Part shown: positions 1 to 64,000 of the stretch, piece after piece
Layout of the letters: the number at the start of each line of letters is the position of its first letter
Numbering within the stretch: position 1 is the stretch's first letter
Notes under the pieces: model-generated
What the model saw: only the letters and a program-made list of their open reading frames with translations
Told to the model about the DNA's origin: nothing
The model's database searches: none
NCBI GenBank assembly: GCA_903906425.1
Contig: CAIVKH010000279.1
Coordinates: forward strand, 1 to 64,000
Source of the DNA: an uncultured bacterium
Lineage (GTDB): Bacteria; Verrucomicrobiota; Kiritimatiellia; CAIVKH01
Reading direction: 5' to 3'
DNA: 64,000 nucleotides
Program-made: the position numbers and the translations under genes

Positions 1-231
1 AGCGCGGATTCCTGAGCTTCCAGGGTGTCCTGCATGCCGTCCAGTTTGGACAGCTCCGAGTTGTATGCCGTCAGCGATCCGGTTTTCGGATCGGTGATGG
101 CATTGATGCTGGCCTGAAAGGCCGGCACCGTGAGGCCGTTGCCGAGATCGAGATTTGGGTCGATCCCCGCAATGGCGTCTGCGCGCGTCTGCGCGTTTTG
201 CGCGGACTGCGATGAGCGTTTTGCTCTTGCC
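1..231 (-). CDS. Small hypothetical protein, 5' part only (runs off window start); begins MARAKRSSQSAQNAQTRADAIAGIDPNLDLGNGLTVPAFQASINAITDPKTGSL
   Basis: Not in ORF track. Reverse strand open from ATG at 231 to window edge, preceded by a GAGGAGAAA ribosome-binding site. Confidence 0.75.
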
Positions 232-345
232 ATGATCAATTTTCTCCTCAAACACTTCGAAAACGGGCCCGTCAACGTGACGGGTACCCGATTTCGAGCA
301 TATTCGACGTAAAACCTCAGTACATCGGGTTTCCCCCGATTTTCA

Positions 346-723
346 TCAAAGAAACGTCGCGACACTTGGAAGAAACCTCGCGAGGTTTCTTTGATGGCTC
401 GTGAGCTGTGGACGACGACACGCGAGGTTTTGTCGAGGCATCGCGATACTTCGTTGAGCTGTCGCGGTTACTCGATGAACTATCTTCATGACTCGTTGAC
501 GGATCGTGAGTGCTCGACGACTGGCTGTGTTCCGTCGTTGAGAAGTGATGATCCGTTAAAGAAGCATCGCGAGGTGGATTCGACGGATGATGACCGCTCG
601 ACGAAGCAGCATCCCCAATCTTTGACGGCTGATGTGCGCTCAACGAAATGCCATCGGTCTTCGTTGTCGGATTGCGAGCCGTCAACGAAGCACTTCGAGA
701 ATTTTTTGACGGATGCGCAGCCG
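346..723. repeat. Degenerate 21-bp-period tandem array, about 18 units, consensus near TCGWYGAMGSMTCGCGAGNNS; alternate units partly inverted (TCAACGA / TCGTTGA), suggesting a 42-bp higher-order period
   Basis: Manual 21-bp phasing; also visible as heptad periodicity in the spurious ORFs 317..832(-) and 391..786(+). Confidence 0.8.
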
Positions 724-881
724 TGCGTCGGCGAAGCGGACACTTTGGCGGAAGCTCGCAGCATCGCTTCCGCGATCCAAGAATAAGCGAGCAACGGAGT
801 GCGCACTCCACCCGAGGCGATGAGCAGGTCAAGAAATGATATCAGCCGGTCAATCGCGGCCATTTGTTTCATTGACGGATT

Positions 882-895
882 TTCCAATGATTGGA
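882..895. repeat. Single palindrome TTCCAATGATTGGA(t)
   Basis: Direct read; last base of the 15-mer deviates. Confidence 0.85.
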
Positions 896-944
896 TAGTT
901 CGAATTTGTTTCGGATTTCGAGTTTTTTCTGAAGTAGCTAAGAA

Positions 945-2531
945 ATGCTGTTCCACACCTGGGTCTTTTTCATTTTCTTCGCCGTCGTGTACGCGGTCTA
1001 TCTGCCGCTGCGAAAGAACAACGCGGCGATGAATCTTTGGCTGGTGATCGCCTCGTACTTTTTTTACGGCTGGAGGAGGCCCCATTACTTGCTGCTGTTT
1101 TTCGGCACGTCCGCCATCTTTGGCGGGGCTGCTTTTGTCCGCGGCGAGGTCACGGCTTATCCCTCGCCGATTGGGTTGGATGCTTCGCCGGATTACCGCG
1201 TGAGAGTGGACAACAAAGACATCTTCGTCCTCAAAAGCCCGGCGTTTTCGATGGCAACATTCGCTTTCACCGGTGAGGCGGAAGTCGTCGTGGATGTTCA
1301 GCATCAGATCAAGAACGTGGTCATTCGGCCATTGGCGTTGGGAATTAAAGCGACGGTGGATGAGAACAAACTGCGGTTTCGCATAAGCCGCCCGTGCCAT
1401 CTCGCGATTGAGGTTGATGACGATCTTCGGCGTCCGCTGTTTCTGTTTGCCAACGCGCCCGACGTGAGCGCGCCCCGGCAGGACGATCCGGGTGTTCACT
1501 ATTTTGAAGGAGGCCGGATTCATGACGTCGGCAAGATTGAATTGAAGGATAACGAAACACTTTATCTCGCCGGCGGCGCGGTGGTTCGTGGAATGATTCG
1601 CGCGAACCATGTCTCCGGTATCAGGATTCTGGGGCCGGGTATCCTCGATGCCTCGACGCGCAGCAAGCAGACCGAACTGGTGACGATGACTGATTGCAGG
1701 AACGTGGAAATCAACGGTCCCATCGTGCTCGGCAGCCATGGCTGGTCCATCGTGCCACGTCTTTCGGAGAACATCCGCCTGTACAATGTCAAAGTCGTAA
1801 GCTGGAGGGACAACGACGACGGATTCGATCCCGACAGTTCACGTCATGTGACGGTTGAGAATTGCTTCTTTCGCACCAAGGACGATTGCATCGCCGTGAA
1901 AGCGCACAGTCATTTTGAAAACGAAGGAAAAAACACCGGTGACAATCCCGACAGCTTCAACACCGAAGACGTGCTGGTGACGAAATCCACGTTCTGGAGT
2001 TCAGACGCGGGCCACGCGCTTACTGTGGGATTTGCAGTCAGCGCGCCCGTTGTGCGCAACGTTGTGTTCCGGGACTGCGATATCATCAAGAAAGAAAAGG
2101 GATGGGCCATGAGCATTGATAATCATGACCTCGGTTCGGTTGAAAATGTTCGCTTCGAAAACATTCACGTGGAGGACGGCTGCGACAAACTCCTGGCGGT
2201 GAAGGTGGCCTTTTCCGAATACAGCGCCGATTGTCCGTTCGAATATTTCCGAAATAATCCGGCGCGCAAAGAACCGAAAGGCGACGCGTGGCAGCAGGTG
2301 CTGCGCGAGAAACGCTCCAGCGCGCGTGGCACAGTTCGGAATGTATTGTTCAAGGACATCAAAATCGGCGGCGAACGGCTGCCGGGTTCTGATATTGTGG
2401 GATTCAGCCCGCACAATGATGTGAGCGATGTCGTTTTCGAGAACCTCACATTTCAAGGCAAAATATTGGACTCGCCAGATGCGGCAAATCTTCGGATTCA
2501 AAATGCCGCGAATGTTCGATTTGAAAAATAG
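945..2531 (+). CDS. Chimeric ORF: N-terminal ~58 aa copy of the MBOAT N-terminus fused to a GH28/pectate-lyase-like beta-helix glycosidase
   Basis: Residues 1-58 match the protein at 3686 (52/58 by eye); the remainder has GH28-like motifs (NVEINGPIV..., DNDDGFDPDSSRHVTVENCFFRTKDDCIAVKA). Confidence 0.75.
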   Translation: MLFHTWVFFIFFAVVYAVYLPLRKNNAAMNLWLVIASYFFYGWRRPHYLLLFFGTSAIFGGAAFVRGEVTAYPSPIGLDASPDYRVRVDNKDIFVLKSPAFSMATFAFTGEAEVVVDVQHQIKNVVIRPLALGIKATVDENKLRFRISRPCHLAIEVDDDLRRPLFLFANAPDVSAPRQDDPGVHYFEGGRIHDVGKIELKDNETLYLAGGAVVRGMIRANHVSGIRILGPGILDASTRSKQTELVTMTDCRNVEINGPIVLGSHGWSIVPRLSENIRLYNVKVVSWRDNDDGFDPDSSRHVTVENCFFRTKDDCIAVKAHSHFENEGKNTGDNPDSFNTEDVLVTKSTFWSSDAGHALTVGFAVSAPVVRNVVFRDCDIIKKEKGWAMSIDNHDLGSVENVRFENIHVEDGCDKLLAVKVAFSEYSADCPFEYFRNNPARKEPKGDAWQQVLREKRSSARGTVRNVLFKDIKIGGERLPGSDIVGFSPHNDVSDVVFENLTFQGKILDSPDAANLRIQNAANVRFEK

Positions 2532-2540
2532 GAGACCAAC

Positions 2541-3512
2541 ATGAACGCATCCGCAAATGCAGTCACCCGCCGCAACTTCATCCGCCTCGCGGCGCTGACG
2601 CCACTCGCCGCCGCCACATCGTCTTACGCGCAGACACCGGTCAAGCGTGCCGGCGGGCCGATGCTCAAGCCGACGCTCAACGCGTATTCCTTCCTCGAAA
2701 TGCTCAACGATAACATCGCCGACGCGAGCACAGGCATTGATCTCTTCGGCGTGTGCGACTTCTGCGCGAAGCACGACATCGAGGCCGTGGATCTCACCGG
2801 CTATTTCTTCCCCGGCTACCCGAAGGTGCCTGCGGACAGCTATGTGAACCGCATGAAGCGTTACACGCTCGACCGCGGCATCGTCATCAGCGGAACCGGC
2901 GTGCGCAACGACTTCGCCGTCGCCGATAAAACCGTGCGCGATGCGGGCGTGCAACTGACCAAAGAATGGATCGAGGCCGCCGCCCGTCTCGGCGCGCCGG
3001 TGATCCGAGTTTTCGCCGGTCCTCAACAACCGATCAAAGATTGGCAAACAGCCTCCGGCAACGCGCAGCGCGAGGATGTGGAGAAGTGGATGGCCGACTC
3101 CCTGCGCGCGTGCGCCGAACATGGCGAGAAGTTTGGCGTGATCGTCGCCGTGCAGAATCACGGCGATTTCCTCAGCACCGGCCCGGAACATCTCAGCCTG
3201 CTCAAGCGCGTTGATCACCCGTGGTGCGGCCCGCTCGTTGACACCGGTAAATATTTCACCGACGACCCGTATGCCGACATTGCGATGATGGTGCCGCACG
3301 CTGTGAACTGGCAGATCAAAGAAACACTCGGCAGTTCGCTGAAATCACCGCCCACTGACTTCAAGAAACTCGCGAAGATCATCCACGACGGCGGCTATCG
3401 CGGTTTCCTGCCCATCGAGACGCTCGCGATGGGTCGCAAAGACTACGATCCGTTCGTCGCGGTTGAGAAAGTTCTCATCGCGATGCGCGAGGCCGTTGAT
3501 TCTTTGAAATGA
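2541..3512 (+). CDS. Sugar phosphate isomerase/epimerase-like TIM barrel protein with Tat-type signal (TRRNFIRLAAL)
   Basis: Family-like sequence; RBS-like AGGAG upstream; twin-arginine leader. Confidence 0.85.
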   Translation: MNASANAVTRRNFIRLAALTPLAAATSSYAQTPVKRAGGPMLKPTLNAYSFLEMLNDNIADASTGIDLFGVCDFCAKHDIEAVDLTGYFFPGYPKVPADSYVNRMKRYTLDRGIVISGTGVRNDFAVADKTVRDAGVQLTKEWIEAAARLGAPVIRVFAGPQQPIKDWQTASGNAQREDVEKWMADSLRACAEHGEKFGVIVAVQNHGDFLSTGPEHLSLLKRVDHPWCGPLVDTGKYFTDDPYADIAMMVPHAVNWQIKETLGSSLKSPPTDFKKLAKIIHDGGYRGFLPIETLAMGRKDYDPFVAVEKVLIAMREAVDSLK

Positions 3513-3581
3513 GTCGCTGTGAAACCCGCTCGCTCGCTCCTCACCGTTCTGCTGCTGGCACCGCGCGCCACGCCTGTAAAT

Positions 3582-3660
3582 TTCAAATGGTTGGAAAACT
3601 GGAACTGCGAAACTTCCAATGATTGGAAATTGCGGCCGCGCTCTTTTCCAATCATTGGAG
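3582..3660. repeat. Palindrome array, three units at 3582 (degenerate), 3614 and 3646; 32-bp spacing
   Basis: TTCAAATGGTTGGAA, TTCCAATGATTGGAA, TTCCAATCATTGGAG. Confidence 0.9.
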
Positions 3661-3685
3661 ATTCCGCCCGGTATGGGGTCTAGCC

Positions 3686-5140
3686 ATGCTTTTCCACACC
3701 TGGGTCTTCTTCATTTTCTTTGCCGTCGTTTACGCGGTTTACCTGCCGCTGCGAAAAAACAACGCGGCGATGAATCTGTGGCTGATGCTGGCCTCGTACT
3801 TTTTTTACGGCTGGTGGAATCCGTATTACCTGCTGCTGCTTTTCGGAACGTCGGCGATTGATTACTGGATGGTGCTGCTGATGGAGCGCAGCCGCAGCCA
3901 TCGCACAAAAAAGATCTGGCTGGTCACGAGCCTCGTCAGCAATTTCGGGTTTCTCGGATTTTTCAAATATTCGTATTTCATCACCGACAATCTCAACGCG
4001 CTGCTTGCGCATCTCGGCGCGACGTTCCATCTGCCCGATCCGGTCGCGTATCCGAACGCGATGCTGCACGCGCTCGGCATGTCGGACAGCAGCCTGTTCG
4101 CGCATGTGCTGCTGCCCATCGGGATTTCGTTCCACACGTTTCAATCCATGAGCTACACAATTGACGCCTATCGCGGCACGGTCGAAACCGAGCGCAGCTT
4201 TGTCCGCTTCCTGTGCTTCGTTTCCTTCTTCCCGCAGCTCGTCGCGGGACCGATCGAGCGCGCGCGAAATCTGCTGCCGCAATTACAGGGCCGTCCGAAA
4301 ATCACGCGGCAGGACATCACCGAGGGGCTTTCGCATTTCCTCGTCGGCTACTTCAAAAAAGTCGCGCTGGCCGATTATCTCGCGATGTATGTGGACAAGA
4401 TTTACGGCTCGCCCGGCAACGCCGGCTCGCCCGCGCTGATTCTCGCGACCATCGCATTTGGCTGGCAGATCTATTTCGATTTCAGCGGCTACACCGACAT
4501 GGCGCGCGGCATCGCGATGATGATGGGTTTCCGGCTGATGCTGAATTTCAACAATCCGTACACCGCGACCGGACTCGGCGATTTCTGGGCGCGCTGGCAC
4601 ATCAGCCTTTCGACGTGGTTCAAGGACTATGTCTATTTCCCGCTCGGCGGAAACCGGAACGGAAAATGGAAAACGTATCGAAACATGTTGTTGACGATGG
4701 TGATTTCCGGCGTGTGGCACGGCGCAGCGTGGACGTTCATCATCTGGGGCGCGCTGCACGCCATCGGCCGCGTCGTCACGCGCGAACTTGAAGAGACAAA
4801 ATTCTATCGCGACCGCGTTCCGAAGCTTGCGAAACAAATCGGCGTCTTCGTTTTCGTTTCGTTCGCATGGATTTTCTTCCGTTCGCAATCGCTCGATGAT
4901 GCGTGGACCGTCGCGACGCGCATTTTCAGCGCCGGCTGGACGAACCCGCAATTTCCGTTGTTGATGGCCGCGATGATTCTCGCGGTCTGGATTTATCAGC
5001 TCGTTTTCGCCGACGAATCGCGCGTGCGAAACGTTCTCGCGCTCGCGCCGGTTCGCTTCGGCCTGGCCGCCGCGATGGTTTTGTACATCGCGATCATCGC
5101 CCAGCGAGGAACCCAGGCGTTCATCTATTTCCAATTCTAG
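3686..5140 (+). CDS. MBOAT family O-acyltransferase (AlgI-like)
   Basis: Polytopic protein with typical MBOAT motifs (WHGAAWTFIIWG, GLGDFWARWHISLSTWFKDYVYFPLGGNR). ORF track start 3623 lies in the repeats; ATG 3686 preferred. Confidence 0.93.
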   Translation: MLFHTWVFFIFFAVVYAVYLPLRKNNAAMNLWLMLASYFFYGWWNPYYLLLLFGTSAIDYWMVLLMERSRSHRTKKIWLVTSLVSNFGFLGFFKYSYFITDNLNALLAHLGATFHLPDPVAYPNAMLHALGMSDSSLFAHVLLPIGISFHTFQSMSYTIDAYRGTVETERSFVRFLCFVSFFPQLVAGPIERARNLLPQLQGRPKITRQDITEGLSHFLVGYFKKVALADYLAMYVDKIYGSPGNAGSPALILATIAFGWQIYFDFSGYTDMARGIAMMMGFRLMLNFNNPYTATGLGDFWARWHISLSTWFKDYVYFPLGGNRNGKWKTYRNMLLTMVISGVWHGAAWTFIIWGALHAIGRVVTRELEETKFYRDRVPKLAKQIGVFVFVSFAWIFFRSQSLDDAWTVATRIFSAGWTNPQFPLLMAAMILAVWIYQLVFADESRVRNVLALAPVRFGLAAAMVLYIAIIAQRGTQAFIYFQF

Positions 5141-5142
5141 CC

Positions 5143-6261
5143 ATGCAGGAACAACGAACATTCGACAAGGGACGGCCGGAAACAACGCGCGGAATCCGCG
5201 CGCACGATGCGTCGAACACGATGCAGCTTTCCGCAAGACAATGGTTCGGTCTTGCGGCGTTCGTTGTCGTCTTCACTTTCGCATTGCCTGTGATCTGGCC
5301 GTATTTCGAAAAAATACATTTCGACGCGGATTACCGGATTCCGTTCGAGCTGAGCAACGACTACTGGCTCTATGACCGGCTGACGCGCGAGGCTGTCGCG
5401 AAATGCGACACGCTGATTGTCGGCGATTCCGTCGTCTGGGGCCAATACGTCAAACGCGATCAGACGCTGACGCATTATCTGAACGAGCGCGCCGGTCACG
5501 AACGATTCGCGAATCTCGGACTCGATGGCGCTCACCCGGCGGCGCTCGCGGGCCTTCTTGAACATTACGCGTCCGGCATTCGCGGAAAGACTGTTCTACT
5601 CGAACTCAATCTGCTTTGGCTCTCCTCGCCGCAACGCGATTTGCAGGAAACGAAGGAATTCGATTTCAATCATCCCGCGCTAGTGCCGCAATTCTTCCCG
5701 CAAATTCCGTGCTACAAAGCCGACGTTGCGACACGGCTCGGCAATGTCGTTGACCGAAACAGCGCGTTCAATTCGTGGACGCATCATTTGCAGCAGGCAT
5801 ATTTCAATCGCTCGTCGATTCCCGAATGGACGCTCGAACATCCGTACGAAAACCCGCTCCGGGCGATAACGATGAAGGTTCCGCCATCCGGCAATAGACT
5901 CCGGCACAAACCTGAGCCATGGACCAAGCAGGGAATCACCCCGCAGGACTTCCCGTGGGTTGCGCTGGACTCATCGCTTCAATGGCTCTCGTTTCGCCGC
6001 GCCATCGAGATTCTCCGGCAACGCAAGAATCGCGTTGTCGTCTTGCTCACTCCATTCAATGAGCACATGCTCACCGCCGAAAGCCGCGCGCGATTTGCGA
6101 AGCTGAAATCTGAAGTCGAAGCATCGCTCCGCGAAAACAAGATCACCTTCATCACGCCGAATCTGCTGCCGAGCGAATCGTATGCCGACGCGAGCCATCC
6201 GCTCTCTGTCGGCTACAAGCAGCTCGCGGACGAAATCTTCGCAAGCGGTTTGTTCCAGTGA
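5143..6261 (+). CDS. Membrane-anchored SGNH/AlgJ-like protein, probable partner of the MBOAT acyltransferase
   Basis: N-terminal TM, CDTLIVGDSVVWG motif, directly downstream of the MBOAT gene. Confidence 0.75.
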   Translation: MQEQRTFDKGRPETTRGIRAHDASNTMQLSARQWFGLAAFVVVFTFALPVIWPYFEKIHFDADYRIPFELSNDYWLYDRLTREAVAKCDTLIVGDSVVWGQYVKRDQTLTHYLNERAGHERFANLGLDGAHPAALAGLLEHYASGIRGKTVLLELNLLWLSSPQRDLQETKEFDFNHPALVPQFFPQIPCYKADVATRLGNVVDRNSAFNSWTHHLQQAYFNRSSIPEWTLEHPYENPLRAITMKVPPSGNRLRHKPEPWTKQGITPQDFPWVALDSSLQWLSFRRAIEILRQRKNRVVVLLTPFNEHMLTAESRARFAKLKSEVEASLRENKITFITPNLLPSESYADASHPLSVGYKQLADEIFASGLFQ

Positions 6262-6299
6262 TTGGAAACTTTGCGCAGCGGAAATTTCAATGATTGGAA
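6253..6299. repeat. Palindrome pair at 6253 and 6285 (32-bp spacing), both with one mismatch
   Basis: TTCCAGTGATTGGAA; TTTCAATGATTGGAA. The first contains the stop codon of the upstream CDS. Confidence 0.88.
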
Positions 6300-6305
6300 C
6301 TGCCG

Positions 6306-7133
6306 CTACTTTTGTAGCGGCGCGGAACGGGCGCAGCGGAAACCGTAAACGTCGTAGCCGAGGCAAACGTCGGGGAGAACGGGGGCGTCGCTGGAGCGGA
6401 AGAACGACGTGCATTTTTCTGGTGTGGCGGACCAGTGGCCGCCACGGATCACGCGCTTGTCGCTTTTCTCCGGCCCGCGCGGATCGGCGGGCGGGCTGTT
6501 CTGATAATAGTCCGCGGCATAGAAATCGTTGCACCACTCGGCGACGTTTCCGTGCATGTCGCAAAGGCCCCAGACATTCGCCGGTTTCTCGCCGACAGGG
6601 TGGGTCTTCTTGGCCGCGTTGTCCTTGAACCATGCGTTGTTTTTCAGCGCGGCGGCGTTGTCGCCGAATGAATATGCGGTGGTCGTTCCGGCACGACACG
6701 CATATTCCCATTCCGCCTCGGTCGGCAGCCGATAGCCGGTCGCCGCAAAATTACATTGCCATGTTTTCTCGTCGTAGCACGGCGTCAGGCCTTCTTTGAG
6801 AGAACGGGCGTTGCAGTATTTTGCCGCCTGCGTCCAGCGCACGCGTTCGATCGGATTTTTGTCGCCGTCGAATTTTGCCGGACAAATTCCCGTGAAATCG
6901 CTGAACGACTCCTGCGTGACCTCGAACTTGTCCATGTAGAAGCTGCTGATGCTGACACGATGAACCGGCTGGCAATCCGCGCCACCGGCCGTTGAACCCA
7001 TTTGAAATTCACCGGCTGGAATCAAAATCATTTCGACACCGGAGGCGTTTGTGATGATTTGCGTCGCAGCATTCGCTGAGCGAAATGCGGCGAACGTCAG
7101 GCACAAGGCGGTGAGAATTAGTTTTTTATTCAC
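6306..7133 (-). CDS. SUMF1/formylglycine-generating-enzyme-family protein, secreted
   Basis: Motifs MILIPAGEFQMGS, RLPTEAEWEYACRAG, GNVAEWCNDFY, RVIRGGHWS, YGFRCAR. Confidence 0.9.
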   Translation of the reverse strand: MNKKLILTALCLTFAAFRSANAATQIITNASGVEMILIPAGEFQMGSTAGGADCQPVHRVSISSFYMDKFEVTQESFSDFTGICPAKFDGDKNPIERVRWTQAAKYCNARSLKEGLTPCYDEKTWQCNFAATGYRLPTEAEWEYACRAGTTTAYSFGDNAAALKNNAWFKDNAAKKTHPVGEKPANVWGLCDMHGNVAEWCNDFYAADYYQNSPPADPRGPEKSDKRVIRGGHWSATPEKCTSFFRSSDAPVLPDVCLGYDVYGFRCARSAPLQK

Positions 7134-7135
7134 GT

Positions 7136-9367
7136 TCAGTCCGTTGATGCGCCTTCGTGGCCGAATGCGTGATTAAGCATCTCAAGCGTTCGCTCGCGCA
7201 CGGCGCGGGCGAATTCGAATTCGGCATCGGATTTCGCTTCCAGTATCCGGTAGCCCGCGCGCTGGCGAAGCTCTTTCGTGATAAAACGAAAATCGCCGAT
7301 GGCGTGATCCTGGCTGCCGCCGATGGTTCGCGTGTCGCGGCCGATCTGTTTGGCGATTTCGGCTTTGTTCGTTTCGGAGCCGTCGATCAGCGTGACGACT
7401 TTTGCGATCAGTTTCTTTGCGGCTTCGGGATTTCGCTCGGCGAGTTTGAGTGCGTCGCTACGTTTCTCGAACTTGGCGAGCACGCCGGAGAATTCGTCAG
7501 CGAGCGATGCGAGCTGCGGCTGTGAGGCTTTCTGCTGCGCGATGAAGTCGCCGGTCTTCTTCCGCCACGCCTGATACTCGTCAATCCGGCTACGGATGCC
7601 GAGGACGAAGTTGTCCATCGCGTCGAGTCGTTCGAGTAGGAACTTATTCTTCGCCTTTTCCTCGCTGTCGCTGAAGACGCCCTCGTATTCCGCTGTGACG
7701 GCGCAGGTCGCCGGATAGCGGTCGCGCTGCACGCGGTTGATGACGAGAACATCCAGGAGCTTCTCCTGCGGTGATCCGGCGAGCGCTTCGCGTAAGACAT
7801 CAAATACGCCCCACGCCTTCGGAGGACTGCCGCTCGCCTTTTGAAACGGATAAACGATTGCGAAATCATCGCCGCGATATTTCAAGCCTTCCGGCTCTTC
7901 AAATTTTGTCCGGCGCAGGAATGCGCTGCTGCCGTCAATGCAAACTGGATAGGCGAATGTTCCGCGCGCCGATGTCCAAACGGTCCGCGTCTTCGGCTTG
8001 TTGAAGCTCACGCCGAAACTGTCCCAATCGCTTTCCGATCGCCGGACCGGCATTTTCCAGGAATCAATCAATCCGTCTTCGCGCCGGAAATCCGTTCGCC
8101 AGAGCGCGCGGAAAGGAATCTGCCAATCCAGTTTCGTGTCTTTCACCGGATCGAGTTCGGCGATCTTCTTGCGGCACCAAATGGAAGGCGCGGACAGAAC
8201 CGCGACCGTGACGGTCGAAGCTTTCGGACATCCAATTTCCGCCGCCGCAATCGCTCCGTTCTCACGCGCAAGCCGCGCGGACTGCGCTGTGGAACGCCAC
8301 GCGGCGACGGCGATGGAATTGCCCTCGTCGCCGAGCAACGCCACCAAGTTCTCGGCGGGCAAATGCAGATTTGATTGATGAATCGCGCCGGGATCTACGA
8401 CGAGGTCGCCGGCAAAAAGGTCCGGCACGATGGCGTAGCGGCTGCGGCTTTCAACGAGCAGACTCTCCATGCCATCGCCGGCGGTCACCTCAATGAAAGG
8501 CTTGTTCTTTCGGATCGCAAAACGCGTGATGATCTTCCTGCCAGCCGCACTGGCTGACTGCACTTCAACCAAGACTTTCGCCGCAGTGTTTTCAATCACG
8601 GTGAATGCGGTGATTGTCTTTGCAGCATCGTCTTTGCGGGCGATGGGCACGAGTGCCGGGCCCTTGGTTGCCGGACATTGCACTTCCGCAGTGCGTGCGC
8701 CTTTGCGAGCAGTCAGCGCGAGATAGTTGTTGCTGACAAGAAGCGCATCGGCGGTTTGCATCAGATGGACGCCGGTGGCCGCATCGTCTTCGCGGGCCAG
8801 TTTCTCGAACGGGACAAATTCGCCTTCGCATAGACGGAACATGTCGGCGCGGAACTCGCAGTTGGGCTGTTCACAACTGATGTAGGCGAACCAGCCCTGC
8901 GGGAAATCCTTCTCCAGGGTGAATGTCGTATGCAGTTCGGTCCACTTGTCCGGCGTGATGGTGAACGGTCCGCCCTTCGCGGCGCGGTCGTACGGTTTTG
9001 CGCAGCGTTCGATCTGGAGACTGACGGTCACCGGTTTGCCGACGGATTTTGCGAGGATGGAGAACGAGTAGGTCTTGCCCTTCGTTCCGGCTGCCACCGT
9101 CTGTCCGAATTGTACGCCCCAGTCGGCAACGCGGCCGATGTGAACCAACGCACTCCGTTCGCCCTCGGCGGCGTCTGTGCGATCAACGTGAAATTCTGCC
9201 TCCGTATTTCCGCCCCGGTCCAACTTCCACTCATCGCTGCCGGGGCCGACGATCTCGAAACCGGCATTCGAAAACTTGTTTTCCTGCGCCTCTGCGAATG
9301 CCGGCGCAAGCGGGACGACGGCAAATGCGATGCCGATGAAAAGACGCAACAGATCATTTCGTTTCAT
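7136..9367 (-). CDS. Large secreted hypothetical protein
   Basis: 743-aa ORF with signal peptide (FIGIAFAVVPLAPAFA); just downstream of the sulfatase. Confidence 0.8.
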   Translation of the reverse strand: MKRNDLLRLFIGIAFAVVPLAPAFAEAQENKFSNAGFEIVGPGSDEWKLDRGGNTEAEFHVDRTDAAEGERSALVHIGRVADWGVQFGQTVAAGTKGKTYSFSILAKSVGKPVTVSLQIERCAKPYDRAAKGGPFTITPDKWTELHTTFTLEKDFPQGWFAYISCEQPNCEFRADMFRLCEGEFVPFEKLAREDDAATGVHLMQTADALLVSNNYLALTARKGARTAEVQCPATKGPALVPIARKDDAAKTITAFTVIENTAAKVLVEVQSASAAGRKIITRFAIRKNKPFIEVTAGDGMESLLVESRSRYAIVPDLFAGDLVVDPGAIHQSNLHLPAENLVALLGDEGNSIAVAAWRSTAQSARLARENGAIAAAEIGCPKASTVTVAVLSAPSIWCRKKIAELDPVKDTKLDWQIPFRALWRTDFRREDGLIDSWKMPVRRSESDWDSFGVSFNKPKTRTVWTSARGTFAYPVCIDGSSAFLRRTKFEEPEGLKYRGDDFAIVYPFQKASGSPPKAWGVFDVLREALAGSPQEKLLDVLVINRVQRDRYPATCAVTAEYEGVFSDSEEKAKNKFLLERLDAMDNFVLGIRSRIDEYQAWRKKTGDFIAQQKASQPQLASLADEFSGVLAKFEKRSDALKLAERNPEAAKKLIAKVVTLIDGSETNKAEIAKQIGRDTRTIGGSQDHAIGDFRFITKELRQRAGYRILEAKSDAEFEFARAVRERTLEMLNHAFGHEGASTD

Positions 9368-9384
9368 TTCTCGTCGCCTCGTTT

Positions 9385-10812
9385 TCAGGGTGAATATGGG
9401 ACTGTTCCGGTGGCATCAACGCGATAGCCCCACTTCGCAAGGTATTCATCGCCCGGCCGGAATTCATCGCCGCGATCTTTCAGTTTTTGTTTCAGCTTCA
9501 CGTCGAGTTCGGATTGCAGCGCGGCGGACTCCGGCTTGTTCGCGAGGTTGTTCGTCTGAAAAGGATCGGCCTGGTTGTCGAAAAGCAGCCACGGGCCGGT
9601 GAGGTCGCGGACAAACGTGTATCGCGTCGTGCGGATGCCGCGATATTCCCTGCCGCCGTTCTTTCGCGTCCACTGGCCGAACGGCGCGATGCACTCGATC
9701 ACCACGCAATCGTCGCCGGGATTTTTTCCGCCGCGGATGTGGGCGCTGAAATCGAGACCTTGAACGCTTTTCGGAATTGCGACACCGGCGAGGCCGAGGA
9801 CGGTCGGCATGAAATCCTCGGAGCTGATGACCGTGTCGAGTTTGCGCGCTTCGATGCCCGCGCCGCTGACGAGCAGCGGCACGCGGATGCTTTCGTCGTA
9901 CGGCTGCTGCTTGTTGCGCCCGCCGTGCGAACCGAGCAGGTCGCCGTGATCGGACGTGAAAATGAAAATCGTGTTTGTTTCGAGGCCGGCGCCGCGAATC
10001 GCCGCGCGCAGATTGCCGATGCAGTCGTCGAGCGCGGAGCAGTGCGCGTAATAGCCCGACATCATTTTCTGCGCCGCCTCGCGCATTTCGGGCGGGACAT
10101 TCTCGCGGACCTTCAACGAGGCGGGCGGATACATCGCGCGATATTTTTCCGGCGCGGTCTGATAGGGATCGTGCGGCGGCCCCCACGCGAGCACCAGGAA
10201 GAACGGCTTCGCGGACTTCGCGCGGCCGTCCAGAAACTTCTTCGCGTCGTCCGTCTGCGCGATCGCGTCGTAGCCGGTCCACAGCTTCTTTTCGGGATCG
10301 TCGCCGTCGTAATAAAACGAGTGGTTATAATCGTGCGTGCATTCGAGAACCTTCCAGTAATCGAATCCCTGCCGCCGCTCGCGCGGGATGAAGCTCGACC
10401 GCCCGTGGCCATCAACGTGCCACTTGCCAATGTAGCCCGTCTCGTATCCGGCATCGCGCAGCACCTTCGCGACCGTCACCGAATCGGGCGCGAGCGGCAC
10501 GTCGTTCATGAAGACGCCGTGCGTGAGCGCGCGCTGGCCGGTCAGCATCGTCGCGCGCGTCGGGCAGCAGACGGGCAGCGCCGAAATCGCGTTCGCAAAA
10601 TTCACGCTGCACTTCGCGAGCGCGTCCATGTTCGGCGTCTTCACGTTCGGATCGCCCGCAAACCCGAACGCCTGCGCGCGCCACTGGTCCGCGATGACGA
10701 CGACGATGTTGGGCGGCGCGGCCGGTGGCGCGGCATCGCACATTTCCAATGATTGGAAAAGTGCGGAAGCCAAAATTCCAATGATTGGAAAAAGGCGGAA
10801 GGCACATTTCAT
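9385..10812 (-). CDS. Sulfatase (arylsulfatase family)
   Basis: NIVVVIADQWRAQ and CxPxR-type motif CCPTRATMLTGQ. 5' end of the ORF includes the palindromes. Confidence 0.93.
   Translation of the reverse strand: MKCAFRLFPIIGILASALFQSLEMCDAAPPAAPPNIVVVIADQWRAQAFGFAGDPNVKTPNMDALAKCSVNFANAISALPVCCPTRATMLTGQRALTHGVFMNDVPLAPDSVTVAKVLRDAGYETGYIGKWHVDGHGRSSFIPRERRQGFDYWKVLECTHDYNHSFYYDGDDPEKKLWTGYDAIAQTDDAKKFLDGRAKSAKPFFLVLAWGPPHDPYQTAPEKYRAMYPPASLKVRENVPPEMREAAQKMMSGYYAHCSALDDCIGNLRAAIRGAGLETNTIFIFTSDHGDLLGSHGGRNKQQPYDESIRVPLLVSGAGIEARKLDTVISSEDFMPTVLGLAGVAIPKSVQGLDFSAHIRGGKNPGDDCVVIECIAPFGQWTRKNGGREYRGIRTTRYTFVRDLTGPWLLFDNQADPFQTNNLANKPESAALQSELDVKLKQKLKDRGDEFRPGDEYLAKWGYRVDATGTVPYSP
10744..10790. 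repeat. Palindrome pair at 10744 and 10776 (32-bp spacing), inside the 5' end of the sulfatase ORF
   Basis: Two exact TTCCAATGATTGGAA. Confidence 0.95.
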
Positions 10813-10878
10813 GGCCGGAGAATCGCACGCGGGATCATTGCTGGCAAGCAGACGGCCACCGGCATTTTTGCGGCGCGA

Positions 10879-11616
10879 TCAGGGCTGCGTCTGGACGGCC
10901 CGGTAAAACAATATGGAGGTCCCGGACGAGCCGCCGCTCACCGACAGGTTTGTCGTCGGAGAGCTGGCGACGAAGTTTGTCACGAGTTTCCAGTTGCCGG
11001 AAATTGGATCGCTCGTCTGCATCAACGCCGTCGTCCCGCCCACTTTCAAATTCGTCAGCTTGATCGTCGGCGAAATGCCGGCGGACAAAACTTCGACGAA
11101 GGGGCCGGGGTCAGGCGGCTGGACCGGAACGAACACCTGGAGCGAATTGAACGGCACGGGGCCACCGCCGCTGCCGGCCGCCAGCGCGGTGGCCGCGTCC
11201 ATGCTTGTGTTGGTGAAGACCGAGTAAATGAAAATGTAGGTGCCCTGCCCGGGCGCAAGATCAACGCCGGGATTGGTGATCGTCGTCACGTTGTCCGTGA
11301 TGGCCGCGGTCCAATGCTGCGGATGCGGAAGAAACTTGACGCGGTACACGCCCTGGTTGGTGCCGGCCGGATACGAGAATGAAACCAGGTTGTTGGCCGG
11401 AATATTGTTTGTGCTCGTGTTGACCAACTGGAATCCGATCTGCAATTCCGGGCCGGCCGAGTTGGTGTCAAACGATCCCGTTTCGCAACCGGTGCCCCAC
11501 AAATGGTTCGTCATGGCCGGATCGTCCGCCCGGGCCGATGGCAACGCACAAACCACGGCGGCCGTCACCAGCATCGCGCACAGTCTGCACAATTGTTCTG
11601 CCCCATTCATTCGCAT
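10879..11616 (-). CDS. Secreted hypothetical protein
   Basis: 245-aa ORF, signal peptide (LVTAAVVCALPSARA). Confidence 0.75.
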   Translation of the reverse strand: MRMNGAEQLCRLCAMLVTAAVVCALPSARADDPAMTNHLWGTGCETGSFDTNSAGPELQIGFQLVNTSTNNIPANNLVSFSYPAGTNQGVYRVKFLPHPQHWTAAITDNVTTITNPGVDLAPGQGTYIFIYSVFTNTSMDAATALAAGSGGGPVPFNSLQVFVPVQPPDPGPFVEVLSAGISPTIKLTNLKVGGTTALMQTSDPISGNWKLVTNFVASSPTTNLSVSGGSSGTSILFYRAVQTQP

Positions 11617-11697
11617 CGCCGGAAGTTATCATTCCGCGGCCTCGATACAAGCGCGCGGCTTATCCCGTAAAATTGACCGGAGTCTTCTTGCGCGCTT

Positions 11698-11744
11698 TTC
11701 CAATCATTGGAAAAGCCCGCGCGCCGGAATTCCAACGATTGGAA
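11698..11744. repeat. Palindrome pair at 11698 and 11730 (32-bp spacing)
   Basis: TTCCAATCATTGGAA; TTCCAACGATTGGAA. Confidence 0.93.
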
Positions 11745-11853
11745 AAAGACGAAAGCCGGTTTTTTATCTCCGCAGACTTGCCCGCTCCGCGCGTGCAGGC
11801 GAGCGGCGGCCATCGCCGCCCGGTTGACGCATCCAGACGCTTCTCTTCTGGCA

Positions 11854-12126
11854 ACTCACACCCGGCTTTCGAATGCAGACATTCGTCTTGCAGTCACCGC
11901 TACCAAACTTCTCCCCGCTGGCACCCGGCTTTCGAATGCCTGCAATGGACTGGCCGTCCCAGACGAACAGCTTTCCTCCCCTGACAGCCGGCTCATGGCA
12001 CCTGACATTTGTCATCTGACCATTTCATGCGGACTTCCGAGCGCTGACAGTGGACTTTTGAATACTGACATTCGACTCGCGGCCATCAGCAATGGACTTT
12101 GGGCCGCTGACGGTCGTCTCGTGAGC
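11854..12126. repeat. Degenerate 21-bp-period tandem array, 13 units, consensus near GCTGACANNCGGCTTTCGAAT; hints of 63-bp higher-order period
   Basis: Manual phasing; CACCCGGCTTTCGAAT recurs exactly 63 bp apart. Confidence 0.8.
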
Positions 12127-12205
12127 CCTGAAAACATCAAAAAATGCCAAAAAACAGCAAAAAGCGACCCAATCGCGCACCTCGCGCACCGCATGAACCG
12201 GCCCG

Positions 12206-13045
12206 TCATCCGCCGGGAGAATCCTGGCCCGCTGGCGGCGCAACCGGCGGCACATAATCCGCCGCCACATAGAACGGCCGCGCGGCCGCAAACATGCTGG
12301 CGATATAAGCCGGATTGTCCTCCAGCGCGAAGCCGATATCCAGCTCCACCACCTGCCCGGTTGCAGCCTGGGCCGCCATGTTCAGCTCATGAAAGATCAC
12401 CTCATCCCGCGGGTCCATCAGCACCATCAGCGCATAAGTCTTCTTTTCGCCCGGCGGCTCCGGCGGCAGCCCGAAAATCCACGCCGCCCGGAAATTCGCG
12501 AACCTGCGCATCACCTCGAACGCCGCCTGCACGATGTCCGTCGGATATTCCGCCGGGTCCAGCAGCGAAAAACCCCGGCGCTGCACATTCTCCCCCGGCT
12601 TGCCCACGCTGTGCGGCTTGAACACCTTGCCCGACGCCAGGTCCCGCATCATGTCCGGCGGAATCGTGATCGAGCCGGTGCTGCATCCGAAATTTATGAT
12701 CGCGTGCCGGCCGCACCCGCCCAGAATTTCCAGCGCCTGCAGCGACGGCATCGAAGCCGCGATCAGTTCCCGGTCCGACTTCTTCGCCGCCCGCAGGTAC
12801 TCCTGCGCCCGGTCCACCGACGAATACAACAGCGCGCACTCCCCCACCTCCTGCCTGATCACCTGGAACGGCAGCTTGTCGCCATTCTTCAGCCCCAACT
12901 TCTGCCCCTCGATTTCCGGGTGATACCTCATCAGGAAAAAAATATCCCCCTGCGAAATCGCCCGGTAAAAATCCGGCATCACGCCCTTCTTCCGGCACAG
13001 CGCCATCACCGCCCGGTCCAGATCATTCACAACAAACTTGCTCAT
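12206..13045 (-). CDS. Hypothetical protein, SseB-like (enhanced serine sensitivity) fold suspected
   Basis: Open frame; MSKFVVNDLDRAVMALC start at 13045 preferred to 13072. Confidence 0.6.
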   Translation of the reverse strand: MSKFVVNDLDRAVMALCRKKGVMPDFYRAISQGDIFFLMRYHPEIEGQKLGLKNGDKLPFQVIRQEVGECALLYSSVDRAQEYLRAAKKSDRELIAASMPSLQALEILGGCGRHAIINFGCSTGSITIPPDMMRDLASGKVFKPHSVGKPGENVQRRGFSLLDPAEYPTDIVQAAFEVMRRFANFRAAWIFGLPPEPPGEKKTYALMVLMDPRDEVIFHELNMAAQAATGQVVELDIGFALEDNPAYIASMFAAARPFYVAADYVPPVAPPAGQDSPGG

Positions 13046-13084
13046 GTTCCGTCTCCATTCATTACCAATCAACTGCCGTGAAGA

Positions 13085-14137
13085 TCAGACCGGCCCGCCC
13101 TCCGGCGGCAGGACGCGCCCGTCCGCAATCTCCTGCTCCGTGACATAGCACCAGCCCGTCGAGTGATAATTCCCGTTGAACGCCATGCGCCAGCCCGTCC
13201 TGAAATTCTTCCCCGTCTTTCCGACGAGTTGCCGGGCCACACGGTCCCAGCCGGCGCGGCTCGCCTGCGGACTCGTCTCCAGTTGCGGAATCGCCGCCGG
13301 AATCTTCTGCCTCCAGATCGCGACGACTTCCTTCTGCGGAAAGAAATCCTGGAAGTTGTAATGCACACGCTGCGGAAAATGGCGGCCATAGTGCGAATCC
13401 AGAACCCGCGCCGGCTCCACCGGCTCCAGCGCATGGATTTCATTCACCGTCAGCACCGTCGTGAAAAAGAAGTCCGTCTCCGATTCATCGAACGCCAGCG
13501 CCGCGATGGTTCTTTTGGGTTTATCCGTTGCTTCATCCAGCGGTCCGTCGTGCCAGACCATCAGCGCGCTGTCCCGCGAATTCACCCGCATCACATAGCC
13601 CGACGAATTCTGCATGAACCCCAGCAGGCTCGTCATCGGCGTGCGCTCCAGCTTCGCCACCCGCTCCCGGTAGCGCTCCAGAAAATGCGTCGAAAGCCCC
13701 ACGCGCTTGCCCGAAATATGCACATCCGGAAAAAACGCCCCGTTCGCAAAATAGCGGAACCGGTGGCAGATGCCCATCGGGTGCGGCTCGGCGATCCTCT
13801 GCACCACCGCAACGCGCGCAACCATGTCGCGCTGCAACACCGAATGCAGAATCAGCCCGTCCTGCCGGAACACATTCACCAGATCGCAAAACCGCAGCGT
13901 CAGCTTCCAGAGCGTGTACTTCCGCTGGTCATCCGCCCGGTGATCCGTCTTCGCATAGAACGCCGGAATCCCCTCAAAGAACTCCCGCTCCACCGCCTTG
14001 AGAATTTTCGGCAGTTGCTCCGTATGCGGAAACAGCCGCGTGCCGTCCTTCGCGATCTCCTCCACCAGCACGAAATCATCGTGCAGATATTTCAGCTTCG
14101 ACTCGCGAACGAGAGTATGCCTGTCCAGGGGGTTCAT
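13085..14137 (-). CDS. Hypothetical protein
   Basis: 350-aa ORF upstream of and co-directional with 12206..13045. Confidence 0.7.
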   Translation of the reverse strand: MNPLDRHTLVRESKLKYLHDDFVLVEEIAKDGTRLFPHTEQLPKILKAVEREFFEGIPAFYAKTDHRADDQRKYTLWKLTLRFCDLVNVFRQDGLILHSVLQRDMVARVAVVQRIAEPHPMGICHRFRYFANGAFFPDVHISGKRVGLSTHFLERYRERVAKLERTPMTSLLGFMQNSSGYVMRVNSRDSALMVWHDGPLDEATDKPKRTIAALAFDESETDFFFTTVLTVNEIHALEPVEPARVLDSHYGRHFPQRVHYNFQDFFPQKEVVAIWRQKIPAAIPQLETSPQASRAGWDRVARQLVGKTGKNFRTGWRMAFNGNYHSTGWCYVTEQEIADGRVLPPEGGPV

Positions 14138-14247
14138 GGCCTCACTGTGCTATTTCTTCACCCATGCCTTCATCTTCGCAATTACGCGGCTCCGCAGACG
14201 CCTCAAATGGCCTTTCACAAACCGACAGCTTGGCGCAGCTTTCGCAA

Positions 14248-14880
14248 TTATTCATAGAATTCAGGCCGCGGCTTTCGACAGAACCATGATTCGACGATGC
14301 CTTCGATGCGCATATTGCGCTCGGGTTGAGGACGGACATTCGCGAGATCGGGCAGATCGTCTGGCAGGCCCATCCATGTCAGAAATAATCTTCTGTCATG
14401 TTTCTGATGCGAACGAATCGAGAGGATGAATAGTTTGCGCATTCCTGTGATCTTCTTCTGATCGAGTCCCAGCTCGTCAATCAGACGGATGCCATCATCA
14501 TTATGCGCCACGATCTCTCCGATGTTCGCTCCAGTCATCAAAACTTCCATGCATGCGCCATAGGCCAGGTCTTCGGGTGTGGGCAGCCGCTTGGCTCCCT
14601 TGCGGTGATTGCAGTTGCTACAGGCGTAAACAAGGTTCGTATATTCGCGACAAAGAGCGGGAGCGATGCTCTGAGGAACCAGATGGTCGAGCTGATAATC
14701 GTTGAGTTGAAAGCACCACTGTTCCCGTTTCAGACAATAGACACATCGGAAATCGAATTCATCGCGCAACCAGGGACGATGGTGCGAATATTTTGAATAG
14801 CCTTGGGGACCGTGCCTGCGAACCAGTGCCGTTTGCGGATAACGGAAGGGCGCAGCAAAGATCACGGCTCTGTCTCCCAC
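14248..14880 (-). CDS. HNH endonuclease
   Basis: FRCVYC...YQLDHLVPQS...NLVYACSNCNHRKG. Confidence 0.88.
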   Translation of the reverse strand: MGDRAVIFAAPFRYPQTALVRRHGPQGYSKYSHHRPWLRDEFDFRCVYCLKREQWCFQLNDYQLDHLVPQSIAPALCREYTNLVYACSNCNHRKGAKRLPTPEDLAYGACMEVLMTGANIGEIVAHNDDGIRLIDELGLDQKKITGMRKLFILSIRSHQKHDRRLFLTWMGLPDDLPDLANVRPQPERNMRIEGIVESWFCRKPRPEFYE

Positions 14881-17543
14881 TTTCCTTTGCGCTGAAGCTC
14901 AGCCTGCAAGCCAGCCAGTTTCTTGAGCGGCAGCGGAGCATAATATTCACCGCGCGCCTCTGTGAGAAACTTCAGACGATCTAATTCGGTGAGATCTTCC
15001 TTCGAAGCCTCACGGCGAATTTTCTTTTCGATGAGCTGAGTCTTGCGCTCGGAAGTTCTCGGCCAATCGGCAGTGATCGCCAGAATTTCATCGAGCGTGA
15101 CTTCTTCCTCGAAATGAGCGGGAAAATATTCGCTGAAATCGAGATCATATGGAGACGGCAGAGGACGTGACCAACCATTGAATATTTTCAAGAGCTGCAT
15201 CTGCTCCGATGCTAAAAGGCCGTAAGCCTGAAGAACAGCAACGTCCAAACGCAACATCGCATCGAGGACAGCATCCTTGGCGGGCGGATGCGTGAAATCT
15301 GGCACCACAAGCATATTTTGAAGCGCGGTGGCAAGACGATGAAGTTCACCGCCGATTTTCAAATGAGTGCGTTCTGGAAGCGGGAGATCTCTCAGCGTCT
15401 CAATGCGATTGTCGCGCCTGCTGACATCCTGCCGGGTACAAAAAGCGTTCGCGATTGGCGACGACAGAATGGCTGCCAGAGCGCATTCCGAAACATCCTC
15501 ATGAGGCCACACCGCGAAGAATTGTTTGGAGAATGCCAGGCCGACCGAATCAGCATAGCCACGCAAACGCCACGGCGAGCCTCTTTCGAGCGCAGCAGCG
15601 TTGCAGACTGCTTTGCGTTGCTCCCATGGTAGCTTCCAAGCCTTGTCGCGATACCATTGGTCTTCGTCGCGCAAAGACAGAAATCGCAGCGTGCGCAATT
15701 GAAATTGCGACAGATTTCCGTCCATTTTCTCGGCGCCAAGGCGGAAGCCCTTCTTTTCTTTATCGGAAACGACATCTGTTCTTGGCGCCGTCTTGGACTT
15801 TTTATCGGTACGCGCGATCCAATTCACGCCTTTGTGAATTTCTGCCACAGATCCCAGCTTCAACGAGTTCTCGAAACGGAGGAAAATCGAATCTTCCGGC
15901 AGCAGACGCAACGTGAATCGCGATCCACGGGTTCCTGACGGGACAGAAAGGTCTGCAATGCGCTCCTCACTGACGTGCCAGTCCTGAAGAAAACGCTCCA
16001 CACCGTCTTTCTTCACTTCGGAATAATGCACTCGTACCTTGTGACCATCTGTTCGAAGGCCGCTGGCCATCAGGGCGATGGTTTCATTGTCAGCATAGCG
16101 AAATATGGGCGGCAGTTGAACGATTCGGACTGAATCATATCTCTGGGCAATCAGTCGGTTGGCGTCGCGATAGATGGGGTCGGTCAAGAAACCCAGAGGC
16201 AACACGAGGCCCAATAGCCGGGGCGGTTCTTTCATGAGCCGATGCAGGAATTCCGCCGGTGGTTTGGTTTTTGTTGCATCGATGCGGCGGCGATATTTCT
16301 CATCAAAAGCTTCGTACGGTGGGTTTGCTAGGACTGCCGCAGCAGACTTCAAAGTTTTTCCCCATTCGGGCCATTCGAAAACATCAGCAGCATTCAGCTG
16401 CCAGCTATTGTCGTTTGGATAGTCTGTTAGCGTCAGCACAAGCCGGCAGATTTCAAGCGACAGAGGATCGGTCTCAACGCCAATAAGGCGATCACGAAAA
16501 TATTCATGACGTTTCTTCGGACTGAGGGCTGGATCAATGTCCTCACGGAGCCGTTCCATCGCTTTTGCCAGGAAGATTCCATGGCCGGAAAACGCCTCCC
16601 ATACTACTCGCTCATCAACAGGCACCTCGCTCCAAGGCAAATGATTCACGATGAAATCCGCCAATCCAGCGGGGGTGCTATGCACGCCGAGTTCATCTCG
16701 CGTGGCATCTGTGATGAATGCGCTTTCGGCAACGAAGGCTAGGTCTGGCACAGAAAGATTTTGAAAATGAAGATTACTCGAAACGCTGTTCCACGCCGCT
16801 TCAAGAATTCGTTTGCGTCGGAAGTCAGATTCGGGTTTGTCCAGTAGCCCGGTTTGTCTTTCTGCAGCCTTCAAGATTTCGAGCGGATCGTTCAAGCCAT
16901 CCCAGCCCTTGGCATCCGCTCGATCCATGAAAATCTTCGCCGTCACAAATCGGAACAGAAAGGCAAATGAAGGCGTCACTTTCGGTGCGCGACCATGCAC
17001 TTCCTTGTAGGCAGTGGTGATTTCTTGAAAACTGTGTTCGAGCAATTCCTTCAGTCGTGTTTGGAAGCGTCTTTCCAATGCCGGGACAAGACCGCCGTCG
17101 AAAAAATCGGGCCGGCTGCGAGCTGTCACATCGCCGGCATTCTTCAACCTTCCAAACGCCTCTGCGCACCAAGCATCACGCTTCTCATGGAACACGCGCT
17201 CGGTGTCTCGCAAATGAAAGGCAGCACCTGCGGGCTTGCACTGTTCGATTCCGGTCGCCCACGGCTCCACAGTTTCTTTGTTTACTTTCAACAACAACGG
17301 TGCGCCCAAAGCGCGATATTCGTTGACTGAATTTCCCGTCGTCTCGTCTGCAAAAAAAACACCCACACGAGCGTTGCGATAGTTCTGAGGATAGCCGGCA
17401 AATGCGGCCAAGGGGATTCGTCGAACAAGTGAGGAGGAAACCGTCAAATCGCAGAAATCATAGTTTCGACGAATGCGCGCTTCGTCGTACCCAACAGAAT
17501 GCAGCGCATCCTTGAACCTCGTGATGATTTCAGTTTTCGTCAT
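14862..17543 (-). CDS. N6-adenine DNA methyltransferase, Eco57I/type IIG-like
   Basis: NPPY motif (VLANPPYEAF) and SAM-binding-like EAFSGHGIFLAKAMERL; overlaps the HNH gene by 19 bp. Confidence 0.85.
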   Translation of the reverse strand: MTKTEIITRFKDALHSVGYDEARIRRNYDFCDLTVSSSLVRRIPLAAFAGYPQNYRNARVGVFFADETTGNSVNEYRALGAPLLLKVNKETVEPWATGIEQCKPAGAAFHLRDTERVFHEKRDAWCAEAFGRLKNAGDVTARSRPDFFDGGLVPALERRFQTRLKELLEHSFQEITTAYKEVHGRAPKVTPSFAFLFRFVTAKIFMDRADAKGWDGLNDPLEILKAAERQTGLLDKPESDFRRKRILEAAWNSVSSNLHFQNLSVPDLAFVAESAFITDATRDELGVHSTPAGLADFIVNHLPWSEVPVDERVVWEAFSGHGIFLAKAMERLREDIDPALSPKKRHEYFRDRLIGVETDPLSLEICRLVLTLTDYPNDNSWQLNAADVFEWPEWGKTLKSAAAVLANPPYEAFDEKYRRRIDATKTKPPAEFLHRLMKEPPRLLGLVLPLGFLTDPIYRDANRLIAQRYDSVRIVQLPPIFRYADNETIALMASGLRTDGHKVRVHYSEVKKDGVERFLQDWHVSEERIADLSVPSGTRGSRFTLRLLPEDSIFLRFENSLKLGSVAEIHKGVNWIARTDKKSKTAPRTDVVSDKEKKGFRLGAEKMDGNLSQFQLRTLRFLSLRDEDQWYRDKAWKLPWEQRKAVCNAAALERGSPWRLRGYADSVGLAFSKQFFAVWPHEDVSECALAAILSSPIANAFCTRQDVSRRDNRIETLRDLPLPERTHLKIGGELHRLATALQNMLVVPDFTHPPAKDAVLDAMLRLDVAVLQAYGLLASEQMQLLKIFNGWSRPLPSPYDLDFSEYFPAHFEEEVTLDEILAITADWPRTSERKTQLIEKKIRREASKEDLTELDRLKFLTEARGEYYAPLPLKKLAGLQAELQRKGKWETEP

Positions 17544-17674
17544 GCGTCAATGAAAAATATCAGGAGACCTTGCCCTTGTCATCATGTCCTTCAAAGCTGT
17601 CTAGATATTTCCGCGGCTCATCTTCATCACATCAAGATCATCCGTGCCAAGAGCTCTGAATCCTCGGTTCAATT

Positions 17675-17785
17675 TCATCCGCAGATTTCGCCGAGGCCGC
17701 CGATATCGAGGGTGCCGGTTTTTTCTTTGCGCTCTTTTTCGATGCGCTTAAGGGCGATTTCATAGCCGGATTTTTCTTCTGCCAT
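17675..17785 (-). pseudogene. Short 36-codon frame MAEEKSGYEIALKRIEKERKEKTGTLDIGGLGEICG, probably the truncated N-terminus of a leucine-rich-repeat-type protein
   Basis: Translated by hand; below ORF-track length cutoff. The TGTLDIGGLG motif resembles starts of LRR/ROCO-type proteins. Confidence 0.45.
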
Positions 17786-17946
17786 GTTTGCCGTGCTCCC
17801 GTTTCAGATTCTTAACCGCAGATTGCGCAGATGGCACAGATTGTTTTCGACGGTCTCCTGCGACGGCGGGACGGCGTCGCTCCATAAACCCGGCGCTCCG
17901 GAGCTGAATCCGTGTGAATCTGCGTTCATCTGTGGATGCGTCCAGT

Positions 17947-17993
17947 TTCCAGTCCTTGGAAATTCCCTCTGCCATTTTTTCCAATGATTGGAA
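17947..17993. repeat. Palindrome pair at 17947 (degenerate) and 17979 (32-bp spacing)
   Basis: TTCCAGTCCTTGGAA; TTCCAATGATTGGAA. Confidence 0.88.
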
Positions 17994-18169
17994 AGAGTGT
18001 TTTACGCAGGGGGGTTCCCGTCGGTGCTATGCGAAATGGCAGCGCAGGCCGCGCGCGCACCATTTTTTTGAAGCGGGGGGGCGGGAAATAGTTTCGACTT
18101 TTTTCGACTTGCGGGCGTTCGCACTTTTTTGTTTTCTATGTCCATCGAAAGGAAGGAAGGAAGGACGTT

Positions 18170-18889
18170 ATGAATCATCGGGATATGGCGCATGTGAAGA
18201 TGCAAACGACGGTGTTCGGCGTGCTGGATACAAACAAAACCATCTGGCAGGCAAATACCGCGATGACGACGGTGAAGAACTCACTGAAGGCAGGCTTGGA
18301 TTTGATCACCGAGCTGCAGAAGAAACAGCCCGACACGACCACGGGCGTGACGCAGGACAAGGCCGTCTTGCGGCGGGCTGTCGCTGACGCGGCCATCATC
18401 GTGGCCGGCGCGGTGGGTGCCTACGCGGACGGCAAGGGCGATCACGATCTGTTCGAAGATGTGAATTTCACGGCGAGTGATCTGAAGTTCGGGCCCGAGC
18501 AGAATTGCAAGACGAATTGCGCGAACATTCTCAAGAAGGGCACGGACAATCTCGCGGCGCTGACTGCGGCCGGAACGCTGGCGCAGACCGATCTGGATAC
18601 GCTTTCGCAGGCGCTGGCCGCATTCAGCGCGAGCATCACCAAGCCGCGCGAGGCGAAGGCGGCAACCAAGGAGGCGACCGACCAGCTTCCCGCAGCGGTG
18701 CTGGCCAACGATCGCACGCTCGAACGGCAGGCCGATGGGCTGATGGAAAAATATCGCGTGTCGTATCCTGATTTTTACCGGGCCTATCAGGTGGCCCGCA
18801 TCATCGTGGATATCGGGGCGCACCTTTCCGAGGCGGAAAAGGAAAAGAAGGCGGCGAAAAAAGCCGCCGTCACAACGCCGGCAGCCTGA
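18170..18889 (+). CDS. Hypothetical alpha-helical protein (MAHVKMQTTVFGVLDTNKTIWQANTAM...)
   Basis: 239-aa ORF with strong RBS (GGAAGGAAGGAAGG). Confidence 0.8.
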   Translation: MNHRDMAHVKMQTTVFGVLDTNKTIWQANTAMTTVKNSLKAGLDLITELQKKQPDTTTGVTQDKAVLRRAVADAAIIVAGAVGAYADGKGDHDLFEDVNFTASDLKFGPEQNCKTNCANILKKGTDNLAALTAAGTLAQTDLDTLSQALAAFSASITKPREAKAATKEATDQLPAAVLANDRTLERQADGLMEKYRVSYPDFYRAYQVARIIVDIGAHLSEAEKEKKAAKKAAVTTPAA

Positions 18890-18908
18890 GCGGGAGTTTC
18901 GGGCTGCG

Positions 18909-19541
18909 ATGAGCCACCATCATCATCACACGCATCATCCGCACGAGGCGGAGGCCGATGCGTTGCGCGCAAGGCTTGCATCAGCTGTCGCCCCGGCCGG
19001 GGCGACGGCGGACGCGTATCGCATCGTGGGCTACACGGACGGGCTGGTCGGCGGGGCGGAGCCAGAGTGTGATTCATTGGCCCCGCATTGGGACTCCGGG
19101 CTTACATGGCCAGACGAAAACGATCCGCAGCCTGGCGATGTTTGCTGGGACGCGGGCGTGGCGGGTGGCGTTTCATGGGATGGCGTCTTCTATCGCGATC
19201 TCGCGCGGTACAGCGGAAGCGGCCCGCTTTTCTGGAGCGCCTATCTCAAGCCGGGCAGCGTGGCCGGAATGCAGGGTGGGTTCTGGATCAATTTCGGCCA
19301 GGGCTGGTCGCATCTGCTCAATGACGATCCCGCGCAAATTCTATCCGGGGCTTCGCAGAAACTTTTCTTCGACCCGGCGGCGGGGAACTGGAAGCTGGTG
19401 ATCGAGGCGACGATGTTCGTGACGTTCGAAGTCGTGGTTGTGTGGTCCGGCGTGAAGATCGGCGGCAGCGATCCGGCGGGAATCTATGCTCGCGAGTTCG
19501 GTCTCGACCCGCTCGCGTCGCTGACGATCAAGCCGGTGTAG
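18909..19541 (+). CDS. Hypothetical protein with His-rich N-terminus (MSHHHHHTHHPHEAEAD)
   Basis: 210-aa ORF, 19 bp after the previous CDS. Confidence 0.75.
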   Translation: MSHHHHHTHHPHEAEADALRARLASAVAPAGATADAYRIVGYTDGLVGGAEPECDSLAPHWDSGLTWPDENDPQPGDVCWDAGVAGGVSWDGVFYRDLARYSGSGPLFWSAYLKPGSVAGMQGGFWINFGQGWSHLLNDDPAQILSGASQKLFFDPAAGNWKLVIEATMFVTFEVVVVWSGVKIGGSDPAGIYAREFGLDPLASLTIKPV

Positions 19542-19625
19542 CCGCGTTCTGAGAACGCTGCTACAGCCAGCGCGGCGTGACCTCGCGACGTCTCCATTTT
19601 CCGGCGGCGGGACGTCGTCGCTCCT

Positions 19626-19672
19626 TTCCAATGATTGGAAGTTCGCGCGGGCGCTTTTTCCAATGATTGGAA
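19626..19672. repeat. Palindrome pair at 19626 and 19658 (32-bp spacing)
   Basis: Two exact TTCCAATGATTGGAA between convergent genes. Confidence 0.95.
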
Positions 19673-19693
19673 CTTGCGGTCGGGGTGCGCGGG

Positions 19694-20497
19694 TCAGGGG
19701 GTTGGTTTGGCTGACTCGACGGCGGACGCGGGGGCGGGCGAGCCGGGCGCGGGCTTGGGGGTGCCGACGTAGTCTGCCGCGAGGGCTTGCTGCTTGAGCG
19801 CGGCGAGGTCGTGGTAGCCGACGACGGCGTTCTGGATGATGCCGTTGCGGTCGATGAAGAACGTGGTCGGGATCGCGGTGAGGCCGGAGAATGGCGGCGG
19901 GAGATTTCCGCCGGAGGTGGCGACCGGATAGTTCATGGATTGCTTCGCGGCGAACGATTTCAGCTTGCCGGCGTCTTCGTCGCTGATGCCGACGATGACG
20001 AGTTCATCGGGCGAAATTTGTTTGCGCAGGTCGATGAAGTGCGGAATTTCGCGGCGGCACGGCGGGCACCAGGTGGCCCAGAAGTCGAGCACGACGCGCT
20101 TGCCCTTGAGCTCGCCCAGCTTGATTTGTTTTCCGTCGAGATCGGTGACGGTGAAATCTGGCGCGCGCACGCCAGCCCAGTCCTCCGGTTTGACCGCAGT
20201 CTCTTCAGTTCCAATGCCGTCAATCCCGGCGCTGGCCCGCTTGAACATCGTCACGCAAAACACGGTCATCCCGCCGGCGATGAGCATGCCGGCGATGGAA
20301 AGAATCAGCCCGGCGATGGCCATGCCCTTCGGTACGCCGCGCCGCCGCAGATGAACAATCGCGAGGACCAGCCCGACGATGCCGATGACGCCGCCGATGA
20401 GAAAGAGGCCCATCAGGACGGCAAGAATGCCGAGCACGAGGCTGGCAATCGCAAGGCCGACGGGCGGGCGGGTTGTCTGTTCAGTCGTTGTGTTCAT
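19694..20497 (-). CDS. TlpA-like thioredoxin/redoxin with N-terminal membrane domain (DUF4190-like)
   Basis: VLDFWATWCPPCRREIPHF; two TM segments; start MNTTTEQ at 20497 preferred. Confidence 0.88.
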   Translation of the reverse strand: MNTTTEQTTRPPVGLAIASLVLGILAVLMGLFLIGGVIGIVGLVLAIVHLRRRGVPKGMAIAGLILSIAGMLIAGGMTVFCVTMFKRASAGIDGIGTEETAVKPEDWAGVRAPDFTVTDLDGKQIKLGELKGKRVVLDFWATWCPPCRREIPHFIDLRKQISPDELVIVGISDEDAGKLKSFAAKQSMNYPVATSGGNLPPPFSGLTAIPTTFFIDRNGIIQNAVVGYHDLAALKQQALAADYVGTPKPAPGSPAPASAVESAKPTP

Positions 20498-20727
20498 ATC
20501 GGTTTCTCCTGCGCACATTCTTCCACCCGCCCGGCGGCGATGCAATTGTCTTCACCGCGTCGCCGGGGAAAGGGGTTTTATCTTCGCGGCTCTTCGCGGC
20601 CGGCGCACATGCAAGAACTCCGACGCCGCCGGGCACGCTCGTGATCCTATCGCGTTCTTTTCTGCGTTCGTGTTTGTTCCCGCTGTTCGCCAACCAAGGA
20701 AGCAAATCGGGTCCGCGATTACAAAAT

Positions 20728-20775
20728 TTCCAATGATTGGAAAAGAGCGGGGCCGGTGGTTTCCAATCATTGGAA
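20728..20775. repeat. Palindrome pair at 20728 and 20761 (33-bp spacing)
   Basis: TTCCAATGATTGGAA; TTCCAATCATTGGAA. Confidence 0.95.
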
Positions 20776-20780
20776 AGTCG

Positions 20781-23700
20781 TCACGGAATGAGCTGTGCGC
20801 GATAGAAACGCTGCGTGGCGGAAGGCGTGTCCGTGATTTGAATCACGAAGCTGGATGCGCGATTGGTGCTCAGCAAGGTCCACAGCGGCGAGGTGATCGT
20901 GTCGTTGAATTCGATGCGGTACAGGTGGCCGGGGGTGCCGGAGAGGCCGAGGCCGATCGAGCCGGCCTGGCAGTTGATGGAACTGACGGACGTCGTGGCC
21001 GACAACTGGTTCGCGGCGCGCGGCGTCCAGTTGGTCATGAAATAGAACGTGTTCGTGCTGCCGTCGGGGAACAGGCCCTGGCTCACGTTTGACCATTGCT
21101 GGCTGAAGACGATGGCGTGTTGCAAAACGCCCGCAGAATTATACAAGCCGATGGCCTCGCCGCTCGCGCTGAGCTTGAAGTTCGTGTGCAGATCGCCGTT
21201 GCTCGACGTGCCGGGCGGCGTGCTGCCATCGGCCCACAAGAGCAGGAAACCCCGCGCGGGAATGACCGTGTTCGTCGGCACGGTCCACTGTGACGGCTGC
21301 GAGAGGTCGTCGGTGAGATGAAATCCGGAGAGATCAACCGGCGCTGCGTTCGGATTGTAGAGTTCGAACCAGTCGGAGAAATTTCCGTTCGCCGGATCCG
21401 GATAGCCGCCGGGACCCTTGTTATCCGCCATCCACTCGTTGACGACCACCGGGCGCGGCGCGGCCAGGCCAAGGTTCGTGACGGTGATGGAGGTGAGCGC
21501 GTTCGAGAGCGTCGCGCCGCGCAGGTCGAAACCTTGAAGCGTCATCGCGTTTGCGTAGTCGGTGAGCGGGATCGTGAGCAGCCAGTTTGTCGCGCTGAGC
21601 CAGGTGACCTGATAGTTGACGCCATTGACAAAAATCGCGCTCAGGCTGACCGGCGCGGTGCCGCCGATGGTGACATATGAATTTGAAACGGTGAATCCGT
21701 TGCCGCTGTTGTTCGTGATGACGAACGGCGTCGAAAGCGCAAGCTGGCTCTTCACCCACGCGGCGCGCTGCGCGAGCCACGTGACCGCGCCGCTCCAGTT
21801 CTGGCCGACGCGCGGAGCATAGTTGCTGGCCCACGCCGAATTGTAGGCGGTGTCGCCGGTGAAGTTGGCGAGGTCGTTGATGTGGCCGTAGTATGCGTGC
21901 AAATTCGCGGGCCGGTTGATCAGCTTCGTCGTGTTCGCCGAACCCGTGCCGGGGAATACGTTGTTCGTCGCCTGAACGAACGAGTAATCAAGATCCCAAA
22001 GGAAGCCCATGGCTTTGCCGTCCTCGGGACGGAAGTAGATGATGTGGTTGTGCGAATTACCGTAGGTGTAGATGTCGCTTCCTCCGATCAGTCCAATATA
22101 CGCGACAGACCGCATCCACTCGTCCACGTCCATCAACGCGGACATCTGCGCGTCGAGCACGGCGCCGGTGGTGCTGAACGCCTTCGCGAGCGCGACCATC
22201 GGTGCGTAGTTGTTTCGCGCGGTGTGATTCTCCTTCAGAAAAATCCAGCGGTATTGCTCCGCATCATCGCCAAGATCCCTGAAGTCGGTGCCGATAACGC
22301 CATCCGGCTGCGGCATCTTTGCCGACTGCGGATCGTTCGTCACGACAGTCGTCGTCGGATAGTAGATCAGCTCCAGCTTGAACATGTCGCCATCGTTTCC
22401 GTTCTTGTACTGCGAATTGAGAAACTCGCTTCCATATTTCGCCAGGATCATCAGTCCCGTGCCCGTGTCCTGCGCGCGCGGCGCGATGAACTGGCAGAGA
22501 TCGTCATACATGCCCGGCAGCATTCCCGCGCGGTTGATGATGTGCTTGAGCAGAATCTCATCGTTGTCCCCACCCTTGCCCGAATAACCACCCGAGCGGT
22601 CAATCGTGAAGCCGTCGAGGACGCCGCGAAACGGCTGGTCCGACGGATAGCGAATCGTGAAGCCGACGCGCGTCGTATTGTCACGCCCGCGCTCGCTGCC
22701 TTGCAGATGAACCGTCGAGTCATAGGCGACGGTTCGTTCGTCCGTGATCACCGTGCAGGGCACCTCATCGTTGCTCATCACATTCGTGTCGGAATGCATC
22801 CATGCCGTATCAGCGGGCGTCATCAGCAGCCTCACCGTGCGAAGCCGCTGCGAAATGATCGTTCCGTCAGAGACGCCGAACAGCGCGCGCGAATTCGTAC
22901 CGCCCGCCGGATAATATGAAATCGCGCCGGCGGCATCGGCGGCCTCGACATAAAATTGAACATTCGTTCCGGCGGCCTGCCCGGGAATTCCTGCCGACAA
23001 CGACACGCTTCCATCGGCATTTGAACCCGGCGTCATCAACACATCCTGCCATGTGCCGCCGCCCACGGCGTAGTGAAGCGTCGCCCAAACAATGCCGTCG
23101 GGATCGCTCGCGTTCACAGAGACAGAAACCGGTTGCCCATTCGTCGGCACCACCGGCAAATGGCGAAGGCTGGAAAATGTCGGTCCGATGTTCGCAACGT
23201 GCCGCGAATTCTGCGCGCCGGGCGTCCCGTTCAGCGCCGGCACAGCCAGTTCGTGGATGCGCGCGAGGCGATTGAAATAAAGCCGCGTGTTGAGCCGGTT
23301 GCAGCCTGCAAGCCACTTCGCCCGGAACGAAACTTCGTACACGAGACCATTTGTGATCGGCAGATTGTTCGTCAGCGTCGTCTCAACATGATTGTGCATG
23401 TGCTCGGCGTAGCCGTCCGAAACGAGATGCAACACATGATTCGCGGCGTTGTCCGGATCAACGATCACTTCGCTGTTCTTCTGGGTTCCAATGCACCGCC
23501 ACGTCGCCATCCCGCTCTCGAAGTTCCCGTTCTGAATCAACTGTCGCGCGGTTCCCGTTGGCGATTCGATCACGCTGATATCGTCGAGCAGGATCTCGCC
23601 GGAATCGAGCAGGCCGAAAACAAATTCCTTCCACACCGTCGGGCTGCTCGCAGTTTCGACCGTGGCCGTGGCCGAATAGGTGATGGTCTGCCACGAGGCC

Positions 23701-26111
23701 TTCGTTCGATCATCGCTGGCGGCCCATGCCTCCGGCCGCGAATTGTCGGCGCGCGGATCGCGAAGCTCCAAGCTCGAACCGAGGCCGTCGGTATATTCCG
23801 GCCACGGCCGCGAATCGCGGTAGTGGACCGAATCCGCGAGATTACCCCAGCCGTCCGCCGGATAATTCGCCGCGTCAAAAAGCTCGAGCAGTGCATCGCC
23901 GCCGGAGAGCCGGCTGGAAAAATTTCCGATGATGTCCGCGCCGGAATACATCGCGGCCAGATATGCCACGTCGCGCGCGACGACGAGATAACCCCCGGCG
24001 GAAATCGTCTTCCCGTCGGGAAAACTGAAAATCGTATTGCCGTTCTTGTCGATCCTCCATCCGGTCAGGTCAACGGCGTTTGATCCGCGATTGAAAAGTT
24101 CGATCCATTGTTCCGGCGAATTCGTGGCCGGCCCCTGCGGGTCGCGCGGGTGATACATGATTTCGTTGATCACGATATCGCGATTGAATGCAAACTGGTT
24201 GGTCGCGCCCTTTGTTTCGACAGACGGATGCATCCACGTTCCCGTTCCATCGGGGAACCGCGCCCGCGGATAGCGCTTGGCGACCATCGCATCCACGACG
24301 TTTGATTTTCCCGGCGTGTAGAGCACGATCTGGTCGCCGGGGTCCGCGCCCCAGCCGAGCTGCGCGCGTTCGATGACGAGGAATCCGCCGGGCGGCAGGT
24401 TCGTCGGCGGGATGATGTATTCCTGATCCGGCAGACCGAATCGTTTGAAAACGTAGTTCGTCATCGGCACGTTCGTGGTGCCGTAGTTCATGATCTCGAC
24501 CCAGAAATTCGCATTCGTCACATAAGGCATTTCGTTGAACGCAAGCGTCGGAAGTTGAGGCAGAGGACTGTTGGAAGTGCACACCGTCAATTCCGCGCCG
24601 AACGTCGCGTCGTTGGTTCCGTCCACGGCCTGATGAAGTTCGACCGCCAGGAAATTCGTTCCGGAAATGAGCGAAGTTCCCGGCAGGAAGAACGGCCCGG
24701 AGATTCCGGCGCTGCCGATGTTCGTCGTTGCGGGCGTTCCGTTCGAAATCGCGCCGGAGGGCATGTTCAGCCGCAGGATTTCCGCGCCGTTCAGATTGAA
24801 CACCGCGCCATCGTCCACGGTGGCGCGCAGCCGCAGCGATGCGGCGGTCACGTCGCCGGTGACGACGAACGTCGTGCGGAAATAATACGACGTACCGCCG
24901 GTGCTCAACACCGCGTTCGTTGAAAAAGATTTCGTCGAGCTTCCGCCGGCCTTGACGCGAAATCCAGACGGCCCGGCGCCGGAATTCCATGCAAAGAAAT
25001 CGAGCGTATTCGTCGCGGGCAGGAAGCCGTTCGTGATCGTGAACACGGGGCTGAACGCCGCGAAGCCCGTGAAGCTCAGGCCGCGCATCGTCCCGTTGAG
25101 CGCGATGTTCGTCAGGATGTTGTCCACCGCGACCTGCAACGTCACCACTGCATTTGTCGGGTCGTACGACGACAGATCGAACGTCGTGCGGAACTGGTAG
25201 AGGCCGTTCGAAACCGACGTCGTGCCGTTCGACACGACGCCGATCCATCGCGAAGTCGAATCGTTGTTTGTCCACGCGGAGTGATTCTGCATGACCATTG
25301 CCGGGGCGGGATTTGTTCCGTAGGCGGAAGCCGCAAGCTGATAGTGCGGGTCAAGCTGGCCGGGCGCGAGCGCGACGCCGCCCGCGTCGAGCCCGCTGCT
25401 GAAAAGCGTCGCGATCGCCTGCGTGTCGCCGGGTCGCCAGTCCGCGAAAACGCCCGTGCCCGAAAGCCACGTCCCTGCGTCGAAATCCGCGGCGCGCCAG
25501 TTGCCCGTCGGCGCAATCGCCGTGTATTTCCAGGCCGAGTCGAAATGGACAACGATGTTTTCGCTGTTCGAGCCTCCCGGAAAATTCCGCATGCCGGGCG
25601 AGCCGCCGACTTGCACGCTCGCGCGCCAGTTCGTCGCGTCGCCGCTCGCGGATTCTTCGTCGAGTTTCGAAAGTGACGGGCCCGCGCCGTCGGGCGCGAC
25701 GGGCCAGTCGCCTTTCGGGCCGTAGGTGACGGAATCCATCAGCCGCTGGTTGTTGTTGCGAAGTTCAATCGTGTCGCCGCTGTTGCCGAGCCGGCCCGCG
25801 AACGGCCCGATGACATTCGTGATTCCGAAAACCGCCGCGATGTTTGTCGGCGAAAGCGCGACGACCAGAAATCCGCCGGCGGCGATCGCGGTTCCCTGGG
25901 GAAAAGTGAAATCAACCGCCTTCGCCAGCGACCAGCCGGAGATGTCCAGGTCCACGGCCATCTGGTTGTGCAGTTCGACCCATTCGAACGCCGACTCGTT
26001 CGTCTGCGGGTGGTACATGACCTCGTTGAAAACGACGGTGACATCCGCGCGCAGCGAAAATGCCGCGCCCAAAATCAGAATTCCCGCCAGACATGAAAAT
26101 CTTAATCGCAC
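20781..26111 (-). CDS. Giant secreted protein with repeated lamin-tail (LTD) domains and a CotH kinase-like region
   Basis: 1776 aa; repeated LTD-like VFNEVMYHPQTNESAFEWVELHN, INEIMYHPRDPQGPATNSPEQWIELFN, VNEWMADNKGPGGYPDPANGNFSDWFELYNP; CotH-like DVDEWMRSVAYIGLIGGSDIYTYGNSHNHIIY. Confidence 0.85.
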   Translation of the reverse strand: MRLRFSCLAGILILGAAFSLRADVTVVFNEVMYHPQTNESAFEWVELHNQMAVDLDISGWSLAKAVDFTFPQGTAIAAGGFLVVALSPTNIAAVFGITNVIGPFAGRLGNSGDTIELRNNNQRLMDSVTYGPKGDWPVAPDGAGPSLSKLDEESASGDATNWRASVQVGGSPGMRNFPGGSNSENIVVHFDSAWKYTAIAPTGNWRAADFDAGTWLSGTGVFADWRPGDTQAIATLFSSGLDAGGVALAPGQLDPHYQLAASAYGTNPAPAMVMQNHSAWTNNDSTSRWIGVVSNGTTSVSNGLYQFRTTFDLSSYDPTNAVVTLQVAVDNILTNIALNGTMRGLSFTGFAAFSPVFTITNGFLPATNTLDFFAWNSGAGPSGFRVKAGGSSTKSFSTNAVLSTGGTSYYFRTTFVVTGDVTAASLRLRATVDDGAVFNLNGAEILRLNMPSGAISNGTPATTNIGSAGISGPFFLPGTSLISGTNFLAVELHQAVDGTNDATFGAELTVCTSNSPLPQLPTLAFNEMPYVTNANFWVEIMNYGTTNVPMTNYVFKRFGLPDQEYIIPPTNLPPGGFLVIERAQLGWGADPGDQIVLYTPGKSNVVDAMVAKRYPRARFPDGTGTWMHPSVETKGATNQFAFNRDIVINEIMYHPRDPQGPATNSPEQWIELFNRGSNAVDLTGWRIDKNGNTIFSFPDGKTISAGGYLVVARDVAYLAAMYSGADIIGNFSSRLSGGDALLELFDAANYPADGWGNLADSVHYRDSRPWPEYTDGLGSSLELRDPRADNSRPEAWAASDDRTKASWQTITYSATATVETASSPTVWKEFVFGLLDSGEILLDDISVIESPTGTARQLIQNGNFESGMATWRCIGTQKNSEVIVDPDNAANHVLHLVSDGYAEHMHNHVETTLTNNLPITNGLVYEVSFRAKWLAGCNRLNTRLYFNRLARIHELAVPALNGTPGAQNSRHVANIGPTFSSLRHLPVVPTNGQPVSVSVNASDPDGIVWATLHYAVGGGTWQDVLMTPGSNADGSVSLSAGIPGQAAGTNVQFYVEAADAAGAISYYPAGGTNSRALFGVSDGTIISQRLRTVRLLMTPADTAWMHSDTNVMSNDEVPCTVITDERTVAYDSTVHLQGSERGRDNTTRVGFTIRYPSDQPFRGVLDGFTIDRSGGYSGKGGDNDEILLKHIINRAGMLPGMYDDLCQFIAPRAQDTGTGLMILAKYGSEFLNSQYKNGNDGDMFKLELIYYPTTTVVTNDPQSAKMPQPDGVIGTDFRDLGDDAEQYRWIFLKENHTARNNYAPMVALAKAFSTTGAVLDAQMSALMDVDEWMRSVAYIGLIGGSDIYTYGNSHNHIIYFRPEDGKAMGFLWDLDYSFVQATNNVFPGTGSANTTKLINRPANLHAYYGHINDLANFTGDTAYNSAWASNYAPRVGQNWSGAVTWLAQRAAWVKSQLALSTPFVITNNSGNGFTVSNSYVTIGGTAPVSLSAIFVNGVNYQVTWLSATNWLLTIPLTDYANAMTLQGFDLRGATLSNALTSITVTNLGLAAPRPVVVNEWMADNKGPGGYPDPANGNFSDWFELYNPNAAPVDLSGFHLTDDLSQPSQWTVPTNTVIPARGFLLLWADGSTPPGTSSNGDLHTNFKLSASGEAIGLYNSAGVLQHAIVFSQQWSNVSQGLFPDGSTNTFYFMTNWTPRAANQLSATTSVSSINCQAGSIGLGLSGTPGHLYRIEFNDTITSPLWTLLSTNRASSFVIQITDTPSATQRFYRAQLIP

Positions 26112-26163
26112 GGCGGGTCATTATGCCTGCATCCCTGCCGCGCCGCAATGCCACTGCGCCGGT

Positions 26164-26210
26164 TTCCAATCATTGGAAACTTGCGCGGCGGTCTTTTCCA
26201 ATGATTGGAA
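26164..26210. repeat. Palindrome pair at 26164 and 26196 (32-bp spacing)
   Basis: TTCCAATCATTGGAA; TTCCAATGATTGGAA in a divergent gap. Confidence 0.95.
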
Positions 26211-26425
26211 ATTTTCTGCGCGGCCCGCGGCCCCGGCGTTGTCGCGGGCCGGTTTTTCCGCGTGCAACAGCGGGCATGAGGGAGTAGTAAGAGTTGCAGA
26301 TATTGTGATGAACACATCCGGCGTTCATCCAATCAAACCAGGGGATCCTGCGATGGCGGTTGCCGCCACGCGGGCGCGGGCACGAACGGGCCGGATGCGA
26401 CCAGAAGTTTGAAAAGGACCGCAAC

Positions 26426-27226
26426 ATGACGAGAGTTCAATGCATTGTTCTGACGATTTCGCTGGCGGCCGTGAGTTCGCTGCAGGCCCAGTTCACCCCG
26501 GCGCCGACGAACGCCGCGGCAGAAATGGCCCTTGCCGGCACGAACGATTATTCCTGGCTCACCGGCGCCACCATGCCTCCGCCGGGGCCAATGATTGATG
26601 CGGCGCTGGCGGCGCTGCCGAAGTCGCTCTCCGACAGGACCGACTGGGTGGCCCGCATGAGGAAGGCCGCATGGATTCCGGTCGTCGGGCTGAAATACGA
26701 CATCGGCCAGGACGCGTTCCGCCACTATCAAAATATCCCGAACGGCCAGCGCACGACCACGACCACGCAATCCCAGCACCAGGACTCGTCGCAAGCCGGC
26801 CAGAGCGCCATGCAATCGACGAAGGAATCGCAGACCCAGCAAAGCATCAGCAGCGGGTCGCAGGACTCCTACTCGACCAGCTACTCCGTCGAGAACGACG
26901 GCCCCACCAGCATCGCGCTGGGCGACCAGGCGCAGTGGGTCAACACCTATGGCATTGTCCTTTCGTGGGATCTCTCGCGGCTCGTCTTCCGGCAGGAAGA
27001 GATGTCCGTGCTGCGCGCCGACATTGACAAGGAGCAGTTCCGCCAGAACGTCCGCCAGCAGGTCATCCAGACCTACTACGACCTCAAGGAAGCCCTCCTG
27101 CTCATGCAGTCGGACACCTACAAGGATTCCATCCCTCTGCGCATCCGCAAGGAGCGCCTCGCCTACCTGCTGGACACCCTGGCCGACGGCGCGCTTTCCA
27201 CCCGCTCCGGCCGCAAGGCCCCGTGA
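26426..27226 (+). CDS. Short TolC-like outer-membrane efflux-type protein
   Basis: Signal peptide, VLSWDLSRLVF...RQQVIQTYYDLKEALLLM coiled-coil resembling TolC family; about half usual size. Confidence 0.6.
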   Translation: MTRVQCIVLTISLAAVSSLQAQFTPAPTNAAAEMALAGTNDYSWLTGATMPPPGPMIDAALAALPKSLSDRTDWVARMRKAAWIPVVGLKYDIGQDAFRHYQNIPNGQRTTTTTQSQHQDSSQAGQSAMQSTKESQTQQSISSGSQDSYSTSYSVENDGPTSIALGDQAQWVNTYGIVLSWDLSRLVFRQEEMSVLRADIDKEQFRQNVRQQVIQTYYDLKEALLLMQSDTYKDSIPLRIRKERLAYLLDTLADGALSTRSGRKAP

Positions 27227-27312
27227 CAACTTCTGGCCAGAAAGTACTCTTCACAGAAAAGTACACCGGCTAAAGGAGCATTCTGCCGCGCCAGCCGCCG
27301 TCCCCGCGCGAT

Positions 27313-27391
27313 TTCCAATGATTGGAAACTTGCGGAGCGGTCGTTTCCAACCATTGGAGAAGTTGCGTGCGCAGATTTCCAATGATTGGAA
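27313..27391. repeat. Palindrome triplet at 27313, 27345, 27377 (32-bp spacing)
   Basis: TTCCAATGATTGGAA; TTCCAACCATTGGAG; TTCCAATGATTGGAA. Confidence 0.95.
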
Positions 27392-27435
27392 GCCGCGGGC
27401 CGGCGGGTCGCGGCGGATCAATCCGGGGCGGCCGC

Positions 27436-28629
27436 TCAGCGGCCGGGTATGAAATGCCGCCAGAGCTGCTCGAATTTCAGTTCCCACCAGGGCTGGCCGA
27501 CGTGGACGGTCACGCTTTCGCCGGGCATCAGGTCGTTCGGGCCGTTGGCCACGATCACGACGCGGCGGCCGCGCACCGGCTGCTTCGGCACGGGGCTGGC
27601 GGTGGGCGGAAGCGTGAGAATCTCCGGGCCGATGGCGGTGACCTTGGCGCGCAGCGGTTCAACGTCGCGCAGGCGCTGGGTCAGCAGCACGGTGTCGCCG
27701 ATGTTGATGTCGCGGAAGAGCCATTCGGGGACGAAGGCGATGACGCGCTGGCTCTCGCGGGCGACGAGGCTGACCACCGGATCGGAGGCCTTGATGACCT
27801 CGCCCGGAAAATGCAGCAGGCGCGAGACGGTTCCATCGTGCGTGGCGCGGATCGTGTAGTGGCCCTTGCGTTCGCGGAGCGAGGCGATGAGGTCGCGCGC
27901 GGCGGCGATGCGTTCCTGAGCGGCCACGGCGTTGGTCGCGGCGGCCAGGCTGTTGGTCCACGTGCGGGACAATGCAAGCTGCTCGCACCCGTGGGCGATG
28001 TCGGCCTCGGTCTGGCGGATGGCTTCGGGATACAGCGCCGCGCCGCGGGCCAGGCTCTCCATCTCCGAGCGGTACACGATCATGTCGCGTGCGTCGGTCA
28101 CGGCGGTGTTCATCACCTGGCTGATCTGGCGGATTTCGTTGCTCAGAACGTCGAGCCTGCTCTGGTCAAGCGCCTGGCGGAACTTCAGATCCCGCTGCCT
28201 GATTTCGGCCTGGTTGATTGCGTTCTCGAACTGCCGCTCCATTTGCGTGTGCTCGAGCTGATATTCGGTGCCCAGCTCCGCCATGCGCGCCGCGAGCTGC
28301 GACTGTTCGAGCGCCATCTGCGCGGTGGTCTCGGCCATCTGCGCATCGAGCACGGTCGAATCGAACTCGGCGATCAGGTCGCCGGCCTTCACCTCCTGGC
28401 CCTCGACAACCGCGATTTTCACGAGGCGCGCGCTCTCGACCGGCGCGACGTCCTCGTGGATGGTCTGGACCACGCCGCTGACGGCGGCGGTGCGCATCGT
28501 TTCGTCGTAGAGCCAGAAGAAGAGCGCGATGGCGGCCAGCCAGGGGATCAGCGGCCACTTCAATTTCATGCGGCTCCACCAGACCCCGGGGTGTCGCCTC
28601 ATGCGGTGCGGAGTAGTTTCGTCGGTCAT
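27436..28629 (-). CDS. HlyD-family membrane fusion protein
   Basis: N-terminal TM, lipoyl-like VKIAVVEGQEVKAGDLIAEFDS, central coiled coil, HYTIRATHDGTVSRLLHFPGEVI. Confidence 0.88.
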   Translation of the reverse strand: MTDETTPHRMRRHPGVWWSRMKLKWPLIPWLAAIALFFWLYDETMRTAAVSGVVQTIHEDVAPVESARLVKIAVVEGQEVKAGDLIAEFDSTVLDAQMAETTAQMALEQSQLAARMAELGTEYQLEHTQMERQFENAINQAEIRQRDLKFRQALDQSRLDVLSNEIRQISQVMNTAVTDARDMIVYRSEMESLARGAALYPEAIRQTEADIAHGCEQLALSRTWTNSLAAATNAVAAQERIAAARDLIASLRERKGHYTIRATHDGTVSRLLHFPGEVIKASDPVVSLVARESQRVIAFVPEWLFRDINIGDTVLLTQRLRDVEPLRAKVTAIGPEILTLPPTASPVPKQPVRGRRVVIVANGPNDLMPGESVTVHVGQPWWELKFEQLWRHFIPGR

Positions 28630-28630
28630 T

Positions 28631-29320
28631 TCAAATCTCCACGGTGGAGCGCTGCATCAGCAGGCTGACTTCGTCGATGTTTTTCACGCGATGCAACGCG
28701 TCGAGAAATTCAGATTGGTAGGACGGGTCCATGAGGCGGACCTGATAGGAATATTCGATGACATCGCCCTGCACGGCCTCGCGGATACCGATGAGCGTGG
28801 CGGACGAGCAGAACTGCTTGAAGATGTCCTGCACCTCCACCCCCACCTTGACGTCCACGGGGAACATGAAGCGCAGCAGGCCCTCGAATTCGCGGCGGGA
28901 GGCGAACGGCGACCAGTGCAGATAAAGCGCCAGCACGCAGAAGCCGAGCGTGCCGTAGATTATCACGGAATAGACGCCGGCGCCCGCGCCGATGCCGATG
29001 GCGAAGGTCATGAAGAGAAAAATGATGTCGCGTGGGTCGCGGATCGGCGTGCGGAAGCGCACGATGGCCAGCGTGCCGAGGATGCCCAGCCCGCGCGCCA
29101 GATTGTTGCCGATGGCCATGATCATGATGCTCGACGCAAACGCGCCGAGCACCATCGTGTGGACGAACGACCGCGAGTAGGATAGGCCCTGATAGGTCCA
29201 GCGATACACCGTCGCGACCGCCAGCGAAAGGATGGAGGTGAGCAGCAGTGTGACGAGAATTTCCACCCCGCCCAGGCTTCGGGCCGGCGGAAACAGTGCA
29301 TTGAGTTCATCCATTCCCAT
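28631..29320 (-). CDS. DUF4956-family membrane protein
   Basis: Four TM segments, LAIVRFRTPIRDPRDIIFLFMTFAIGIGAGAG. Confidence 0.85.
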   Translation of the reverse strand: MGMDELNALFPPARSLGGVEILVTLLLTSILSLAVATVYRWTYQGLSYSRSFVHTMVLGAFASSIMIMAIGNNLARGLGILGTLAIVRFRTPIRDPRDIIFLFMTFAIGIGAGAGVYSVIIYGTLGFCVLALYLHWSPFASRREFEGLLRFMFPVDVKVGVEVQDIFKQFCSSATLIGIREAVQGDVIEYSYQVRLMDPSYQSEFLDALHRVKNIDEVSLLMQRSTVEI

Positions 29321-29332
29321 GACAAATACCTC

Positions 29333-30157
29333 TCATAAAAATCCCGTGCTCTTGCCGTCCTCGGCATAGGCCATGCCCATGAACAGCGATTCAAGCCGCA
29401 TGGCCGTGTAATACTTGCAAAATCCGATGCGCGAGAGACTGAACCGTTCCGTCAGCTCAACCATCCAGTTCGGCGCATCGCCGAACGTTTTCAATTCGAG
29501 AATCAAACCGCTGAACGGCCATCCCTGTGCCATCGTCGAATCCATCGCATACCACCGCGGGTGTTTCGGGATGACATCCCAGCTGCGCGCCGGTTGATAA
29601 CAGAGTTTCCGATCGAATGTCAGGCGCGAATAAGCATCGTTGCGCCCCAGGTACGACTCGCGATGATAACGGATGATCGCCTTCGGCTCCGCATCCAGTT
29701 CCTGCGTGAGCCGCACAAACTGGATATAATTCGACTCCTCCTTGAGCGACTTGAACCGCAGCGTCGGATCGAGCTTGCGGATCATATCACCGTGATAGCG
29801 GTTGGCCGGGATCGTCACGCGGCCCTTCACGATGACGCCTTTGATCTTGCGCTTGATCTCCAGAAAAATCGGACACCTGCCATCCGTGCCATACGTGCGG
29901 ATCCGCAGCTTGAAGCGGTTCAGCGCGTCATCGTCCTTCATTTTATAGAGCGCCAGACCCGGCGAATCGATTTGCAGCGTCGTCACGATGTACTCGGGAA
30001 ACTCCCCCGGCGGCGCGTTGTCATCCGGCGCGCAAAACGGACGGATGAACTCGCGGATGGCCGGGACCTGCGACCGATGCACCATGTATTTTGCCTCATG
30101 GCGCTCCAGCGACATTGCCTGTGCGTTTTGCTGGCTCGTTTTGTTTAGTGTGGCCAT
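29333..30157 (-). CDS. VTC-domain (polyphosphate polymerase-like) protein
   Basis: RHEAKYMVHRSQ, VTTLQIDSPGLALYK, FKLRIRTYG, FLEIKRKIKGVIVKGR motifs. Confidence 0.85.
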   Translation of the reverse strand: MATLNKTSQQNAQAMSLERHEAKYMVHRSQVPAIREFIRPFCAPDDNAPPGEFPEYIVTTLQIDSPGLALYKMKDDDALNRFKLRIRTYGTDGRCPIFLEIKRKIKGVIVKGRVTIPANRYHGDMIRKLDPTLRFKSLKEESNYIQFVRLTQELDAEPKAIIRYHRESYLGRNDAYSRLTFDRKLCYQPARSWDVIPKHPRWYAMDSTMAQGWPFSGLILELKTFGDAPNWMVELTERFSLSRIGFCKYYTAMRLESLFMGMAYAEDGKSTGFL

Positions 30158-30232
30158 TGCTGAAAAACAACCGGGCCGCATTTCTAATGAAACGCTAACA
30201 CAGAGTCACGGTCAAACGCGCGCCGCGCACTT

Positions 30233-30279
30233 TTCCAATGATTGGAAGTCTGCGCCGCCGCATTTTCCAATCATTGGAA
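30233..30279. repeat. Palindrome pair at 30233 and 30265 (32-bp spacing)
   Basis: TTCCAATGATTGGAA; TTCCAATCATTGGAA. Confidence 0.95.
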
Positions 30280-30323
30280 ATGACCGCACGGGTCGGCGCG
30301 CCAGTCCGAGGCGGGTGCCGCGA

Positions 30324-31877
30324 TTATTTTTTTTCGGCCGTAGCGTCGCCATACACGCGGAACGCGTCGAGGATCGCGTAGTCGCTGGTTTTGTTGACGA
30401 TCTTGATCGTGTGCGGGCCGGGCCGCAGATTTTGCGCGCTGAAAACGGTGACCTGCGCGATGCGCGGGAAATTCGTCAGCATCAGATTGACGTTTTGTTT
30501 GAATTCGCTGTCGAGAAAAACGTCCACGCTGCCGTGGTCGTGAAATTTCTCGGCGACGTAATCGATGCCGGAACCAGCGAACGAAAATTCGGCGGAGTCG
30601 TTGACGTTGGTCGCGGAATGGATGTCGTCGTTGAAGTCGTGGAAGCGGCGGCCGGGGCCGCTGTGAGTCCAGTTGCCGGTGTATTTGATCGCCGGATCGT
30701 CGTCGTTGATCATCTTCGACGCGGGTGTCGGCGTGGTTTTCAGCACGAGCGGAATTGACCACATTTTGTAGAGGCCGGCCGGTTTGTCCTCGAAGGGGCA
30801 GCCCGATGTGAAAAGCGTGATCACCGCGTCCGCGCCGGACTGCTGTTGAAATTTCGCGCACAGAACCGGGCCGTACATGTGGCCGCCGACGATGAAGTGG
30901 TCGCTGAGCGAACTGACGAAACGCCACGGGCCCCACGGATGTTCGGCCTGATAAAAGTCGTATTTCATTTCCTGCGGCTCGAACCATTTTTTCAGCGTCA
31001 CCGGAATGTACCAGACGGTCATCAGATAAATTCCGAGCGAGGGCACGAAGCAGGCGGGCCCGGAACCGCACTGCGCCTTCGCGGTCAGAATCGGCGCGGC
31101 GCTTTCGATTTTGCCGGACCAGTTTTTTGCGTCCATTCCGTTGCCGCCGGTGAAATAGGTCCAGTCCGCCGTGTTCAGCGCGGCGATTTTGTTCCGCGCG
31201 ACGCGGCCGAGAATGTAGTCGTCGCCGCCGTTCCAGAATCCGTTGTTCGAAATCACATAGACGAACCGGTCCGCGCCATCCTGCAAAACCTGACCGCCGT
31301 TTTTTCCATAGTGGACGAAATACGGCGCGCCGAAACGCGGGCCGGGCCACATCGGATTCGCATAATTTTCCGCCGCGCTCCGCGTCCAGGTCAATTCCTC
31401 TGATTTGATCAGGCTGCAATTGACGGCGGTCTGCCGCATGAGCGGGTCCTTGCTTTCCTTGCCGTAGGTGTGACGCGACACGAACGCATAAAAAACCGAA
31501 TCAATGCATTCCTGCCCGAGCGCCTTCCATGTCGCACCGTCCTTTTCCTTCTGCCCGCTCTTGCCATAAGCATCCATGCTGTTGACAAGCCTGCCCGTGA
31601 GTGACGTCACGCTGTCGCCTTGTAATTCATTGAACGCAAAATTGCGCCCCTGCTTGCCGAAGCCGCGGCCGTCGCAGTTGAAGGCATAGAGGTTGTCGTC
31701 ATCGGCCCAGAATGGATCCCACGTGTCGCCATTCGCATCGTTCCATTTGTGAATGCCGTTCAAATCAACGAACACATCCGCAATCGGCGTGACTGCGCGG
31801 GCGGAGATGACCGCGAGACCAACCGCACAAAACAAGATCGCGATTTTGCTGAGCAGGGAAGTTTTCATGGCTGGCAA
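30324..31877 (-). CDS. Secreted hypothetical protein (DUF4185/glycosidase-like beta propeller suspected)
   Basis: 517-aa ORF with signal peptide; WADDDNLYAF..., HPWGPWRFV. Confidence 0.65.
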   Translation of the reverse strand: MPAMKTSLLSKIAILFCAVGLAVISARAVTPIADVFVDLNGIHKWNDANGDTWDPFWADDDNLYAFNCDGRGFGKQGRNFAFNELQGDSVTSLTGRLVNSMDAYGKSGQKEKDGATWKALGQECIDSVFYAFVSRHTYGKESKDPLMRQTAVNCSLIKSEELTWTRSAAENYANPMWPGPRFGAPYFVHYGKNGGQVLQDGADRFVYVISNNGFWNGGDDYILGRVARNKIAALNTADWTYFTGGNGMDAKNWSGKIESAAPILTAKAQCGSGPACFVPSLGIYLMTVWYIPVTLKKWFEPQEMKYDFYQAEHPWGPWRFVSSLSDHFIVGGHMYGPVLCAKFQQQSGADAVITLFTSGCPFEDKPAGLYKMWSIPLVLKTTPTPASKMINDDDPAIKYTGNWTHSGPGRRFHDFNDDIHSATNVNDSAEFSFAGSGIDYVAEKFHDHGSVDVFLDSEFKQNVNLMLTNFPRIAQVTVFSAQNLRPGPHTIKIVNKTSDYAILDAFRVYGDATAEKK

Positions 31878-31984
31878 ATCTAGCCGGTCGGCCGGATTCT
31901 GTCCCGAAAATCCAGGCCTCGTCTCGCCGCAGAACGGCGCGAAGACGCGATTGCACCGCGCGGCGATCCCGCTACAGTGGCCGC

Positions 31985-32842
31985 ATGAAAAGTCCCTCGG
32001 CCATCCTGCTTATTTCGTGTCCTGACCGCCGCGGCATTGTGGCGGCGGTCACGAAATTCATTCTTGACCACGACGGCAACATCATTGACCTCGAACAATA
32101 TGTTGATTCGGCCGCCAACGCTTTTTTCATGCGACTGGAATGGAGCCTCGATGGCTTCCGCGTGCCGCGCGAAAAAATCGCGGAGGCGTTCGCGCCGACG
32201 GGCCGCGAATTCGACATGACTTCGGCCTTGTTTTTTTCCGACGTGCGATCGCGGATGGCCGTGTTCGTCACGCGCGAATCGCACTGCCTCTTCGACATCC
32301 TCGGCCGCGTGGAATCGCGCGAGTGGGACGTTGAAATTCCGCTCATCATCAGCAATCGCGAAGATTTGCGGCCGGCGGCGGAGCGCTTCGGAATTCCGTT
32401 TCACGTTTTCCCGAAGACCGCGGAAAACAAAGCCCGGCAGGAAAAATGCGAGATCGAACTTCTCGCAAAGCACCGCGTGGATCTCGTCGTGCTCGCGCGC
32501 TACATGCAGATTGTCGGCGGCGATCTCGTCGCCCAATATCTCAACCGCATCATCAACATTCACCACTCGTTCCTGCCCGCGTTCGCCGGCGCGAAACCGT
32601 ACCACGCGGCCTACGAACGCGGCGTGAAGATCATCGGCGCGACCAGCCACTATGTGACCGAGGATCTCGACGAAGGCCCGATCATCGAGCAGGACATCGT
32701 CCGTGTTTCTCATCGCGAATCGGTCGAGGAACTGATCCGCCGCGGAAAGGACGTGGAGAAGATCGTGCTGGCGCGCGCGGTGGCTGCGCACATCGAACAT
32801 CGCGTCCTGGCGTACCGCAACCGCACCGTCGTGTTCGCGTGA
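31985..32842 (+). CDS. purU: Formyltetrahydrofolate deformylase
   Basis: ACT domain (ILLISCPDRRGIVAAVTKFI) plus formyltransferase domain (INIHHSFLPAFAGAKPYHAAYERGVKIIGATSHYVTEDLDEGPIIEQD). Confidence 0.95.
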   Translation: MKSPSAILLISCPDRRGIVAAVTKFILDHDGNIIDLEQYVDSAANAFFMRLEWSLDGFRVPREKIAEAFAPTGREFDMTSALFFSDVRSRMAVFVTRESHCLFDILGRVESREWDVEIPLIISNREDLRPAAERFGIPFHVFPKTAENKARQEKCEIELLAKHRVDLVVLARYMQIVGGDLVAQYLNRIINIHHSFLPAFAGAKPYHAAYERGVKIIGATSHYVTEDLDEGPIIEQDIVRVSHRESVEELIRRGKDVEKIVLARAVAAHIEHRVLAYRNRTVVFA

Positions 32843-32905
32843 TTTCGATTCGTTCGCGGCGGTAACTTCCATAATATTTTGCGCGTAGAAACGTTTGGTG
32901 GAAAC

Positions 32906-33508
32906 ATGAAATTCAAATTTGCGGTCCTTTTCCTCTTCGTCGCGTCACTTTCGGCAACGGCGGCCGATATGTTGCGAATCAAAGCCACGAAGCGGCTCGA
33001 CAATCAGCGGAGCAGCGGAAACCAGCAGGCCTTTGGCGGCCGGACCTCGCTGACTCAAAAGGAATATTATTATCGCTTCGACGTCCAGTCCGTCAGCCCG
33101 CAGGTGGGCAATCCGATCAATCTTGAATGGGCCGTCATGTATGAAGATTGGGAGGGACACATCCGCCCCGGCACGCACGGCACCTGTTCGACCAACGTCA
33201 CGATGACCAAGGCCGTCACTGTCGAGACCGACACCGTCCATCTCAATCAGCGCAACTGGCAGGGCCCCGCCGGCCGCACCAGCAAAATTGAGGACAAGGT
33301 CCTCGGCTACGGCCTGCGAGTGACCGACAGCAACGGAAATACCATTGCCGAGGAATACGATCCCGTGTCGCTCAAGAAGGAAATTGACTGGAAGACCATC
33401 GACGCGCAGCCGAACCAGGAAGCGCTCAAGGCGCTGCAGCAACTGATCGGCGGAGGTCAGGGCGGCGGCCAGCGCCCCCCGCCCGGTCAGCGCCCGCACC
33501 ATCCGTGA
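32906..33508 (+). CDS. Secreted hypothetical protein
   Basis: Signal peptide MKFKFAVLFLFVASLSATAA; start 32906 preferred. Confidence 0.7.
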   Translation: MKFKFAVLFLFVASLSATAADMLRIKATKRLDNQRSSGNQQAFGGRTSLTQKEYYYRFDVQSVSPQVGNPINLEWAVMYEDWEGHIRPGTHGTCSTNVTMTKAVTVETDTVHLNQRNWQGPAGRTSKIEDKVLGYGLRVTDSNGNTIAEEYDPVSLKKEIDWKTIDAQPNQEALKALQQLIGGGQGGGQRPPPGQRPHHP

Positions 33509-33535
33509 CAGGTTCTCAAAAGAAATCAGCCTGAC

Positions 33536-33614
33536 TTCCAATGATTGGAAAAGACGGCTTCGCAATTTTCCAATGATTGGAACTTTTGTGCGTGAATTTT
33601 TCCAATGATTGGAA
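33536..33614. repeat. Palindrome triplet at 33536, 33568, 33600 (32-bp spacing)
   Basis: Three exact TTCCAATGATTGGAA between convergent genes. Confidence 0.96.
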
Positions 33615-33630
33615 GATACGGCGGGTGTTT

Positions 33631-34368
33631 TCAGGTACGGACGGCGGAGGCTTCGTCCATGAGGCGCGCGCCTTCGAGCAGCAGGGATTGAGTTTTGCGC
33701 AGGATTTGCTTTTCGAAATTTTCCGTTCGCGCTTTGTCGCCGGGTTGGGGGCGCGGGCGTTCGAGGGAGTTGACCGGTTCGGTTTTGGTGAATTCGAAGC
33801 GGCCTTCGCGTACGCGCATGACGGCGAAGACGGCGTCTTCGCCGGTCTTGTCTTCAAATGCGGCCTGGACGATTTCGCCGTCGCGAAAAACGAAGGTGGA
33901 CGACTTTTGTTTGCTGTCGGCGATGGTGAGCACGCCGTTTTGCTGGGTGGAGTTCAGGAGCTGGACGATGTCGGTGACGCCCAGGGTGCTTAGCGAGCCT
34001 TCGAGCTTGCCCTTTGGTTTTTCGTCGGTGATGCGGGTGGCAATTTCTTCGGGGACTTGCGAAAGGTCGGGGCTGACGAATTCGAAGGTGAAGGGGCGGA
34101 CTTCGATGATGTCGCCGGCGTTGAGGACGGGCGCGCCGCCTATGCGTTTGCCGTTCAGATAGGTGCCGTTTGAACTGTTGAGATCCTTGACCATGTATTT
34201 GCGGTCTTTGTGGAAGATCATGGTGTGAACGCGGCTGACGCGGTCGTCGGCGAGGACATAGTTGCAGGTGGTCGGGTCGCGGCCGAGGACGATCGCGGTG
34301 CCCGTTGCAAGCGGGATCACGAGATCCTTGGAGACCAGAAAACTTCGACTGTCAATTGTGCCTGCCAT
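33631..34368 (-). CDS. FHA domain plus DUF4388-type protein
   Basis: VLGRDPTTCNYVLADDRVSRVHTMIF...VKDLNSSNGTYLNGKRI; GSLSTLGVTDIVQLLNSTQQNGVLTI. Confidence 0.9.
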   Translation of the reverse strand: MAGTIDSRSFLVSKDLVIPLATGTAIVLGRDPTTCNYVLADDRVSRVHTMIFHKDRKYMVKDLNSSNGTYLNGKRIGGAPVLNAGDIIEVRPFTFEFVSPDLSQVPEEIATRITDEKPKGKLEGSLSTLGVTDIVQLLNSTQQNGVLTIADSKQKSSTFVFRDGEIVQAAFEDKTGEDAVFAVMRVREGRFEFTKTEPVNSLERPRPQPGDKARTENFEKQILRKTQSLLLEGARLMDEASAVRT

Positions 34369-34428
34369 ATCAAAAAGTGGGTTCCATCATAGCGGCTGGC
34401 AAAAACGAAACCAAATCAAAAACGTTTT

Positions 34429-34902
34429 TCAGCGCGCCCGCTGGAAAGGATTGCGTGAAGAATCGAGTTCAAAAACGGTGTTGGAAGCCGGCATCGCGGT
34501 GGAGTTGAACGGCTGGTGGCCGAACATGTCATCAATGGCATGGCAGGCTTCGGCACAATAAAGTTTGACTAGGCCGGGATTGGATTCCTGACCGAAGACG
34601 ACGAGGATGAGCAGGTCGCAGTCCATGATCTGCATGTACATGCTGGTGTTCGAGCCCTGGTGGATGGCATGGCGGAACTCGGCTTCGCCGAGAAGCTCGG
34701 CGAGCACACGCGTGGCATAAAATGAACCACTGGCCAGCGCGGCGATGTTGTCCTCGCCGGCGTAGGCTTGTGCGGCCTTCTGGGCCATGATGTTTCCACC
34801 GCGGTCGCAGAGATAGACGGCGTTGGCCTCCGCCTTCACCAGCAGATTCATCAACTGGTTTTCAATGGCGTCGTTTTGTTGCTGACTGAAAGCTTGAAGC
34901 AT
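34429..34902 (-). CDS. Roadblock/LC7-domain protein (MglB-like)
   Basis: LCDRGGNIMAQKA..., small, adjacent to an MglA-like GTPase. Confidence 0.8.
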   Translation of the reverse strand: MLQAFSQQQNDAIENQLMNLLVKAEANAVYLCDRGGNIMAQKAAQAYAGEDNIAALASGSFYATRVLAELLGEAEFRHAIHQGSNTSMYMQIMDCDLLILVVFGQESNPGLVKLYCAEACHAIDDMFGHQPFNSTAMPASNTVFELDSSRNPFQRAR

Positions 34903-34908
34903 GACGGA

Positions 34909-35556
34909 TCATCCTCCTGACGTCGAAACGGCGATTTCATCGGGCAGACTCGGCGCGGGCATGTTGTTGGCCTTCATAAACGCCGCCAGCACCATCCGGG
35001 AAAGCAGATTCAGCGTTTCGAAAACGCCGACGCCTTCTTTGGCGACGCTTTCAACATAGGGTACGCGCGTTGTTCCATTGTTCAGCATGAAATCTATGTA
35101 GTGCACAGGCGCGGCGGTGGGGAGGTCTCGCTTGTTGAACTGAAGCATGTAGGGGATGTCGTCCAGCGACATTTTGTGCTCGGCCAGGTTGTCCTGCATG
35201 TTCCTGAAACTTTGCGCGTTTTCTTCCATCTTCTCCCATTGCGAATCCGCCACGAAGACGATGCCATCAACATTTCGGAGCACGAGCTTCCGGGTCTCGT
35301 TGTAGATCGCCTGGCCCGGGACAGTGTAAAGCTGGAACTTCGAGGTGAAGCCCTTGATGATGTCGGATTTCAAGGGAAGAAAGTCGAAGAATAACGTGCG
35401 GTCCTGCCGGGTTGACAGCATTGTCAGATCGCCGCGCAGGTCGGGGGCGACGGCGGCGTGAATTTCTTCGAGGTTGGTCGTCTTGCCGCAAAGAGCTGGA
35501 CCATAATAGACCAGTTTGAACGCAATTTCCTTTCGTGCGAAATTAATAAACGACAT
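34909..35556 (-). CDS. MglA-like small Ras-family GTPase
   Basis: KLVYYGPALCGKTTNLEEIH, GQAIYNETRKLVLRNVDGIVFVADSQ, QFNKRDLPTAAP. Confidence 0.92.
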   Translation of the reverse strand: MSFINFARKEIAFKLVYYGPALCGKTTNLEEIHAAVAPDLRGDLTMLSTRQDRTLFFDFLPLKSDIIKGFTSKFQLYTVPGQAIYNETRKLVLRNVDGIVFVADSQWEKMEENAQSFRNMQDNLAEHKMSLDDIPYMLQFNKRDLPTAAPVHYIDFMLNNGTTRVPYVESVAKEGVGVFETLNLLSRMVLAAFMKANNMPAPSLPDEIAVSTSGG

Positions 35557-35680
35557 GACAACCTCTGTTCTTTTTTGAACGCTTGTGAAATTAAGCAGAA
35601 TTTATGCCGCGGTTGCCAGCACATAGTTTCGGTTTGTTTTTACTGCCTCATACCGGCGCGGTCACAAGATCGCGATTCGC

Positions 35681-35708
35681 ATTCGCGCGAATGTGAAAGG
35701 TCTTTCAC
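35681..35708. promoter_or_regulatory. Two adjacent palindromes ATTCGCGCGAAT and GTGAAAGGTCTTTCAC
   Basis: Direct read in the 411-bp divergent gap between the GTPase and the HHH/roadblock gene. Confidence 0.4.
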
Positions 35709-35967
35709 GGTCGTTTTTCATTTCCGAACACCGGCTTCCCGCCGCCGCACAGGCTCACGGCGGCAGAAAAGACATCCGGGCTTGAGCCTGATTTTTGGGC
35801 CCCGACTTTTATCAGCTTGTTTCTGCGGCCCGTTTTTCAATATGTTTGGCCCTGTAGATAAATGAGGCCCATGCCGACGCATGTTTGATGCCGATAAATA
35901 CGAGGTGAAGTCCGTGGCATGGCATCTGCTTGATGTCCTATGGCCCAAAAAATGGGGGAAGTGAATC

Positions 35968-37782
35968 GTGTCCATATTCAACATTTTTCGACGTGACAAA
36001 CCGCCCGAGCCGAATCGCCCAGTAACGCCAGCTTCACAGCCGCCGGTGCGTCCCATCGCCGCGCCACCGCCGAGTCGTCCTCCCATTCCGATCCGTCCGT
36101 CCGCGCCCGCGTCACGCGCGCCGGAACCTCCGCCGCCCTCGGCACCTCCTGCGGCACAGTCTGTGGATCTGGACAGGATTCGCGGGGAACTGATGGAAAT
36201 TGCGAAGATCGTCGGTGCCGATGATGCCGGCGGCACCAAGTCCGGCGAAGAGCAAGGCTCGCGGATTGATCTGCCTCTGATCGAAATCATGAAACTGGCC
36301 CCTCACGCGTTTCGGCAGACGGGTGCGCCTCCGCCCGGAATCAAAGTCACTATCGTCATTCCAGATCTGTTCGACCAATTGACGAAAGGGAAGGTCATCA
36401 TTCCGCTCTCGCGTCTGATTGCCGGCGTTCCTTTCGAAAACCGGTCGGCCGAGGCGACGATGCACGGCGATGAACCCGTCAGCCTGCCGCTGCCGCTGGT
36501 TGTCGCGTCTATCAATCCCGCAGAGCTTCAAAAACGTACCGCAAAGCAAGAAGTTGATCGCGGTGAAAAGTTGCTTCCGAATTTGTTCACGCCCGGCTCC
36601 CTGAAGAAGCCCGTTGCAACTCCACAGCCAGCAGCAGCGCCCGCCGCGCCTCCCCCCGGACCGGCACCGGCACCGGCGCCTTCGATCCGCCTGCCTGAAT
36701 CGCCCGTGGTACGCTCGCAGCCACCTGCCCCTGCCCCGTTGATTCCCGCAATCGCTCCAAGGCCCGTTCAGCCGGCGCCCTCTCCTGTACCACCTCCGCC
36801 TGCTCCTGTTGCCCCCCCGCCTCCGGCCAGACCAGCCGCGGTTTCAATATCAATTCCGGCCGTGCCTGCGCTTGCGCCCGTTGCGCCGCCCGCTGCGCCG
36901 CGTCCGCAGCCGAAACCGGAACCTGCAGTGCAACTGCCGCTGGCTCCCGCCGCGCCTCCGCCGCGTCCTGCGGCCGCGCCCGTGCCGCCGCCGGCGCCAC
37001 AGCCTGCTGCCGTCACGCCGCCCCAACTGCAGCCAGAACTCGTCGAAACCCCGCCTCCGGCACCTGCACCTGCACTTTCGCGTGCCGAAGTGGAAGCGCA
37101 ACAGGCCCGCGATCAAAAGGCGGTCATGGAAGCGGCCATCGAAGACGCCTCGTCCCGCGAACACGGCCTCGTGCTCTACGGCCTCGACATCAACCGCGCC
37201 GCCGCCGAGGAAATGGTCCAGCGCTTCAACGGCGTCGGCCGCAAACTCGCCGAAAAAATCGTCGCCAACCGGACCGAATTCGGCCTCTTCAAAGACGTCT
37301 ATGACCTCGCCCGCGTCCCCAATGTCAAAGGCAAGGTTTTCCAGCGCATCACCGGCATGGTCTGGCCTGCCCAGCTATTCCGCCACCGCGAACTCGTCTC
37401 CAAGCTGATCGGAGTCGTCGGCGATGAAATCCCCGACGTGCGCGGCGTCGCCCAGCGCTTCAAGGAACTCGAAGGCTTCCTCGGTTGCATCATGATTGAC
37501 CAGGACGGCCTCGTCCTCTCCAAAACGTGGGAACATCCGTCCAGCGAGGCGCTCGGCGCATTCGCCCCGCAGATGTTCAAAAAACTCAGCCGCTACGTCA
37601 AACAGCTCAAGATGGGCAACATCAAAACGCTCACCTTCTTCACCGACGAAACCCCCATCACTCTCGTCACCAGCGGCGCGATTTTGTTCGTCGCCCTGCA
37701 CAAACCCACGCGCTTCAGCAAGCGGCAGGTCGAACTCGTACAAGCCCTCGCCACCGAACTCGGCCGCAAACTCGATCGCTGA
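35968..37782 (+). CDS. Pro/Ala-rich protein with ComEA-like helix-hairpin-helix and C-terminal roadblock/LC7 domain
   Basis: GTG start with GGGGGAAG RBS; INRAAAEEMVQRFNGVGRKLAEKIVANRTEFGLFKDVYDLARVPNVKGKVFQRI; GCIMIDQDGLVLSKTW. Confidence 0.85.
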   Translation: MSIFNIFRRDKPPEPNRPVTPASQPPVRPIAAPPPSRPPIPIRPSAPASRAPEPPPPSAPPAAQSVDLDRIRGELMEIAKIVGADDAGGTKSGEEQGSRIDLPLIEIMKLAPHAFRQTGAPPPGIKVTIVIPDLFDQLTKGKVIIPLSRLIAGVPFENRSAEATMHGDEPVSLPLPLVVASINPAELQKRTAKQEVDRGEKLLPNLFTPGSLKKPVATPQPAAAPAAPPPGPAPAPAPSIRLPESPVVRSQPPAPAPLIPAIAPRPVQPAPSPVPPPPAPVAPPPPARPAAVSISIPAVPALAPVAPPAAPRPQPKPEPAVQLPLAPAAPPPRPAAAPVPPPAPQPAAVTPPQLQPELVETPPPAPAPALSRAEVEAQQARDQKAVMEAAIEDASSREHGLVLYGLDINRAAAEEMVQRFNGVGRKLAEKIVANRTEFGLFKDVYDLARVPNVKGKVFQRITGMVWPAQLFRHRELVSKLIGVVGDEIPDVRGVAQRFKELEGFLGCIMIDQDGLVLSKTWEHPSSEALGAFAPQMFKKLSRYVKQLKMGNIKTLTFFTDETPITLVTSGAILFVALHKPTRFSKRQVELVQALATELGRKLDR

Positions 37783-37803
37783 TCCCGCACCCAGCCCATA
37801 AAC

Positions 37804-37850
37804 TTCCAATGATTGGAAAACTGTCTCCCGCAGACTTCCAATCATTGGAA
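37804..37850. repeat. Palindrome pair at 37804 and 37836 (32-bp spacing)
   Basis: TTCCAATGATTGGAA; TTCCAATCATTGGAA in a co-directional gap. Confidence 0.95.
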
Positions 37851-37923
37851 CTTTCCGGCCCGGACTTTTCCCCGCCGAACTTTTCATTTGCACGGCGGAG
37901 CCGCGGGACTAGATTTCTCGGCC

Positions 37924-38960
<1,037 letters not shown>

Positions 38961-38964
<4 letters not shown>

Positions 38965-40217
38965 TTTTGCCGCGTGAACGCTGCGTGGAACTTGTCAGCA
39001 GCGGCAGCGAACTGCTCGACGGCCGCCGGCTCAACACGCACGCGCGCCTCCTCGGCGGCGAACTCGAACGCCTCGGCCTGCGGCTCGTCCGCGATACAAC
39101 CGTTCCCGACGATTCAGCCGCGATGCGCGAAACGATTCTCTCCGCGCTGCAGCGCGTTGATCTGCTTTTCATCACCGGCGGACTCGGACCGACCAGCGAC
39201 GACATCACGCGCGAAGTTGTCGCAGAAATCGCATCGCGAAAAATCGTGATGCACGAGCCGACGCGCGAAAAAAATAACGAATGGCTGAAACGGCGGAACC
39301 GCACGCCGAACGAATCCTTCGACCGCCACGCGCTGATCGTCGAAGGCGCGGCGGTGCTGTCGAACCGCGCCGGACTCGCGCCCGGCGAACGGATCGAGCT
39401 GGACGGTAAGACGATCGTTCTTCTTCCCGGCCCGCCGCACGAATTGCGCGCGATCCTCGATGATCATGTCATTCCGTGGCTCCGCTCGTGCATCGGCGGC
39501 GATCTTCCGCTTTGCCGCTCGTTCCGTTTTTGCGGCACCGGCGAATCCGACATCGCGATGCGACTGGCTTCCGCGGGCTTTTCGGAAGTTGGCCTCGAAG
39601 TCGCCTACTGCGCGCGGCCCGGCGACGTTGAACTCCGCCTCATCGCGTCGCCATCGGCCCGCGAAAAATTTGATCAGGCCATCGCGCTCGTCCGCAAAAT
39701 CTTCCCGTCCGAAATTTATTCGGAGACGGCCGGCGAAGAAATTCCGCTCGAACTGGTAATCGGAAATCTGCTGCGCGAAAAGAAACTCACGCTGGCGACG
39801 GCGGAATCCTGCACCGGCGGATTGATCGGCCATCGCATCACCAACGTCAGCGGCAGTTCCGATTATTTTCGCGGTGGCTGCGTGTCCTACTCGAACAAAA
39901 TCAAAATCGCGCAACTCGGCGTCGCGCCGGAAACGCTCGCGAAATTCGGCGCGGTCAGCGAGGCGGTCGCCCGCGAAATGGCCGAAGGTGTCCGCCGAGT
40001 TTTCGGCGCGGACATCGGCCTGAGCACAACCGGCATCGCCGGGCCGACCGGCGGCACCGCGGAAAAACCCGTCGGCCTCGTCTTCATCGCCGTCGCCGAC
40101 GCGCGCGGCACGGTCGTCCGCGAAATGCGCACCGGCGGCGAACGCGAATACATCAAGACCGTCTCCGCGCAATCCGTATTTGATCTGCTGCGTCGGCGTC
40201 TCTGCGACCTGGCGTAA
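38961..40217 (+). CDS. cinA: CinA-family protein
   Basis: GSELLDGRRLNTH, FITGGLGPTSDDITREV, ATAESCTGGLIGHRITNVSGSSDYFRGG; ATGA overlap with galE. Confidence 0.93.
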
Positions 40218-40219
40218 AT

Positions 40220-40234
40220 TTCCAGTGCTGGAGA
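40220..40234. repeat. Single degenerate palindrome TTCCAGTGCTGGAGA in a 19-bp convergent gap
   Basis: Divergent from consensus; position fits the intergenic pattern. Confidence 0.4.
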
Positions 40235-40236
40235 TT

Positions 40237-41184
40237 CTATTTTCTTCCTTGCTCGGCCGTCAGCGCGACGAACACGTCTTCGAGGCTCGGCGCGATGGGG
40301 CGGATGTCGGCGTGCGAAATGCCGGCGGTTCGCAGGGCTTCGAGCAGCGCGGCGTCAGGCAAATCGGATTGCGCGAGGATGTTCATCGTCTGGCCGAAGA
40401 CGGTTCCGCTGACGACGCCGGGAACGGGGCGAAGCGCCTTCAGGCCGCGCGTGACGTGGTCGCAGATGATTTCGATGCGGCGCGTTCCGGGCAGGTTCAC
40501 CTCGGGCAGTTCCTTCAAATCGTCCGGCACGCCGCAGACGATGAGCTTCGACATGTAGATGTAGCCGACGTGCGAGCAGCGCTCCGCTTCGTCCATGTAG
40601 TGCGTCGTGATGAACAGCGTCATGCCCTGGCTGGAGAAATCGAAAAGCAAATCCCAAAGTTCGCGGCGCGCCACCGGATCAATGCCCGCGGTCGGCTCGT
40701 CGAGAAACAGCACCGGCGGTTTGTGGACCAGCGCGCAGACCATCGCGAGCCGCTGCCGCCAGCCGCCGGAGAGCAGCGCCGCGCGCCGGTCGATGTACGG
40801 CTCGAGATGCGCCAGCGCGACCAGCTCGTCGAAACGCTGTGTGAGTTTCGCGCGTCGCAGGCCGTAGAGCCGGCCGTAAAAAAGCAAATTTTCGCGGACG
40901 GTCAATTCGTCGTAGAGCGAAAACTTTTGCGACATGTAGCCGATGAGTTCCTTCACCGCGTCGGTCTCGCGCGTCACGTCCAGGCCGGCGATCCGCGCCT
41001 CGCCGGAGGTCGGCGCGAGGATGCCGCACAGCATCCGGATGACCGTGGATTTGCCCGAGCCGTTCGGCCCGAGGAATCCGAAAATCGAAGCCTTCGCGAC
41101 GCCGAAGCTCACGCTGTCCACCGCGGTGAACTCGCCGAACTTCCGCGTCAAATCGCGGCACTCGATCATCATCTCCTGGGCCAT
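40237..41184 (-). CDS. ABC transporter ATP-binding protein
   Basis: GPNGSGKSTVIRMLCGI, LSGGWRQRLAMVCALVHKPPVLFLDEPTAGID; start MAQEMM at 41184. Confidence 0.93.
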   Translation of the reverse strand: MAQEMMIECRDLTRKFGEFTAVDSVSFGVAKASIFGFLGPNGSGKSTVIRMLCGILAPTSGEARIAGLDVTRETDAVKELIGYMSQKFSLYDELTVRENLLFYGRLYGLRRAKLTQRFDELVALAHLEPYIDRRAALLSGGWRQRLAMVCALVHKPPVLFLDEPTAGIDPVARRELWDLLFDFSSQGMTLFITTHYMDEAERCSHVGYIYMSKLIVCGVPDDLKELPEVNLPGTRRIEIICDHVTRGLKALRPVPGVVSGTVFGQTMNILAQSDLPDAALLEALRTAGISHADIRPIAPSLEDVFVALTAEQGRK

Positions 41185-41211
41185 GGCCAAAACTCTACCA
41201 CGCGGCGCCGT

Positions 41212-41258
41212 TTCCAATGATTGGAAATTTGCGCTTCCGGACTTTCCAATCATTGGAA
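41212..41258. repeat. Palindrome pair at 41212 and 41244 (32-bp spacing)
   Basis: TTCCAATGATTGGAA; TTCCAATCATTGGAA in a divergent gap. Confidence 0.95.
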
Positions 41259-41321
41259 TTTTTCGGCGTTGTCTTTCCTGCGGGATTCTGTACAAGCGCG
41301 CGATTCATCCGGGAGATTCTC

Positions 41322-41678
41322 ATGCGTAGATTGATTATTGCGATGTTGATTGCAGTGGTGGGATTGACGGTCGAAGCCAAAACGAAACAGGCGGCAAAGC
41401 CCGCGGCGGCGGCGAAAAAGGGTGCCGAGGATTCCGTGGTCACCATCGGCCAGCTCACAAAGGACAGCGGCGGCGGCAAGGACGTTTTCACGCTGGCGAA
41501 GGACGGCGGCGAAAAGATCGTCGTGTCCGAATCCGCGGCGAAACGAATGAGCATCAACCTCAATGACTTTGTCGGCAAGAAGGTCGCGATTGATGGCGCG
41601 TGCGACGCCAAGAAGGGCATCACTTCCATCCGCTTCGTGAAGACCGACGCCGATTACAAAAAGCAGGGCGGAAAATAG
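41322..41678 (+). CDS. Small exported Lys/Ala-rich hypothetical protein
   Basis: MRRLIIAMLIAVVGLTVEA signal; GGGAG RBS. Confidence 0.7.
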   Translation: MRRLIIAMLIAVVGLTVEAKTKQAAKPAAAAKKGAEDSVVTIGQLTKDSGGGKDVFTLAKDGGEKIVVSESAAKRMSINLNDFVGKKVAIDGACDAKKGITSIRFVKTDADYKKQGGK

Positions 41679-41681
41679 TTT

Positions 41682-43322
41682 TTATTTTCGCGCCGGCTTG
41701 GCCGGGCGCGAAAGAATCTGCGCGTCGGCCAGCAGCCGCGGCTTCAAAGTTTCGTACGGCACATCCTGCGCCGCGCATTTCTCATCGAGCGCCATCGCCG
41801 CGGCCGTCGCCGCAGACTGTCCCAGAATCATGAACACCGGCTCCATGCGGATTGAGCCGTAGGCGATGTGCGTCGCGCTCAGGCAGACCGGCACGAGAAG
41901 ATTTTCGCACTCGGATTTTTTCGGGACGATCGCGCGATAGGAAATCGGATACGGCCCCGCGACGTGCTCCTGCACGTTGCCTTCGTTATGGACGAAACCG
42001 TCCGCATCCACGTAGCGCTCGACGTTGTGCGAATCCATTCCGTACGCCGCCAGCCCGACGCTGTCCGGCGCGACTTTCTTTCCGGTACAATGATGTTCCG
42101 TCATCACCACCTCGCCGATCATTCGCCGCGCCTCGCGGACATAAAGCTGCTGCGGCCAGTTTCCGTTGTCGGTGAATTCGTCCTTCGCGAGCCCCCATCG
42201 CGCCATGTTCGTGCGCACGCCCTCCGACACGCGCGGATCGTTCGCGAGAAAATAGAACCAGCCCGCCTCGTAGCTGCGATGCTCCGCGATGATCTTCTCG
42301 CGCGTCGCGTAATCGCCATCGGGATATTCGTAATTCATCCCGATGTTGTCCGTCGAAAACGGCCCGTGATTGTTCGTGTCCGTCTTGCGATTCGGAATGC
42401 GGTCGAATTTTCCGAACACCTGGTTCCAACCTGATTTCAGCAGCCGCAGCATCAGCTCGTACTGTCCCGCGTCATAATTCTTCGGCTTCGCAAACGGCAC
42501 GCGATTTTCCGGCTCGTCCGTCAGACACATGCGAAAGCAATACGCCTGCACGCGCCGGTCAGCGGTCCCGTCCGCGGCGGGCGGCGACATTCCAATTCGC
42601 GGCAGAACTCCGCTGTACGGATCGCCCTCGATCTTGTATGCGCTGATCTTCGGCGGGAACTGATGCCCCTTCGAATGCTTCACCGCCACGCCGTCGAACT
42701 GCTCGCCATATTGCGCGTTGGCCTCGCGCCCGACGGTATACGCCACGCCCGCCTTCGCCATCAAATCGCCCTCGTACGTCGCGTCAATGAACTCGCGCCC
42801 CGCAAAAACTTTCCCCGACTCCGTGCGGAACGAAACGATCCGCGCGCCGTCCTTCGTCACGCCGTCCTTCAAATCCAGCCGTTCCCCGCGCAGCACCTCG
42901 ATTTTATTTTCCGCCACGAGATCCTCGAACACCTGCTCCGCGACGTGCGGCTCAAAAATCCACTGCGTCTCCTCGCCCGGCTCGACGCTCGCGCCTTGCG
43001 CGCCGAAGGGTTTTCGCTTCTCGAATTTCCACGCCGCATCGTCCGCATATTTTTTCCAGACGCGCTTGTAAAAATCTCGACCCAGCCCGCCGATCGCATT
43101 TTTGTTTCCGATGTCCGTGTAGCCCAGCCCGCCGCTCGTCAGCCCGCCGAGATGCTTCTCCGGCGCGACGACGACGACCGACTTCCCCATTTTCTTTGCC
43201 TGCACCGCCGCGATGACGCCCGCCGACGTTCCGCCATAAATCACGATGTCGTTCGTGACCGTCTCGCCGCGCGCGATCATCGCGGCGCAAAATGCTGCCA
43301 GGAAAAAGCCCGTTCGTTTCAT
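41682..43322 (-). CDS. Secreted FAD-dependent oxidoreductase
   Basis: DIVIYGGTSAGVIAAVQAKKMGKSVVVVAPEKHLGGLTSGGLGYTD. Confidence 0.93.
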   Translation of the reverse strand: MKRTGFFLAAFCAAMIARGETVTNDIVIYGGTSAGVIAAVQAKKMGKSVVVVAPEKHLGGLTSGGLGYTDIGNKNAIGGLGRDFYKRVWKKYADDAAWKFEKRKPFGAQGASVEPGEETQWIFEPHVAEQVFEDLVAENKIEVLRGERLDLKDGVTKDGARIVSFRTESGKVFAGREFIDATYEGDLMAKAGVAYTVGREANAQYGEQFDGVAVKHSKGHQFPPKISAYKIEGDPYSGVLPRIGMSPPAADGTADRRVQAYCFRMCLTDEPENRVPFAKPKNYDAGQYELMLRLLKSGWNQVFGKFDRIPNRKTDTNNHGPFSTDNIGMNYEYPDGDYATREKIIAEHRSYEAGWFYFLANDPRVSEGVRTNMARWGLAKDEFTDNGNWPQQLYVREARRMIGEVVMTEHHCTGKKVAPDSVGLAAYGMDSHNVERYVDADGFVHNEGNVQEHVAGPYPISYRAIVPKKSECENLLVPVCLSATHIAYGSIRMEPVFMILGQSAATAAAMALDEKCAAQDVPYETLKPRLLADAQILSRPAKPARK

Positions 43323-43332
43323 GTTTCGATTT

Positions 43333-43411
43333 TTCCAATCATTGGAAGTGTCCGCGATCTAATTTTCCAATCATTGGAAAATTGCTGAGTCAAAATTTCC
43401 AATGATTGGAA
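43333..43411. repeat. Palindrome triplet at 43333, 43365, 43397 (32-bp spacing)
   Basis: TTCCAATCATTGGAA x2, TTCCAATGATTGGAA; first copy is 11 bp from the start codon at 43322. Confidence 0.96.
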
Positions 43412-43458
43412 AAGTGGAGTTTCCGCGGGGAATTTCGCGGACGCGCGGCTAATGCGGA

Positions 43459-44346
43459 TTGATAACAACAACGAAGGAGATCGCTTTGAAAACATTTCGG
43501 ATTATGTGCACGACCGCGGTGGTGATGGCGTTTCAATGGAGCTGCCTCGCGGCGGATGAGCCGGCGCTCGCATCGCGCAATCTTGAGTGGGCGGGCGTCG
43601 TGATTTCAAAAATCGAGAAAGACCTGGGTGATCTTTCTCAAAAGGCGGGCATGACCGGGTCGGACTTCGCATCGGATGCAGTCAAGCACCTGCGCACCAA
43701 GTCCGGTGAGTTGAAAAGCGCGCTGAAGTTCCCCGGGGGAGACGACGACCCGTCAGGCGCGGCGCTGGATTTTTCCAAGATGGTCAATGGGCTGGAGCAA
43801 TCGCTCATGGATCACATGTCCGATATCGACGGGCGCGAGCGCGATTTCACGTCGTTCGCGGCGGACCATTCTGATATCGCCGTTGGTGTTTTCGCGATGA
43901 AGTTTCGCGCAGAGCAGGCTTCCGCGGCCAGCAATCTGATTTGCATGGTCGCGTATGAAATCGGCGAGAAGGAGACGGAGCGGATCAAGGCCGAGGGGGC
44001 CTACAGGATGGATATGCTGGCGACAGGCCAGCTTTTCGACACAATGAACGACGAGGCGGATTTCGTCTCGAACAAGTCGGAGATGGTTGACAGGAACAAG
44101 GAGCGCACCAAGCCCGTTGATTTGTCGCGGCTGGATGAAGCGCGCAAACGTGTCCGCGATGCGATCAAGGCGCGGCAGGATGTCGAACTGGAAGATGCGG
44201 AGCTGGAGATCACGGCCAGCCTCGTGCAGCAGCAGCGCGACCGACTGAACGATAAACGTGGCGAGCTGGACGGACAGGTCAGCGAGGCGCGCGATTCGTT
44301 CAACGAAGTTCACGATGAGCTCAACGACGCCATCGATAACGACTGA
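43459..44346 (+). CDS. Exported coiled-coil hypothetical protein
   Basis: 295-aa ORF; exact start uncertain (TTG near 43486 possible). Confidence 0.65.
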   Translation: MITTTKEIALKTFRIMCTTAVVMAFQWSCLAADEPALASRNLEWAGVVISKIEKDLGDLSQKAGMTGSDFASDAVKHLRTKSGELKSALKFPGGDDDPSGAALDFSKMVNGLEQSLMDHMSDIDGRERDFTSFAADHSDIAVGVFAMKFRAEQASAASNLICMVAYEIGEKETERIKAEGAYRMDMLATGQLFDTMNDEADFVSNKSEMVDRNKERTKPVDLSRLDEARKRVRDAIKARQDVELEDAELEITASLVQQQRDRLNDKRGELDGQVSEARDSFNEVHDELNDAIDND

Positions 44347-44361
44347 TAAGGAGTTCAAATC

Positions 44362-45267
44362 ATGAAGACGTTTTCCTGCCTCTGCATCGCATTTTTGCTA
44401 CCGCTCGCATCGTCGGGCGCGAGTTCATCCACGAATACGGTTGATGTCGATTTCAAGGAGGCTCCGCTGCGCGAAGCGGCCGAGTTCCTGACGGAGAAGG
44501 CGGGGCTGAAACTGCTCGTGGCGGAAAATTATGCCACGATCCCGATCACGTTGAAGATGTCGAAGGCGACACCGGAAGACGTGCTCGCTGCAATCGGCGC
44601 GAGTTTCGCGGGCAGCGGCTCGAACATCGGCTGGAAGGAATCGCCGCTCAGCGACGGGCAGAAGGCCTACGTGGTGGCCGAAATGCCGCCGCCGCCATCG
44701 AAGCCGCTTGCCGACTGCGTGAAGGCCCTCAAGGGTGCGCCGCGCGTGACGATCCAGTTCAAGCAGGCGAAGCTTGCCGAGGTTGTGAAGTATCTGGAGG
44801 TACTGACGGGCAACAGCCTGACGCTCGTTTTCGGCGACGGGACGGCGGATATTCCGATTGATCTGAAGTTGAACGACGTCACGCCGGTTGACGCGCTGCT
44901 TTCGATCAACGAATTGCTGAAGTCGTCCGGCACGACGATGGCGTGGCGCGGCGTTCAACTGCCGTCGGGCCGGATGATTTTCGCATTGCTCGACACACAG
45001 GCTCTGGCACCACCGCAACCGGGAATCTCCGGACCGACCCGTGTTTATTACGTTGGCGATCTCGGTCGCACGCCGGATGCAACACTCGATTCAGTGAACC
45101 AGTTGCTTTCCTCGGCGAATCTGCGCGCCGAGGTCAACATTCACGAAGAGACAAAAATGCTCGTGGTGAAAGGAAACGACGAGGCTCATACGTTCGTGAA
45201 AAATGTGGTAGATGAATTGCGGCGCGGCGCGCAGAAGGCCGCTGCGGAACCTGAAAAGAAACAGTGA
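44362..45267 (+). CDS. Secreted protein with two STN/secretin-like N-domains
   Basis: VDVDFKEAPLREAAEFLTEKAGLKLLV and VTIQFKQAKLAEVVKYLEVLTGNSLTLV pattern. Confidence 0.65.
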   Translation: MKTFSCLCIAFLLPLASSGASSSTNTVDVDFKEAPLREAAEFLTEKAGLKLLVAENYATIPITLKMSKATPEDVLAAIGASFAGSGSNIGWKESPLSDGQKAYVVAEMPPPPSKPLADCVKALKGAPRVTIQFKQAKLAEVVKYLEVLTGNSLTLVFGDGTADIPIDLKLNDVTPVDALLSINELLKSSGTTMAWRGVQLPSGRMIFALLDTQALAPPQPGISGPTRVYYVGDLGRTPDATLDSVNQLLSSANLRAEVNIHEETKMLVVKGNDEAHTFVKNVVDELRRGAQKAAAEPEKKQ

Positions 45268-45878
45268 CGATTGCGCAGACCATAGTTTTCGAAAACGGAA
45301 CGACGGAAGCCATGTCGCAGCATGCATGCGATGCCGCGGCTGGTGCGCGCGAACTTTCAGCCCGCGTCGGCGCGGGCGACGAGGCCGCGTTTCGCGAACT
45401 TTATGATGACTATGCTCCGCGCATCCGCCGTTTCGTTCTCGCCCTTTCGCGCGGCAACGAAACGCACGCCGATGAAATCACGCAGCAGACGTTCCTGACG
45501 GCAGCTCGAAAACTGCGCGCGGTCGAAAGCGAAGCGCACCTGTGGAACTGGCTGGCCCGCGTCGCTCGGCAGCATCTCGGCAAGGCGTGGCGACGGCAAA
45601 ATCGTGAAGGCGAAATACAGCCGCTCGGCGACGAAGCCGAAATTGCGGATGAGCCGGCGACGGAACGCAAACTCGAAACAGCCCTCGAAATCGCGATGCG
45701 ATCGCTCGTTCCCGACGAACAAAATCTGATCCGCCTTTTTTACGATCAACGATTGAGCCAGCAGGAAATGGCCGCGCGCCTCGACACCACGCCGAAAGCC
45801 ATCGCCAACCGGCTCGACCGCATTCGCGAAAAGTTGCGCAAGAAAATTACGGAGGGACTCCGCGATGAAAAATTCTGA
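45264..45878 (+). CDS. ECF-type RNA polymerase sigma factor
   Basis: DDYAPRIRRFVLALSRGNETHADEITQQTFLTAARKL and sigma4-like LSQQEMAARLDTTPKAIANRLDRIREKL. Confidence 0.88.
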   Translation: MTIAQTIVFENGTTEAMSQHACDAAAGARELSARVGAGDEAAFRELYDDYAPRIRRFVLALSRGNETHADEITQQTFLTAARKLRAVESEAHLWNWLARVARQHLGKAWRRQNREGEIQPLGDEAEIADEPATERKLETALEIAMRSLVPDEQNLIRLFYDQRLSQQEMAARLDTTPKAIANRLDRIREKLRKKITEGLRDEKF

Positions 45879-46236
45879 TCGCGATTTGCTCCAGGATCTT
45901 TTCCCCGATTCATCACGCGAGGCAACGCTGCTGCGCGGAGGCCGCGTCATGCGCCGTCGCCGCTTCGTGCATCGCGCCGCCCGCGTCGCGCCATTCATCG
46001 CGGTCATCGCGCTGGCTGGGGCGCTCGTTCTTCGTCACGAACAGCCCGCCCCGCAAAGCGCCGGCATTCCCGCAACCGTTACGAAAAAGTCCCTCACCGA
46101 CGAACAGCTCTTCGCGCTTTTCCCCGGCGTTCCCAAGGCGATCATGACCGTCAACGGCCAGAAGCGCCTGATCTTTCCGCGCCCCGCCGACGCCGTGCGC
46201 TACGTTGGACGCGCGGTGCCTGAAACGCGCACCTGA
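45865..46236 (+). CDS. Small single-TM protein, possible anti-sigma factor
   Basis: 14-bp overlap with the sigma factor gene; TM VAPFIAVIALAGALVL. Confidence 0.6.
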   Translation: MKNSDRDLLQDLFPDSSREATLLRGGRVMRRRRFVHRAARVAPFIAVIALAGALVLRHEQPAPQSAGIPATVTKKSLTDEQLFALFPGVPKAIMTVNGQKRLIFPRPADAVRYVGRAVPETRT

Positions 46237-46242
46237 TGGGCC

Positions 46243-46929
46243 TCAGCCCGTGACGGTCGCGGAGACGGTGTTGCTCCACTGGCCGACCATTTTGTCGTCT
46301 TTGAAATAAATCGCCTTGTATCTCCACACCACGGCCGTGCCGCGCGGGGGCAGCGGGTGCTTGTCGGCGTAGGTGGATCGCGTGCTCATGTCGATCAACA
46401 CGAAACTCCCGTCTCCATAGTCGGCCCAGATTTGCACGCCGGGCAGGCGGCCTTTTTTCCATTTGAGCAGGGGCTGCAGGCCGGGCGACGCGATGACTTC
46501 GATTTTCGGCTGGACGGCGGCGAGATCGAGGGGATGTTTTTTCGGCGCGATGAGGCCGAGGGCCGCGCCGATGTGCGAGGCATAGCCGGACGATACCTTG
46601 ACGCGTTGCGCGAGCTGACCGGCGCGTTTGAAGATGCCGGCGAGGGCCCCGGGCGGCGGAGGTTCGAGTTGAGGCGGCTGCGGGAAGTCGCCGAGCTTGC
46701 CGCCATCGCGCAGCGCGTCGCGCCGGGCGGTCAGCGCCTTGGTGTAGGTCTCGAATGCGGCGCGCGTGCGGCACAGATGGTCGAACACGGCCGCATCGGC
46801 GGCGAGCTGCTCGACGTCGCCGTCGCCCAAGTGCAGTTGCGGGGCGTATTGGGGCAGTTCCGCGGCGAAGTTCTTCAGCCAGACCGCGCGTTCAGGATCG
46901 TGGCGGGGGATGAACCGTACATCAGGCAT
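46243..46929 (-). CDS. Hypothetical protein with C-terminal fibronectin-III-like domain
   Basis: VWRYKAIYFKDDKMVGQWSNTVSATVTG ending. Confidence 0.75.
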   Translation of the reverse strand: MPDVRFIPRHDPERAVWLKNFAAELPQYAPQLHLGDGDVEQLAADAAVFDHLCRTRAAFETYTKALTARRDALRDGGKLGDFPQPPQLEPPPPGALAGIFKRAGQLAQRVKVSSGYASHIGAALGLIAPKKHPLDLAAVQPKIEVIASPGLQPLLKWKKGRLPGVQIWADYGDGSFVLIDMSTRSTYADKHPLPPRGTAVVWRYKAIYFKDDKMVGQWSNTVSATVTG

Positions 46930-46984
46930 GGGTTTTATTCCTTATATGACGTCGCCCGTTCGTCCGAAGGCGGCCCGCAGCGAT

Positions 46985-47320
46985 AAAATCGCGCGTCTGA
47001 ACGTAAAATTGGCATATTTGGGCCATTTCGTGCATTGTAGCTGCCCTTGAGCGGCGGTGCAACATGTAAATGCACCTGCACTGGAAGCCTCCGGAGCGTC
47101 TATGGATCATTTCACACTGGTGCAAAATAAGAATGCACCGTTGCTGAGCGATGCCATACCTGCCATAGGTCGTCCAGCGAAGGTGCTACATAAGAATGCA
47201 CCCTAGATACTGCATTCCGCAGCTGTACGGAAGCATTCATTCGCGGTGCAATTACAGATTGCACCCGCGTAGAGGCTATCCGCACAACGCTTGGAACGTC
47301 CATCCGCAGTCTTTTAAGGC
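46985..47320. repeat. Degenerate 21-bp-period array organised in 63-bp super-units; contains GGTGCA-N9-TGCACC inverted repeats at 47056, 47119, 47182, 47245
   Basis: Manual phasing; four inverted repeats at exact 63-bp steps. Confidence 0.9.
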
Positions 47321-47367
47321 GGCGGCGCGCGCCTCCGCCGTTCCGCGGCGGGCAGCCGGAATTCCGG

Positions 47368-47409
47368 GATGAGCCGCGACCTCTCCGCGATGAGCCGCGA
47401 CCATCGGAC
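47368..47409. repeat. Two adjacent 21-bp units GATGAGCCGCGACC(TCTCCGC/ATCGGAC)
   Basis: Direct read, 14/14 match of unit cores. Confidence 0.75.
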
Positions 47410-47471
47410 GTCGGGGTGGAATCATCCCGCGATGGGGCGCGGCGAGCCGCGCTTCTGCCGCGACCGGCCAG

Positions 47472-47583
47472 TTCCAATGATTGGAAACTCCGGCCGCCCA
47501 AACTTCCAATGATTGGAAAGATCATCGGCCGCCTACTTCCCATGATTGGAAAATGCGCCCGCGAAAGTTTCCAATGATTGGAA
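47472..47583. repeat. Palindrome quadruplet at 47472, 47504, 47537, 47569 (spacings 32, 33, 32)
   Basis: Three exact copies; the third is TTCCCATGATTGGAA. Confidence 0.96.
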
Positions 47584-47671
47584 GCTGCGATGCGGCGGCG
47601 GCGGGCGACGCGGGCGTGGGCGATGAAGTTCGTGCTTGCGCGGCGGGCGGCGCGGGGCGATTTTTGCGCGC

Positions 47672-49021
47672 ATGAAAATCAAGCCGTCAACCCGCCGCCA
47701 GTTCCTCGCTTCCACCGCCACCGCCGGATTCGCGTTTACGTTCCTGCCGCGCCACGTGCTCGGCGCGCCGGACCAGCCGGGGCCGTCGGAGAAACTTAAC
47801 ATCGCCGGCATCGGCATCGGCGGGCAGGGCGGCGGCGTGACGAAGGAGATCGCGGGTTTCCCGAACGCGAACATCGTGGCGCTTTGCGACGTGGACATGA
47901 AGTATGCGGCCAACACGATCAAGCAGTATCCCGGCCGGCCGCTCTACAAGGACTACCGGGTGATGCTCGAGAAGGAGAAGGGCATCGACGCGGTCATCAT
48001 CGGCACGCCCGATCACTGGCACGCGCCGATTTCGCTCGCGGCGATGAAGCTCGGCAAGCATGTGTATTGCGAGAAGCCGCTGACGCACACGATCGAGGAG
48101 GCGCGGCTCTGCGGCAAGGTGGCGGCGGAAATGAAGGTCGTCACGCAGATGGGCAACATGGGCCACGGCGGCGAGGGCATCCGGCTGACGAAGGAATGGA
48201 TTGATGCGGGCCTCATCGGCGCGGTGAAGGAAGCACACGTCTGGTCGGACCGGCCCGGACATTTCTGGGACACGCAGGGCAAGCGCGCGCCGACCGATAC
48301 GCCGCCGGTGCCCGACACGCTCGACTGGAACATGTGGCTCGGCGCCGCCGCGATGCGGCCCTACAACCCGGCGTATTGCCCGCGAAAGTGGCGCGGCTTT
48401 TTCGATTTCGGCTGCGGCGCGCTCGGCGACATGATGGTCCACAACGCCGATCCCGCGTGGTACGCGCTCGATCTCGGCGCGCCCGAGTCCGTCGAGGCGC
48501 AGACCGCTGAAACGAATCCCGACACGTTCCCGCTCTGGTGCATCGTCACGTGGAACTTCCCCGCGAAAGGTTCGCGCGGCCCGGTGAAACTCGTCTGGTA
48601 CGACGGCGGAAAACAGCCGCCGCTGCCGCCCGGCTCCGAGCCGGACCGCAAGCTTGAGGACAACGGAATTTATTTCGTCGGCGAAAAGGGCGTCATCATT
48701 TGCGGCGGCTGGTCCGGCGCGCCGCGGCTCGTTCCCGAAACCGCGATGAAAGATTTCAAGCCCGTGGCCAAGACCATCGAGCGCGGCATCGGCCACCGCA
48801 AGGAATGGGTCAACGCGTGTATCGCCGGAAAACCCGGGGACGCGAAGGCGGGCTTCTGGTATTCCGCGCCCTTCACCGAAGGACTGCTCATCGGCGTGCT
48901 GCCGATCCGCCTCGGAAAGAAAATCGAGTGGGACGCCGCGGCGATGAAGGCGAAGAACGCGCCGGAAGCCGACGCGCTCATTCGCAAAAAATATCGCGAG
49001 GGCTTCGGCCTGCCGGCCTGA
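47672..49021 (+). CDS. Gfo/Idh/MocA-family oxidoreductase with Tat signal
   Basis: TRRQFLASTATAG leader; IAGIGIGGQGGGVTKEIAG, CEKPLTHTIEEARL. Confidence 0.93.
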   Translation: MKIKPSTRRQFLASTATAGFAFTFLPRHVLGAPDQPGPSEKLNIAGIGIGGQGGGVTKEIAGFPNANIVALCDVDMKYAANTIKQYPGRPLYKDYRVMLEKEKGIDAVIIGTPDHWHAPISLAAMKLGKHVYCEKPLTHTIEEARLCGKVAAEMKVVTQMGNMGHGGEGIRLTKEWIDAGLIGAVKEAHVWSDRPGHFWDTQGKRAPTDTPPVPDTLDWNMWLGAAAMRPYNPAYCPRKWRGFFDFGCGALGDMMVHNADPAWYALDLGAPESVEAQTAETNPDTFPLWCIVTWNFPAKGSRGPVKLVWYDGGKQPPLPPGSEPDRKLEDNGIYFVGEKGVIICGGWSGAPRLVPETAMKDFKPVAKTIERGIGHRKEWVNACIAGKPGDAKAGFWYSAPFTEGLLIGVLPIRLGKKIEWDAAAMKAKNAPEADALIRKKYREGFGLPA

Positions 49022-49051
49022 CCATCGCCAGGAGTGGGACCGGATTTCATT

Positions 49052-49312
49052 TCAGCGCCCTGATATCAGGCGGTCATATTCGCTGTGATGCCCGAGCCAG
49101 AACCAGACCATGTCGCCGCCATCTTGCACGGCAGCGGCGCGGTAATGAATGCCGACGCGCGCCGACCAGAACCGTCCGACACGCTTGAAATGCAGGGATG
49201 CGTGCCAGGGATCGGTCTTGAGGAGTTCGAAGTTTTCGTCGGCGAGGCGCTTAATTTCAGGCGGCAGTTGCCCGTAAAATTTCCAGAACTTCTGGCTCGT
49301 CCGATGCCTCAC
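49052..49312 (-). CDS. RelE/ParE-like toxin candidate
   Basis: FWKFYGQLPPEIKRLADENFELLKTDPWHASLHFKRVGRFWSARVGIHYRAAAV. Confidence 0.7.
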   Translation of the reverse strand: MRHRTSQKFWKFYGQLPPEIKRLADENFELLKTDPWHASLHFKRVGRFWSARVGIHYRAAAVQDGGDMVWFWLGHHSEYDRLISGR

Positions 49313-49509
49313 AGATCCTTGCAGCGCCCTTCGCGCAAATCGCGAAGCGCCTCGTCAGCCAGGGCGTCGAGCCGGCCCGCGTTTGCGTCTGCCTCGAATT
49401 GCCGGTCCCATGCGGCGGCATCGAAAGCTGAAAACCAGTCGCGGAACTTGGTGAGTTCCTTCTGTGGAAGCTGCTCCACCGCGCTCTCAATTTCCTGAAT
49501 CGTGCTCAT
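49309..49509 (-). CDS. Antitoxin-like small protein
   Basis: MSTIQEIESAVEQLPQKELTKFRDWFSAFDAAAWDRQFEADANAGRLDALADEAL; 4-bp overlap with the toxin gene. Confidence 0.7.
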   Translation of the reverse strand: MSTIQEIESAVEQLPQKELTKFRDWFSAFDAAAWDRQFEADANAGRLDALADEALRDLREGRCKDL

Positions 49510-49531
49510 GGCCGAAATTGTATCGCAACCC

Positions 49532-50410
49532 TCAGCGTCTTTCCAAACCCTGCTTCGCAATTTCGGCGAGTTCGTCAATCGTGCTGGCGACGGGGACGCC
49601 CGCCTGGCTGAATGCGCGCAGCTTCGACGAGGCCGTGCCCATGTTTCCGCTGATGATTGCGCCGGCGTGGCCCATGCGTTTGCCCTCGGGCGCGGTGAGG
49701 CCGACGATGAAGGCATAAACGGGCTTCTTGATATTCGCCTTGATGAACGCTGCCGTGCGCTCTTCCTCATCGCCGCCGATTTCGCCGACGAGCAGGACGC
49801 CATCGGTGTCGGGATCTTTTTCGAACAGCGCGAGCAAATCCATCGGGCTGGTGCCGACAATCGGATCGCCACCGATGCCGACGACGGTTGACTGGCCGAT
49901 GCCAAGATTCGTCAGCGCATAGACCAGCTCGTAGGTGAGCGTGCCGCTGCGCGAAATTACGCCGACGCGGCCGGGCTTGTGGATCACCGCCGGCATGATT
50001 CCAATTTTGCATTTGCCGGGCGAAATCAGGCCGGGGCAATTCGGGCCGATGAGTGTGATGCCGCGTTTCTTCATGTCGTGGAAAGTCTCGAGCATGTCGA
50101 GAACGGGAACGCCTTCGGTGATGCAGACAATCAGTTTGACGCCGGATTCCGCGGCCTCCTGCATCGCGCCGAGCGCGAACTTTGCGGGAACGTAAATGAC
50201 GCTCGCGTTCGCGCCGGTCGCCGTGACGGCTTCCTTCATCGTGTTGAAAACGGGAACGCCGTCGTCGGTTTTCTGTCCGCCTTTTCCAGGCGTGACGCCG
50301 CCGACAATCTTCGTGCCGTAGTCGAGCATCTGCTTCGTGTGAAACGAGCCATCGCGGCCCGTGATGCCCTGGACAATTACCTTCGTGTTCTGGTCAACCA
50401 GGATGCTCAT
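49532..50410 (-). CDS. sucD: Succinate-CoA ligase subunit alpha
   Basis: [29 protein letters not shown] and downstream signatures. Confidence 0.96.
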
Positions 50411-51570
50411 TCCTTTTCGTCCTCCTCCGGCGCGTGAACGGAGCCGCCGGAAACAGTGATGACTTTCTTGACCGCCTCGGCGAACGACTTCGCCGGGATC
50501 AGCTTCGACCCTTGCAACATTTTCAAACCAAGTTCCGCGTTCGTGCCGGTGAGCCTCACGACCACCGGAACGCCGACGGTCATGCGCTCGAACGCGGTGA
50601 GGATTCCCTTCGCGATGTCGTCGCAGCGCGTGATGCCGCCAAAAATATTGATGAGGACGGCCTTCACCTTCGGGTTGCTCAAGATGATTTTGAACGCCTC
50701 GACGACCTTGTCCGGATTCGAGCTTCCGCCGACATCGAGAAAATTCGCCGGCGCGCCGCCGTATAATTTCACCATGTCCATCGTCGCCATCGCGAGACCC
50801 GCGCCGTTGACCATGCAGCCGATGTGCCCATCGAGTTGCACGAAGCTGAGGCCCTTTTCCTTCGCGGCCATTTCGTTCGGGTCTTCCTCGCCGAGGTCGC
50901 GCAGCGCCGCGATTTTTTCCTGACGGAAAAACGCGTTGTCATCGAAGTTCATCTTGCCGTCGAGCGCGATGACCTTGCCGTCGCCGGTGAGCACGAGCGG
51001 ATTGATTTCGACGAGCGACGCATCGGTCTCGACGTAAATCTTGAAAATCTTCCGCATGATATCGAGCACCGCCGGCGCGGTGGCCGGATCGTTGAAAAGC
51101 TGTCCCGCAAATTTCTGCGCGTCGGCTTCGGGAAATTGTTTTGTCAGCGTCGAGAACTTGATGATTTTCTCCGGCGTCTTCGCGGCGACCTCCTCGATCT
51201 CGATGCCGCCCGCGGCGCTCGCGATGAAAAGCAGCGCGCGCGTGGAGCGATCGAGCAGCACGCTCAGATACGCCTCCTTCTTGATGTTCGCACCGCCCTC
51301 AATCAGCACCTTCCGGACGATGCTGCCCTTGATGTTCATGCCGAGAATTTTCGCGGCGTGCGCCTCCGCCTCATCCGGCGTCTTCGCGATTTTGACGCCG
51401 CCGGCCTTGCCGCGCCCGCCCGCATGGACCTGCGCCTTGACCGCGACGATGCCGCCAATTTCCGCCGCGATGGCTTTCGCCTCCGCCGGCGAACTCGCAA
51501 CTTTTCCATTCGGCGCCGGAATTCCGTACGACCGGAAAATTTCCTTCGCCTGATATTCGTGAATCTTCAT
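50407..51570 (-). CDS. sucC: Succinate-CoA ligase subunit beta
   Basis: [22 protein letters not shown] start at 51570; ATP-grasp signatures. Confidence 0.96.
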
Positions 51571-51634
51571 GTGTCCGCGTTTCTCCCACCGAAAACAGTC
51601 CGCGAACAATACGGACTCCCACAAGCTGCGCAAG

Positions 51635-51681
51635 TTCCAATCATTGGAAATTGCGCCGGCGCTGGCTTCCAATGATTGGAA
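51635..51681. repeat. Palindrome pair at 51635 and 51667 (32-bp spacing)
   Basis: TTCCAATCATTGGAA; TTCCAATGATTGGAA. Confidence 0.95.
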
Positions 51682-51703
51682 CTCCCACCATGTGGGGCCT
51701 GGG

Positions 51704-52477
51704 CTACGTTTGAAAGTCCGCCGCAAGGAAGGTGTGATCCGATGCCTTCGGCTGCAGGCGCGGCTCGATATCAATCCATGAATCCGCCGCCTTCGCGGCC
51801 AGCGGTGGCGTGGCGAGGATGTAATCAATTCTCCAGCCCAGCCCGCGATTGGCCGAAAAGACTGTGCGGTAATCGAAGAAGGTGTACTGGCCCGGCTCGG
51901 GATGGAATTTCCGGAACACGTCCACGAATCCCCACGCGCGGGTCTTCGCGAAGGCGCGGCGCGCGTCAATGTGGAAGCAGACATGATTTTCGCGCTCTTT
52001 GGGATTGTGAACGTCCATCGGTTCCGCGGCCACGTTCAAGTCGCCGGTCCAAACAAGCAGATCATCCGTCGTGAAATGTTTCGCGAAGAATTTTTCGAGC
52101 CGCGCGAACCATTGCAGCTTGTATTGGTACATCTCGTGATCGATCTCGCGGCCCTGCGGAACGTAGGTGTTCACGACATGAACGTTTCCGAACCGCGCCC
52201 AAGCGAGTCGTGGTTCATCGGCAGGCCCGCCATCGTCGAGGCCGAAATGGATTTCATCCGGCACGCGTTTCGAAACAATCGCGACGCCGTTGTACGACTT
52301 CATGCCCTTGAACGCGACCTGCCAGCCGTCATCGAGAAGTGGCTGCGCCGGAAATTCGTGGTCCTGAACTTTCGTTTCTTGAAGACACAAAATGTCGGGC
52401 TCGTTCGCGCGCAGCCACGCAAGAATCATGTCCATCCGCGAGCGGATCGAATTGCAGTTGAAGGTTGCCAGTTTCAT
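51704..52477 (-). CDS. xth: Exodeoxyribonuclease III
   Basis: [62 protein letters not shown]. Confidence 0.95.
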
Positions 52478-53211
52478 TTTGGAGCTATGGCTGAAAGCGG
52501 TTGAATAATATTCGCGACTTGAGGAACGACCGAATCATTGCCGTTGAAGGCGGCCCAGCGAACGGAATTTTCGATGATGCGAAGAATGTTCGGATCGAAA
52601 AAGGTCGGATATGTTTCGTGGCCGGGGCGGAAATAGAAAACGCGTCCCTTGCCGCGACGCCACGTGCATCCGCTGCGAAAAACATCGCCACCTTCGAACC
52701 AACTCACAAAGACGAGCTCGTCGGGCGGCGGCACGTCGAAGAACTCGCCGTACATTTCTTCCCGCGGCAGATCGAAGTGTGGCGGCAGGCCGGCGGCGAT
52801 CGGATGTGTCGGATCAACGACCCACATGCGTTCGGTTTCGTCGGCCACGCGCCAGCGCAAGCTGCACGTCGTGCCCATCAGCCGCTTGAAAATTTTCGCG
52901 AAGTGGGAGGAGTGAAGAACAATCAAGCCCATGCCGTCCATCACGCGCCGGTGAACCCTGTCCACGACATCATCGCGAACTTCGTTGTGGGCCTTGTGGC
53001 CCCACCACACAAGCACGTCCGTTTCTTTCAGCGCCTCCTCCGTGAGACCGTGATCCGGTTCGTCGAGCGTCGCGACGCGGACATCGAAATCGTGTTCTTT
53101 CAGGTGAGCGGCAATCGGCGCGTGAAGGCCCTCGGGATAAACGCGGCGGACATTTTCATTATTCTTTTCGTGTCTGCCTTCGTTCCAGACGGTGACGCGG
53201 ATTGACTTCAT
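52474..53211 (-). CDS. ThuA-like trehalose utilisation family protein
   Basis: [12 protein letters not shown]...[24 protein letters not shown]. Confidence 0.9.
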
Positions 53212-53278
53212 GGCCTTTGATGTACCGCCTTCATGCAGATTCCGCAAGGCGAAGGCCGGCTGAAACCGGGCACTTGGC

Positions 53279-54733
53279 TCAAGTGCGAAAGTTTTTCAGC
53301 AGGCCGGGAAATGGACACGTCGCGCAGCGCGAGCGGTCGTTCAGGCAGTAGTCGTGGAAGATTTGCAGCAGGCCCTGGCGCCGCCGGCCCGTGTCGTAAA
53401 GCTTCGTCGGATGATCGGGACCGAAAAGATGGCGCGCGGTCTGGCGAATGATCGCGTTGTCGCCTTCGACGGGCAGGCGATTGAGCAACCCGGTATCGAA
53501 CAGGTTTCGTTTTCCGATGGCGGCGAGGAACGGCGTGACGACGTTGATCGCCATCGCGTCGGCGCGCTCCTCGCCGATGAGCTGAATTGGTTTCGCGGAT
53601 TTCTTTCCGGCGAAACCTTCGCGGAAACTCCAATACGGATCGTGGACGCGCTGGACGGCGGCTATAAAATCCTCGAGTCCGCCTTCGATCCGAAGCAGCG
53701 GATTTGCGCCAGCGAAAATTTGCGCGGCGGCCATCAGGCGGCGAAGCGGATGGTTCATCGGGCGCAGGCCGGCAAGATTCCAATGCTCGCGCTTCAGCGC
53801 GCGATCTTCCCATTCATCTTCGATCTTCCACCACTCGTCCCAAATTTTGCGGACGAAATTTCGCGTGTCCTCGTCCCAGTCGCTGCGCAGATTTTTCGGC
53901 AACAGACCGGCGACACCCGCCAGCAGCGCGTAAGCGATTCGCGGATTCGCCCCGGCGTTGCGGCGCAGTTCGTCGAGCGTGACAATTTCAGCGAGCCGGC
54001 GGAACGGCGATTTGTTGTTCTTGTAGCCGAGCGCCGACATGATTTCCTCGTATAGGATTTGTTCCTGTCCGCGCTCCGCAATCGCGATGGCGAGCCGTTC
54101 GGCCTTGCGGCGCAGCCGCTCCTCGCCTGCCGAATCGAGCAGCGTGGTTTTCTGATCGGGCGAGAAACCGCTGAGTTCGTTCGAGCACGGCGGCAATTCG
54201 GCGCGGGCGGCGTACGGATAGGCCGTGGTGTCAATGTTCTCAAACGCGAACATCGGGCTTGCGGCCAGCGGTTCGCGCAGCGCGATCTGAATGCAGCCGG
54301 GCGGGAGCAAATTTTCCGGCAGCGGCGAGCTGAAATAGGTGACATGGGCGACGACGCGCGAAAAATTCGGATCGTCGCGGTGGCCGTGTTGCTGCCAGTC
54401 GGATGGATGCACGTGGATTTCGATGTCGCCGGTGACTCGGCGCTTTTCTTTTCCGAATCGGAGAACCGCGCCGAGAAAATCCGGGCCGGCTTCGAGGTTC
54501 CAGACGCCGGGATTTTCCACAGCGATTTCCTCGCCGCGGTGATCCGCGAGCGCGGCGGGCCGCAGCGACGGATCGCACCAGACGCACTGGAGGTGGCGTT
54601 CGGAATAGGGAAATGCGCGGAAGCGCGCCGCCGGCTCGCGCAGCGCGGCCGCGGCTGGCCCGCGCCAGGCCATCTGCGAGTAGCGCGCAGCCAGCGGAAA
54701 GCAGGCGCTGATGAGATCGAACATCGTTTCCAT
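53279..54733 (-). CDS. DUF2851 family protein
   Basis: [55 protein letters not shown]. Confidence 0.88.
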
Positions 54734-54808
54734 CGGCGGGGAGAATAGTCGAAGGTCCGCGCGGGGAAAGACCGATTTCTGCGTCGCGATCCGCCGCCGA
54801 CCGGACTT

Positions 54809-54855
54809 TTCCAATGATTGGAAAATGGCGCGGCGCAAAGTTCCAATGATTGGAA
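54809..54855. repeat. Palindrome pair at 54809 and 54841 (32-bp spacing)
   Basis: Two exact TTCCAATGATTGGAA in a divergent gap. Confidence 0.95.
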
Positions 54856-55018
54856 AAAGGATATGAGCGGCGCATCGGCGCGACGGGATTTGCGATCGGC
54901 GAACGAGCGCTCTTGCCTCTGCGGTCCGGCTCTGTATCTTTGCGGAAATCCGATTCGCGTGCGCTGCGAAGAAATGTCCGGGGCGCATTGCGGCGAATCG
55001 AAGCCGAGGGTTTTTGCC

Positions 55019-55945
55019 GTGCAGAAGAAATTTTTGACCGATGGGTGTTTCGCGCTGGCCGCGATGCTTTCGCTTGTCTTGACGCTGCAGCCGTTCGCGG
55101 CGTACGCGCAGGCGCCGAACAGGCCGCCGGCAATCCAGCACGATCCGGTCACCTTCGCGATGGCCGGCGAGTCGCTCACGCTGAAGGCGAAAGTCACGGA
55201 CGTCAGCCCCGGTGTGCAGGACGTGACCCTTTATTATGCGCTGTTCCGCGATGCGACGCCGTTTCGCGTGCCGATGAAGCCGACCGGGCTGGATTTTTAT
55301 GTCGGCACGATTGACGCCTCGATGATCCGGGACATCAAGACGTTTGCTTATTACATCGAGGCGACCGACAAGGATGGCGCGACGGCGGACACGCCGTGGT
55401 ACTCGGTCGAAATCCGCAAGGCCACGACAACGCCCGCCGCGACGACGGCCGGATCAGCCGCGGGCGCCGCGAAGAAAAGCGAAGGCACCGACTGGAAAAC
55501 CTACGGCCTCATCGGCGCGGGCGTCGCGGCGGTTGCGGTGGGCGCAGTCGCGCTTTCCGGCGGTGGCGGCGGCGGCGGTGGTGGCAGCAGCAGCAACACA
55601 AACACCGCCAGTCTTTCCGGGACTTACAACGGCCTCGTCACGACGTGCTTCACCGCCAGCGGCAAGCCGCCGACTTGCGAATCGCACAATTGCACCGTCG
55701 TGATTGATTCGAAAGGCGTCGTTTTTAGTGACACGCTTTTGCAGGGCACGCCGATCACCGGCAATTTGAAAGGCGACAATTTCCTCCTCATCGGCCAGAT
55801 CACCCAGCCGGGCGTCACCAACGGCGTGATCAATTACAACGGTACCGTCGTGAACAATCAGATCGTCGGCTCCATCACCGGCAGCGCCACGACATCCGAC
55901 GGCGCCGGCAGCTACTCCGGCTCGTTCTCCGCGTCGAAGCAATGA
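55019..55945 (+). CDS. Secreted hypothetical protein with internal TM and poly-Gly/Ser linker
   Basis: GTG start, signal peptide to AYAQ; TYGLIGAGVAAVAVGAVALSGGGGGGGGGSSSNTN. Confidence 0.65.
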   Translation: MQKKFLTDGCFALAAMLSLVLTLQPFAAYAQAPNRPPAIQHDPVTFAMAGESLTLKAKVTDVSPGVQDVTLYYALFRDATPFRVPMKPTGLDFYVGTIDASMIRDIKTFAYYIEATDKDGATADTPWYSVEIRKATTTPAATTAGSAAGAAKKSEGTDWKTYGLIGAGVAAVAVGAVALSGGGGGGGGGSSSNTNTASLSGTYNGLVTTCFTASGKPPTCESHNCTVVIDSKGVVFSDTLLQGTPITGNLKGDNFLLIGQITQPGVTNGVINYNGTVVNNQIVGSITGSATTSDGAGSYSGSFSASKQ

Positions 55946-56036
55946 CCGGTCGCGCGGCGATCCGCTGAGATTTTCGCGCACCCACAATGCTGGCTTGGCA
56001 TCCGTGCGCCAAATGCGCATGATGTGCGCCGGGCCG

Positions 56037-57326
56037 ATGAAACCGGATTTACCAATTCTGCCTTTTGCGATCGCGCTGTTCATCGGCGCGCTCATCGGGT
56101 TGGACCGCGAGCGGCGCAAAGTCGAGGCCGGTTCCACGGGCGTCGGCGGCATTCGCACCTTCATTCTCTTCGCGATGTCCGGTGCGATCTCGGCATGGCT
56201 TGCGGTAAAGCTGTCCACACCGTGGATTTTCCTGACGGCCGCCATTTGCGTGACGATCATCGTGATGACCGGTCACGCGGTTTATTCGATGCGCAACGAG
56301 GAGGCGGCGCGCGGGCTGACGACGGAGATCGCCGCGTTCGTCACGTTCCTGCTCGGCGGGCTTGCGCTTTTCGGCCAGCAAACCCTCGCCGTGGCGCTCG
56401 GCATCGCAGCTTCCGCGATCCTCTCCTACAAGAAGCCGATCCACGGTGCCATCGGGCGGCTCGGCGAAGACGATGTCCATGCGATGCTGAAATTATTGAT
56501 GGCAACGTTCATCGTCCTGCCGGTATTGCCGAATCATCCTGTCGATCCGTGGGGCGCGCTCAATCCCTATAAAATGTGGTGGATCGTCATCCTGATTTCC
56601 GCGATGTCACTCATCGGCTATATCGCCTCGCGACGGCTCGGCGAGCGGCGCGCGCTACCGCTGATCGGCCTGTTTGGTGGCATCGCATCATCGACCGTCG
56701 TCTCGCTTGAGTTTTCGAAGCGCAGCCGGGAGGCCGTGCAGCCCGGAGCCGTTGCCGACGCGCTCACGAGCGGACTGCTCTTTTCGTGGTGGGTCATGTT
56801 CCTGCGGATCATTCTCATCGTGGCGGCGATCAACGCCGCATTGGTCTGGCGGCTTGTCCCCCCGATGGCCGCGATGGGGTGTGTCACGCTCGCGCTCGCC
56901 CTGATTTTTTATCGCCGCGCCTCGCGGCATGCGTTTGCCGCGGCCGCCAGCGGAGAAACTGCGGACGCGATGCCGCTGAAAAATCCGTTCAGCCTCACAG
57001 CGGCCATCAAGTTCGCCGCACTCTTCGCGGTGATTTTACTCGTTGTGAAAATTGTCCCGCAGTTTTTCAAAAGCCAGGGCATGTATCTGGTCGCCGCGCT
57101 CGCCGGCCTCACCGATGTGGACGCGATCAGCGTCTCGATGGCCGGCTACGGCAACGTTCCGCAGCAGGCGTCCGTCGCCGCCCTGTCGATCGTCATCGCC
57201 GCGGTGACCAACACGTTTGTGAAGCTCGGCTTCGTCATCGCGCTCGGCAGAGGCGGCATCAAACCGCGGATGATCCTCGCGACGATCCTCATCCTCGTCG
57301 CCGGGGCCGCCACGATCCTCGCCTGA
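56037..57326 (+). CDS. MgtC/SapB-DUF4010 family membrane protein
   Basis: LPFAIALFIGALIGLDRERRK, GGIRTFILFAMSGAISAWL, many TM helices. Confidence 0.9.
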   Translation: MKPDLPILPFAIALFIGALIGLDRERRKVEAGSTGVGGIRTFILFAMSGAISAWLAVKLSTPWIFLTAAICVTIIVMTGHAVYSMRNEEAARGLTTEIAAFVTFLLGGLALFGQQTLAVALGIAASAILSYKKPIHGAIGRLGEDDVHAMLKLLMATFIVLPVLPNHPVDPWGALNPYKMWWIVILISAMSLIGYIASRRLGERRALPLIGLFGGIASSTVVSLEFSKRSREAVQPGAVADALTSGLLFSWWVMFLRIILIVAAINAALVWRLVPPMAAMGCVTLALALIFYRRASRHAFAAAASGETADAMPLKNPFSLTAAIKFAALFAVILLVVKIVPQFFKSQGMYLVAALAGLTDVDAISVSMAGYGNVPQQASVAALSIVIAAVTNTFVKLGFVIALGRGGIKPRMILATILILVAGAATILA

Positions 57327-57346
57327 CGGCTCCGCCGCTCCGGAAT

Positions 57347-57394
57347 TTCCAATCATTGGAAAACATCGCCTGCGCAAACTTCCAATCATTGGAA
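57347..57394. repeat. Palindrome pair at 57347 and 57380 (33-bp spacing)
   Basis: Two exact TTCCAATCATTGGAA between convergent genes. Confidence 0.95.
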
Positions 57395-57416
57395 AAGATC
57401 GGAAACGCGATCTCGC

Positions 57417-58307
57417 TCAGCGTCCCGCGTGCTGGAAGAAGTGAATCAGCTCGCCGGAAAGAACCGCCTTGCTGCGGTTCAAAATGTAGAGATGAACGCC
57501 CGGCGCGCCGCCAGCGATTAATTCCATGATCTGCCGCTCGGCCCAGCGGATGCCGACATATTCCGCCGCCTCGCCCTCGTTGCCTGCGGCTTCCATCGCC
57601 CGCGCGAGGCCGTCTGGCAGCGTCGCGCGGCACATCGCGCACATCCTCTGGACCTGCTTCAGCGAAATCGCCGGCAGCAATCCGGGTACGATCGGAACCT
57701 TGATTCCCGCGGCGCGGCAGCGTTTGACGAAATCGAAATAGACGCGGTTGTCGAAAAATAATTGCGTCGTCACGAAGCCGCCGCCGGCGTCGGCTTTGCG
57801 TTTCAAATGCGCCAGATCAACCTCCAGCGAGACGGCTTCGGGATGCATTTCCGGATAGCCGGCCACGCCGCAGCAGAAATCCGCATGGCGCGACTTGAGC
57901 AGCGTCACCAGTTCCGAGGCATTCGCCAGCCCGTCCGGCGCGGGCTTGAACGTCGTGTCGCCCTTCGGCGGATCGCCGCGAAGCGTCATAATGTTTCGGA
58001 AACCGCGCGCATAAATTTCGTCCGCGGTCGCGATCAATTCCTCGCGGCTCGAACCGACGCACGTGAGGTGCGGCATGACCGCGTCGTAGCCCATGTCGCG
58101 AAGCATCGAGCAAATGGCCAGCGTCCGCTGGCGCGTCGAGCCGCCGGCTCCGTAGGTGCAGGTCACGAAATCGGGACGCAGCGCCAGCAGTTGCGCCGCG
58201 GCAATTCGCAGCGGTGACATCGCGGTCTCGTCCTTGGGTGGAAAAAACTCGAACGAAAGCAGCGGCCGCTTCGCTCCAGCAAGCAAATCACAAATTCGAA
58301 CATCAGG
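57417..58307 (-). CDS. metF: 5,10-methylenetetrahydrofolate reductase
   Basis: LSFEFFPPKDETAM, FVTCTYGAGGSTRQRT, LRGDPPKGD, TQLFFDNRVYFDFVKRCR. Confidence 0.95.
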   Translation of the reverse strand, partial: PDVRICDLLAGAKRPLLSFEFFPPKDETAMSPLRIAAAQLLALRPDFVTCTYGAGGSTRQRTLAICSMLRDMGYDAVMPHLTCVGSSREELIATADEIYARGFRNIMTLRGDPPKGDTTFKPAPDGLANASELVTLLKSRHADFCCGVAGYPEMHPEAVSLEVDLAHLKRKADAGGGFVTTQLFFDNRVYFDFVKRCRAAGIKVPIVPGLLPAISLKQVQRMCAMCRATLPDGLARAMEAAGNEGEAAEYVGIRWAERQIMELIAGGAPGVHLYILNRSKAVLSGELIHFFQHAGR

Positions 58308-58354
58308 CATGGAGGCGCATAATTCCGGCATGAATCGCCCGCGTCAACGATGGA

Positions 58355-58987
58355 CTATTCCTTCAATCCGAGCTTGTGCAGCTTCGGCCGGATGACCATC
58401 TGGCAATACGGATTATTGTTTTTGTTCAGGTCGTAATAATTCTGGTGATAATTTTCGGCCGGATAAAAAACCGGTGCCGGCTCGATCAGCGTCACGATTG
58501 GCGATTTGTATTTGCCGGACTTCGCCAGCTTCTCCTTCGACGCCTCCGCCGCCTTCTTCTGCTCCGCGCCGTGATAAAAAATTTCCGACCGGTAACTGTC
58601 GCCCACGTCGCCGCCCTGCCGGTTGAGCTGCGTCGGATCGTGCGCCTGCCAGAAAATATCCAGCAAATCGTCGTAGCTGGTTTTTGCCGGATCGAACTCG
58701 ATCTGGATCGCCTCCGCGTGGCCGGTCGTGTGCTCGCAAACCTGTGAGTAGGTCGGATTCGCCGTGCGCCCGCCCGTGTAGCCGCTGGTGACTTTCTTCA
58801 CGCCCGGCATCTGCTCGAACACCGCCTCCATGCACCAGAAACACCCGCCCGCAAATGTCGCGATTTCCGTATTCGTCGAACTGTTCGAATTGGCCTTGAG
58901 CGCCTCGAGCTTGTCCTTCAACTTCGCCTCCTCCGCGCTGGCACATATCGCCATCGCGAAAATCAATACAGCCAAAATCGTTTTCAT
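58355..58987 (-). CDS. msrA: Peptide-methionine (S)-S-oxide reductase
   Basis: [21 protein letters not shown]. Confidence 0.95.
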
Positions 58988-59024
58988 GCGGCGTTAGAGT
59001 ACAACCTAACGGATGTTGTTCAAT

Positions 59025-59858
59025 TCACCGTCGCCAAAATTCGGCGCATCGAACAAAAAAGTCTCGAAGAAACTCGAGTGGTTTCAAAATCATTTCTTCG
59101 CGGAGATTTTCTAGCCCAGCGAAGATAACTTCCGGCGGTCCGCATGGAACGGACCCGCTATGATTACGAAAGGCAAAGAGAGAATAAATGCGTTCATCAA
59201 CGAGCAGCGGTTGATAGTGTTTTCTATGGAGGAGTTCATCTGGACAAATGGCAGCAAACATCTCTGCTCCGTTTCCAATACCATGGAAAATGAATAATCC
59301 ATCGGGGCTTGAGGAAACACGAATCTCGCGAGGATAGGCCCCGCATTTCTTAAGGAAGAAATCGGATGGCAAGCCTCCGAGGATCTTTTCTCCGGACGTC
59401 AGTATAAACGCTTCTGATTCAGATTCTGGGTTATAGCCGGACCCAAACATGCATCCGCCAAAACAAAACACCGAGTAAAGAGCATTGCTTATTACACATA
59501 TATCTGTTGAGGGGAACTGTGGGTCTTTTCTAATTTCGATAGGTTCCTGTCCGGCGCGCCAAATTCGAGCATACGTACAGAAATTTGTGAATACGTGTGG
59601 AGTTGGTCCCAAAGCCCCGTGGCTAGAATTAGTTCGAAGTACAAGTTCTGTCTGAAATCCTTGTTCCCTCAATCGCACAAGCGCAGGCGTCAAGAGGTCC
59701 GGGTGATTACGCCCCTCATGTGGAATTCGGACGAGAAAACGAAGGCCCCAGAAGACCGGATGGCGGTGATGGTCGTAGATGTCGTAGGCGGCGATCGCGA
59801 TCAGGACGATGAGCGCGCCAATCTTCCAGCGTCTGTATTTGCCGAATGCAAAGCGCAT
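59025..59858 (-). CDS. Hypothetical single-TM protein
   Basis: Long open frame with TM IGALIVLIAIAAYDIY; visibly lower GC than neighbours. Confidence 0.65.
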   Translation of the reverse strand: MRFAFGKYRRWKIGALIVLIAIAAYDIYDHHRHPVFWGLRFLVRIPHEGRNHPDLLTPALVRLREQGFQTELVLRTNSSHGALGPTPHVFTNFCTYARIWRAGQEPIEIRKDPQFPSTDICVISNALYSVFCFGGCMFGSGYNPESESEAFILTSGEKILGGLPSDFFLKKCGAYPREIRVSSSPDGLFIFHGIGNGAEMFAAICPDELLHRKHYQPLLVDERIYSLFAFRNHSGSVPCGPPEVIFAGLENLREEMILKPLEFLRDFFVRCAEFWRR

Positions 59859-59961
59859 GACGGGCGGCAGAATAAAATCCGAGCAGCGCAAAGACAAGCA
59901 TCCAAATTTCCGGGCTGTTCACCGCCGCGCCCTTCGCGTATCGTGCGCGGCCAGCAATTTT

Positions 59962-60008
59962 TTCCAATGATTGGAAGTCGCGATTGCGGAATTTTCCAAT
60001 CATTGGAA
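59962..60008. repeat. Palindrome pair at 59962 and 59994 (32-bp spacing)
   Basis: TTCCAATGATTGGAA; TTCCAATCATTGGAA in a divergent gap. Confidence 0.95.
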
Positions 60009-60043
60009 GTGACGCAAGATTCAAACGCAACAGGAGAGTTCGC

Positions 60044-61273
60044 ATGAAAGTATGGATGGTTCTGCTGGCGGCGGCGGCGGCGCTGACGGTGCGCGCGACT
60101 GAAAAAGGAACGTTCGGCTACGACGCGGAGTTCGTGGCGAAGCACGCGAAGACAATCGTGCTGAAGAGCGAGGACGCGCGCGTGCTGCTGGTGCCGGATT
60201 ATCAGGGCCGCGTGATGACGAGCACGGCGGGCGGCGACGCGGGGCCGAGCTACGGATTCCTGAAATATCAGGTCATCGAGGCGGGCCTCCTCACGCCCGA
60301 ACAGCGGAAGGGCAAACTCGAAGATCATATTTATGTCTTCGGCGGCGAGGAGCGTTTCTGGATGGGGCCGGAAGGCGGGCAGTTCGCCATCTTCTTTGCG
60401 AAGGGCGCGGAGTTCAAATTCGACGACTGGCACACGCCCGCGGTGATTGATTCCGAACCGTTCGATCTCGTTTCATCGTCGGACACGGAGGCGAAGTTCG
60501 CGAAGATTTTCGCGCTGAAAAATTACAGCGGCACGGAATTCTACGGCAAGGTCGAGCGCACGGTGAAGCTGATGGGCGTGTCGGAATCCGCCGCCGCGAT
60601 GGGCATCTCCCTCGGCGTTGGCGCAAAGTCCGTCGGCTATGAAACGGAGAACAAGCTGACGAACGAGGGCAGGGATCCGTGGACGCCGGAGAAGGGCTTG
60701 CTCTCGATCTGGCTGCTCGGTATGTACAATCCCGCGCCGCACACCACCATCGTCATTCCGTTCAAGGCGGGCGATGACGAGGCGCTCGGCCCGAAGGTCA
60801 ACGACGCATATTTCGGCAAGGTCCCGGCGGAATATCTCGTCGTGAAAGACAATGTGCTGCTCTTCAAAGGCGACGGCACGCGCCGCGGGAAAATCGGAAT
60901 CAGTCCCAAGCGCTCACTCGGCCTCGCGGGCAGCTACGACGCGGACACGAAGACGCTCACGATCGTCACCTACAACGTGCAGGACGCGCCGAACGGCTTC
61001 GTGAATTCGATGTGGGAAATGCAGAAGGAGCCGTACGCTGGCGACGTGCTGAATTCGTACAACGACGGATCGCCCGGCGAAGGCAAGCCGCCGCTCGGCC
61101 CGTTCTACGAAATCGAAACCTCGTCGCCCGCCGCCGCGCTGAAGCCCGGCGAAACGATGACGCACATTTCGCGGACGATCCACATCCAGGGCAGCGAGGC
61201 CAACCTCGACGAGATCGCGCAAAGGAAATTCGGCGTGAGCCTCAATGAAATCGCCGGCACGTTTGCGAAATAG
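60044..61273 (+). CDS. Secreted hypothetical protein (DUF6786-like)
   Basis: Signal peptide; AGGAG RBS; start 60044 preferred. Confidence 0.7.
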   Translation: MKVWMVLLAAAAALTVRATEKGTFGYDAEFVAKHAKTIVLKSEDARVLLVPDYQGRVMTSTAGGDAGPSYGFLKYQVIEAGLLTPEQRKGKLEDHIYVFGGEERFWMGPEGGQFAIFFAKGAEFKFDDWHTPAVIDSEPFDLVSSSDTEAKFAKIFALKNYSGTEFYGKVERTVKLMGVSESAAAMGISLGVGAKSVGYETENKLTNEGRDPWTPEKGLLSIWLLGMYNPAPHTTIVIPFKAGDDEALGPKVNDAYFGKVPAEYLVVKDNVLLFKGDGTRRGKIGISPKRSLGLAGSYDADTKTLTIVTYNVQDAPNGFVNSMWEMQKEPYAGDVLNSYNDGSPGEGKPPLGPFYEIETSSPAAALKPGETMTHISRTIHIQGSEANLDEIAQRKFGVSLNEIAGTFAK

Positions 61274-61275
61274 GA

Positions 61276-62946
61276 TCAGCGCGTTTCGGTCTTCTGCGCG
61301 AAGAGGTCGTATTTGCGCGCCTCGCCGCGGCGGTTGCTGGATTTCCAGAACGCGTTGAGCGATTCGTGAAGCGCGTTCATATCCACGCCCTCGAAACATT
61401 TTTCGGCGGCCTTTTTGCCGTCGTTCGTCTCGGCCAGCGCCGCGCGATATTTTTCCGCGAGGCCGGCCCATGGGCGGTCTTTTTCGAGCGGCGCGCCCTT
61501 GCGCAGGAAATAGCAGAGCGCCCATGACCGCGCGTAGTTCCACTTGCGGTCTTCCTCGGAATTCTTCTTTTCGGAATAGAACGCCGCGTGGTCCATCGGC
61601 AGCAGGTCGTCAATCTTCAGCGGGCCTTTCTTCATGTGCTCGGCCAGTTGCTCGGCGTAGCGCGGGACCTCGTCAATCTTCACGCCGTACGGCGTAAACT
61701 CGATGCCCTCCATCACCGTCGCATGGCCCTCGTTGTACCACACGGCCGCATCCGCGCGGCTGAACGCATAGCTTAGATATTGGTGGAAGCCCTCGTGATA
61801 AAGCGTCTCTCGCAGCCACGCGTTCTTCTGTTTGATGTCGCCCCATTCCTGCGGGCGGATCACCAGCTCGCCGCGGCCCGGATCCCAATAGCCGCCGCTC
61901 CATTTCATGTTCGGCGCCACATAGCGCTCGTAGCTCTGCGTATCGCCGAAGAAGCGGATGATGCTGGCCGCATCGAGCATCTTGCCGGGCGGCACGACGC
62001 GCGAATAGGCCGAGCGCAGATATTCAATCTGCTTCTGCATTTCTTTCACGACGACGGCCTTTCCGGACGGCAGATCCGTGATGATGATGTAGTTCGTCGT
62101 CTCGACATACCACCAGCCCTTCATCCCCTTCACGCTGTCCAGCGCCGACTGCCGGCTGGCCAGAAAAGCAGCCGAATGATTGCCCGCAGCGCTGGCGGCC
62201 TGTCCCGGCATCGTGGACAACGCCTTCGGGCCCGAACTCCGGCCGGCGACACTCATCTGCGGCTGGATGGACGAAAGGAACTCGCGCTCGATTTGCTTCG
62301 ACAGCATCGCCGTGTCCATGGACGAGGGCACCGTGAAGATCGCCAGAAGCCAGCGGTTCGTATCGGCCGCCGCACCGCCGGCGCGGAACCGGAACGCGTA
62401 GCCGATGTGAAGAGCGTTGCTGGCCGGCGCGGTCATCGTCCGGACATCTGCCATGCTCATCGGCAGCGGAGTCACGGTCTGCGGCTGCGTGCCTGGCTTT
62501 GCGCCGAGCATGTCCGCCATCCATTGTCCGACATTTTCCGTCGTGACCGCTGCGGCGCGATCCACGCCCTTGTCGAATTCCTCGCGCGTGACGCCTCTCT
62601 TGTCGAGCGCCGCCGGCATCACCTTGTGCGCCAGCGCCAGTGCGATCGTGTCCCCTTCACGGTTGGCCCAGCGGCCGAGATATTCCCCGGCGAACCAAAG
62701 CTGATACGGATTGTAAACCGATTCGGTCCGCCCGTCCGACCACGTGCGCGTCCCCGTGTCCGGCGGCGGCAGCGGCTGCGGCTGCCCGCCCTGGAGATTC
62801 GCGCAGCGGAAACCGCCCGCCTCCGAATTGATGCTGCCGGCGAACATGATCTTGTGATTCTTCGTGGCGGCGAATGCCGCGTGAGCGGCGAGAATCAAAA
62901 CCGCCCCCATCATCCATCCACAACGCCGTGAAACGTGAGCCTTCAT
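61276..62946 (-). CDS. Secreted DUF1570-like putative metallopeptidase
   Basis: LRETLYHEGFHQYLSYAFSRADAAVWYNEGHATVMEG (HExxH-like). Confidence 0.7.
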   Translation of the reverse strand: MKAHVSRRCGWMMGAVLILAAHAAFAATKNHKIMFAGSINSEAGGFRCANLQGGQPQPLPPPDTGTRTWSDGRTESVYNPYQLWFAGEYLGRWANREGDTIALALAHKVMPAALDKRGVTREEFDKGVDRAAAVTTENVGQWMADMLGAKPGTQPQTVTPLPMSMADVRTMTAPASNALHIGYAFRFRAGGAAADTNRWLLAIFTVPSSMDTAMLSKQIEREFLSSIQPQMSVAGRSSGPKALSTMPGQAASAAGNHSAAFLASRQSALDSVKGMKGWWYVETTNYIIITDLPSGKAVVVKEMQKQIEYLRSAYSRVVPPGKMLDAASIIRFFGDTQSYERYVAPNMKWSGGYWDPGRGELVIRPQEWGDIKQKNAWLRETLYHEGFHQYLSYAFSRADAAVWYNEGHATVMEGIEFTPYGVKIDEVPRYAEQLAEHMKKGPLKIDDLLPMDHAAFYSEKKNSEEDRKWNYARSWALCYFLRKGAPLEKDRPWAGLAEKYRAALAETNDGKKAAEKCFEGVDMNALHESLNAFWKSSNRRGEARKYDLFAQKTETR

Positions 62947-63093
62947 AATTTCCATCCGAGTCCCTGCAAAAAGTATCGCGCAACTTAGCGCACCCGAAAC
63001 GTCCGGCACAAGCCTGCGCGCCCGCCTGCGCCGCCCGCCCGGCCCGACGACTTAGCTTGACCCTGCCGGAAAATTCGGCGACTTCTGTCGCCC

Positions 63094-63609
63094 ATGAAAC
63101 TCAGTCCGCGGGCCGAAAAATTCATCCTTCACTGGGGCGAGATGGGCGCGCGATGGGGCATCAACCGCACCGTCGCGCAGGTTCACGCGCTGCTATACCT
63201 CTCGCCCAAGCCGCTCAACGCCGAGGAAATTTCCGAAACACTTTCCGTCGCCCGCTCCAACGTCAGCAACAGCCTGCGCGAACTGCAAAACTGGGGCCTC
63301 GCCAAAAACGTCCACGTCCTCGGCGACCGCCGCGACCACTTCGAAACGCTCAAGGACGTCTGGGCCATGTTCCAGATCATCCTCCGCGAGCGCAAACGCC
63401 GCGAAGTCGATCCCACCCTCACCCTCCTGCGCGAAGCCCTCGCCGAAAAACCCGTGGACGACGCCGACAAGGCTGCCCAGCAAAAGATGAAGACCCTGCT
63501 GGACTTCTTCGAAACCACCTCCGCCTGCTACGACCAGCTCGGCGACTTCTCCCCCAACACCCTCAAGCAGCTCGCCGGCCTCGCCCGTAAACTCGGCGGC
63601 GGCCGCTGA
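63094..63609 (+). CDS. GbsR/MarR-family transcriptional regulator
   Basis: WGINRTVAQVHALLYLSPKPLNAEEISETLSVARSNVSNSLRELQNWGL. Confidence 0.92.
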   Translation: MKLSPRAEKFILHWGEMGARWGINRTVAQVHALLYLSPKPLNAEEISETLSVARSNVSNSLRELQNWGLAKNVHVLGDRRDHFETLKDVWAMFQIILRERKRREVDPTLTLLREALAEKPVDDADKAAQQKMKTLLDFFETTSACYDQLGDFSPNTLKQLAGLARKLGGGR

Positions 63610-63623
63610 CCCCCGCCGCAACT

Positions 63624-63670
63624 TTCCAATCATTGGAAAACGCGCCCGCGCAAACTTCCAATCATTGGAA
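63624..63670. repeat. Palindrome pair at 63624 and 63656 (32-bp spacing)
   Basis: Two exact TTCCAATCATTGGAA in a co-directional gap. Confidence 0.95.
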
Positions 63671-63759
63671 CTTTTCGTTTGTAGTTCCGGCTTCAGCCGG
63701 TCTTCCGTTCGCCATTCTGCTTGCGCCGCGCCCGCCACTTCGCCGATTCTGGCGGCCAC

Positions 63760-64000
63760 ATGAAAACCGACGCGCAGACCTTCGCGACCGTCCCGATGAA
63801 AAACATCGGCCCGGTCAAAATCATCGGCCCCGAAATGGACGACGAAGTCATGGTCCCGCTCGCGACCTACGAATCGCCGCTGTGGCCGTCCGTCGAGCGC
63901 GGCGCGCGCGTCGCCCGCGTCAGCGGCGGCATCCGCTGCGTCGTCGTTGACGAACGCATGACCCGCTCGATCCTGCTCGAAGCCCCCACCGCTGTCGAAG
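63760..64000 (+). CDS. Hydroxymethylglutaryl-CoA reductase, N-terminal part (runs off window)
   Basis: MKNIGPVKIIGPEMDDEVMVPLATYESPLWPSVERGARV resembles the N-terminus of bacterial HMG-CoA reductase-like proteins. Confidence 0.7.
   Translation, partial: MKTDAQTFATVPMKNIGPVKIIGPEMDDEVMVPLATYESPLWPSVERGARVARVSGGIRCVVVDERMTRSILLEAPTAVE

Follow-up and report, generated by a model that had tools for sequence, protein, structure and literature searches.

The open reading frame at positions 945–2531 of a contig from an uncultured Verrucomicrobiota is, to judge by its sequence, probably a chimeric gene, a small fusion in which the start of an MBOAT gene is joined in frame to a GH28-like enzyme. The fusion is probably old and selected for, and in the present data it is seemingly confined to the genome of this one species. 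As the best explanation of the whole we favor, with a probability of about 0.58, a real chimera that is translated from ATG 945, in which the MBOAT piece acts as a membrane-targeting signal and the enzyme is periplasmic. The homology, the junction, the ancestral signal peptide, the direction and clustering of the changes and the intactness of the enzyme core are the parts of this account read from sequence. The genes concerned are as follows.

945–2531, + strand: fused gene, GH28-like enzyme with an MBOAT N-terminus (528 aa, ATG start)
2541–3512, + strand: xylose-isomerase-like TIM-barrel protein (PF01261, by Pfam), directly 3' of the fused gene
3686–5140, + strand: intact MBOAT gene (PF03062; 484 aa; ATG 3686), full-length surviving relative of the duplicated 5' end
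5155–6261, + strand: MBOAT-cassette partner gene (368 aa, without Pfam match), whose orthologue also lies 3' of MBOAT in the relatives G095 and G108

The window, that is, the whole stretch of 64,000 nucleotides analysed, comes from a metagenome-assembled genome (MAG) of 6.66 Mb in 383 contigs with an estimated contamination of 5.4%. The fusion junction lies 1.1 kb from the contig end, and the fusion is known from one MAG assembly of the species. An Rfam search of positions 1–12,000 gave no match. Within the fused gene we distinguish three segments.

945–1118, + strand: fusion codons 1–58, copied from the MBOAT gene start (TM1, TM2 and the start of helix 3), 152 of 174 nt identical to 3686–3859
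1119–1148, + strand: remnant tail FGGAAFVRGE of the ancestral signal peptide, from alignment with the G095, G108 and L085 orthologues
1149–2531, + strand: mature GH28-like enzyme, beta-sandwich plus right-handed beta-helix, with Asp292, Asp313 and Asp314 kept

The original prediction of a partial duplication of the MBOAT 5' end, fused in frame to a GH28-like enzyme, is borne out by the ungapped alignment of the two copies (88% of nucleotides and 52 of 58 amino acids identical) and by the Pfam calls. It was also right that the resemblance ends at GTSAI (codon 58) and that the DNA changes are mostly synonymous: of the 58 shared codons, 14 carry silent differences and 6 carry replacements, base differences at codon positions 1, 2 and 3 number 6, 1 and 15, and dN is 0.058 against a dS of 0.50 (NG86). 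A genome search with the repeat, which was detected ungapped over 945–1117 and 3686–3858, returned E = 4e-57, far beyond chance, and found no third copy of the piece in the 6.66-Mb genome; in an all-against-all search, the fusion/MBOAT pair was the sole strong N-terminal match among same-strand open reading frames of the window. Since the dS of 0.50 is near the whole-gene value of 0.59 between the MBOAT genes of the window and of G095, which belongs to another family of the class, the two copies are old rather than recent.

When the two 5' regions are aligned, as had been suggested, the 58-codon match stands, but homology seems not to be limited to the ATG onward: comparison with the G095 orthologue brings in the leader as well. 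The elements upstream of the two genes are these.

882–896, no strand assigned: single palindrome TTCCAATSATTGGAA adjoining the fused leader, alone among the window's 47 in having no neighbor at 32–33 bp
897–944, + strand: fused-gene leader, resembling the leader of the G095 MBOAT orthologue
3582–3660, no strand assigned: three palindromes arrayed 32 bp apart within the intact MBOAT leader

The 48-base fused leader aligns to the G095 MBOAT leader with a local score of 40, which none of 500 dinucleotide shuffles reached (best score 34), and the leader of the window MBOAT gave no signal in the same comparison. Beyond the palindrome, the two window leaders are mutually dissimilar; the MBOAT leader of G108 differs and is filled with palindromes of that genome's own type. 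On the one orthologous leader compared, that of G095, homology seems to reach upstream of the ATG, the fusion keeping the older MBOAT leader; the MBOAT control region was apparently carried along into the fusion, and the leader of the intact window gene seems to have been occupied since by the palindrome array, which ends 25 bases before its ATG. No Shine–Dalgarno-like motif precedes ATG 945.

The palindrome shared by both copies had been taken as a clue to recombination, which the counts do not uphold. The sequence TTCCAANNNTTGGAA has 3,044 sites genome-wide (backwards control, 0) and so is not specific to the two genes; with some 3,000 sites all over the genome, and with the stretch from palindrome to ATG differing between the copies, palindrome-mediated recombination is uninformative as a specific mechanism, and we set it aside. 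In the window, 46 of the 47 palindromes stand in arrays of two to four, at a spacing of 32 or 33 bp with differing spacers of 17–18 bp; the singleton at 882 would be consistent with a breakpoint there. Relatives have 0–1,339 sites, often with the core GSC (TTCCAAGSCTTGGAA) in place of TSA. Assignment to the REP elements (GTAG/CGTC-tagged, RAYT-associated) was rejected, the consensus TTCCAATSATTGGAA being without the tag. Among the Y1_Tnp loci fetched, the exact palindrome occurs once in L140 (from G040) and not at all in L141 (from the fusion's own genome) or L142. The motif TTCCAA is not present in PMC3733652 (PMC3733652), and a literature search for the palindrome gave no directly relevant result.

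The simplest route to the fusion would be a second MBOAT copy that once lay beside the enzyme gene and was joined to it by deletion. A tandem duplication of the segment from enzyme to MBOAT, with later loss of the first copy, is also a simple route, but it predicts isomerase remnants upstream of 882, and none were found there. A donor elsewhere in the genome was considered and dropped, as no other close copy was found. The MBOAT protein is 87–88% identical to those of G095 and G108, from another family, and at most 48% identical to those of members of its own family among the matches listed; this sporadic distribution suggests that the MBOAT cassette has moved horizontally, so that a second copy in the past is plausible.

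The intact gene matches the MBOAT profile (AlgI/DltB-like O-acyltransferase, PF03062) with 91.2 bits against a cut-off of 27, and the fusion shares its first 58 residues and helix pattern and, by the G095 comparison, the leader, but lacks the MBOAT catalytic domain and has lost WWNPYY. The sole Pfam match of the fused frame is GH28 (PF00295; residues 240–411; 54.9 bits against a cut-off of 22.9), and its N-terminal 86 residues match nothing. Like GH28 and clan GH-N (PF00295; NCBIfam PglA), the enzyme has the profile match, the beta-helix and the three aspartates: D292 (NDDGFD), D313 and D314 (KDDC) are invariant in 20 homologues and align with those of the exo-poly-alpha-galacturonosidase 3jur, the nearest solved relative by sequence. 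All family-invariant residues are kept, including these three and K319, and the frame is intact. In contrast to classical polygalacturonases and the pectin-acting members of GH28, which carry the GHG histidine and the RIK motif, the fusion and its three orthologues have GHA, which is not conserved in the wider homologues, and no RIK; the N-terminus is replaced, and the fold matches add an N-terminal beta-sandwich. In the AlphaFold model (mean pLDDT 88.7; enzyme domain mostly 90–98), the best structural matches are the GH49-type isopullulanase 3wwg and the dextranase 1ogm, which share the plan of beta-sandwich plus beta-helix, so that clan GH-N is indicated by the modelled fold no less than GH28.

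Among the matches listed, the closest enzyme relatives are those of G095 (67% over residues 55–528), G108 (67%) and L085 (62%; a Verrucomicrobia subdivision 3 MAG). All three open with an apparently ordinary Sec signal peptide (MNKNLMALYCSSCARLVALVAGAVSGVAALAGGVVTAYP, MPPRFPACLVFAALLLAAVSSGTALGAGVVTAYP and VKKTIFYFIFIMPIWVGFFGVNAIKADIITY, respectively; called by reading and hydropathy in G095 and L085 and by reading in G108), which stands just ahead of a conserved (V/I)(V/I)T(A)Y motif, and none has the MBOAT piece. The MBOAT piece is therefore the newcomer. After codon 58 the fusion continues with FGGAAFVRGEVTAYP, which aligns with the tails of the orthologous signal peptides, so the MBOAT start took the place of the n-region and some of the hydrophobic core; in this alignment the junction is inside the hydrophobic core of the old signal peptide. 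The predicted swap of a signal peptide for membrane helices thus holds in that the front of the peptide was replaced, with predicted helices at residues 2–22, 29–41 and 47–58; in the fusion itself, a signal-peptide-like stretch is found only internally, at residues 44–67 (by reading). The search for GH28 proteins of relatives with the same N-terminus found none among the matches listed, nor was a second MBOAT–enzyme fusion seen among the matches listed from as many as 346 genomes of the class or in a search of genome contigs. The literature search found no published MBOAT fusion of this sort.

With homologues from G095, G108 and a planctomycete serving as outgroups to polarize the differences between the copies, the fusion groups with the window MBOAT as its sister (UFBoot 77–78; eight shared derived sites); the fusion branch measures 0.115 and the MBOAT branch 0.046, a ratio of about 2.5. 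All six replacements fall on the fusion branch and within one segment.

1044–1118, + strand: codons 34–58, site of all six replacements by polarized comparison, with WWNPYY changed to WRRPHY

The probability of this clustering is 0.004, or 0.009 when the test is two-sided and either end may be chosen; the test is post hoc and the numbers are small. Codons 1–33 carry silent changes only (P 0.018–0.001 under neutrality for three to five fusion-branch changes), and codons 34–58 show the mix of silent and replacement changes that neutrality predicts. Three of the replacements (W44R, N45R and Y47H) turn FYGWWNPYY into FYGWRRPHY, so that the motif FYGWWNP, present in nearly all MBOAT relatives fetched, is lost and two arginines are placed ahead of the third helix. 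From this pattern the N-terminus seems to be translated and to have been re-tuned, probably so that it exports the enzyme; the constraint on codons 1–33 could be older than the fusion, dating from their time in a full MBOAT gene.

By the established positive-inside rule, R23 and K24 after TM1 and R44, R45 and H47 before helix 3 favor residues 22–47 as cytoplasmic and export of everything beyond helix 3. The AlphaFold helices ahead of the beta domain are of low confidence; by hydropathy TM1 is strong, helix 3 (48–66) moderate and TM2 weak, and because of this low TM2 hydropathy other topologies are possible. With its flanks, helix 3 reads like a signal peptide (RRPHY-LLLFFGTSAIFGGAAF-VRG). The proposed course of events begins with an MBOAT leader and 58 codons, from a close relative of the 3686 copy, which would have been joined in frame within the core of the Sec signal peptide. 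Translation would start at ATG 945, TM1 (residues 2–22) would insert with the N-terminus outside, and residues 22–47 would be kept in the cytoplasm; the hybrid helix 3 (48–64: MBOAT LLLFFGTSAI plus the signal-peptide tail FGGAAF) would then act as an internal signal or anchor, and the enzyme would be exported to the periplasm, where it may stay anchored or be cleaved near residues 63–67. The fuller proposal, that W44R, N45R and Y47H re-tuned the captured N-terminus and leader into an export or anchor signal of inverted topology with TM1 under purifying selection, is one we hold tentatively, giving it rather less than an even chance.

Translation from an internal start (TTG 1089, GTG 1044 or ATG 1029) would leave the MBOAT piece as an in-frame relic and the enzyme with a short signal-peptide-like N-terminus; the signal-like reading of helix 3 and the neutral appearance of the changes in codons 34–58 agree with it, as does a possible ribosome site.

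1074–1091, + strand: candidate internal ribosome site from sequence, AGGAGG 9 bases before the in-frame TTG 1089

The AGGAGG (1074–1079) consists of two rare tandem AGG arginine codons (2.0 per 1000 codons). We nevertheless consider this reading unlikely: codons 1–33 are constrained, the frame is open and free of indels across all 58 codons, Shine–Dalgarno motifs are little used in this genome (10 of 44 ORF starts vs. 35 of 296 internal ATGs), and a start at TTG 1089 would drop all positive charge of the n-region. Less probable still is a real fusion still arranged in the membrane as MBOAT is (N out, C in), with the enzyme cytoplasmic or degraded and the gene decaying. The charge-inferred MBOAT topology does run helix 3 from outside to inside, and the fusion branch is the longer one; against decay, the enzyme retains its frame and invariant residues, and the replacements ahead of helix 3 are not randomly placed but add positive charges that favor export.

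An assembly chimera, in which a related organism's MBOAT 5' end was joined to the enzyme gene, would suit a MAG in so many contigs and a junction so near a contig end, and the 12% difference between the copies is like that between MBOAT genes of related species. We regard it as the least probable reading, since an intact foreign MBOAT should retain WWNPYY, which is invariant or nearly so in relatives, and since the join is in frame and inside a signal peptide. Moreover, no shared junction repeat was found in the genome, and a species-specific palindrome hardly found in relatives flanks the junction (882 and 3582–3660); the palindromes place the sequence on either side of the junction in this genome.

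Gene fusion by partial duplication is a known kind of event, and this case resembles the partial-duplication and deletion fusions of bacteria in that the 5' end of one gene is joined in frame to another; it differs from bacterial fusions in general in that the multi-helix start of a membrane protein has taken the place of a signal peptide's n-region and half of its h-region. It reveals no new system; it varies a familiar type of event, and the idea of a rebuilt export signal in it is mildly surprising. If our reading is true, the fused gene would be a traceable instance in nature of a secreted protein exchanging its export signal for a piece of a polytopic membrane protein, and its relatives would show the state before the exchange and the direction of change; simple reporter fusions could then test how signal sequences and the positive-inside rule evolve.

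The MBOAT gene and the 368-aa partner gene that follows it were likely acquired together by horizontal transfer, as suggested by sequence comparison, because the MBOAT protein is 87–88% identical to its orthologues in genomes from another family of the class, whereas identity within its own family is at most 48% among the matches listed. This cassette and other features of the window have these coordinates:

3686–6261 (+), cassette of MBOAT and partner
366–770, periodic stretch separating the fused gene from a truncated ORF on the minus strand
882; 3582–3660; 6253–6299; 10744–10790 ... 63624–63670, examples of TTCCAATSATTGGAA palindrome sites in the window

About 3000 TTCCAATSATTGGAA palindromes occur across the whole genome, in arrays of 2–4 with a strict period of 32–33 bp and dissimilar spacers of 17–18 bp, at a density of roughly one array per 3 kb. 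They do not correspond to GTAG/CGTC-tagged REP elements. Related genomes contain 0 to 1339 copies with the same flanks and a different core, often TTCCAAGSCTTGGAA.

Upstream of the fused gene, the degenerate stretch has a 21-bp periodicity (self-match of 0.44 at 21 and 0.48 at 42; 0.16–0.26 at the other tested non-multiples), and both its strands are open. The fusion itself contains a perfect AGGAGG (1074–1079), built from tandem rare AGG codons and absent from the MBOAT copy.

The fold of the GH28-annotated enzyme (1149–2531) is predicted to be nearest to GH49 isopullulanase/dextranase, which it resembles in its N-terminal beta-sandwich.

Follow-up and report, generated by a model that had tools for sequence, protein, structure and literature searches.

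Iterons at plasmid replication origins are direct repeats of 17-22 bp located beside rep genes, and the ends of Tn7 carry 22-bp binding sites for TnsB. The arrays reported here resemble iterons in being direct repeats at two-turn steps near a gene, with the copies on one side of the helix, and the best lags found (21, 42, 63 and 22) are those of tandem repeats at about two turns. They differ in that the gene product consists of a helical part and a fibronectin type III (fn3) domain and is not Rep, a winged-helix initiator, and in that they are chromosomal and multi-copy, with a unit sequence that is free and replaced between paralogues. With the subterminal repeats of Tn7-type elements they share phased repeats of about 22 bp, located at one end of a unit that spreads, but no transposase was seen, the copies are far more numerous and the units are element-specific. 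Bacterial minisatellites (VNTRs) are likewise tandem, variable and homogenized before they decay; here, however, the step is fixed at 21 bp and the position before two gene families is strongly preferred across phyla. REP/BIME elements are short intergenic palindromes as well, whereas the arrays described here form no dispersed sequence family and differ in sequence at each locus. In TIGR-Tas, a repeat array adjoins a gene and the array content varies between loci (PMC12045711). The arrays in question share with TIGR-Tas and CRISPR a position beside a gene and a content that varies by locus, yet they show no division into spacer and repeat, as the whole 21-bp unit repeats in good arrays, and no Cas- or Tas-like protein was noticed and no RNA family found. 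Both identities were rejected: paralogous arrays contain no spacers, the 42-bp gaps in the array studied here fit degenerate units in register, and there was no Pfam match to the Nop-domain protein Tas for a product whose fold is helical plus fn3. Comparison of 68 neighbouring ORFs with Pfam brought up no Cas family in the 25 listed per side.

The array lies in the window, i.e. the whole 64-kb stretch of DNA that was analysed, and the locus comprises the following features:

46243..46929, minus strand: family-A gene, 228 aa, helical N-terminal part and C-terminal fibronectin type III domain
46930..47055, minus strand: leader of 126 bp between array and gene start
47056..47454, minus strand (taken from the neighbouring gene): array of 19 in-register 21-bp slots
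47056..47076, no strand: dyad unit 1, GGTGCAACATGTAAATGCACC
47119..47139, no strand: dyad unit 2, GGTGCAAAATAAGAATGCACC
47182..47202, no strand: dyad unit 3, GGTGCTACATAAGAATGCACC, with one arm mismatch
47245..47265, no strand: dyad unit 4, GGTGCAATTACAGATTGCACC, with 8-bp arms

The initial annotation had placed four dyads at 47056, 47119, 47182 and 47245 in exact 63-bp steps, with a mismatch in one copy and 8-bp arms in the last, upstream of the minus-strand gene 46243-46929. All of this was confirmed, the array lying 126 bp from the gene start. The pattern GGTGC-N11-GCACC matches four times in the 64-kb window, always at the dyads at 47056-47265, compared with 0.12 ± 0.33 matches in shuffled sequence. 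Over 46950-47450 the lag-63 score amounts to 29.2, while the maximum in 200 dinucleotide shuffles, taken as the best of all lags from 15 to 129, is 17.1. Autocorrelation of 47056-47455, for which the lack of a peak at 21 or 63 had been named as the adverse outcome, peaks at 63, followed by 126, 21 and 42. The steps are whole helical turns, as had been supposed (63 = 3 × 21, 21 bp being two turns), and the 42-bp gaps between the dyads do hold further 21-bp slots, the units of which are in register and very degenerate (mutual match 33-48%). The clearest lag-21 signal of the array (score 22.0, likewise above the shuffle maximum of 17.1) is found beyond the dyads at 47323-47402, and GATGAGCCGCGACC is repeated 21 bp apart near 47371, in the register of the dyads (47371 = 47056 + 15 × 21). 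The array therefore spans about 47056-47454, or 19 slots, with an outer limit at 47454 that is set by register and not sharply defined. A clear 3 × 21 higher-order repeat is confined to 47056-47265. Outside this part and 47323-47402 the array is strongly degenerate, and beyond the four dyads its periodicity is weak. Because the best lags elsewhere are 21, 42, 63 and 105, the 63-bp step represents a common higher-order repeat in its three-unit version; the window array is a decayed family copy, probably an old one, in which the dyad has been kept in every third unit only. It is among the weakest arrays and would not, taken alone, suffice to reveal the system.

A genome search gave one comparable dyad outside the window array, GGTGCAATCTGAGATTGCACC at C30:1591, which heads a clear 21-bp array of about 14 units before a paralogue of gene 46243-46929. 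Its likeness to the window dyads may be coincidental, as only one of about ten loci shares it. The window dyad motif is thus no operator dispersed over the genome. It is also very unlikely that we are dealing with a local set of operators for one regulator of the window gene: the nearly perfect dyads and their helical spacing ahead of a gene would fit, but paralogue arrays have other sequences and near-identical proteins have diverged arrays. The annotated multi-operator set of one sequence at one locus thus gave way to dozens of relatives with arrays, each of a different unit. Of the iteron-like character that had been suggested, the geometry stands; the gene encodes no Rep, belongs to no Pfam family and has no plasmid match.

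The 228-residue family-A protein is composed of a helical region (residues ~11-123) and an fn3 domain (~143-227). Its AlphaFold2 model (pLDDT 93.8) shows helices at 11-28, 36-75 and 99-111 followed by an eight-strand sandwich, which matches fibronectin III domains in Foldseek (E about 1e-4). No relative was found in Pfam, NCBIfam or PDB sequences. A plasmid iteron/Rep system was rejected on the basis of the helical-fn3 model, the lack of a Rep match in Pfam and NCBIfam, and a tblastn search of 72,556 plasmids that returned no match to this family or to the second family introduced below (family B). A phage origin was rejected too: the one phage match, which ran antisense to a gene for a tail fibre, was set aside, and the IMG/VR viral contigs yielded no relative. 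The sequence of the leader (46930-47055) is not conserved across family A, a 9-mer search allowing one mismatch gave no leader motif shared across family-A loci, and a consensus scan of 46900-47700 revealed no sigma-70-like promoter.

Gene 46243-46929 has nine further matches in its own genome, giving about ten relatives, and most of these paralogues are preceded by a 21- or 22-bp tandem array with a unit that is different at each locus, e.g., TGACGCGGACTCGTCA (L006), CTGTTGGAGCAACAG (L010, 22 bp) and GGGTGGCGACGTTCGCCACCC (L011). The exceptions are L008, with about three units only, and L009, which stops at a contig edge. When 85,488 species genomes were searched, at least 80 family-A loci were found via a conserved peptide; they are partly related to each other and form 42 clusters at 60% identity. 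They occur in Verrucomicrobia, in methanotrophic Gammaproteobacteria of the Methylococcales (Methylobacter, Crenothrix and relatives) and in Bacteroidetes (Flavobacterium restrictum, Hymenobacter), and the carrier genomes are mostly metagenome bins. At a score of at least 20, a threshold that we set ourselves, an array with a period of 21, 22 or a multiple is present within 900 bp upstream of 52 of the 61 family-A loci for which at least 500 bp of upstream DNA are available. By this count, 56 arrays with period 21n or 22n are found in 56.8 kb of upstream DNA, compared with three in the other 447 kb of these loci. The upstream 900 bp peak at lag 21 nearly throughout; the downstream side has no such peak. 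Scores at single loci reach 295, the shuffle maximum being 12.8. Among lags from 15 to 130 the best is 21 at 30 loci, 42 at 31, 63 at four and 105 at two, with a few cases of 22, 44, 88 and their neighbours. As dozens of relatives have arrays of different unit sequence, the conserved property is the 21-bp step and not GGTGCA. The pairing of a fixed-step array with a small gene is widespread in three bacterial phyla and apparently undescribed. We found no description of such arrays in the open-access literature, and the novelty rests on the lack of a match in the protein families, the RNA library and the open-access papers searched.

These comparisons show the window feature to be a decayed member of a recurrent array-plus-gene cassette. 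Such a cassette consists of a non-coding array of about 12 units spaced exactly 21 bp apart (22 in rare cases), a leader of ~40-400 bp and the helical-fn3 gene; some copies add a terminator or a second small ORF. A conserved ORF of this kind (~85 aa, MPFDPSLPQANTEIDAEQMRDQLNALND...) is situated 3' of the family-A gene in L131, L132 and L136, inside the cassette and ending at its right edge. Unit sequence varies by locus, even between paralogues with near-identical flanks and gene, while the step stays constant. In genome G248, three cassettes retain ~164 bp before the array (97-98% identical), the leader and the gene (84-89%), and yet the unit is GGCGTTGCCCTCCGTCAATCT in two of them and GGTCTTTCCAATTGGCAAGGG in the third, which match at 10 of 21 positions, i.e. 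at chance level. Two further pairs of paralogues, L123/L124 and L048/L069, the members of each coming from a single genome, have arrays that match at chance level as well. Flavobacterium restrictum harbours three copies at different sites that have leader, gene and terminator in common and show sharp edges, and their arrays have diverged. The proteins of pairs with diverged arrays are nearly identical (98%), and for L121/L126 of G248 the fn3 part is completely identical. With proteins this similar beside arrays so different, it is unlikely that the encoded protein recognizes its own array by sequence.

A second family, B, was reached through a 42-bp array in a sampled part of the window's own genome, which led to gene P0001 (L173:15857-16615, minus strand). 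The domain order is the same as in family A, helical and then fn3, and the model (pLDDT 83) agrees with this. Family B has no NCBIfam family, and in Pfam part of its members match only fn3 and, weakly, Pur_ac_phosph_N; the fn3 beta-sandwich is seen by Foldseek for family A and by Pfam fn3 for five of ten family-B members. Profiles of the two families resemble each other only weakly (hhalign E 0.0045, probability 8%), in a region that takes in fn3 and the end of the preceding helical part. P0001 has nine further matches in its own genome, and nine of the ten copies possess an upstream 21n/22n array scoring at least 20. Arrays also accompany the fn3 genes L192, L193, L201 and L202, for which gene starts were assigned provisionally; the long fn3 protein L191 has none upstream. 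Among family-B loci of other genomes, L204, L205, L206, L212, L216 and L223 exhibit clear arrays and L209, L217 and L221 weak lag-21 arrays, the upstream DNA of L211 is too short, and L207, L214 and L219 have no array; together with L114, these three are counted among remote family members without one. Carriers are rare. In 291 genomes of the phylum, family A is present in six, two of which have at least ten copies, and family B in five, with three genomes in common (P = 5e-5). The two families therefore occur in the same few genomes, and with the same array type.

An exclusive link between array and gene proved false, since orphan arrays stand in the window's own genome without a recognized family gene, at an estimated rate of about one per 85 kb, a background figure resting on 490 kb. 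Orphan 21-bp or 41-43-bp arrays are located at L170:405-626, L172:4970-5210, L172:15651-15765, L174:1781-1992, L144:18240-18471, L148:17778-18023, L151:125-431 and L159:5585-5903, and several orphan arrays of this genome apparently lie between gene ends. Directly before one 21-bp orphan array is the gene L172:3342-4739, the start of which may resemble ApeA-like HEPN defence proteins. The window itself contains a second degenerate 21-bp array at 336-576 (lag-21 score 40.8) with units of the GAAACCTCGCGAGGTTTCTTT type, some of them palindromic; no recognized fn3 gene is adjacent, and the next long plus-strand ORF covers 945-2531. Directly beyond the window array, at 47472-47583, four palindromes TTCCAATGATTGGAA, one of them mismatched, follow each other at about 32 bp. 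Clusters with lag 32 number 23 in ~490 kb of the same genome, and these palindromes are a separate dispersed family. L080 and L086 have 24-bp tandem arrays ~400 bp downstream of the gene besides their upstream 21-bp arrays.

The degeneracy of the arrays, the variability of the unit and the existence of orphans would suit ordinary minisatellites, that is, non-coding repeats born by slippage and devoid of function. We disfavour this explanation and consider it quite improbable: one-sided placement at two gene families in three phyla with a more than 100-fold enrichment is not expected of neutral repeats, nor is an exact 21-bp step kept through total turnover of the sequence.

A further explanation is that the array either arises from the spread of the cassette or assists in it, with the downstream gene as cargo. 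Each new copy might rebuild its array through amplification, templated or by slippage, in fixed 21-nt steps; alternatively, a mobilizing enzyme supplied in trans might use the array as its site, comparable to the subterminal repeats of some transposons. Several observations agree with this: occurrence is patchy and multi-copy (six of 291 genomes, at least ten copies in two), homology ends sharply at unrelated sites, arrays are replaced between conserved flanks, one array type is common to two co-occurring protein families, and orphan arrays exist. On the other hand, a Pfam comparison of the 68 neighbouring ORFs revealed, among the families listed, neither a transposase or reverse transcriptase nor any other partner gene common to the cassettes, no terminal inverted repeat or target duplication is apparent by eye at the edges of the G248 copies, and the array is found at the front of the gene only. 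We therefore rate this explanation as possible but doubtful. The genes neighbouring the cassettes are unrelated to one another. As a candidate cassette end, GGTGAAATCCGC was dismissed; it is present in G248 and L010, yet there is no pattern across loci.

Since 21 bp correspond to seven codons and one frame is open in some homogeneous arrays, coding for heptapeptide repeats was considered. This idea deserves hardly any credence and was ruled out by stops in many arrays, 22-bp steps and the lack of a synonymous excess (z 1.4); no reading frame is consistently open across arrays. Alternatively, the array could be transcribed as part of a 5' leader and act as RNA, either as a hairpin chain affecting translation or stability or as a phase-variation switch based on copy number. 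At some loci only 2-55 bp separate the array from the gene start, so that it may be part of the mRNA, C exceeds G on the sense strand in 27 of 37 clusters (p 0.002), and more than half of the arrays (38 of 71) fold better than column-permuted copies. Nevertheless, the fold advantage is the same for both strands (mean z -2.35 and -2.39), G-T and A-C mismatches at paired positions are nearly balanced (229 to 192), and homogeneous arrays such as L065, L126 and L035 have no fold advantage. The paired positions of the dyads do not covary (71 cells with both partners changed and complementary, compared with 83 ± 8 in shuffles), and an Rfam search of 14 loci returned only a tRNA and a tmRNA, with no covariance-model match for the arrays. 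An RNA hairpin chain was hence rejected, as palindromes and good folding go along with neither strand preference nor covariation, and a role of the array as RNA is improbable. Over all arrays, the consensus units exceed their shuffled counterparts in palindromic character (z 8.3), strongly so in about ten, while a palindrome is missing from many arrays and in particular from the most homogeneous ones. To judge from these patterns, symmetric DNA half-sites or units in mixed orientation would fit better than conserved RNA hairpins, and missing covariation is as expected for half-sites that are read independently.

The best reading is that the arrays are a helically phased cis element acting at the DNA level in mobile array-plus-gene cassettes. 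Beyond this we propose, tentatively and at somewhat less than even confidence, that the array is a phased DNA scaffold for a putative shared factor that would control the downstream gene. As 21 bp equal two turns of B-DNA, all copies of the unit would face the same side of the helix whatever their sequence, and for this reason selection would act on helical phase. A protein, or a curved-DNA structure, would probably assemble on this scaffold and control the promoter of the downstream gene. Given the many palindromic consensus units, the protein may often be a symmetric dimer; many arrays lack a palindrome, and a dimer site is therefore not general. Cassettes would spread to new chromosomal sites, where arrays would be renewed by tandem homogenization and then decay. 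It should be pointed out that an origin of the array as a by-product of cassette spreading would explain most of the facts equally well as the scaffold; regulation and spreading are compatible and not exclusive. Rather more speculatively, the cassettes could represent an undescribed class of mobile element, in which selection on the array concerns the step of two helical turns instead of the sequence, the unit is renewed as cassettes diverge, the array drives or addresses a helical-fn3 gene, and one trans-acting machinery is common to several gene families per carrier genome; we would sooner expect this generalization to fail than to hold.

An element that is fixed in period and free in sequence would be invisible to motif and homology searches, and caution is warranted in that 'operators' recognized at a single locus may be worn members of such arrays. 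Since its carriers include bacteria that are in culture and have names (Flavobacterium restrictum, Hymenobacter), the system is testable at the bench. The arrays link two unannotated gene families in three phyla and, if our reading is true, would point to a machinery that measures two helical turns.
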